From NCBI GenBank assembly GCA_013388755.1, contig JACAEQ010000087.1, positions 1-35,225 on the forward strand: 35,225 nt of DNA. Direction: 5' to 3'. Origin of the DNA: Chloroflexota bacterium (GTDB lineage Bacteria; Chloroflexota; Chloroflexia; Chloroflexales; Roseiflexaceae). Shown here piece after piece: positions 1-35,225 of this stretch. Each line of letters opens with the position of its first letter. Position 1 is the first letter of the stretch. Below the pieces are notes generated by a model. It was not told the DNA's origin. It saw only the letters and a list, made by a program, of their open reading frames with translations, and searched no databases. Made by a program: the position numbers and the translations under genes.

Positions 1-25
1 CCCCCCCCCCCCCCCCCCCCCCCCC
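1..25. repeat. 25-base C homopolymer at window start
   Basis: The first 25 bases are all C, which reads as a run of glycine codons in the truncated minus-strand gene that covers them. No such homopolymer occurs elsewhere in the window. A long G run on one read strand at a contig end is a familiar artefact of two-colour sequencing chemistry, so I read this as probable assembly noise and not biology. A genuine polyglycine tract cannot be excluded from this sequence alone. Confidence 0.7.
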
Positions 26-756
26 ACGACATCGTCCGGTGGAGCGATCGCGCTGCTATCAGGGTAGGAAGCGCCGGTCAGCGCCGCGCGCCCGTACCCC
101 GGCATCCATGCGAATACCGGCGACAACCCCAGTGCCTCGGTCAACACCCGGCATGCGTCGTGCAGCGGCGTTTCAATGCACCAGTCAAGCGAATGCAGTC
201 GTGTCGCCGTCGAGGCGATGAATTCGTTGAGCAGTGACAACTCACGGTTACGGCAGACGATCTCTTCCTCAGCTCGCTGCCGGTTGGCACGTTCCTGCAC
301 CAGGCGCCGGTAACGATTCAACCGCAGGATGGACCCGACACGCGCGCGTAGCTCAAGAAAGTCAATCGGTTTGGCGATGAAGTCGTCGGCGCCGGCTTCC
401 AGGCTGTGCCAGCGAACATCGGTATCGGACAACGACGTGATCATGATGACGGGCACTTCAGCCAGTGCCGGCTGGCTTCGTATCTGGCGGCACACGTCCA
501 GTCCGTCGATATCGGGCAGCATCATGTCGAGCAATATCAGATCGGGTGGTTGTGCTATCGCCTGGCGGAAGGCGTCCGCGCCATTCATTGCACACGCAAC
601 CGCGCATCCCATGCTCTGGAGCAACGAACGGATCAACTGGCGCATCACCGGATCATCGTCAACGATCAGAACTGCGCCGGCATACGCTTCGGGGTCTGGC
701 GCTTCGTCACGAGATAATGGCAATTGCGTCTGCACGCCCGGGCTTTGATCAGTCAT
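1..756 (-). CDS. Response regulator receiver protein with GAF-like region, partial (3' end missing)
   Basis: The frame is open from the ATG at 756 to the window edge, so only about 244 residues plus the poly-C-encoded glycines are seen. Residues 27-148 form a CheY-like receiver with an acidic cluster (VDDDP, 32-36), phosphoacceptor Asp77 in LLLDMMLP, and Lys129 in AKP. A charged helical linker rich in Arg and Glu follows (150-172). From about residue 172 the pattern (ELSLLNEF, then a Cys and Leu-rich helix) resembles the start of a GAF sensor domain. The missing C-terminus could be a histidine kinase, GGDEF or other output, so the output function is unknown. The ATG lies 2 bases after the stop of the upstream response regulator gene, indicating co-transcription. 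The last codons run into the C homopolymer and should not be trusted. Confidence 0.85.
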   Translation of the reverse strand, partial: MTDQSPGVQTQLPLSRDEAPDPEAYAGAVLIVDDDPVMRQLIRSLLQSMGCAVACAMNGADAFRQAIAQPPDLILLDMMLPDIDGLDVCRQIRSQPALAEVPVIMITSLSDTDVRWHSLEAGADDFIAKPIDFLELRARVGSILRLNRYRRLVQERANRQRAEEEIVCRNRELSLLNEFIASTATRLHSLDWCIETPLHDACRVLTEALGLSPVFAWMPGYGRAALTGASYPDSSAIAPPDDVVGGGGGGGG

Positions 757-758
757 GG

Positions 759-1520
759 CTAGTACTCGGGCGGGTTCAGCCGGTAACCGACGCCGCGCAC
801 GTTTTCGATACATCCCATCTCGCCAGCTTCATACCCCAATCGTCGCCGCAACATGCGAATGAGCGGGCGCAACAGGGCGCTGGCTTCAATGGCATCAGTC
901 TCAATGCCATGGCTGATTCGCACCAGCTCGGTGGGCGCGACGACATTGCCGCTATGGCGCGCCAGGTATGCGAGTACTTTGAACTCGCGCGCCGGTATCC
1001 TGATTTCCTGATCGCCGATCCAGACACGGTGCTGATCCGGCGCGACGCGCAACGAGCCAACGATGAGGATCTCGCCGCCCGGCGAAGGCTCCGGCGCAGC
1101 CGGTGGCTGGAAGGCCTGCGCGGGGGCAGCACGCGCCAGTTCGCGCGCGCGGCGTAACCGCCCTTCGATAGCGGCCAGCAGATCTTCCGGTTTGACCGGC
1201 TTGGTCAGATAATCGTCAGCGCCAAGCGCCTTCCCATAGCGGATGTCGCTTGCCATAGCACGGGCGGTAAGAAACACAAACGGCACCTGCACCAGGTGCG
1301 AGTCGGCGCGTACCTTCTCGTAGAGCTGGTAGCCGTTCATCTCCGGCATCGCGATATCGGCAAGAATCAGGTCCACGGGCTCATGCTGCAGGAGTTCCAG
1401 CGCGAGATGGCCATCTTGCGCAAGCAATACCCGATAACCTGCCGCTTCAAGCGTCAACTGAATGCCCAGAAGTAGCTCGGTCTGGTCATCAACGACCAGG
1501 ATTGTCGCATTGGTGCTCAT
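759..1520 (-). CDS. OmpR/PhoB-type two-component response regulator
   Basis: This 253-residue protein has an intact receiver domain (residues 5-120): acidic pair Asp11/Asp12, phosphoacceptor Asp55 in LADIAMPEMNG, Thr85 and Lys107 in LTKP. A proline/alanine-rich linker (about 125-147) leads to a C-terminal winged-helix DNA-binding domain (about 150-250). That domain reads EIRIPAREFKVLAYLARHSG, followed by RMLRRRLG and ending GVGYRLNPP, the usual OmpR/PhoB hallmark. It should be a DNA-binding transcription regulator phosphorylated by a histidine kinase. No kinase is directly adjacent on this strand. The downstream receiver-GAF gene starts 2 bases after its stop, so the two probably share an mRNA. 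The large hybrid kinase lies divergently upstream across a 548-bp spacer and is a possible but unproven partner. Confidence 0.93.
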   Translation of the reverse strand: MSTNATILVVDDQTELLLGIQLTLEAAGYRVLLAQDGHLALELLQHEPVDLILADIAMPEMNGYQLYEKVRADSHLVQVPFVFLTARAMASDIRYGKALGADDYLTKPVKPEDLLAAIEGRLRRARELARAAPAQAFQPPAAPEPSPGGEILIVGSLRVAPDQHRVWIGDQEIRIPAREFKVLAYLARHSGNVVAPTELVRISHGIETDAIEASALLRPLIRMLRRRLGYEAGEMGCIENVRGVGYRLNPPEY

Positions 1521-1560
1521 GGCGCCTCTCGTCTACCCGCACATCATGGTGCAATCTGTC

Positions 1561-1759
1561 ATATGATACGAGTTACGCGGTCGTCTTGCAGACGACCCGC
1601 GTAACAGCGCTTCTAGCCTTCGGCAGAGCGGTATTTCTCTCTTATGATGGTGGTGTCTGCCGGCGCAGCCGGCCAACACCACCATCTTGATCGTGCATGC
1701 CATGCTGCCGCAGGCTCTGGCGGAGCCAGGAATACGCCACCGCGTAAGTCGTATCATAT
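1561..1759. mobile_element. MITE-like element with about 21-bp inverted termini
   Basis: The 21 bases at 1561-1581 (core TATGATACGAGTTACGCGGT) recur inverted at 1739-1759 with a single mismatch. Between them lie about 150 bp with no coding frame and a strong central palindrome (1646-1686). The arrangement, about 200 bp and non-coding with terminal inverted repeats, fits a miniature inverted-repeat element or a large palindromic intergenic repeat. No transposase or clear target-site duplication is visible. A related copy of one terminus lies near 19250, supporting a dispersed family. Confidence 0.5.
1646..1686. repeat. Strong hairpin in the spacer
   Basis: GATGGTGGTGT at 1646-1656 pairs perfectly with ACACCACCATC at 1676-1686. 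Inside it GCCGGC pairs with GCCGGC around a 3-base loop (1665-1667). That gives 17 pairs interrupted by one 2x2 mismatch. There is no T-run on either side, so a classical intrinsic terminator is not well supported. It forms the centre of the inverted-repeat element around it. Confidence 0.6.
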
Positions 1760-2068
1760 AACTGGAGTGACGCGGTCACGCGCGCAATCGGCCAGCCGGG
1801 CGCATGCCAGGGCCCGTCCGCTGGCGGGACGGCGTTCTTTGCCGCATTGCGACCGCCTTCCCGCCGCCGGATGATTGACTCTGGCGGGCGTGCCGCCCGC
1901 CAGGCCACCCTGCTGGTACGCCACCGCGTACGTCATGTTAATACGGGGTGCCTGTCAGGGTGACCGCGTACTCGTACCATTGTATAGCATACAACCAGAT
2001 CGCATATATCGCCAGCTGGCGGGTTTGTACGGCATGGTAGCGGTTTTGGTCTATAATTTTGAAGACAA
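1760..2068. repeat. Palindrome-rich intergenic spacer
   Basis: No gene is supported here. It contains a 6-bp hairpin at 1814-1832 (CCGTCC/GGACGG) and a perfect 9-bp hairpin at 1881-1903 (CTGGCGGGC/GCCCGCCAG, 5-base loop). There are further partial copies of the ACGCGGT motif family, near 1774-1783 (plus) and near 1919-1937 and 1960-1976 (minus). Together with the preceding element this makes about 450 bp of nested palindromes between two divergent signalling genes. Confidence 0.5.
2052..2057 (+). promoter_or_regulatory. Candidate -10 box for the hybrid kinase gene
   Basis: TATAAT matches the sigma-70 -10 consensus exactly and lies 11 bases before the first possible start codon at 2069. No good -35 is seen at 16-18 bp. 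The closest candidate, TTGTAC at 2025-2030, is 21 bp away. If the box is used, the transcript would begin near 2064 with a very short leader. Confidence 0.4.
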
Positions 2069-5524
<3,456 letters not shown>

Positions 5525-5537
5525 TGTGAAAAATCGA

Positions 5538-5942
5538 TCAGCCGGCGATGATCCGCTGGAGCATGCGCCCACGTTCGCTTCGGCCTGCAAGAAGCCGGAT
5601 CTTGGCGCCGAGCTGGATCATATCAATTGGCCTGGTCTCACAATCGTCACAGCCTGCAGCGAGGCAGCGATCGTGCGTGGAGGTGGTGAGGTCGTCAACA
5701 ATTGCGATGATCGGGATCCGGCTCGTCTGAGGAGTCGCCTTGATCCGCTGGACGACCTGCCATTCGTTCGCAATAGGAAGATTCATCGTGAGGACGATCA
5801 GGTCGGGGAGTTCAGCGCGCGCCAGGGCAATCGCCTGTGTGCCGTTGGTGGCCGTCAGCACCTGAAAACCGTCACGATTGAGCCGGGCGGCCAGTATCTC
5901 ACGAATGATCGGATCGTTTGCGATGACCAGCACGCGTATCAT
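5538..5942 (-). CDS. Single-domain pseudo-receiver lacking the phosphoacceptor Asp
   Basis: This 134-residue protein has the whole CheY fold pattern: MIRVLVIANDP at the start, PDLIVLTMNLP at beta 3, and an alpha-5 tail. The key residues are altered. The phosphoacceptor position is Thr52 (codon ACG), the acidic pair reads Asn9-Asp10, and the conserved Lys position is Arg in TRPID. It is therefore unlikely to be phosphorylated in the usual way and may act as a phosphorylation-independent interaction module. It lies tail to tail with the hybrid kinase gene, with 13 bases between stops. The start ATG at 5942 is preceded by a G-rich tract that could serve as a ribosome site. Consistent codon style and an uninterrupted frame argue against simple decay. 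Confidence 0.85.
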   Translation of the reverse strand: MIRVLVIANDPIIREILAARLNRDGFQVLTATNGTQAIALARAELPDLIVLTMNLPIANEWQVVQRIKATPQTSRIPIIAIVDDLTTSTHDRCLAAGCDDCETRPIDMIQLGAKIRLLAGRSERGRMLQRIIAG

Positions 5943-6078
5943 GAATCGCCCCCCCTGGCCGCTTCAATAACCTGGCCTCTCCAGCGGTGAGCAGTAGCCG
6001 TGGTCTTCGGGCGCGCCACCGTTCCTGCGCGCCGCGCACCCCATTGTGGCGCAAGGTTGTTGCACGTTGCTCTAACAT

Positions 6079-6214
6079 CAATACCTTGCAAATAAGGCGT
6101 TATGCACCGCACAGCCCCCCACCCAACCTCCCCCCGCTGGGGGGAGGAGTCGGACTCCCGCCCCCAGGGGGGGCGGGCTGGGGTGGGGGCGAAGAGCTTA
6201 TTTGAAAGGTATTG
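6079..6214. mobile_element. 136-bp MITE-like element with 18-bp inverted termini and G/C hairpins
   Basis: CAATACCTTGCAAATAAG at 6079-6096 is repeated inverted at 6197-6214 with one mismatch. Inside are two near-perfect hairpins, 6127-6147 (CCTCCCCCC/GGGGGGAGG) and 6157-6177 (CCCGCCCCC/GGGGGCGGG). They are enclosed by a third stem pairing 6114-6124 with 6181-6190. The folded form would be a three-way cruciform. There is no coding capacity. The element ends 13 bases before the stop codon of the GGDEF/HD-GYP gene, so it lies in that gene's 3' flank and upstream of the pseudo-receiver gene. No target-site duplication beyond the termini is obvious. Confidence 0.6.
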
Positions 6215-6227
6215 GCTCTAACCATCC

Positions 6228-9023
6228 CTACGCGACCGCTGCTTCGACCTTCGTCCGTGGTTCATCACAGCGAAAGCTGATTGTCTGTGCTGAGTTCACC
6301 AGTAATGCCTCACGTTCGCGTTCCGCGATCTGAATGAAGAGCGTCGCCAGCGTCGGATCGAACTGCGTGCCGGCGCACCGCCGTACTTCGTTGATGACTG
6401 CATCAAGAGGCATCGCCTGGCGGTACGGCCGATCCGAAATCATTGCCTCGACCGCATCGCAGATTCCGAGAATACGCGCCTCGAGTGGGATGGCCTCGCC
6501 CTTGAGTTGCTGCGGATAGCCCTTGCCATCCCAGCGCTCATGATGATAACGCACGAATGCTGCCAGGTGCCGCAACCCGCGCGACTGTTCGAGCAAGTTG
6601 GCGCCGATATTCGCGTGCTGCTTCACGTATTCATATTCTTCGCTGGTGAGGCGCGTCGGCTTATGCAGAACCCGGTCGGAGATTGCGATCTTGCCAATGT
6701 CGTGGAGCAACGCCGCCTGCCGCACGAGTTTGATCCGTTCGTCCGGGAGGTGCAATTCCTGGGCGATGGCACTCGCATAGTAGGCGACTTTGGCAGCATG
6801 CCCGCCGGTAAATGGGTCGCGTGCGTCGAGCACACGCGCCATCATCTCGAGCAATTCGTCATTCATCTCCTGGATGGCCTGGTTGGCGCCGGCAATCTCG
6901 CGGTTGGCACGGGTCAGTTCGGTATTCATCCGGCGCAACTCGCGCACGCTCTCCTGCGTGCGCGCGACATACTGCTGCTGTGAGTAGCGCAGCATGAACG
7001 CCGGCAGGGCGAAGACAAGAATGCCGAGCACACCGAACGCGTTATATGCCAGCGCCAGGAACAGTCCCACGACCGCCAGGACGATATAATGGCTGGCAAG
7101 CCAGCGAAACTGGGTATGCCATGTCTCGAGTAGCGAGGCGTTTTTTGAGACACTGATGGCCGCGCTGATCAGCAGGCTGTCGATGGCGAAGGCCACGGCG
7201 CCGCCACCAATCGCCAGCCCCAGCAATACCGGCAATTCAGTGACGGACAGCGGCACGCCGAGGAGGAAGGGGGCGATCGCGATTGGCGTGGCCGCGAGAA
7301 CGTGTGTGGCCCAGTTGAAGGTAATCTTGTACCATTCGCGTGCCGGTCGCCGTCGCCGTACCTGGTCGGCGATGGCGGTGCTCAGACTGAGCACGATGAC
7401 GCCCGGTAACCCGCCAAGGAGTCCCCCGGCGATGATGAGCGCAATCGAGACCGACATCGAGTTGTCTTCGTACACGCTGATCTGGAGCAACTCGGCTGCC
7501 AGCACCAGTATCACCAGTGCCAGAAGGGCGAGTGGCGCGGATGGAGGCCAGAATGTCATACCCAGGATCGCCACGATGACACCAGCCGTCGTGACTGTTC
7601 CGACAAACAGGCCAATCCGTACGTCACGGCCGCGCGGCGTAGCCGGCGGAGCGTATACTGCAGTGTCGCTGGATGGAACCAGGGCAGCCAGCGAACTGGC
7701 AGGCGCCGGTGCGATCGGATCGCTCGGCGGCGCGGGCGTACCGGATGCGCCCTGGCCGAATGCCACGACATATTCCGTTTGGTTGGCCGGCGTCGGGTGA
7801 GTTGCGTCATATTCGCGCTTGATCGAATGGGGTACGGATGTGGCGGCGACGACCCGGTTGCGCCCCTGGAACTTCGCCTGGTAGACTGCCACATCAGCTT
7901 CATGGACAAGGTCAGTCATATTGTCTGCATCCTCAGGAAAGCACGCGACTCCGAGGCTCATCGTTGCGTGGATGGGAGTCTGTGTAGTCGGAACCACGAA
8001 GATGGCGTTCTCGACCGCCTTGCGGATGCGTTCGGCAAGTGCCAGTGCCTGATCATAACTTGACTCGGGCACGACGATGGCGAACTCCTCACCGCCAAAA
8101 CGCCCGCAGATGTCATACTCACGCGTATTGTTGCGAAGGATTTTACCGATACCCTCAATCACAACATCGCCGGCAAGGTGGCCGTAGGTATTGTTGATTG
8201 AACGGAGCAGATCGAGATCGGCCATAATGAACGCCAGTGGTCGATCAAAACGACGGGCACGCTCCAGTTCTTCGGAAAAGAGGTGCTTGAAATGGCGCGC
8301 GTTGAATAGCCCGGATTTGCCGTCGGTCTGTGCTTCCTCTTTGAGCTTGGGCACGAGGAGCGCGCGGTACATCAATACCAGCGGCGCCAGGCCAGGCAAT
8401 ATGAGCCACGGGTCGCTTTGCCACAGGGCGCTGACGGCAATACCCATGCAGAGCAGCAGAAACTCGGGTAACAGGTTATCGATTGTCAGAATCCCTGACT
8501 CGCGCCATGAAAGGTTGCGCGCATACACGAACGCCTGGCCGAGCAGCAACTGACTGACAATCAGGTAGACCAGCGCGGCGATGATCATGGCAAAGACGGG
8601 CGAAGTATCGGCTGGCGAGCTGTATAGTGCAACCAGCTGGTGGTAGGTCCAGTATGCCGCATAAACGGCAATCAGGTGCATTGCGATGTTGAATGGCTGG
8701 ATGTACCAGTGACGCAGATGATCGCTGCGATCCCAGAGCCGGGCCTTGATCCATTCGATGATCAGGGGTACGGCGATCACAGGCACAATAAGCTGTGGCG
8801 ACAATAAAATGACAGCGGCAAAATAAAACACATTTGTGGCAAAGAACGCCGAATGATTCGGGCCTTCAGCTTTATACAGTTGCGCCAGGATGGCCAGTGC
8901 CGTGAGCACGACGCATGTCAACCATTGCTCGCGCGGCGTAGAGGCCGTAACGAACGCCGGCACCACCAGTGCTGTGGCATAGGCCAGGACACCGCCGATG
9001 TAAATCCATGCCTTACGCGACAT
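6228..9023 (-). CDS. Membrane-bound GGDEF / HD-GYP cyclic-di-GMP enzyme with duplicated TM module
   Basis: This protein of about 931 residues contains both opposing c-di-GMP activities. Its N-terminal multi-pass membrane region covers about residues 5-225. The GGDEF domain has the intact motif GRFGGEEF (GGEEF 310-314) and an upstream REYD (301-304) at the spacing of the inhibitory I-site. A second multi-pass region (about 460-680) resembles the first: WYIQPFNIAMH against WYKITFNWATH. A coiled-coil stretch then leads to an HD-GYP phosphodiesterase with HDIGK (His774-Asp775) and HHERWDGKGYP (827-837). The predicted roles are synthesis of c-di-GMP from GTP and its hydrolysis, with the balance set by membrane or partner signals. 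An ATG at 9032 also fits, but GGAAGGG abuts it directly. The ATG at 9023 is 9 bases from that ribosome site and is preferred. A 23-codon ORF lies just upstream. Confidence 0.93.
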   Translation of the reverse strand: MSRKAWIYIGGVLAYATALVVPAFVTASTPREQWLTCVVLTALAILAQLYKAEGPNHSAFFATNVFYFAAVILLSPQLIVPVIAVPLIIEWIKARLWDRSDHLRHWYIQPFNIAMHLIAVYAAYWTYHQLVALYSSPADTSPVFAMIIAALVYLIVSQLLLGQAFVYARNLSWRESGILTIDNLLPEFLLLCMGIAVSALWQSDPWLILPGLAPLVLMYRALLVPKLKEEAQTDGKSGLFNARHFKHLFSEELERARRFDRPLAFIMADLDLLRSINNTYGHLAGDVVIEGIGKILRNNTREYDICGRFGGEEFAIVVPESSYDQALALAERIRKAVENAIFVVPTTQTPIHATMSLGVACFPEDADNMTDLVHEADVAVYQAKFQGRNRVVAATSVPHSIKREYDATHPTPANQTEYVVAFGQGASGTPAPPSDPIAPAPASSLAALVPSSDTAVYAPPATPRGRDVRIGLFVGTVTTAGVIVAILGMTFWPPSAPLALLALVILVLAAELLQISVYEDNSMSVSIALIIAGGLLGGLPGVIVLSLSTAIADQVRRRRPAREWYKITFNWATHVLAATPIAIAPFLLGVPLSVTELPVLLGLAIGGGAVAFAIDSLLISAAISVSKNASLLETWHTQFRWLASHYIVLAVVGLFLALAYNAFGVLGILVFALPAFMLRYSQQQYVARTQESVRELRRMNTELTRANREIAGANQAIQEMNDELLEMMARVLDARDPFTGGHAAKVAYYASAIAQELHLPDERIKLVRQAALLHDIGKIAISDRVLHKPTRLTSEEYEYVKQHANIGANLLEQSRGLRHLAAFVRYHHERWDGKGYPQQLKGEAIPLEARILGICDAVEAMISDRPYRQAMPLDAVINEVRRCAGTQFDPTLATLFIQIAEREREALLVNSAQTISFRCDEPRTKVEAAVA

Positions 9024-9060
9024 TGGCGCCATCCCTTCCGGTTACAGTCTGGTACCATGG

Positions 9061-9132
9061 TTAGACAATGCGATGCCAGTTGGCGATGCCTTCGGGTGAT
9101 GGCTGTTCCTGGCATCTGGTGGGGTTGTGCAT
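9061..9132 (-). CDS. Possible 23-residue leader ORF upstream of the GGDEF/HD-GYP gene
   Basis: A short frame reads MHNPTRCQEQPS to ANWHRIV and then TAA. It is preceded by a strong ribosome site, GGAGG, 5 bases before its ATG at 9132. It ends 28 bases before the first ATG of the large c-di-GMP gene on the same strand. The Shine-Dalgarno spacing is the only positive evidence. The peptide has no recognisable family or membrane segment. It could be a translated leader that modulates the downstream gene, or chance. Confidence 0.3.
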   Translation of the reverse strand: MHNPTRCQEQPSPEGIANWHRIV

Positions 9133-9496
9133 GACTGCCTCCATACGGCGTTGTAACGTGACGATTGAGAGAGACAGTACGATAGGGAAGCGGCACGCCT
9201 GACGTCCTGGTCAGGGGTGCATAGGCAAGTGTCGGGCGGGCGTCGCCGGCTGAGCAACGCGGCTCATACCGGCGCGCTTATCCCGCCGGATAGTACTGTA
9301 ACGCAGAGGCTATGAACCTTCTATACCACCAGTGTGGTGATTGTGAGCAAGTTCTGTGCAAGGCGCGTTGCCGCACGCGCTGGATGTGGCGTCCTGCCGG
9401 TGGGTGAACGCTGATCTGCGGCTGCAACCCCGCGCCTCCAGGGATGGCACGAACGGTTCCTCGTGCCAGCAGATGCGTTGCTGGCGCAGATGGGCA
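9133..9496. other. Intergenic stretch with no recognised gene
   Basis: About 360 bp lie between the leader-ORF candidate and the small membrane protein gene, both on the minus strand. Open frames here are short, lack ribosome sites and show no family resemblance. Only a small palindrome, CCACCAGTGTGGTG near 9327-9340, stands out. The promoter of the c-di-GMP gene presumably lies here, but I see no convincing -35/-10 pair. Confidence 0.5.
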
Positions 9497-9646
9497 TCAT
9501 GCATTGAGCAGTTGGAGCAGGATATAGATCACCAGCCCGATGATTGCCAGCGAGATGATAAAACGGATGATGCCGCTCAAGATCTTGAACACAAGAACGA
9601 CCGCGATGACCGCGATGATGATGACAATCAGTTGTTCCAGCGCCAT
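9497..9646 (-). CDS. Small hydrophobic membrane protein, 49 residues
   Basis: The ATG at 9646 is preceded by a good ribosome site (AGGAAGGAGA immediately upstream). The frame runs 49 codons to TGA at 9497-9499. The protein is almost entirely hydrophobic. Segment one, residues 6-20, starts LIVIIIAVIAVVLVF; a short polar break KILSG follows; segment two (26-47) contains IIRFIISLAIIGLVIYILL. This predicts a two-helix membrane hairpin with both ends on the same side. No family is recognised. Its isoleucine/valine-rich composition and clean ribosome site make it much more credible than other ORFs of this size. It is divergent from the heat-shock promoter, with about 50 bp between its start codon and that promoter's -35 box. 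Confidence 0.65.
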   Translation of the reverse strand: MALEQLIVIIIAVIAVVLVFKILSGIIRFIISLAIIGLVIYILLQLLNA

Positions 9647-9696
9647 TCTCCTTCCTGCGCTGATCTTGCCACGATTCTATATGCAGTATACCATCG

Positions 9697-9726
9697 TTGC
9701 GGAGCGTGTTCGATGTATGGTACAAT
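9697..9726 (+). promoter_or_regulatory. Candidate sigma-70 promoter of the hrcA heat-shock operon
   Basis: TTGCGG (9697-9702) and TACAAT (9721-9726) are separated by 18 bp. Transcription would start near 9733, putting the CIRCE operator at about +43 in the untranslated leader. A small hairpin (GGCGTGC/GCACGCC, 9739-9756) follows. The distance from this promoter to the hrcA start codon is almost 300 bp because an inserted palindromic element lies between them. Confidence 0.55.
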
Positions 9727-9775
9727 GACGGACAGATCGGCGTGCGAAGGCACGCCAATCATTTAGCCAGCTCCG

Positions 9776-9802
9776 CTAGCACTCAACACATGCGAGTGCT
9801 AA
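9776..9802 (+). promoter_or_regulatory. CIRCE operator (HrcA binding site)
   Basis: CTAGCACTC - 9 bases - GAGTGCTAA differs at one position from the established CIRCE consensus TTAGCACTC-N9-GAGTGCTAA. CIRCE is the operator of the HrcA repressor, and the hrcA gene is the next gene downstream, so autoregulation of the heat-shock operon is strongly implied. The right arm ends at 9802, directly against the left end of an inserted palindromic element. Confidence 0.95.
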
Positions 9803-9960
9803 GAGCCTGTCCGCATAACGGATGGTCAATGTCATTGCGAGCGCGAGCGAAGCAATCTCCTATCGCGCCGGTAGATTGCTTCAGCCACGCGTCGCTCGCT
9901 GCACGCGGTCACTGACGCTCCGCGCAATGACAGGCGGCGTAGCGGTTTTCGGATAGGCAG
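9803..9960. mobile_element. Palindromic MITE-like element between CIRCE and hrcA
   Basis: The left end GCCTGTCCGCATAACG (9805-9820) matches the reverse complement of the right end (about 9942-9957) at 12 of 16 positions. Internally GTCATTGCG (9831-9839) pairs with CGCAATGAC (9923-9931). GAAGCAATCT (9849-9858) pairs perfectly with AGATTGCTTC (9873-9882). The whole would fold into a long hairpin of about 100 bases. The cattgcgag...gaagcaatc pattern is, from general memory, a widespread intergenic palindrome type in several bacterial phyla. There is no coding capacity. In an mRNA from the promoter at 9697-9726 it would be part of the hrcA 5' leader. Confidence 0.65.
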
Positions 9961-10017
9961 ACTACGATGGTCATCATGCGCGGTTGTTGCTAGCATGTAC
10001 GCTGTAGGGAACAGTCT

Positions 10018-11082
10018 ATGACGTCCGATCTGAGCGATCGCCGCCGGCTGATCCTGAAACTGGTGATTCAGGAGTTCATTGAGAGCTCTCAGCCGGTAGC
10101 GTCAGAAATGTTAACCCGTAAATACCAGCTCAATGTATCGCCAGCGACGGTGCGGAATGAACTGGCGGCGCTGGAGGAGCTTGGTTATCTGACGCATTGG
10201 CACACCTCAGCGGGCCGTGTGCCAACCGACTCAGGGTATCGCTTCTTTGTCGAGAACCTGATGGATCGCACGCCGCTGTCAGCGACCGAGCAGCGCATGA
10301 TCCGGCATCAGTTCTATCAGGTGCGTACCGAGCTTGATCAGTGGATTCAGCTGGCCGGTGCGGTTCTGGCGCGTACCGCACAGAACGCCTCGGTGGTGAC
10401 CCCGCCGCGCGCCCAGCAGGCGCGGTTGAAACGCCTGGAGCTGATCGCTATTCACGAGACGACGGCGCTGATGGTGCTGGTGTTGCATGATGGAACGATC
10501 CGCCAGCAGACGTTATCGCTTGAGCCGGGAACGACCCAGGAAGACCTGAGCCGTTGCGCCGCGCGTGTCAATGAGCGCTGCACCGATGCACCGGTTGAGC
10601 GTGTGGAGGAGTTGCTGCGGACCGGGCAGACCCTTGAAGCGCCGCGGGATGCCGGTCTCGAACGCCAGGTGCTGGACCTGGTTGTTAAGGCAATGCACCA
10701 GTTCAATGAGCATCTCAGCGGTGATATTCATAGCGATGGCCTGATCGAGATCCTGAACCAGCCGGAATTCTCGCAGGTGGAGCGTGTTCGCCGGATGATC
10801 GAGATTCTCCAGAGCGGGCGCGGCCTGGGAATGCTGATTCCGCGTGCGCTGGCCAGCAATGGCGTGCAGGTGGTGATTGGCGGCGAACATAGCTATGATG
10901 AAATGCGTGAGTACAGCGTCGTGCTGTCGCGCTATGGTGGTGGTGAGATTGTGGGTGTGCTCGGCATTATCGGGCCGACGCGTATGGCGTATCCGCGAGC
11001 CATTTCCGTTGTGCGGTACATCTCCACCGTCATGAGCGATTTGCTGGCTGAGCTGTATGGTGCTGAAGGCCCATCCGAATGA
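10018..11082 (+). CDS. hrcA: Heat-inducible transcription repressor HrcA
   Basis: This 354-residue protein matches HrcA across its length. The N-terminal winged helix includes the typical segments [38 protein letters not shown] and [17 protein letters not shown]. The central GAF-like region follows ([12 protein letters not shown]), then the conserved tail with VVIGGEH and [17 protein letters not shown]. HrcA represses heat-shock operons by binding CIRCE and is stabilised by the GroE chaperonin. A CIRCE site lies 216 bp upstream. The gene heads a plus-strand cluster with grpE, dnaK and dnaJ. The ATG at 10018 has only a weak ribosome site (GGGAACA) but fits the family N-terminus. Confidence 0.98.
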
Positions 11083-11218
11083 AAGCTGGTTCGATGTCAT
11101 TCCGATCATGGTGATTGATCGCTGGTGTACTGCAATGCAATCATGCGATCAAACGATCACGCGCAATCGCGATATTGGATGACACTGTAACTAACCATGG
11201 TACTGGAGGTTCATACAT

Positions 11219-11800
11219 ATGTCCGATCAGATGCAGATCTCGCCACACGACGAACAGCCTGAGGCAGTAGTGCCCGAGGAGGCGGTTGCGCCGGCCCGGC
11301 CCGCCGATGAGGGTCAGACGGCCGCGGACGTCGAGGCACTGCAAGCGCGTATTGCCGCGCTCGAGCGCGAGAATGCTGAACTCAAGGATCACTGGCTGCG
11401 TGCCGTGGCGGATTATAAGAACTATAAACGGCGCACCGATCAGGAACGGGCGGAGCTGATTCGTAGCGCAAGTGCAGCGCTGCTGCTTAAATTGCTGCCG
11501 GTCATGGATGACCTTGAGCGCGCCATGTCGGGCGTGACTGCTGATGTCGCCGCGACAGCGTGGTATGGCGGGTTCAAGTTGATCCCGCAGAAGTTGCAGG
11601 CCATCCTTGAGAGTGAAGGGGTGGCGCAGATGCAGGCAGTAGGAGAAACGTTCGATCCAACAAAGCACGAGGCGGTCATCTATGAGCCGGCGGAGGATGG
11701 GCAGGACGGCAAGGTGGTTGCGGAGTTGCAGCGCGGGTATATGCTGCGTGAACGGGTGTTACGACCGGCGATGGTTAAAGTGGGGCAGGGGAATGGTTGA
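11219..11800 (+). CDS. grpE: Nucleotide exchange factor GrpE
   Basis: This 193-residue protein has an acidic, low-complexity N-terminus and a long helix of heptad character (about 38-75). The conserved DYKNYKRRTDQER segment follows, then the beta-wing tail with GETFDPTKHEAV and VVAELQRGYMLRERVLRPAMVKV. GrpE releases ADP from DnaK in the KJE chaperone cycle. The ATG is preceded by a good ribosome site (TGGAGG) 9 bases upstream. The gene sits 136 bp after hrcA and 60 bp before dnaK. No terminator or separate CIRCE is seen in the gap. Confidence 0.98.
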   Translation: MSDQMQISPHDEQPEAVVPEEAVAPARPADEGQTAADVEALQARIAALERENAELKDHWLRAVADYKNYKRRTDQERAELIRSASAALLLKLLPVMDDLERAMSGVTADVAATAWYGGFKLIPQKLQAILESEGVAQMQAVGETFDPTKHEAVIYEPAEDGQDGKVVAELQRGYMLRERVLRPAMVKVGQGNG

Positions 11801-11860
11801 TCGGGCGATGCGCCCATCGCTCACGTATGATTCGCGCCTGTAGCTCACAAGGAGCGCTGG

Positions 11861-13714
11861 ATGGGCAAGATCATTGGTATTGACCTCGGCACCACCAACT
11901 CGGTCGTCGCGGTGATGGAGGGCGGTGAGCCGGTGGTGATTGCCAATGCCGAGGGAAGCCGCCTGACGCCGTCAGTCGTTGCGGTCAACAAGGCGGGTGA
12001 ACGGCTCGTTGGCCAGGTCGCCAAACGCCAGGCGGTCGTGAACCCGGAGAACACGATCTTTTCGGTCAAGCGTTTCATTGGCCGGAAGCTGGCCGATGCC
12101 ATGGTCCAGAAGAGCAAGGCGCTGGTGCCGTATCGTATGGTCGAGGCACCGAATGGCGATGCCTGGGTGTCGATGGGCGGGCGCGAGTATGGGCCGCAAG
12201 AGATCTCGGCGATGGTGCTGCAGAAACTCAAGGCCGACGCCGAGTCATACCTGGGTGAACCGGTCACGCAGGCCGTTATCACCGTTCCAGCCTACTTTAA
12301 TGATAGTCAGCGCCAGGCGACCAAGGACGCCGGGCGGATTGCCGGGCTCGACGTGTTGCGCATCATTAATGAGCCGACGGCATCGGCGCTGGCCTATGGC
12401 CTCGATCGTAACGGTCATGATCATGTGATTGCTGTGTACGATCTTGGCGGCGGTACGTTCGATATCTCGATCCTGGAACTCGGTGATGGCGTGTTCGAGG
12501 TGAAGGCGACCAACGGTGATACGCACCTTGGCGGTGACGATTTCGATCAGCGGGTCATGGACTGGCTGGCGACCGAGTTTCACAAGGAGTGCGGTATCGA
12601 TCTGCGGACCGATCGCACGGCGCTCCAGCGCCTGAAAGAGGCGTCCGAAAAGGCCAAGCAAGAACTCTCTACCGTGCTGCAAACCGAGATCAGCCTGCCG
12701 TTCATTTCTGCAGATTCCAGCGGGCCGAAGCATTTGAACATGACGCTGACGCGCGCCAGGCTGGAGCAGTTGACCGGCGACCTGATCGAGCGTACGATTG
12801 GCCCGGTGCGCCAGGCGCTGGCCGATGCCGGCATGCGCCCCAACGACATTGACGAGGTGGTGCTGGTTGGCGGCCAGACGCGTATGCCTGCGGTGCAGGA
12901 GGCAGTGCGCCGCTTTTTCAATCGCGATCCGCACAAAGGGGTCAACCCCGATGAGGTGGTTGCCGTTGGCGCGGCGATTCAGGCGGGTGTGCTGGCCGGT
13001 GACGTCAAGGATGTCTTGCTGCTTGATGTGACGCCGCTGACGCTGGGTATCGAAACGCTCGGTGGCGTGATGACGCCGCTGATTGAACGGAATACGACCA
13101 TTCCGACGCGGAAGAGCCAGGTGTTCTCGACCGCTTCGGATAACCAGAACAGCGTGGAGATCCATGTGCTGCAAGGGGAACGCGCCGAGGCGCGGGCCAA
13201 TAAGTCGCTTGGTCGTTTCATCCTGGATGGCATCCCGCTGGCGCCGCGTGGTGTACCACAGATCGAAGTGACATTTGATATTGATGCCAACGGTATCCTG
13301 AATGTTGCGGCGACCGATAAGCGGACCGGTTCGGCACAGCATATTACGATCACGGCATCGTCCGGCCTGACCGAAGATGAGATCAAACGCATGATCGAGG
13401 ACGCCGATCAGCATGCGGAAGAGGACCGGCGGCGGCGTGAGATGATCGCAGTGCGCAATGCGGCTGATAGTGCGGTGTATGGTGCCGAGCGCCTGTTGCG
13501 TGAGGCCGGCGACGCATTGAGTGCGGAATTGCGCACCACCGTCCAGGAACGCATAGATGCGTTGCGGGCGGTTGCTGAGAGCAATGATATCAAGGAGATT
13601 CGTAATCGGACGGCGGAGCTCTCGGTGGCGATGCAGCAATTGTCGCAAGCGGCAGGTTATCGGAGTGATGACACTGGCGGGGTGGGCAGTGTGGTCGAAG
13701 ATGTCGAACGGTGA
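11861..13714 (+). CDS. dnaK: Molecular chaperone DnaK (Hsp70)
   Basis: This 617-residue Hsp70 has all three family signatures: [14 protein letters not shown] near residue 4, [14 protein letters not shown] near 193, and [17 protein letters not shown] near 333. The substrate-binding domain starts with [16 protein letters not shown] and is followed by the helical lid (about 500-617). DnaK binds unfolded segments in an ATP cycle driven by DnaJ and GrpE. AAGGAG lies 7 bases before the ATG. The stop TGA is at 13712-13714, only 23 bases before the dnaJ start. The length is typical of bacterial DnaK, with a slightly short acidic tail. Confidence 0.99.
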
Positions 13715-13737
13715 CTGTTGAGCGTTCTGAGGCGTAT

Positions 13738-14850
13738 ATGACGGCCAAGCGCGATTATTACGAAGTGCTGGGAATACAGCGCAATGCCTCCCAGGACGAG
13801 GTGAAGAAGGCGTTTCGCCGATTGGCACGCCAGTATCATCCCGACGTCAACAAGGCAGCCGATGCTGAGGCGAGGTTCAAAGAGATCAATGAAGCCTACG
13901 AAGTGCTTTCCGACCCGGATAAGCGCGGTATGTACGATCGGTTTGGCCATGCCGGGCCGGCTGCCATGCCGGGGTTCGATCCGTTCGCCGGTTCGGATGC
14001 CTTCGGTACGATCTTCGAGGCGTTTTTTGGTGGGGCGGCGCGGGGCCCGCAACGTGGCCCGCAGCGCGGGGCCGATCTGCGCTATACCATGTCGATCACG
14101 TTCGAGGAGGCGATCTCTGGTGTTGAGAAGACGATCGAGTTTCGTCGTCTCGAAACATGCCAGTCCTGCCGTGGTAGCGGCGCCGAGCCCGGGACCGATC
14201 CGGTGCGTTGCCCTAAATGTGGTGGCCTCGGTGAAATCCGCCAGCGCGCGCCGCTCTTCAACATGGTCACGGTCACAACCTGCGATCAGTGCCGCGGCGA
14301 AGGTACGGTGATTGCCATCCCATGCCGCGAGTGCCGTGGCGAAGGTCGCGTGCGCCAGACGCGCAAGATGTCGGTGCGCGTTCCGCCCGGTGTCGATAGT
14401 TCATCGCAGATTCGGATCAGCGGCGAGGGGGAGGCCGGCCCGCGCGGTGGCCCGTATGGCAATCTGTATGTGGTGATTGATGTTCAGCCACACCCCTTCT
14501 TCATCCGTGAAGGCAACGATATCATTCTCGAACTACCGCTGAACGTCGCGCAGGCGGCGCTCGGTGCCGACATCGAGGTGCCGACCGTGGACGGAACCGA
14601 GCGACTGCGCATCCCACCCGGCGTGCAGACTGGCGTAACCTTTCGTCTGCGCGGCAAAGGAGCGCCATTCCTGCGGGGCAGCGGTCGTGGCGACCAGATC
14701 GTTGTGGTGCGAGTCGTTGTGCCGACAAAGTTGACCGACCAGCAGCGTAAGTTGTTCCAGGAGCTTGAACGTTCGCTCGAAGCGGAACCGATCGATGGGC
14801 AGCGCGATGAGGGATTCTTCGGACGTATCAAGAGTGCGCTCGGGTTGTGA
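13738..14850 (+). CDS. dnaJ: Chaperone protein DnaJ
   Basis: This 370-residue protein has a J domain (residues 1-70) with the DnaK-stimulating HPD at 34-36, and a short Gly/Phe region. The zinc domain (about 141-206) carries four CxxCxGxG repeats: [24 protein letters not shown] and [10 protein letters not shown]-terminal peptide-binding region follows ([20 protein letters not shown] onwards). DnaJ delivers clients to DnaK and stimulates its ATPase. An in-frame GTG at 13711 overlaps the dnaK stop. The ATG at 13738 gives the family-typical [12 protein letters not shown] start, with GAGG 7 bases upstream, and is preferred. Confidence 0.98.
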
Positions 14851-14868
14851 CTGTGAAGCGTGGCGCCT

Positions 14869-15612
14869 ATGGCTGAACTGCTCTATGGCCGTAATGCGGT
14901 GCGCGAAGCGCTGCGCGCCCGGCGGCGAACGTTCCAGCGCCTGCTTGTCTCTGCCGGTGCGCAAGAGGCGGGCACTCTTGGCGAAGTCGTGCGGATGGCT
15001 GAGGAGGCCGGTGTGCCGGTCGCGCGCGTTGACCGGCGCGACCTCGACCGGCGCATTCGTGATGCTAACCACCAGGGTGTGCTCCTTGAATGCGGCGACT
15101 ATCCGTATGCCGAGCTTGAGGATTGCCTGGCACTGGCGGAGGAACGCGGCGAGCCGGCATTGCTCCTGATGCTCGATCATCTCCAGGATCCGCAAAATAT
15201 CGGTACGTTGTTGCGCACTGCCGAAGTTGTCGGCGTTCATGGCGTCATCATTCCGGGCCGCCGGGCCGCCGAGATTACGCCGGCGGTCGTCAATGCCTCA
15301 TCCGGCGCGGTCGAGCATCTCCGCGTGGCCGTGATAACGAACCTTGCTGCGGCGATTGAACAGGTTCAGCACGCTGGCGTGTGGGTGGTCGGCGTTGAGG
15401 ATGATCCGCGCGCTCAGGAGTATGATCGGGTGGATCTGGATATGCCACTGGCCCTGGTGCTCGGCGCTGAGGGCCCCGGGCTGGCACGCCTGACCCGTGA
15501 GCGTTGCGACTTCCTGGTACGCCTGCCCATGCGCGGCCAGATCGCGTCGCTGAATGTAGCCGTCGCCGGGAGCATTGTCCTCTACCATGCATGGCGTACA
15601 CGCGAGGAATAG
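14869..15612 (+). CDS. SpoU/TrmH-family RNA 2'-O-methyltransferase (RlmB-like)
   Basis: This 247-residue protein has an N-terminal substrate-binding domain starting AELLYGRNAVREAL. The C-terminal SPOUT (knotted) methyltransferase domain includes HLQDPQNIGTLLRTAE, VNASSGAVEHL, LVLGAEGPGL and PMRGQIASLNVAVAGSI. These are SpoU motifs 1-3, including the catalytic Arg of NIGTLLRTAE. The architecture matches 23S rRNA Gm2251 methyltransferases (RlmB), but related enzymes modify tRNA or other rRNA sites, so the target is inferred. It is 18 bases after dnaJ. An in-frame GTG at 14860 is an alternative start. Its 3' end runs almost directly into the HD-domain gene (stop 15612, next ATG 15614). Confidence 0.93.
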   Translation: MAELLYGRNAVREALRARRRTFQRLLVSAGAQEAGTLGEVVRMAEEAGVPVARVDRRDLDRRIRDANHQGVLLECGDYPYAELEDCLALAEERGEPALLLMLDHLQDPQNIGTLLRTAEVVGVHGVIIPGRRAAEITPAVVNASSGAVEHLRVAVITNLAAAIEQVQHAGVWVVGVEDDPRAQEYDRVDLDMPLALVLGAEGPGLARLTRERCDFLVRLPMRGQIASLNVAVAGSIVLYHAWRTREE

Positions 15613-15613
15613 C

Positions 15614-16258
15614 ATGAATCAGTCTGATGATGCACTGACCATCTTGCACGAGTGGGTGCAGTCGGAACAACTGCGCAAACATTGCTATGCGGTCGCGGCG
15701 TCAATGCGCCACTTTGCAGCGATCAACGGTGCCGACGCCGATCTGTGGACCGCGGTCGGTTTGCTGCACGATATGGATTTCGAGCGCTACCCGCAGATGC
15801 CACCGCCTGGTGATGCGCCTGCGGCCGCGGCGACTGCCATTCTGGCAGGCACCGTATCGGCGCCACCGCTGGAGATGCACCCGTTTGTTGGGGTGACCCA
15901 TCTGCGCCGCAACGGCTGGTCGCCGGAGGTCTGTCGCGCTATTCTGTCGCATGCCAACTATAGCGGTGTGCCACGCGAGACGCCACTGGAGAAGACACTG
16001 GCGGCGGTTGATGAATTGTCGAGCTTTGTGGTGGCCGTCGCACTGGTGCGCCCGACGAAGAGTGTGTTCGATGTGGATGTGCCCGCGGTGCGCAAGAAGA
16101 TGAAAGACAAGACCTTTGCGCGCGCCGTGAGCCGCGACGAGATAGTGCATAATGCCGAGGCACTCGGGATGCCGCTCGATGAGGTGATCGGTCAGGTGAT
16201 CGCGGCGCTGCGCGCCGATGCACGGCGCCTGGGTGTGGCCGGGATCGAGCGCGATTGA
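15614..16258 (+). CDS. HD-domain protein, putative metal-dependent phosphohydrolase
   Basis: This 214-residue protein has an HD-type metal-binding pattern: an early His in RKHCYAVAASM, HD in VGLLHDMDFERYP, later His in ILSHANYSGV, and an Asp in AVDELSSFVVAVALV. It belongs to the small HDIG-type proteins of unknown substrate; some hydrolyse nucleotides or cyclic nucleotides. GAGGAA lies 7 bases before the ATG at 15614, which favours it over an in-frame ATG at 15575 inside the methyltransferase gene. It is the last plus-strand gene of the heat-shock cluster and is followed by a convergent terminator-like hairpin. Confidence 0.85.
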   Translation: MNQSDDALTILHEWVQSEQLRKHCYAVAASMRHFAAINGADADLWTAVGLLHDMDFERYPQMPPPGDAPAAAATAILAGTVSAPPLEMHPFVGVTHLRRNGWSPEVCRAILSHANYSGVPRETPLEKTLAAVDELSSFVVAVALVRPTKSVFDVDVPAVRKKMKDKTFARAVSRDEIVHNAEALGMPLDEVIGQVIAALRADARRLGVAGIERD

Positions 16259-16295
16259 AGAGTGCTTGATTGCAGGGTGTCCATGATCCCGGCTT

Positions 16296-16334
16296 CCTCA
16301 CGCGACCTGACGCAAGCCGTGTCCAGGCGTGAGG
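16296..16334. terminator. Hairpin between convergent genes, possible bidirectional terminator
   Basis: CCTCACG (16296-16302) pairs with CGTGAGG (16328-16334). Inside, CCTG (16306-16309) pairs with CAGG (16324-16327) after a 3-base bulge. This gives 11 pairs between the ends of the HD-domain gene and the sugar-kinase gene. T-runs are weak on both sides, so termination is plausible by position but not certain. Confidence 0.45.
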
Positions 16335-16364
16335 TTCTCCTGCTCCGGTGCTGTGCATCTGGTG

Positions 16365-17348
16365 TCAGGCGGACATGTCCAGCGCCTTCATAAAGCGTTC
16401 AACGTCGGTCAGCGACGGCAGCGCCGGGATCGCGCCTGGCCTGGTGCATGTCAGTGCGCCGACTGCATTGGCGAAGGTTAGCGCCTCGCTGGCCACCTCG
16501 CGACTCACCCTGGCCAGTGAACCGAGCCGCTCGCGCTCAGGGAGCAGACGGACGATCATTGCCGCCATGAACCCATCGCCGGCGCCGGTCGTCTCGACAA
16601 CCGGTACGCGTGGTGGTGCCAGTTCAATGCGGTAGTCACCATTGGTCACGATCGCGCCACGTGGCCCGCGACTGATGACCAGCAACTCGACACCGTGCGC
16701 CAGAACCGCCTTGATGCCGGCGTCCAGGTCACGCTGGCCAGTTGCCGTTTCCCATTCCTCTTCGCTGATCTTGGCCAGATGGCAGTAGCGGAACGAGTCC
16801 TGGATCACCTCGCGGGCAGAGCGCTGGTCGGGCCAGAGAGTGGGGCGGTAGTTGGGATCGTAGCTGATCATCAACCCGTGCGCGCGGGCGATGTCGAGCG
16901 CGCGGCGCTGCGCCGAGGCGCACGGTTCGTTGATGAACCCGATCGAGCCGTAGTGGAAACAGCGCGCCCCGGCAAAGAGATGCGCATCAATGTCGTCGGG
17001 CGACAGCAGCATATCGGCGCCGGGGTTACGGTAGAAGCAGAGATCCTTGCGCCCATCATCCCACACTGCCACGAAGACGGCGGTCGTGCGGGCCACGCGG
17101 TCGACCAGCAGGTATCTGGTATCCACGCCGGCCTGCGCCAGGCTGTCGCGCAGATAGAGGCCGAAGGGATCGTTGCCGACCTTGCCGACGAAGCGAGCGC
17201 TGAGCCCCAGGCGCTGTAACCCGACGGCGACGTTGGCCGGCGCGCCGCCCGGGGCCTTGATGAAGCCGGGGACGTCGGCAAGTGGCGCATTGTGGTGCGT
17301 TGCGACGAACTCGACCAGCAGTTCGCCCATGGAGACGACATCGGGCAT
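16365..17348 (-). CDS. PfkB-family sugar kinase (fructokinase-like)
   Basis: This 327-residue ribokinase-fold protein starts MPDVVSMGELLVEF and has the substrate-binding PGGAPANVAVGLQRLG. It has the catalytic/anion-hole signature VVETTGAGDGFMAAM near residue 250, where the Asp of GAGD is the catalytic base. The domain order and motifs fit fructokinase or 2-keto-3-deoxygluconate kinase types; the substrate is not fixed by sequence alone. GAGGAA 6 bases before the ATG supports the start. It is third in a minus-strand operon after the ThuA-like protein and the oxidoreductase, 9 bases after the latter's stop. It probably phosphorylates a sugar or sugar acid produced by that pathway. Confidence 0.93.
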   Translation of the reverse strand: MPDVVSMGELLVEFVATHHNAPLADVPGFIKAPGGAPANVAVGLQRLGLSARFVGKVGNDPFGLYLRDSLAQAGVDTRYLLVDRVARTTAVFVAVWDDGRKDLCFYRNPGADMLLSPDDIDAHLFAGARCFHYGSIGFINEPCASAQRRALDIARAHGLMISYDPNYRPTLWPDQRSAREVIQDSFRYCHLAKISEEEWETATGQRDLDAGIKAVLAHGVELLVISRGPRGAIVTNGDYRIELAPPRVPVVETTGAGDGFMAAMIVRLLPERERLGSLARVSREVASEALTFANAVGALTCTRPGAIPALPSLTDVERFMKALDMSA

Positions 17349-17357
17349 GAACGTTCC

Positions 17358-18455
17358 TCAGTCAACGCCACGATCGCCGAGGCCAAGTGGCAGCGGCGCG
17401 GGGCGGGTCATTGTGCTGAGCATCTCGATATGATGTCCCTCGCGCGAGGCGTCATGAATGGCGTGCATCAAGTCGAGCACATGATAGGCCAGTTCACCGG
17501 AAGCGCGGTGCGGCCGCCCGGAACGCAGCGCCACCACCATATCGGCCACGCCGAGGCCGCGGCTATTGCGGGTAAAACCATGAGAGAGCGGCACGGGCGT
17601 CCATTCACGAGAGCCGGCGCGGCGCAGTAACACCGGGCCATCGAACGTGTTCGGGTCCGGCACGCTCAATGAGCCGTGCGAACCATAGATCTCAATGCGC
17701 GGCAGTTGTGATGCCCAGACGTCGAAGCTGGTAATGATCGTCGCTATCGCCCCCGAGGCGAAATCAAGCACGCCGGCGACATGGGTCGGTGTATTGACCT
17801 GGATCTTGTCGCCATAGTTGTATTCGTTGGTGATCGTGCGCTGGGCGAACGAAATCCGGGCCGACCCGGTCACACGCGCGACCGGCCCGAGGAGCGTGCA
17901 GAGCGCGGTCAGGTAGTAGGGGCCCATGTCGAACATCGGCCCGGCGCCCGGCTGGTAGAAGAACGTCGGGTTGGGATGCCAGCTCTCGGGGCCATGGCTC
18001 ATCATAAACGCCGTCGCTCCGATAGGTTCGCCGATCCAGCCGTCGTCGATCAGTTTGCGGCAGGTCTGCAAGCCACCGCCAAGAAACGTATCCGGTGCGC
18101 AACCAACGCGTAACCCTTTGCGAGCGGCAAGTTCGAGCAAGGCGCGAGCTTCGTCGCGGGTGACCGCGAGTGGTTTCTCGTTGTAGACATGCTTGCCGGC
18201 CTGTAATGCTGCCAGTGCCACCGGCCCGTGCGCGTCGGGGGTGGTGAGATTGATGACGATCTCGACGTCAGGGTCGGCAAGAAGTTCTTCCACGCTGCAA
18301 GCTTTTGCCACGCCGTACTGTGCCGCGCGCGCATGGGCCCGGTCGAGATCGATATCGGCGACAGCAACGATGTCGATTGCGTCGAAGATCTTGCCGTTTT
18401 CGAGATAAATGCCACTGATATTGCCGCAGCCAATGATGCCGATCCTGGTGGGCAT
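17358..18455 (-). CDS. Gfo/Idh/MocA-family NAD(P)-dependent oxidoreductase
   Basis: This 365-residue protein has an N-terminal Rossmann fold with dinucleotide motif [10 protein letters not shown] (residues 5-14) and the conserved EKPLAVT near residue 94. The C-terminal alpha/beta domain contains the family's [14 protein letters not shown] segment. Such enzymes oxidise or reduce sugars, inositols or sugar acids. GGGAGGA lies 9 bases before the ATG at 18455. The gene is between the ThuA-like gene (15 bases upstream) and the PfkB kinase (9 bases downstream). ThuA plus Gfo/Idh pairs are common in carbohydrate operons, so a role in converting a sugar or disaccharide-derived keto compound is inferred. 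No transporter gene is visible here. Confidence 0.95.
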
Positions 18456-18470
18456 ATGTCGGTCCTCCCT

Positions 18471-19115
18471 TTAACGGCTGGCCCAGAGCATCCCGCGCCG
18501 CACAAGTTCACGCGCCTCAGGAACGTCGAAGTCGCGGGCGACGTGCCCGAGCGAGCAGTATGAGACTCGTCCCTGCCCCCACATGCGCGTCCACACGACC
18601 GGCATAACCGTACCGTCAATCCACGGGCAGTATTCACCGCTGAACGTTGTTGTCGCCAGCACGGTATTGCTCGGATCGACGTGCATATAGTACTGCTCGG
18701 AATGCATGCGAAAATCGTTCAGACCGGCCGTGATCGGATGATCATGGTTCGCGATGTTGACGGTATAGTCAATGATATTGCCGGGATGTGCCACCCACTG
18801 CCCACCGACCATGAACTGATATTCGGTATTCTGGCGGAACGCATCGGCCATGCCGCCATGCCAGCCGGCATAACCCACGCCACTCCTGATGGCGTCGAGG
18901 AGACCATGTTCCTGTTCCCGGCTGATGGTTGCCATGGTGAACACCTGCACGATCAGGTTGTAGCGCTGCATCGCCTCGCGATTCAGGTATGCATCGAGCG
19001 TATCGCTGATCGTCACCTCGTACCCTTCCGCGCGGAGCAACGGCGCGAAGATATCAACGCATTGCTTCGGCTCGTGACCTTCCCAACCGCCCCAGACGAA
19101 CAGGGCCGACTTCAT
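18471..19115 (-). CDS. ThuA-like domain protein
   Basis: This 214-residue protein has a glutamine-amidotransferase-like (ThuA) fold. It starts [16 protein letters not shown], contains the turn [15 protein letters not shown] (about residues 78-92), and ends with [20 protein letters not shown] and [15 protein letters not shown]. ThuA is known from trehalose and related sugar utilisation, where the domain acts with Gfo/Idh dehydrogenases on 3-keto sugars. The catalytic nucleophile of true amidotransferases is not apparent. GGAGG lies 6 bases before the ATG at 19115; the frame is open further upstream (to 19442) but that part has no family resemblance. It is the first gene of the three-gene minus-strand sugar operon. 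Confidence 0.92.
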
Positions 19116-19182
19116 TGTGACCTCCTGCTGTATCGCGCGGGCTTTGCCATATGCCGCGCCTGCGCACCCTGGCGCGCCATTC

Positions 19183-19273
19183 AACCGGTCTGCCGAAGGC
19201 AAGATGAGCGGTTCCACGCGCTGGCCAGGCGACCGCGTAACTCGTATCGTGCACAGGACGTATGCGGTTGCCC
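19183..19273. repeat. Dispersed palindromic repeat copy upstream of the ThuA operon
   Basis: Read on the minus strand, 19247-19230 gives ATACGAGTTACGCGGTCG, identical over 18 bases to 1566-1583. About 30 bases further on it has CCTTCGGCAGACCGG, matching CCTTCGGCAGAGCGG at 1618-1632 with one difference. A partial inverted copy (ACGTATGCGGTTGCC, 19259-19273) lies on its other side. The copy is non-coding. The rest of the 19116-19460 gap holds only the two promoters listed. Confidence 0.65.
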
Positions 19274-19293
19274 TCTGTCTTCGCCGTTCACCC

Positions 19294-19324
19294 ATCATAG
19301 CACAGGAACCGCAACATGCTGCAA
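19294..19324 (-). promoter_or_regulatory. Possible promoter of the ThuA sugar operon
   Basis: On the minus strand TTGCAG (19324-19319) and TATGAT (19299-19294) are 19 bp apart, which is slightly long. Transcription would start near 19287, leaving a leader of about 170 bases that includes the dispersed repeat copy. This is a weak, position-based call. Confidence 0.3.
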
Positions 19325-19460
19325 TGACGTAACCGTTCACAGTTGGGGCAAAACGCCACGCCGGGAGGGAGGGCGTCCTGCCGTCTCGTCGTTGCGGGAT
19401 ACGCGGGCAGGTGGCCTTTGCTTCCAGGAGAAGGATGAACATGGACCCACGGGATGGTAT

Positions 19461-19489
19461 TTGACGCAGCGGCGATTTCTGGCTACAAT
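19461..19489 (+). promoter_or_regulatory. Sigma-70 promoter of the ffh-rpsP-khpA-rimM group
   Basis: TTGACG (19461-19466), a 17-bp spacer, then TACAAT (19484-19489): near consensus at both boxes with ideal spacing. The transcript would start near 19496, about 48 bases before the ffh ATG. This is the best-formed forward promoter in the window and fits a housekeeping operon. Confidence 0.75.
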
Positions 19490-19543
19490 GTGCCGGTTAG
19501 AGCGGTCTGGCGCCGCTTTTTTGTGTAGTGGGCAGGTTGCGCC

Positions 19544-20884
19544 ATGTTCGAGAGTCTCTCCGACCGGTTGCAGGCGGTTTTCCAGAAACTCGGCGGCAAA
19601 GGCAAACTGACCGAAGAAGACGTGCGGGAAGCGATGAAGCAGGTGCGCATCGCGCTACTCGAGGCCGACGTCAATCTCAAGGTGGTCCGAGAGTTTGTCA
19701 ATCGGGTGACGGAGCAGGCGATCGGTGAGGAAGTCACCCGGAGCCTGACACCGGCGCAACAGGTCATCAAGATCGTACACCATGAGTTGATCGATCTGCT
19801 GGGCCAGGCCAATGTGCCACTGAATGAAGCGCGCCCCGGGCCGACGGTGTTGATGTTGATCGGTCTGCAAGGTTCGGGGAAGACGACCACTGCCGCCAAG
19901 CTGGCGCTGTGGCTGCGCAAGAAAGGGAAACGACCGCTCCTGGTCGCTGCCGATATCTATCGCCCGGCCGCCATCACCCAGCTTGAGGCGCTTGGTCGCC
20001 AGCTTGGCATTCCGGTGCATGCGGAGGGAACACACGTTGCTCCGCCGGAGATTGCGCGCCATGCACTGCGCCGCGCGCGCGACGAGGGTATAACGCACGT
20101 CCTGATCGACACCGCCGGGCGGCTGCAGATCGACGAACCGCTGATGGTGGAACTGGAACAGATCACTGCCATCACGGAACCCGCCGAGCGGCTGCTGGTG
20201 GTTGACGCAATGATTGGCCAGGAAGCGGTACGCGTGGCGGAGGAGTTCAATCGTCGCGTCGGGTTGACAGGTGTGATCTTTACCAAGATCGATGGTGACG
20301 CGCGGGGTGGGGCGGCGCTCTCGGTACGTGCCGTTACCGGCGTGCCGATCAAGTTTCTTGGTTCGGGTGAAAAGGTTGAAGCCAGCACCATCGAGCCGTT
20401 CCATCCGGATCGGCTCGCATCGCGCATCCTGGGCATGGGCGATGTGCTGTCGCTGATTGAACGCGCCGAGGCGATCTATGACGAGGAACAGGCGCGCAAG
20501 ATGCAGAAGAAGATCGTCAAGGGCTCCTTCGACTTTGAGGATTTCCTGACGTCGATGCAACAGATGCGCAAGCTTGGCCCGCTGCAACAGATTCTGGGTA
20601 TGATACCGGGGTTTGATAAGATTGCACGCAACGAGGAACTCGTCAGTGAAAAGGACCTGAAGAAGATCGAAGCAATCATCTTCTCAATGACCAGACAGGA
20701 GCGGCGCAATCCGGATCTGATCAAGGGCCGGCGCAAGGAACGGATCGCACGTGGCAGTGGCACACAGGTGCAGGAAGTGACGCAACTGGTCAATCAGTTT
20801 CGCCAGATGCAGCGCATGATGAAGCGCATGGCGGGCGGTAAGGGTGGTATTGATCCGCGCGAGTTGATGCGGCGGATGCGGTAG
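19544..20884 (+). CDS. ffh: Signal recognition particle protein Ffh (SRP54)
   Basis: This 446-residue SRP GTPase has an N domain starting [18 protein letters not shown] with ALLEADVN (residues 1-95). The G domain has P-loop [34 protein letters not shown] and the closing loop FLGSGEK. The C-terminal methionine-rich M domain binds signal peptides and 4.5S RNA ([16 protein letters not shown] near 345; final [13 protein letters not shown]). Ffh targets nascent membrane proteins to FtsY. It is the first gene after a strong promoter, 29 bases before rpsP. The start ATG lacks a clear ribosome site but gives the standard N-terminus. Confidence 0.99.
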
Positions 20885-20913
20885 CTGATCATATTGGAGG
20901 AATGGATAACACC

Positions 20914-21192
20914 ATGGTAACGATTCGTCTTCGCCGGATGGGCAAAACCAAACAGCCGAGTTATCGCCTGGTGGTTGCCGACTCGCGCTCGCCGCGCGAC
21001 GGCAAGTTTATTGAAATCGTTGGGCACTATAACCCGGTACGCCAGCCAAAAGAGTTGAATGTCAAGGCTGACCGGGTGCGTTACTGGCTGAATACCGGCG
21101 CCCGGCCATCTGAGACAGTGGTGCGCTTGCTCAAGCAGGTCGGCGTTCTCGATGAGAATGGCAGGGCGACGCCGGTTCCCGTTGAAGGGTAG
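20914..21192 (+). CDS. rpsP: 30S ribosomal protein S16
   Basis: This 92-residue protein starts [18 protein letters not shown] and continues [21 protein letters not shown], the standard S16 pattern; it is a small-subunit assembly protein. Two ATG codons lie close together. The one at 20902 touches the ribosome site GGAGGA, leaving too little space. The one at 20914 gives the canonical N-terminus with a rather long spacing of 13 bases, and I prefer it. The ffh-rpsP-khpA-rimM order is widely conserved in bacteria. Confidence 0.97.
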
Positions 21193-21196
21193 GGCC

Positions 21197-21424
21197 ATGA
21201 AAGCGTTGCTCGAGTATCTGGCAACCAGCCTGGTGGATAATCCTGAGGCCGTCGAAATCAAGGAACGCACGGGTCGTTATACGGTGACGTACCAGTTGAC
21301 CGTTGCACCCGATGAAACCGGGAAGGTCATCGGTCGCAGCGGGCGCGTGGCCAAGGCGATCCGCGATTTGATGAGCGTGGCGGCGGCACGCCAGAATAAG
21401 CGCGTGCATGTGGACATTGAATAG
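21197..21424 (+). CDS. khpA: KH-domain RNA-binding protein (KhpA / YlqC family)
   Basis: This 75-residue protein is a single KH domain with the RNA-binding GxxG loop in KVIGRSGRVAKAIRDLM and the usual start MKALLEYLATSLVDNPE. KhpA proteins bind RNA broadly, with KhpB as partner in Gram-positive bacteria, and affect cell division and small-RNA biology. The gene is 4 bases after rpsP and directly precedes rimM, its normal place. GGG just before the ATG is a poor ribosome site, so translational coupling to rpsP is likely. Confidence 0.95.
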   Translation: MKALLEYLATSLVDNPEAVEIKERTGRYTVTYQLTVAPDETGKVIGRSGRVAKAIRDLMSVAAARQNKRVHVDIE

Positions 21425-21500
21425 ATCGGGCCTGGTGGATGCCGCCGGGAAGCAGTTCAATACGCCGGTTATCGTCTGTGAACCGGTTTCAGCACGCTGC

Positions 21501-22034
21501 ATGGAAGAACCACCCGCCGCTGATGAGGTTTTGCTGATCGGCAGAGTGATCGATGCGTTCGGTCTGCGCGGCCAGGTGAAGGTACGCGCGATTACCGATC
21601 AGGTGGAGCATCTGCGCCGCCACGTGCGCACGGTGTTTCTTGGCGCGGAACGTCGCCCGTTCGCCCTGGAACGTGTCCTTGCACCAAAGGCGGGTGTGTT
21701 GATCCTGACCCTCGGCGGCATTGCCGATCGGGTTGCAGCAGAGGAGTTGCGCGGCGCCGATGTGTCGATCCGTGAAACCGATGCTGCCCCCCTCGCCGAA
21801 GATGAGTATTTCGTGCACCAGTTGTATGATCTCCAGGTCGTGACGAACGATGGGAGTGAGATCGGGCGTGTTCGCGAGGTGGTGCAGACTGGCGCAAATG
21901 ATGTGATCGTCGTCGCGCGGCGTGGTCGCGCTGATGTGTTGCTTCCCATCATTCGCGATGTCGTGCAGAGTCTGGATATCGCCGGAGGCCGGATCGTTGT
22001 ACGGTTATTGCCCGGCCTGATCGATGATGCGTAG
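21501..22034 (+). CDS. rimM: Ribosome maturation factor RimM
   Basis: This 177-residue protein has the N-terminal RimM domain (DEVLLIGRVIDAFGLRGQVKVRAIT, residues 9-33, quoted here only as a region) and a C-terminal PRC-barrel (about 95-175) with FVHQLYDLQVV, IGRVREVVQTGANDV and LPIIRDVV. RimM binds S19 and aids 30S head maturation. The frame is open back to 21408, inside khpA. ATG 21501 is chosen because it gives the family length and N-terminus. No strong ribosome site is visible at either start. trmD, which often follows, is absent here; the next gene is unrelated. Confidence 0.95.
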   Translation: MEEPPAADEVLLIGRVIDAFGLRGQVKVRAITDQVEHLRRHVRTVFLGAERRPFALERVLAPKAGVLILTLGGIADRVAAEELRGADVSIRETDAAPLAEDEYFVHQLYDLQVVTNDGSEIGRVREVVQTGANDVIVVARRGRADVLLPIIRDVVQSLDIAGGRIVVRLLPGLIDDA

Positions 22035-22053
22035 CACCATCGTATGCTCTGCG

Positions 22054-22082
22054 TTGCGTGCGTTCCGGGCGCGTGCTACAAT
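22054..22082 (+). promoter_or_regulatory. Promoter predicting a leaderless PSD-like transcript
   Basis: TTGCGT (22054-22059), a 17-bp spacer, then TACAAT (22077-22082). Transcription 7 bases after the -10 would begin at 22089, which is the A of the ATG of the PSD-like gene. No Shine-Dalgarno sequence is present. Leaderless translation is therefore a natural reading, though a start a few bases off cannot be excluded. Confidence 0.5.
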
Positions 22083-22088
22083 GTCGCC

Positions 22089-22769
22089 ATGCCCAATGAT
22101 GTCCCCGCTTCTCTCTATACGTTCCGTATCCCTGGCCTCGACCCGGAGGCGACTCCGATTGTTGGCCTGGGAATTGGCCTTGCCGGCCTGTTCCTCGGTT
22201 TGCGCCCCCGTCTCGTGCCCTGGCCCCTGGCGCTGACGGCTGCTGCGGCGGTGCTCTACCGCGACCCGGAGCGTGCGACACCGATGGATGATGGCGCGTT
22301 GTTTGCGCCTGCCGATGGCCTGGTCGCCGGAACGGCCGAACTGTACGAGCACCGATTTCTCCATACCGACGCGCTCCAGCTTTCGATCGACGTTTCGCCG
22401 CTCGATGTCGCCGTGCAGCGGAGCCCGGCAACCGGTACGATTGAGTATCTCGATCATCGTATGTCTGACGTGCAGGCGCCATGGCGGTGGCACATCAGAG
22501 GGGGGCGTGCCGGTGAGCAGCTGTTTGTCGGTATCGCAACCGATTGGGGCCCGTTGCTGCTGCAGATCACCGCTGGCACGCTTACAGCGAAGATGACACC
22601 GCTGGTGACGTCAGGCGACCGGGTTCACGCCGGTGATCGGATTGCCGTCGTGCGGTTCGGTTGCCGTGTCGATCTGCTCGCGCCGCGGGACCTGATCGAG
22701 TGGAAACCCGCACCGGGTGCGCGATTACGCGCGGGAGTCTCGCCGATCGGGCAGGTTGTGCCGCTGTAG
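22089..22769 (+). CDS. Phosphatidylserine decarboxylase-like protein with altered catalytic residues
   Basis: This 226-residue protein matches the short (archaeal-type) PSD family. It has hydrophobic helices at about 20-55, the YRDPER motif followed by APADG, the SPLDV segment, and a C-terminal GDRVHAGDRIAVVRFG. Authentic PSDs process themselves at a Gly-Ser bond to make a pyruvoyl group. Here the FGS-type motif reads FGCRVD with Cys192 (codon TGC). The His usually found in DVHVNR is Ala108 (DVAVQR). Pyruvoyl formation is thus doubtful, and the protein may be inactive or use another chemistry. The start ATG coincides with the predicted transcription start. The upstream frame to 22044 overlaps the promoter and is rejected. 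Confidence 0.8.
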   Translation: MPNDVPASLYTFRIPGLDPEATPIVGLGIGLAGLFLGLRPRLVPWPLALTAAAAVLYRDPERATPMDDGALFAPADGLVAGTAELYEHRFLHTDALQLSIDVSPLDVAVQRSPATGTIEYLDHRMSDVQAPWRWHIRGGRAGEQLFVGIATDWGPLLLQITAGTLTAKMTPLVTSGDRVHAGDRIAVVRFGCRVDLLAPRDLIEWKPAPGARLRAGVSPIGQVVPL

Positions 22770-22819
22770 CCTCCACCCGCCCCGGTTGGCGAATCGCTCA
22801 CTCCCCTGCTGGCAAGGTG

Positions 22820-23812
22820 CTATGGTGCGCGCCGGTACGCATCGATCGCCTGGCGTAGCGTGGCCGATCGTAAACGCTGAATGACGCCGGCCGGGTACCC
22901 GGCCATCTTGGCGGCGTCACCCACGAACCGGATAATCGGGATGAGGGCTGCGGCGCGCAGCATGCTGGCCGCATCCAGTGCGGGCGCGCGCCGGCGCAAC
23001 CGCCAGAGCGGCGTCCATGTGTATGCCAGCGCACCGGCGGCCAGGAGACCTGGCATCCAGGGATGGCGTCGGGCCAGACGCGCGATGAGTATGACGGTGG
23101 CATAGGTCGCATAACGGATCGCGTGGCGCGTGCCCCACAGCCCGGCCACACCGTCGCCTCGCGCGTAGAGGTAATACTGGCGGGCGAAAGCGGTAAGTGA
23201 CGAGCGTGGCCGAAAGAGGACCAGCGCCTCGGGTGCGAAGGCGAAGCGTAGCCCGGCCTGCTTGAGCGCCAGGTCGAACAACACGTCTTCGCAGTGGCTG
23301 GCCCATTCGGGATAGCCGCCGACCAGTTCCCACGCCTCGCGGCGGAAGGCGCACGATTTGCCGAAGGGCAAAAAGCGCGCCGGGTCGATCTCCTGCGCCT
23401 CGCGATAATTGGTGGCGCCAAGCGTGAGCTCGAAGAGGCTGCGTGGCGCGGCGCGAAAAAAACCGCCGACAATATCGGCCTCGCCACGCCTGATGGGCGC
23501 GGTGACCTGCTCTAGCCAGCGCCGGTCGAGCGTCAGCCCTGCATCGGTGCAGGCGATAATTGCGCCCGATGCGTGGCGTATGGCGTTGTTGCGCCCTGAG
23601 GCGATGTTGAATCCGCCCTGGACCAGGCGCAACGGAGCGCCCGCCGCTATGTAGCCGCGCACGATGTGCGGTGTCGCATCACGGCTCTGGCAATCGTTGA
23701 CGATGATTTCGTCGGGTGGTAGCGACTGGGCCAGCATCGAGTCGATCAGCGCGGCGATGTTGTCGGCCTCATCACGTACGGTGCAGACCAGCGAGATGCG
23801 GATATCACTCAT
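22820..23812 (-). CDS. Family 2 glycosyltransferase
   Basis: This 330-residue protein has a GT-A fold start (ISLVCTVRDEADNIAALIDSML, residues 6-27, cited as a region) and the nucleotide-sugar segment DEIIVNDCQSRDAT. A DxD-like metal site occurs in IACTDAGL. The acceptor/base region is CEDVLFDLALKQAG (near residue 185), followed by the QxxRW-type stretch RQYYLYARGDG. Hydrophobic helices in the last 100 residues suggest membrane association. It probably transfers a sugar to a lipid or surface polysaccharide; donor and acceptor are unknown. It converges with the PSD-like gene (50-bp gap) and diverges from the DsbA-like lipoprotein gene. Confidence 0.9.
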   Translation of the reverse strand: MSDIRISLVCTVRDEADNIAALIDSMLAQSLPPDEIIVNDCQSRDATPHIVRGYIAAGAPLRLVQGGFNIASGRNNAIRHASGAIIACTDAGLTLDRRWLEQVTAPIRRGEADIVGGFFRAAPRSLFELTLGATNYREAQEIDPARFLPFGKSCAFRREAWELVGGYPEWASHCEDVLFDLALKQAGLRFAFAPEALVLFRPRSSLTAFARQYYLYARGDGVAGLWGTRHAIRYATYATVILIARLARRHPWMPGLLAAGALAYTWTPLWRLRRRAPALDAASMLRAAALIPIIRFVGDAAKMAGYPAGVIQRLRSATLRQAIDAYRRAP

Positions 23813-23902
23813 AGCGTTCTATGGTTGTGCCAGGACCTCCGTCCAGGGCGACGAAGAATCCAGAAAGAGAACCAGTGCCGTATAATACCAGGAAACGAAG
23901 CG

Positions 23903-24664
23903 ATGCCAGGTAAATCATTGCGACACGTTCTGTTGATACTGGTCATAGGGGCATTCGTGGCCGCGTGCGGCAACGCTCCCTCCGCATCGGCACCGTCGGC
24001 GTCTCCGACGGCTGTATCGCCTGCCGCCACGCAGGCGCCGGCGATTGCATCGCCGGTAGCGACAACGGCGCCGGCGATTGCATCGCCGGTAGCGACGGCG
24101 GCAGCGACACCTGCGCCAACCGCCGTGGCGACGCTGGAGCGTGGCCGTACACCGGAGGGGTATCACTACCTGGGAAGCGCCGATGCGCCGATCACATTAC
24201 AGGAGTACTCCGATTTCTTCTGAACGGCGTGCGCGTTCCACGTGGTGGAAATCGAACCGAAGATCATAGAGGCCTATGTTGCTACCGGGCAGGTGCGACT
24301 CGTCTACCGGCATTTGCTGCAGATTGGCGAACGATCATTGCGCGCGGCTGAGGCCTCGGAGTGCGCCGGCGATCAGGGTAAGTTCTGGGAAATGCGCGAG
24401 GCGATCTACACTAATCAGGATGCGCTCTATGTGACGGGCGACGTTGCTGCGGCGCTGACCTACCTGGCGCAGCAGGTCGGCGTGGATGTCGCCGCATATA
24501 GCGCCTGTATGCAGACCGAAACGCACCGCTTCCGGATCGAGTCCGATTTTCGCGTTGCTCAGGAAAGCGGGATTCGCTCACGACCGGTGTTTGAGATCAA
24601 TGGCCAGCGCCTGGTCGGTGTGCGTTCGTTCGAAGAGTTTCAACGCCTGATTGAGGCGCGGTAG
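23903..24664 (+). CDS. DsbA-like lipoprotein with in-frame TGA at the active-site cysteine (selenoprotein candidate or nonsense mutant)
   Basis: One frame runs from ATG 23903 to TAG 24662-24664, interrupted only by TGA at 24221-24223 (codon 107). The signal peptide ends in a lipobox (FVAAC, Cys about 22). A Pro/Ala/Ser/Thr linker with a tandem repeat follows, then a thioredoxin-fold (DsbA family) domain: ITLQEYSDFF-TGA-TACAFHVVEIEPK, helices with GDQGKFWEMREAIY, the cis-Pro region RSRPVFEING, and final FEEFQRLIEA. TGA stands exactly where the first Cys of CxxC belongs; C110 is the second. Readthrough would give a UxxC selenoprotein of 253 residues. Otherwise it is a pseudogene from TGC to TGA, or a sequencing error. 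The ribosome site AGGAAA is 7 bases from the ATG, and TATAAT is at 23881-23886. TGA ends ordinary genes in this window. Confidence 0.8.
24034..24096 (+). repeat. Two-copy 33-bp in-frame tandem repeat in the lipoprotein linker
   Basis: A 30-base stretch starting GGCGCCGGCGATTGCATCGC occurs at 24034-24063 and again identically at 24067-24096, with a 33-bp period. It encodes the repeated linker segment APAIASPVAT between the lipidated cysteine and the thioredoxin-fold domain. Copy number may vary between strains by slippage without breaking the frame. Confidence 0.8.
24221..24250 (+). promoter_or_regulatory. Candidate bacterial SECIS hairpin after the in-frame TGA
   Basis: TTCCAC (24236-24241) pairs perfectly with GTGGAA (24245-24250) around the loop GTG. 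The loop begins 18 bases after the TGA and has G at its first position. This meets the published loose description of bacterial SECIS elements: apical loop 16-37 bases after UGA with a G near the loop start. The stem is short, and it encodes Phe-His-Val-Val-Glu, which may be constrained for protein reasons, so chance is a real alternative. Confidence 0.4.
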
Positions 24665-24665
24665 G

Positions 24666-24703
24666 GCGCGGTAGGAACGGTGCGCGAACCATCCCTGCCG
24701 CGC
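24666..24703. terminator. Hairpin between the convergent DsbA-like and Fur genes
   Basis: GCGCGGTAGG (24666-24675) pairs with CCTGCCGCGC (24694-24703), 10 pairs with one G-T wobble and an 18-base loop. On the plus strand it is followed by TTT. Its place between two converging genes, starting right after the DsbA-like stop, supports a terminator role. Confidence 0.5.
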
Positions 24704-24710
24704 TTTGCGC

Positions 24711-25160
24711 TTACGCAGCGCGCTGGCAGACCTGGCACAGACCGTAGACTTCCAGCCAGTGCCCTTCGATCTTGAAATTGAGCCGGCGCGCCAGTCCACC
24801 AAGGATTGTCTCGAGATCACAACCTTCGAATGCAATCACCGTGCCGCAGTTACGGCACACCATGTGATGCTGGTGTCCCTGTTCAACTGGAACGTAGGCA
24901 TGTTCATTGGCGACATGCGTCTCTTTCGAAGCGCTCCAGTGAACCCGCGAAAGCCAGCCGTCTTCCACGAGCATGTCGACGGTGCGATAGATGGTGGCGC
25001 GCCCGATGGGGCCGGACTCGCCGCCAAGATCGCGGAACAACTGCTCGGCGCTGAATGGCTGGGTGTACTGTGTGATCCGCTCAAGGATGGCGCGCCGCGG
25101 GGAGGTCACCCGGTGTCCGTGTGCGCTCAGGTCTTTGAGCACGTTATCAGCCCACGACAT
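24711..25160 (-). CDS. Fur-family metalloregulator
   Basis: This 149-residue protein has the Fur N-terminal winged helix (HGHRVTSPRRAILERI; then GRATIYRTVDMLVEDGWL). The C-terminal dimerisation/metal region carries EQGHQHHMVCRNCG, and a second cysteine pair CQVC close to the C-terminus forms the structural zinc site with CRNC. The metal sensed (Fe, Zn, Mn) or peroxide sensing cannot be fixed from sequence. The ATG at 25160 is preceded by GGAGG with 8-base spacing and is preferred over the in-frame GTG at 25175 that precedes that site. Targets may include its own AT-rich promoter. Confidence 0.93.
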   Translation of the reverse strand: MSWADNVLKDLSAHGHRVTSPRRAILERITQYTQPFSAEQLFRDLGGESGPIGRATIYRTVDMLVEDGWLSRVHWSASKETHVANEHAYVPVEQGHQHHMVCRNCGTVIAFEGCDLETILGGLARRLNFKIEGHWLEVYGLCQVCQRAA

Positions 25161-25201
25161 GGCCCGATCCTCCACTACTGAGACGTATCCTTAATCTATC
25201 T

Positions 25202-25207
25202 ATTATA
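25202..25207 (-). promoter_or_regulatory. Candidate -10 box of the Fur-family gene
   Basis: Read on the minus strand this is TATAAT, about 40 bases before the ATG at 25160, in an unusually AT-rich patch (25186-25215). No convincing -35 is at 16-18 bp. An AT-rich palindromic operator typical for Fur could overlap it, but I see no clean inverted repeat. Confidence 0.4.
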
Positions 25208-25315
25208 GCATGCGTGTCTATTCCCGTGTAGAGTGCAAATGTATGATGATGGTCGGCATGGACGTACTGCTGTCTGCTGAATCTCGGTCTCATACGTTGT
25301 CTTCCGGAAGTTGAA

Positions 25316-25942
25316 ATGTTGAAACGTGCTCTCATTCTTCCCGGGCTTGTACTTGTCGCTGGCGTGCTTGCGATGATTGTCATCCTGGCAATGCCGGCGG
25401 CTGGCCCGGTTCCAGTGGCGGCGCAGCAGGCATACCCGGCGCCGGCAACACCTCCACCACCTGCGTACCCTGCGCCGGCGACAGCATTGCCAGCGGCAAC
25501 GCCAGTGTCGCCAGTTCGTGCAACTGCCACGCCCGCGCCGGCGACGGCAACAAAAGATGCAACGGCGACCGCTGTTCCAGCGATGCCAACCAGGACGCCG
25601 GTGCCGACGCGTGTTCCGCCAACCGCGGCACAGGTAGCGCAAGCGGTGGTACCGACGCCAGCTTCGTCGGATGCACTCATCTGTGTGCCCGGGCAGACAA
25701 TGATCGTCACTGGCGTTGCGCCGCCGCGTGCGCCACTCTTACTCCTGTTCGGTACTCGCGTGGTTGGTGGCGGTAGCGCAACAGCGTCGGGTGATTTTGC
25801 CCTGCCGCTCACGTTCGGTGTCGAGCGTGCCGGGGTGCATACCATCACCGTGCAGGTGCGTGGCGCCAGGCAGGTGGTCCAGACATTGACCTGTGAGATG
25901 CCGCCGACGACACCGACGCCCGTGGTGCGCCGTACGCGCTAA
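25316..25942 (+). CDS. Exported protein with Pro/Ala/Thr-rich stalk, function unknown
   Basis: This 208-residue protein starts with a hydrophobic signal or anchor segment (residues 5-28, ALILPGLVLVAGVLAMIV). A long low-complexity stalk follows (about 38-118), rich in Ala, Pro and Thr with YPAPAT and TPVPT type repeats. The compact C-terminal part (about 120-200) begins DALICVPGQTMIVTG and has beta-sheet character (GVHTITVQVRGARQ), possibly an Ig-like or carbohydrate-binding fold. Two cysteines (LICVPG and TLTCEMP) could form a disulfide bracketing that domain. GGAAG lies 7 bases before the ATG. It diverges from the Fur gene. No family is recognised. Confidence 0.75.
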   Translation: MLKRALILPGLVLVAGVLAMIVILAMPAAGPVPVAAQQAYPAPATPPPPAYPAPATALPAATPVSPVRATATPAPATATKDATATAVPAMPTRTPVPTRVPPTAAQVAQAVVPTPASSDALICVPGQTMIVTGVAPPRAPLLLLFGTRVVGGGSATASGDFALPLTFGVERAGVHTITVQVRGARQVVQTLTCEMPPTTPTPVVRRTR

Positions 25943-26027
25943 CGTGAACACAACCGACAGGTGTAGATGCTGGTGAAAACCACCACCTTGATCGACAACG
26001 GTACGTTCCAGGGGATTGCTGGATCGC

Positions 26028-26056
26028 TTGCGTATCGGGGCGGTCTGTGCTATGTT
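26028..26056 (+). promoter_or_regulatory. Candidate promoter of the Nudix gene
   Basis: TTGCGT (26028-26033), a 17-bp spacer, then TATGTT (26051-26056). The expected start of transcription near 26063 is 10 bases before the ATG at 26073. It supports that start over the longer frame opening at 26016. Confidence 0.4.
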
Positions 26057-26072
26057 CTATCGCAGGGCTGGC

Positions 26073-26777
26073 ATGGAAGGAGCAGAACGGGCGGTGGGTG
26101 CTGCACAAGATGATGCGCCATGGGCGCCGTGGGCGGCGTCTGTTCGTGCGGCGCTGATCCCCGGCTCATTGATCCCGGAAGAGCAACTGCTGCTGGTGCG
26201 CGATCTTGAAGGCCGCTCCTTTCGTCCGATGGAGCCGGCTCCCGGGGTGGTACCGCGCACCGGTGCGGTTCTGATCGCGCTGTACCCGGATGGTGCCGAT
26301 CTGCGTCTGATTCTGACCGTGCGGAGCCACCATGTTGCAAGCCACCGGGGCGAGGTGTCGCTGCCAGGTGGTGCCACGGACCCGGACGATGATGGGCCGG
26401 TAGCGACGGCGTTGCGCGAATGTGCGGAAGAACTTGGAATTGCCGCCGATACCGTGGCCGTCTGGGGAACATTGTCGCCCGTGTACATCCCGCCAAGCAA
26501 TTTTCGCATCACGCCGGTGATTGGCTGGTTGCCGGCGCTACCGCCGCTCATGATCAACCGGCATGAGGTTGATGCCGTGATCACGGTGACATTGCGCGAA
26601 TTACTCGACCCGGCGACGGTTGTTGTGGAACGCTGGACATTGCGTGGCCACGATGTGCTGGTTCCGTTCTTTGCGATCGCCGGCCACAAGGTCTGGGGGG
26701 CGACCGCGCTTATTCTGAGCGAGCTCGTTGTGCGGATGCGGCGCGGTCTGATCGCGTATAATGCAGAGGCTTCCTGA
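26073..26777 (+). CDS. Nudix hydrolase, CoA-pyrophosphatase type
   Basis: This protein of about 234 residues has a Nudix domain. The core box is LPGGATDPDDDGPVATAL followed by RECAEELG, matching the essential REXXEE metal-binding signature; the more upstream Glu of the classic box is Asp. The preceding RSHHVASHRGEVSLPGG segment is the NuCoA-type signature seen in CoA pyrophosphohydrolases (NUDT7/NudL). It probably cleaves CoA or acyl-CoA to 4'-phosphopantetheine and 3',5'-ADP, though the exact substrate is inferred. The start is chosen from the promoter position; TTG 26016 and ATG 26052 are in-frame alternatives. It is 17 bases before the small downstream gene. Confidence 0.88.
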   Translation: MEGAERAVGAAQDDAPWAPWAASVRAALIPGSLIPEEQLLLVRDLEGRSFRPMEPAPGVVPRTGAVLIALYPDGADLRLILTVRSHHVASHRGEVSLPGGATDPDDDGPVATALRECAEELGIAADTVAVWGTLSPVYIPPSNFRITPVIGWLPALPPLMINRHEVDAVITVTLRELLDPATVVVERWTLRGHDVLVPFFAIAGHKVWGATALILSELVVRMRRGLIAYNAEAS

Positions 26778-26794
26778 CGCGTGAGGAGTAAGCT

Positions 26795-27043
26795 ATGACA
26801 CTTGATGATGCTATTAATGACCTGTCACAACGGATCAAACGCGCCAGCCCGGATGCAGTGATCAAGGTGCAGCGCCGCTCAAATGAGAGCGCGGCGATAC
26901 GCGCCTATGCACCAGCAGATCATGAAGAGGCGATCAAGGCGGCGACGCAGGAATTGACGCTCAGTTTGCTGACGGATGAGGGAATTGATGTTCAGGTGCT
27001 GGTGTACGACATCGCGACGTCACTATCGAAGGAAGCGCAGTAG
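26795..27043 (+). CDS. Small protein of unknown function, 82 residues
   Basis: A soluble, charged alpha/beta protein starting MTLDDAINDLSQRIKRASPD and ending IDVQVLVYDIATSLSKEAQ. There is no signal peptide, membrane segment or cysteine. A strong ribosome site (GAGGAG) lies 8 bases before the ATG. The gap to the Nudix gene is only 17 bases, indicating co-transcription. I do not recognise the family. The helix-strand-helix-strand appearance (KVQRRSNESAAIRAYAPA, then DHEEAIKAATQE) suggests a small compact domain. Confidence 0.8.
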   Translation: MTLDDAINDLSQRIKRASPDAVIKVQRRSNESAAIRAYAPADHEEAIKAATQELTLSLLTDEGIDVQVLVYDIATSLSKEAQ

Positions 27044-27098
27044 GTGCCTACCCGAACATGCAGCAAATAGCGCTGGTGAATGAGAAACGAGTACTGTC

Positions 27099-29558
27099 AT
27101 GATTTCGCTTGGTCAGTTGGGAAAAGCGGCGGGTATTGTGATCGGCACGGCGGCGGGTCTTGCTGGTGTGGGTGCCATCGCCGTGCTGCGCCGTCCTCTG
27201 CCGCGCACATCCGGTACGTTGCCGCTGCCTGGGTTGAGCGCACCGGTCCAGGTTATTCGCGATCGCTGGGGTGTACCGCATATTTACGCCGCCAGTAGCG
27301 AAGATCTGTTTATGGCGCAGGGGTACGTCCATGCGCAGGATCGGCTCTGGCAGATGGAGTTTCAACGCCGTGCCGCGCTGGGCCAGCTCGCCGAGTTGTT
27401 CGGAGCGATTGCGCTTGATTCCGATCGGTTCGTGCGTATCCTGGGGTTCGGCAGGGTTGCGCGGCGTGAGGCAGAGCTTCTTGATGACGAGCCGCGCCGC
27501 GTGATCGAGGCGTATGTGCGGGGCGTCAATGCATTTATTGAGCAGCACAGCGGTAATTTGCCGATCGAGTTTACCATACTGCGGCTGCGGCCACGCCCCT
27601 GGGAGGCGCAGGATGTGCTGGTATGGCCCAAAATGATGGCCCTGCAGTTGTCGGGGAACTGGAAAGACGAAATCATTCGCGCCCGGTTGATTGCATCGGT
27701 CGGCGTTGAACGCGCAGCCGCGATAGAACCGCAGTATCCTGATAGCCACCCACTGATCGTGCCGCCTGGCGTGACGTATGGTGCGGCGATTGGCGATGTT
27801 GCCCTGGAACGGGCGGAGGCAATGGCACGCTTCTTCCCTGATGGCGCTGGCCAGGGGAGTAATTCCTGGGCCGTCGCCGGCGACCGCGCAGCCAGCGGCG
27901 GGCCGTTGCTGGCCAACGATCCACACCTCTCCATCACCATGCCCGCGTTGTGGTATGAGAACCATCTCAGCGGTGGCGCCTTTCACGTGACCGGCGCCAG
28001 CATTCCCGGCATTCCCGGCGTTGTCATTGGTCATAATGAGCATGTTGCCTGGGGTGTGACCAATGGCATGAATGATGTTCAGGATCTCTATATCGAGAAG
28101 TTCGACCCCACTGATCCGGCCGGGTTGCGCTATGAATATCAGGGGCAGTGGGAACGGGCGGAACTGGTGCGCGAGGAGATCGTTGTTCGCGGCCAGCGTG
28201 AGGTGGTGATCGAGGATGTACGCATTACACGCCATGGTCCGATCATTACTCCGCTGGTTCCCGGCGCAGCGCACAATCATGCAGCGAATGGTGATGCGAC
28301 GCACACCGAGCAGCCACTGGCGCTGCGCTGGACGGCGCTCGAACCAGGCCGGATCGTTAACGCTATGCTGGGGCTCAACCGGGCACGTGACTGGGAGAGT
28401 TTCCGCGCCGCGCTGGCTGACTGGACCGTCCCACCCCAGAACTTTACCTACGCCGATGTCGAGGGCTCGATCGGCTATGTCCTCGGCGGCGACATTCCAT
28501 TGCGCGCGAAGGGTGATGGCCGGTTGCCGGTCCCCGGCTGGACAGGAGAGTATGAGTGGATCGGCGTGGTACCGCATGCGGAAATGCCGTATGCGTTGAA
28601 CCCGCCTGACGGGTGGATCATTACGGCGAATAACCGGATCTTTGGCGATGGCTACCCGCACCCGATCCCGTCGGAATGGCTCAATGGCTACCGCGCCGCA
28701 CGTATTCGCCAGTTGATTGAACAGACGCCCCGGCACGATGCCGAATCATTCGCGCGTATCCACGCCGATGTGCGCAGTCTTCCCGGTCTGGAACTGGCAG
28801 CACTTGCCGGGCGCCTTCCTGCCGAGGATCCGATCGCCCAGCAGGCGCGTGATGCCCTGGCTACGTGGAATGGTGAGTTGAGCCCCGATAGTACCGGTGG
28901 CGCCATCTATGCCCGTCTGCGCGAGCGATTGCTTACGACGGCGTATGCCGATGCGTCGTCTGCGCTGGGGTTGACCGTCGGGTTGGGGGCCTTCGCCGAT
29001 CTGCCGGGGCGCGACATTGCCCGCCGGACGATCCCGCAGCTGTTGCGCCGCCTGACCGAACGCGATGACCGATTCTTTGGCGGGCGTACCTCAGACGAGA
29101 TTCTCGCAACCGCCTGGATGGCAGCCATTGCCGAATTGCGCGCCGAGCTCGGCGATGATGTCGGTGCCTGGCGCTACGGGCGCATGCACAGTCTCACCAT
29201 TCGCCATCCACTCGGTGCGCTGCCGGGCCTGGCGACCATCTTCAACCGCGGCCCGTTTGCAACCGGTGGCGATGTTGATACGGTGAATATGGGGCACCTG
29301 CCACGCGAGTTTGCCGGCCCACCGTTCTATGTCGCGCCGTCGTATCGCCAGATCTGCGATACGACCGACTGGGATCGTAGCCAGAGCATTCAGCCGACCG
29401 GCCAGTCGGGCCATCCCGGTAGCCGGCACTATAGCGATTTTGTCCAGCCCTGGCTCAATGTCCAGTACCACCCGATGCCCTGGAGCCGTTCGCGCGTCGA
29501 GGAAGTCGCCGTGGCGCGCATGACACTGCAGCCGGAGGGACTGGCCAACCAGGGCTGA
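27099..29558 (+). CDS. Penicillin-acylase-family Ntn hydrolase
   Basis: This 819-residue S45-type amidase precursor begins with an N-terminal hydrophobic segment (about 8-30) that suggests an exported or membrane-anchored protein. An alpha-subunit region follows (VQVIRDRWGVPHIYA; GYVHAQDRLWQMEFQRRAA). The autocleavage site is GQGSNSWAV, where Ser254 becomes the N-terminal nucleophile of the beta subunit. After it comes GGPLLANDPHL and later the conserved GHNEHVAWGVTN. The family includes penicillin G acylases, AHL-lactone acylases and related amidases; the acyl substrate here is unknown, and no quorum-sensing gene is nearby. The ribosome site is weak. The gene follows the small ORF by 55 bases on the same strand. 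Confidence 0.94.
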   Translation: MISLGQLGKAAGIVIGTAAGLAGVGAIAVLRRPLPRTSGTLPLPGLSAPVQVIRDRWGVPHIYAASSEDLFMAQGYVHAQDRLWQMEFQRRAALGQLAELFGAIALDSDRFVRILGFGRVARREAELLDDEPRRVIEAYVRGVNAFIEQHSGNLPIEFTILRLRPRPWEAQDVLVWPKMMALQLSGNWKDEIIRARLIASVGVERAAAIEPQYPDSHPLIVPPGVTYGAAIGDVALERAEAMARFFPDGAGQGSNSWAVAGDRAASGGPLLANDPHLSITMPALWYENHLSGGAFHVTGASIPGIPGVVIGHNEHVAWGVTNGMNDVQDLYIEKFDPTDPAGLRYEYQGQWERAELVREEIVVRGQREVVIEDVRITRHGPIITPLVPGAAHNHAANGDATHTEQPLALRWTALEPGRIVNAMLGLNRARDWESFRAALADWTVPPQNFTYADVEGSIGYVLGGDIPLRAKGDGRLPVPGWTGEYEWIGVVPHAEMPYALNPPDGWIITANNRIFGDGYPHPIPSEWLNGYRAARIRQLIEQTPRHDAESFARIHADVRSLPGLELAALAGRLPAEDPIAQQARDALATWNGELSPDSTGGAIYARLRERLLTTAYADASSALGLTVGLGAFADLPGRDIARRTIPQLLRRLTERDDRFFGGRTSDEILATAWMAAIAELRAELGDDVGAWRYGRMHSLTIRHPLGALPGLATIFNRGPFATGGDVDTVNMGHLPREFAGPPFYVAPSYRQICDTTDWDRSQSIQPTGQSGHPGSRHYSDFVQPWLNVQYHPMPWSRSRVEEVAVARMTLQPEGLANQG

Positions 29559-29659
29559 GCGCCTGCCCAACAAACGATCCCTTCGATGGGCGTTGCGCGC
29601 TTCCCCGATCCGGGCCATGCCTGCGTGTAGCGCAGCGCCTGCCGGAGACCGCATCGAAG

Positions 29660-30175
29660 ATGTCGAAAGAGGTTGTTGTGAGATCAGTACGACGCATACC
29701 GCCGGGGCCGGGCCAGGAATCCGTGTGGGATTACCCACGCCCGCCGCGTGTCGAGGCGACAACGCGGCGGGTGCACGTGGTGTTCGGCGGCGTTGTGATC
29801 GCCGACACGCGCCGTGCGCTACGGGTGCTGGAAACCAGCCATCCGCCAGCGTATTATCTGCCGCCCGACGATATTCAGATGGCATATCTGGCGCCAACCA
29901 GCCAGCGTTCATTCTGCGAGTTCAAGGGCACTGCCGGCTATTACACGGTTCAGGTTGGAGAACAACGCGCTGAGAATGCCGCCTGGTTCTATGCACACCC
30001 TGCGCCGGGCTATGAAGTGCTTGCTGGATATATCGCCTTCTACCCGGGTCGCATGGACGCATGTTATGTTGACGATGAACGTGTGACCGCGCAGGAAGGG
30101 GATTTCTACGGCGGTTGGATCACGTCGGAGATTGTCGGGCCCTTCAAGGGCGCTCCCGGTACGTGGGGATGGTAA
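29660..30175 (+). CDS. DUF427 family protein
   Basis: This 171-residue protein resembles DUF427: VWDYPRPPRVEATTRRVHV near the start, then RRALRVLETSHPPAYYLPPDDI, FCEFKGTAGYYTV and ENAAWFYAHPAP, ending with the conserved YIAFYPGRMDACYVDDERV. The family is widespread with no agreed enzymatic activity. There are no transmembrane segments. The ATG is 13 bases from the nearest GGAG, so translation initiation may be weak. It lies 101 bases after the acylase gene and converges with purine nucleoside phosphorylase, with 12 bases between stop codons. Confidence 0.88.
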   Translation: MSKEVVVRSVRRIPPGPGQESVWDYPRPPRVEATTRRVHVVFGGVVIADTRRALRVLETSHPPAYYLPPDDIQMAYLAPTSQRSFCEFKGTAGYYTVQVGEQRAENAAWFYAHPAPGYEVLAGYIAFYPGRMDACYVDDERVTAQEGDFYGGWITSEIVGPFKGAPGTWGW

Positions 30176-30187
30176 CGGCGGCGCGAT

Positions 30188-31018
30188 CTACATCCGCGCC
30201 AGAATCCCCTGAATCAACGCGGCAAACGTCGGTTTTGCCGCCTCGCCGGCTGCCAGCACTTCTTCGTGATTGGCGGGCGGGCCATCCGGCAATGCCAGGT
30301 TAGTAATCAGCGAAATCCCCAGGCAGCGCATGCCCATATGGCGCGCAACGACCACTTCCGGTGCGGTTGACATCCCCACGGCGTCAGCGCCGAGCGCGCG
30401 GCACATGTGGAGTTCGGCGCTGGTCTCAAATGCTGGCCCTGAGAGCATCAGGTAAACACCCTCGCGCAGCGTGATGTTCAAGGTCGCGGCAGTTGTACGC
30501 GCCAGAGCCATCAGTTGTGCGTCATATGCACCGACCATTGCCGGAAAGCGTGGCCCGAGTCGCTCGTCGTTCGGGCCGCGTAGCGGATGATGCCCGGCCA
30601 TTCCTGGCAGGAAGATGTGATCGGCGACCAGCATCAGGTCTCCTACCCGCCAGTTCCGATGGAGGCCACCAGCCGCATTGGTGACGAGCAAGGTGGTGCA
30701 GCCAAGCGCATGCAGCAGGCGCACCGGAAAGGTGATCTGCTGCATGCTGTACCCTTCGTAGAAATGGAACCGCCCGCGCATCACCGCAACGGGCTGGCCT
30801 TCCAGAACCCCGAGCGCCAGTTCGCCGCGATGCCCCACAACCGTTGATGGAGGAAATCCCGGCACCTCGGCGTAGGGAACGACGACGACATCGTCGAGTG
30901 CATCGGCCAGTGAACTCAGGCCGGAACCAAGGATGAGCGCAACCCGTGGCCTGCTGCTGCTGCGCGCGGCGATTGCCGATTGTGCGTGTGCGATCTGGAG
31001 TGTGAGATCGTCCAACAT
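30188..31018 (-). CDS. Purine nucleoside phosphorylase (PNP, trimeric type)
   Basis: This 276-residue PNP family 2 enzyme has the N-terminal phosphate-binding loop VALILGSGLSSLAD, then PGFPPSTVVGHRGEL, MRGRFHFYEGY and VTNAAGGLHRNWRVGDLM. The purine site has YLMLSGPAFETSAE and ADAVGMSTAPEVVVARHMG. It splits inosine, guanosine or deoxy forms with phosphate to base and ribose-1-phosphate (purine salvage). The base-pocket Asn of 6-oxopurine-specific PNPs appears in LITNLA. MTAP-type enzymes share this fold. AAGGA lies 6 bases before the ATG at 31018; the longer upstream frame has no family resemblance. It is 60 bases downstream of the PH/SHOCT gene on the same strand. Confidence 0.95.
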   Translation of the reverse strand: MLDDLTLQIAHAQSAIAARSSSRPRVALILGSGLSSLADALDDVVVVPYAEVPGFPPSTVVGHRGELALGVLEGQPVAVMRGRFHFYEGYSMQQITFPVRLLHALGCTTLLVTNAAGGLHRNWRVGDLMLVADHIFLPGMAGHHPLRGPNDERLGPRFPAMVGAYDAQLMALARTTAATLNITLREGVYLMLSGPAFETSAELHMCRALGADAVGMSTAPEVVVARHMGMRCLGISLITNLALPDGPPANHEEVLAAGEAAKPTFAALIQGILARM

Positions 31019-31078
31019 GCTGTCCTTGTCTCCATGTTTCCACATCTTGCGGGAAGGATGATAACGCACATCTTCGCA

Positions 31079-31774
31079 CTAGATGCGATCGAGCAGTTCG
31101 CGTTTTTTCGCCTCAAACTCCTCCCTTGAGATCAAACCACGGTCACGCATGGCAGCCAGACGTTGCAGGGTATGCGAGATATCATCCACCGCCGCTTCGG
31201 GCGCACGGTCCTCACGTTCCAGGTAGGCTTCCAGCGCCTGTTGATCAAGGTAGGCATAACTACGTTTCAGGTCGCTACGGGCATCATTCATCGCACGCTT
31301 GAAATCGAGCGGGCGCGCCAGGCTGCGGAACCGGCTGATGCCCGACTCCGAGCCGGTAATGATCTCAATGTCGCCGAAGTTGAACAGGCGCCCCAGCCAG
31401 CTCTGGCGCAGTTCGACCTCGTTGATCTTTTCGAGCGAAGAATCGATCGCTTCGATATTGAAGATACCGCGCAGCAGAATGACACGCTGATCGGTAATGA
31501 CATACTGCTCGTTCGACCAGCGAAAGTAGTCGAGCACTGCGCTTCCCAGCACCAGCAGGCTGATCGTCACGCAGACGAGCAATACCAGCACACCGACCTG
31601 CATCCCGGCCAGTACCTGGTTGGGAAATGCGGCCTGCGAGACGGCGCCGGCTGCAATCAGCACGGCCACGAGCACCAGTTCCGTGAGCACGTTGCTGATC
31701 AACACAAACACATGCTGGCGACCAGTATAGCGTATGGATTCGCCACGCCCCAGGAGGGGATCAATTGCTGTCAT
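31079..31774 (-). CDS. Membrane protein with bacterial PH-like domain and C-terminal SHOCT helix
   Basis: This 231-residue protein has two hydrophobic segments (about 26-50 and 58-82). A bacterial PH domain of the YdbS/YdbT type follows (about 85-170) with YVITDQRVILLRGIFN and LEKINEVELRQSWLGRL. The final 32 residues are a SHOCT motif (LQRLAAMRDRGLISREEFEAKKRELLD), a short oligomerisation module. The function is unknown; PH-like proteins of this class are linked to membrane stress and protein recruitment. AAGGAG lies 7 bases before the ATG at 31774. The start overlaps the recO 3' end by 14 bases, suggesting coupled translation. Confidence 0.88.
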   Translation of the reverse strand: MTAIDPLLGRGESIRYTGRQHVFVLISNVLTELVLVAVLIAAGAVSQAAFPNQVLAGMQVGVLVLLVCVTISLLVLGSAVLDYFRWSNEQYVITDQRVILLRGIFNIEAIDSSLEKINEVELRQSWLGRLFNFGDIEIITGSESGISRFRSLARPLDFKRAMNDARSDLKRSYAYLDQQALEAYLEREDRAPEAAVDDISHTLQRLAAMRDRGLISREEFEAKKRELLDRI

Positions 31775-32591
31775 CGTTGTCTCCTTGAGCGAAACGGCGC
31801 ATGCCGGTCGTATCGGCATGGTCGGGTTCTGCGAGGTGTTGCGTCAGTCGTACATCCTCGAGAAACGCGAGCGAGCGGAGGTCGCGCTCCAGGATCTGGT
31901 GCAGATAGGCGCGCATGAGGCGCTCCGCCTCGGCGCGGGTCGCCGGCGAGATGCGCAGGTCGCCGGCAATCTCCGGTGGTTGCGCTTGCAGATAGCGCAG
32001 TAATTTGAATGCCGGCAGACTCATCGGCGGTGCCTGGCGGTCAGCAATGGCGCAGCGAGGGCAGACTGCACCACCGGCGCTGGCACTGAAGCGGTCGGTC
32101 GATTCGGTGAGCAGTTCGCCGCAGACTGCGCAGATATGAAGTTGTGGCCGGTAGCCAAGTGCGTCGAGCAGATGGAGCTCATAGGCCCGCAGCGTCAGGT
32201 CTGCCGCAGCGCCAGCGTCGAGTGAGCGTAATGTTGCGAGGAGGAGCGCAAAGGCACGCCGGTTCTCATCTGCTTCTTCGACGAGACGATCGACCAGTTC
32301 AGCGGCGTAGTATGCAGCGCCGATGCGTTCCAGGTCGGTACGTAACCGGTCGAAGCGTTCAAGCGGGTTGCTCTGGGTCACAATATGCAAGTTGCGCCCG
32401 ATGGCCAGCATGAGCGTTGCATGGGTGAACAATTCGATATGGCCCGCAAGCCGGCTACTGATTTTACGCGCGCCTCTGGCAACGACTCGCTGTTTCCCGA
32501 GAGGTGTCAGGATGGTCAGCACCCGATCGGCTTCGCCAACATCAGATCGCCGGATGATGACCGCCTCGGTTCGATAGACGCGATCGCGCAT
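31761..32591 (-). CDS. recO: DNA repair protein RecO
   Basis: This 276-residue protein starts with the OB-fold region VYRTEAVIIRRSDVGEADRVLTI (residues 5-27, cited as a region) and RVVARGARKISSRL. The central helical domain follows (LVDRLVEEADENRRAFALLLATL). The zinc-type cysteine set is CAVCG and CPRC. RecO loads RecA onto SSB-coated DNA with RecR. The ATG at 32591 gives the usual N-terminus. A near-consensus promoter lies about 52 bases upstream. It is the first gene of a minus-strand group with the PH/SHOCT protein and perhaps PNP. Confidence 0.97.
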   Translation of the reverse strand: MRDRVYRTEAVIIRRSDVGEADRVLTILTPLGKQRVVARGARKISSRLAGHIELFTHATLMLAIGRNLHIVTQSNPLERFDRLRTDLERIGAAYYAAELVDRLVEEADENRRAFALLLATLRSLDAGAAADLTLRAYELHLLDALGYRPQLHICAVCGELLTESTDRFSASAGGAVCPRCAIADRQAPPMSLPAFKLLRYLQAQPPEIAGDLRISPATRAEAERLMRAYLHQILERDLRSLAFLEDVRLTQHLAEPDHADTTGMRRFAQGDNDDSN

Positions 32592-32642
32592 GGTTGTAGC
32601 CTGTGCCCCTTGCTGCCAGTGACGCGCCTGCGCCAGCAGATT

Positions 32643-32671
32643 ATTATAGACTGCGTACCAGGCAAGGTCAA
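32643..32671 (-). promoter_or_regulatory. Near-consensus promoter of recO
   Basis: On the minus strand TTGACC (32671-32666), a 17-bp spacer, then TATAAT (32648-32643). This is five of six and six of six consensus positions with ideal spacing. The transcript would start near 32636, about 45 bases before the recO ATG. It lies just downstream of the HAD-hydrolase stop codon. Confidence 0.8.
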
Positions 32672-32698
32672 TGGACCCGGCAGTTCAACTTGAGCATA

Positions 32699-33358
32699 TC
32701 ATGCGTCATACCGGGCGATCAGGTCGGCAAGCATGCAGAGGCGATCAACCGTAGCCAGTGGCGGAGGTACGGCGGGCGGCAGCATCAGGCGGTGGCGGTT
32801 GACCCAGATGGCCGGGATGCCCGCAGCGGCGGCGCCGCACAGGTCGTGTTCCGGCGAATCGCCAACGAAGAGCGCCTCACCTGGCTGGACAGCCAGTGCA
32901 TCAAGCGCCATGGAGAAGATTGCCGGGTCCGGCTTGGCAATGCCGACTTCCTCGGAGACCAGGATGACCTGCATGGATGTTGCAAGGCCGAACCGTTCGA
33001 TCTTTGGTCGCTGTGACCAGGAAGGACCGTTCGTGACGAGGGCGAGCCGGTAGCGGGCGCCAAGTTCAGCCAGCAGTGCTGGCGCATCCGGGTCGAGCGT
33101 GAGGGTATCGAACCAGATCTCGCGATACCGCGTGTGCGCCATGGCAATCAAGGTCGGGTCGCTGATTCCCTGGGTACGCAGGAACGCTGGAAGCTGATTG
33201 ATCCATGTCTGTGATTGAAGCGCGGCATGCACCAGCGCCTCAAGATCGTGCCGGGTGTGCGCGGCGGCCTGAGCCAGCGCGGCGCGCAGACAGGCCGTCC
33301 AGTGGGCCTGCAAATCATAGAGGGTATTGTCCAGGTCGAACAGGATGGCTCGCAACAT
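32699..33358 (-). CDS. HAD-superfamily hydrolase
   Basis: This protein of about 219 residues has HAD motif I at the start (MLRAILFDLDNTLYD, nucleophile Asp8 and Asp10), motif II in LALVTNGPS, and motif III/IV in GIAKPDPAIF and FVGDSPEHDLCGAAAAG. The helical cap between residues 16 and 95 marks subfamily I. Such enzymes dephosphorylate small metabolites; YjjG-like pyrimidine-nucleotidase or phosphoglycolate-like activity is possible. Substrate is not predictable. The frame extends to 33400, overlapping the hydrolase gene upstream. ATG 33358 is preferred for the family N-terminus, although its ribosome site is weak. Confidence 0.92.
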   Translation of the reverse strand: MLRAILFDLDNTLYDLQAHWTACLRAALAQAAAHTRHDLEALVHAALQSQTWINQLPAFLRTQGISDPTLIAMAHTRYREIWFDTLTLDPDAPALLAELGARYRLALVTNGPSWSQRPKIERFGLATSMQVILVSEEVGIAKPDPAIFSMALDALAVQPGEALFVGDSPEHDLCGAAAAGIPAIWVNRHRLMLPPAVPPPLATVDRLCMLADLIARYDA

Positions 33359-33393
33359 ACGTGGCGCCGTTCTTAAGATAAGCCGGTCACACA

Positions 33394-34398
33394 TCAGCAA
33401 CCGTCTGCACAGATAGGGTTGTGCTGGTTGCGGTGACGCCGCCGGTATTGCACAACTCCGGCACGGTCAATCCGTTCGATACGGTGCTGGTGCACCAGAT
33501 GCTCCAGGTGTGCCAGTGTCTCAGCCATCGCAAAGCGCACCTGGTGCGACGTCAGCTCTGGCAGCGGGAACACAACAGTACAGACATCGAATGCGGTCGC
33601 GCCGGATCCAACCGCCTGCTCCATTGTATCGAGCCGTTCCATGTGGTGCATGCGCAATTCGTCGATCCGCTCGTGAAACCGCGTGATCGGCGGGCCATGC
33701 CCGGGCAACGCCAGTGACACATCGAGGGCTGACAGGCGGTCGAGCGACGCCAGAAAGTGTGCCAGCGGATCGCCGCGCTCCTGGCCCCACAGGCCGACAT
33801 TTGGAGTGATCTTGAGCAGAACGGCGTCGCCGCACAACAGCAGGCGTTCAGCGGCGCAATAGAATACCAGGTGATCATCGCTATGGCCAGGAGTTGCAAT
33901 CGACACAAAGACACGATCGCCAATAGTCAGCGGCATACCGGGAGTCAGATGAGTCGTGGTCACCGGCGCAGGATGGGTCATCAATCGTAGCGCCGCAATG
34001 TCGGCTGCAACCGTGGTGATCATCGCGGCAGGGAGGCCGTGCATGCCGAAGAAGGTTGCTATCGGCTCGTAGGTACGCGAGCCGGCGGCCCACTGCGTGC
34101 GGGCAAACGCATCTTCGCCAGGCGACAGATACACGGGCGCACCAGATTGCGCCTGTAGCCAGCCAGCCATGCCATAGTGATCGGGGTGTGCATGCGTGAG
34201 CATGATCCGCGTCATTGCGCGCGGTTCAATGTCGAGCGCCGCAAACGCCGTCTGCCATGCCTCCTGAGCCGGCGAATAGTTGAGCCCGGTGTCAATCACC
34301 GCCCAGCCATCACCATCGCGCACCAGGTAGACATTGACGATCCGCAGTGGAAATGGCAGTGGTAACTGGACCTGATAGATATCCCTGGCAACTCGCAT
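33394..34398 (-). CDS. Metallo-beta-lactamase-fold hydrolase
   Basis: This 334-residue protein has the zinc signature THAHPDHYG (His69, His71, Asp73, His74). It also has further metal ligands in TPGHSDDHLVFY and LCGDAVLL, and a C-terminal His in LPGHGPPI. The N-terminus (YLVRDGDGWAVIDTGL) and helical tail resemble glyoxalase-II-like and LACTB2-type hydrolases. It probably hydrolyses a thioester, ester or lactone; substrate unknown. The ATG at 34398 has a weak ribosome site. It is divergent from the IMPase-family gene with only 38 bp between start codons, so the two share a very compact promoter region. Confidence 0.92.
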   Translation of the reverse strand: MRVARDIYQVQLPLPFPLRIVNVYLVRDGDGWAVIDTGLNYSPAQEAWQTAFAALDIEPRAMTRIMLTHAHPDHYGMAGWLQAQSGAPVYLSPGEDAFARTQWAAGSRTYEPIATFFGMHGLPAAMITTVAADIAALRLMTHPAPVTTTHLTPGMPLTIGDRVFVSIATPGHSDDHLVFYCAAERLLLCGDAVLLKITPNVGLWGQERGDPLAHFLASLDRLSALDVSLALPGHGPPITRFHERIDELRMHHMERLDTMEQAVGSGATAFDVCTVVFPLPELTSHQVRFAMAETLAHLEHLVHQHRIERIDRAGVVQYRRRHRNQHNPICADGC

Positions 34399-34436
34399 GG
34401 TATCATGCCTTGCACTACAGAGCGTAAGGAAGACGT

Positions 34437-35207
34437 GTGAGCGAAATTGACATTGCTGAACTGCGCGCCTGGGCGCGCGAATGCGGCGCGGTAGCGCTGC
34501 GTCTGTTCAACCGTGTTGAAGTGCGACGCAAAGCCGATCGCAGCCCGGTCACCGAAGCTGATGTCACGATCGAGCATATGCTGGTTGAGCGCATTATGGC
34601 ACGGTATCCCACCCATGGGATCGTTGGCGAAGAGCATGCGCGGCTCGATACAGCGCGCGAATATGTCTGGGCGGTTGATCCCATTGACGGCACTGCATCA
34701 TTTATTGCTGGCCTGCCAATCTGGGGGATCTCGATCGGGTTATTGCGCCATGGCGCACCGTATGCCGGCCTTGTGTATCTTCCCGTGGTTGACGAATGTT
34801 ACTGGGCGGTTCATGGCAGCGGCGCATTTCTCGATGATCGGCCGATTATGGTGGCGGAACCGCAGGAATGGGACAGTGAGGACTGGCTGGCAATATCGTC
34901 GGATGCCCACCGCCGGCTCGACATTGATTTTGCCGGCAAGACGCGCAGCCTGGGTTCCGCGGCGGCGGCGATCTGCTATGTGGCACGCGGTACAGCGCTT
35001 GGTGCTATTCTGACGCAGGCATCGATCTGGGATCTGGCGGGTGGTATGGCAGTGCTGACCGCCGCTGGCGGTATCGGCGCCACGTTGTCGGGAGCGCCGC
35101 TGGACAATGCAGCCGCGCTTGATGGCTGGACGATGCGCGAGCCGCTCCTGTTTGGCGCTCCCTCGATTGTGGCGGCGTTACGGCAGCGAGTCCGGCTGCG
35201 CCAGTGA
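34437..35207 (+). CDS. Inositol-monophosphatase-family phosphatase
   Basis: This 256-residue protein has the Mg-dependent phosphatase motifs GEEH (64-67), DPIDGT (81-86) and WDLAGG near residue 200, in normal order and spacing. Members hydrolyse inositol phosphates, histidinol phosphate, PAP or fructose-1,6-bisphosphate. The sequence does not decide between them, and a HisN-type or IMPase role is possible. The start is GTG 34437, with AAGGA 7 bases upstream; no good ATG lies near. The length is typical. It is the last complete gene, and the final 18 bases of the window are too short to call. Confidence 0.93.
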   Translation: MSEIDIAELRAWARECGAVALRLFNRVEVRRKADRSPVTEADVTIEHMLVERIMARYPTHGIVGEEHARLDTAREYVWAVDPIDGTASFIAGLPIWGISIGLLRHGAPYAGLVYLPVVDECYWAVHGSGAFLDDRPIMVAEPQEWDSEDWLAISSDAHRRLDIDFAGKTRSLGSAAAAICYVARGTALGAILTQASIWDLAGGMAVLTAAGGIGATLSGAPLDNAAALDGWTMREPLLFGAPSIVAALRQRVRLRQ

Positions 35208-35225
35208 CCAGCTGCAGGTCGCGCG

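Follow-up and report, generated by a model that had tools for sequence, protein, structure and literature searches.

Selenocysteine or stop at a catalytic codon

In a genome of the Roseiflexaceae (Chloroflexota), a gene for a thioredoxin-fold protein with a predicted lipid anchor carries a TGA inside its reading frame, at the codon where DsbA-like enzymes have the first cysteine of their redox motif. The question that this locus raises is whether the TGA ends a broken gene, stems from an error in the assembly, or is read as selenocysteine (Sec). The answer has practical consequences, since standard gene calling splits the gene at the TGA and loses the catalytic residue, and a correct call alters the annotation. 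The window referred to below is the whole stretch of DNA that was analysed, 35,225 nucleotides of contig JACAEQ010000087.1.

The reading frame and the encoded protein

A first-pass annotation, made from the letters of the window, had described a frame from 23903 to 24664 broken by a single TGA, and this description is accurate: the frame comprises 253 codons and a terminal TAG, with one internal stop, the TGA at 24221-24223 (Table 1). Its placement of the TGA at codon 107 is equally correct; the context is SDFF-U-T-A-C, where the motif U107-T-A-C110 corresponds to a CxxC with the first cysteine replaced. The downstream part had been described as 140 intact codons with a cis-proline. Intactness and Pro228 stand, but the count does not: 146 sense codons follow the TGA, and 140 amino acids is the length of a mechanical open reading frame that begins at a GTG (24242-24664).

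The N-terminal part holds a hydrophobic segment ending in VAAC (codons 19-22), a lipobox-like motif spotted by eye; the hydrophobic segment and its cysteine are common to the homologues in the alignment. A low-complexity linker rich in alanine, proline and threonine separates the predicted lipobox region from the thioredoxin-fold domain. The best Pfam fit of the read-through protein is Thioredoxin_4 (PF13462, 92.4 bits), and DSBA is a marginal match (26.3 bits, cut-off 25.6). Over the domain, confidence in the AlphaFold model is high, with block means of 91-98 from residue 81 onward, and membership in the thioredoxin fold is supported by the PF13462 match, a modelled helix from residue 108, matches to structures in the PDB and the invariant Pro228. 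A scan of 23780-24760 for promoters and terminators gave nothing useful on the forward strand.

Table 1. Features of the locus and of the Sec-containing selD of the same genome (window coordinates unless a contig is given)
Feature	Position	Strand	Remarks
Thioredoxin-fold (seleno)lipoprotein gene, complete	23903..24664	+	253 aa including predicted Sec107; ATG start, TAG stop
AGGA, candidate ribosome-binding site	23890..23893	+	9 nt 5' of the ATG; judged from sequence
Lipobox-like Cys22 (VAAC)	23966..23968	+	End of hydrophobic signal segment; predicted lipid anchor, judged by eye
TGA, predicted Sec107	24221..24223	+	Opens the UxxC redox motif; 28 class I genes have TGA at this codon, the others TGC/TGT
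Cys110	24230..24232	+	Resolving Cys of UxxC; invariant in protein alignment
Candidate bacterial SECIS hairpin within the coding sequence	24236..24250	+	Stem 24236-24241/24245-24250, loop GTG 24242-24244; covariation in 28 sequences
Cys154	24362..24364	+	Invariant column of protein alignment
Cys202	24506..24508	+	Invariant column of protein alignment
Pro228, predicted cis-Pro of the thioredoxin fold	24584..24586	+	Invariant in alignment; fold matches DsbA/BdbD structures
selD, predicted Sec-containing	L151 (G000:C97:576-1505)		Basis: in-frame TGA

The protein alignment behind these invariant positions covers 28 relatives, and in it the frame 3' of the TGA is conserved up to the C terminus; Cys154 and Cys202 may form a second disulfide pair. 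Such conservation bears on the view that the gene is a pseudogene, stopped by a recent nonsense mutation and not yet decayed downstream. One substitution does turn TGC into TGA. However, the frame beyond the TGA remains intact with the family-invariant C110, C154, C202 and P228, the TGA itself is conserved between families, and the covarying stem described below reflects selection on the hairpin. On this conservation and covariation the pseudogene was rejected, as an explanation with practically no probability left to it.

Codon 107 among the homologues and the selenocysteine machinery

Homologous loci were drawn from 40 related genomes, from 300 genomes of the phylum and from a scan of public genome contigs. 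A TGA at the identical codon is found in 28 distinct class I genes, the window gene included, and the remaining members have TGC or TGT there, with frames open on both sides. The comparison of homologues proposed in the first-pass annotation thus returned only TGA or cysteine codons at this position, followed by open and undegraded frames.

The same annotation had called for a search of the source genome for selA, selB, selC and selD. In this assembly (5.08 Mb in 145 contigs) all four were found above their cut-offs: selA with 556.2 bits, selB with 335.8 bits, selD with 371.7 bits, and a tRNA-Sec with anticodon TCA and 71.5 bits, against a cut-off of 47. The selD gene has one in-frame TGA of its own, at the SelD active site (GCAG-U-ASK), and therefore serves as an internal control for the use of UGA as Sec in this genome. 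A possible hairpin with a CGGGC loop, read by eye, lies 16 nt downstream of the selD TGA.

Across genomes, the codon and the machinery go together. Among the 40 relatives, selA or tRNA-Sec was detected in every genome with a class I TGA gene (16 of 16), and the same holds for all 13 further scanned genomes with TGA members. Both selA and tRNA-Sec are missing from the six Roseiflexus genomes, whose family gene has TGC, and a further genome (G240) has only cysteine and neither component. In several draft genomes with TGA genes just selA or just tRNA-Sec exceeded the cut-off (G005, G010, G011, G014, G016 and G039), several of these assemblies being incomplete or fragmented; G023 likewise has one component above the cut-off, with a partial selA. 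The presence of the machinery does not force the use of Sec, since G032, G038, G232, G256 and G300 possess it and have cysteine in the family gene. In G264, a genome of one contig, the gene has cysteine, a tRNA-Sec lies above the cut-off and selA gave no match, a combination that may reflect a Sec system in the course of decay.

This distribution also bears on a general reassignment of the stop codon, or near-cognate read-through of UGA, in which neither SelB nor a SECIS element would take part. The extension of the frame past the UGA would be expected from it as well. Nevertheless, the neighbouring genes are readable with translation table 11 and need no general recoding, the TGA falls precisely on the codon of the catalytic cysteine, genomes free of the machinery have cysteine there, and the SECIS covaries, all of which makes reassignment or read-through highly improbable.

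The hairpin downstream of the TGA

The hairpin that had been noticed at first reading, with its loop 18 nt past the TGA and a G as first loop base, was recovered at 24236-24250. Its stem pairs TTCCAC (24236-24241) with GTGGAA (24245-24250), beginning 12 nt past the TGA, and the family consensus loop NGUNN corresponds to 24241-24245. Bacterial SECIS elements have been modelled with a loop of 3-9 nt, a stem of 4-16 bp, a spacing of 16-37 nt, a minimum free energy of at most -7.5 and a G within the first two loop positions (PMC13188914). The window hairpin falls within these bounds, with a loop of 3 nt, a stem of 6 bp, G first, a spacing of 18 nt and -10.3 kcal/mol for a 45-nt fold. The bare 21-nt stem-loop reaches just -5.8 kcal/mol, so that the fold needs flanking pairs to come within the energy limit.

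Folding of the single sequence was rejected as proof of a SECIS. The fold of 24221-24265 is no better than that of its own shuffles (z 0.37), and a bSECIS-like hairpin with at least 6 pairs follows 234 of the 1159 TGA trinucleotides of the window (about 20%). Taken alone, the hairpin is within chance for a GC-rich window; it stands out from chance because the TGA falls exactly on the catalytic codon and because of the comparative evidence.

All 28 class I TGA genes have a hairpin at the same distance from the TGA, with an NGUNN loop on a 5-6 bp stem, and the NGU is present in 28 of 28. The stems differ in sequence and keep their pairing, as in TTCCAC/GTGGAA, TTCCAT/ATGGAA, CCGTCA/TGACGG and CCGCTA/TAGCGG. 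Counted from the loop, pairs 2-5 are never broken, and for each of them between 3 and 12 sequences have changes on both sides; among the 27 distinct sequences, five stem pairs show changes on both sides. Paired cells amount to 93.8% in these sequences, against 76.4% in shuffles. The covariation score of 0.500 compares with 0.209 for shuffled rows and at most 0.179 for slid controls; because the rows are related, these figures are not independent probabilities. RNAalifold recovers the same stem unaided. Synonymous codon shuffles, which keep the amino acids, give 4.43 +/- 0.15 pairs, compared with 5.64 observed. Judged from this comparison, the candidate SECIS hairpin is under selection, since four pairs with changes on both sides would hardly arise in another way.

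Orthologues in Roseiflexus and the direction of change

The gene order rimM, psd, glycosyltransferase (GT2), family gene, Fur, hypothetical protein and NUDIX is the same in the window and in Roseiflexus, which identifies the Roseiflexus genes as positional orthologues of the window gene. The hypothetical protein of this neighbourhood (25316-25942 in the window) is rich in alanine and proline and has no Pfam match. Relatives from several families encode it 3' of the family gene, including some that lack Fur and the glycosyltransferase there.

An unrooted tree, calculated with the site itself masked, places the window gene as sister to the Roseiflexus cysteine clade (support 94); both belong to a larger clade (support 98) in which 28 genes have Sec and 12 have Cys. 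A single base, TGC versus TGA, separates the window gene from its closest relatives. The Roseiflexus genes retain a remnant of the stem, with 3 of the 6 pairs and the protein sequence FHVEE, and the window gene has 5 of the 6 consensus pairs and the loop-closing C-G pair, with FHVVE.

These relatives provide the grounds on which a sequencing or assembly error could be argued, with TGC as the true codon: the two codons are one base apart, and in the tree the five orthologues nearest to the window gene carry TGC. Against it, 28 genes have the TGA at this position, and almost all of them come from independent assemblies; the hairpin, which only a Sec codon needs, is lost in the Roseiflexus Cys genes and kept in the window; and selA, selB, selC and selD are all retained in the genome. 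The conservation of the TGA and the covariation of the hairpin led to the rejection of an error, the chance of which appears very slight.

With the TGA taken as a genuine Sec codon, the simplest reading of the clade is that Sec would be the older state, replaced by cysteine several times, and that in Roseiflexus this replacement would have taken place together with the loss of the machinery. Among the syntenic orthologues, Sec would then persist along with the machinery and Cys would accompany its loss, as in Roseiflexus, where the SECIS stem would have decayed after the switch. What an exported disulfide-exchange protein gains and loses by using Sec is directly testable through this contrast at one syntenic position. 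A separate orthologue (L168:1771-1845) has TGC in a genome with the machinery and still keeps 5 of the 6 SECIS stem pairs, which looks like a recent switch from Sec to Cys.

Relation to known selenoproteins

The protein matches NCBIfam NF041057, the 'Rcas_1661 family thioredoxin-like (seleno)lipoprotein', over residues 12-252 with 279.7 bits (cut-off 190). The first-pass annotation did not take into account that the family already had a name. The shared traits are the lipoprotein nature (predicted for the window gene), the thioredoxin fold, UxxC in the Sec members and CxxC in the Roseiflexus members. There is no essential difference between this family and the window gene, which by sequence is a well-supported additional member of an already named selenoprotein family, one more with Sec and sister to the Roseiflexus members with Cys. 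A 2026 review includes NF041057 among the UxxC selenoproteins, under the name 'DsbG-like protein' (PMC13188914). A literature search for a study of the protein in Roseiflexus, the Roseiflexaceae or the Chloroflexota found none, NF041057 being named in one review.

DsbA-like UxxC selenoproteins have been on record since the Sargasso Sea survey of 2005 (PMC1088965), with further reports since (PMC1794560; PMC5029168). These bacterial proteins likewise have Sec in place of the first cysteine of CxxC and a SECIS in the coding region. They are filed under DSBA (COG2761/PF01323), whereas the window protein fits Thioredoxin_4 (PF13462) best and has a lipobox-like cysteine. Among solved structures, the best matches are TsdA/DsbA from Corynebacterium diphtheriae (4pwo, 7unn), alpha-DsbA1 from Wolbachia (3f4r) and BdbD from Bacillus (3eu3), with E-values of about 1e-18 to 1e-11 by sequence and of about 5e-13 to 3e-10 by Foldseek. 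They have the same fold and active-site layout, but their motif is CxxC, as the aligned cysteines indicate, as opposed to the UxxC of the window protein.

Proposed mechanism

The machinery, the TGA/Cys pattern of the homologues, the covariation of the hairpin and the conserved downstream frame all support the UxxC selenoprotein first suggested for this gene. Its product is almost certainly a thiol-disulfide oxidoreductase of the DsbA/BdbD type, predicted to be lipid-anchored and extracytoplasmic, with Sec as the nucleophilic first residue of the active site. From strong comparative evidence we infer that UGA is decoded by SelB via the hairpin, and from the sequence that the protein is exported and lipid-anchored. 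When ribosomes arrive at UGA 107, the downstream hairpin of the mRNA would bind SelB, which would bring Sec-tRNA-Sec, the product of SelA using selenophosphate from SelD. Translation would then run on to the TAG ending at 24664, and the protein would be exported and subsequently lipidated at Cys22. Outside the cytoplasm, Sec107 and Cys110 would form a selenenylsulfide, exchanging with thiols or disulfides of other exported proteins, a role proposed because of the DsbA/BdbD fold; the redox direction could be that of an oxidase, a reductase or an isomerase.

Further selenocysteine-containing relatives

A second group of Sec paralogues, from the same families, has the motif UPFC, UPYC or UPGC followed by FVRET or a related sequence (L135-L150 and L178, e.g. 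L136:2216-2269 and L145:1129-1182). The three members that were scanned against NF041057 scored 155-173 bits, under the cut-off of 190, and the group may be less familiar than that family. It has a covarying hairpin of its own, with the same NGU loop about 4 nt farther from the TGA. A cysteine paralogue of the source genome (L019, G000:C30:10546-11235) is placed among the Sec genes of this group in the tree.

Elsewhere in the phylum, two loci (L077:2866-4308 and L175, the latter on the minus strand with its TGA at oriented position 994) hold a UPYC and a CPFC DsbA-like domain in one frame, about 195 amino acids apart. The loop of their post-TGA hairpin lacks an early G, unlike the other groups, and the genome that is the source of L175 (G210) has selA and tRNA-Sec.

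A tentative suggestion, rather unlikely as it stands, is that this order of the Chloroflexota holds a wider and partly uncatalogued set of Sec-containing DsbA-like lipoproteins beyond NF041057, which would include the second group, with the UPYC and CPFC frames elsewhere in the phylum. If true, the window gene would be one piece of an extracytoplasmic, Sec-based system of disulfide exchange. Two tandem, TGA-containing copies of the family gene also lie side by side in each of two genomes, at G278:C13:1424-2981 and G320:C300:5885-7425.
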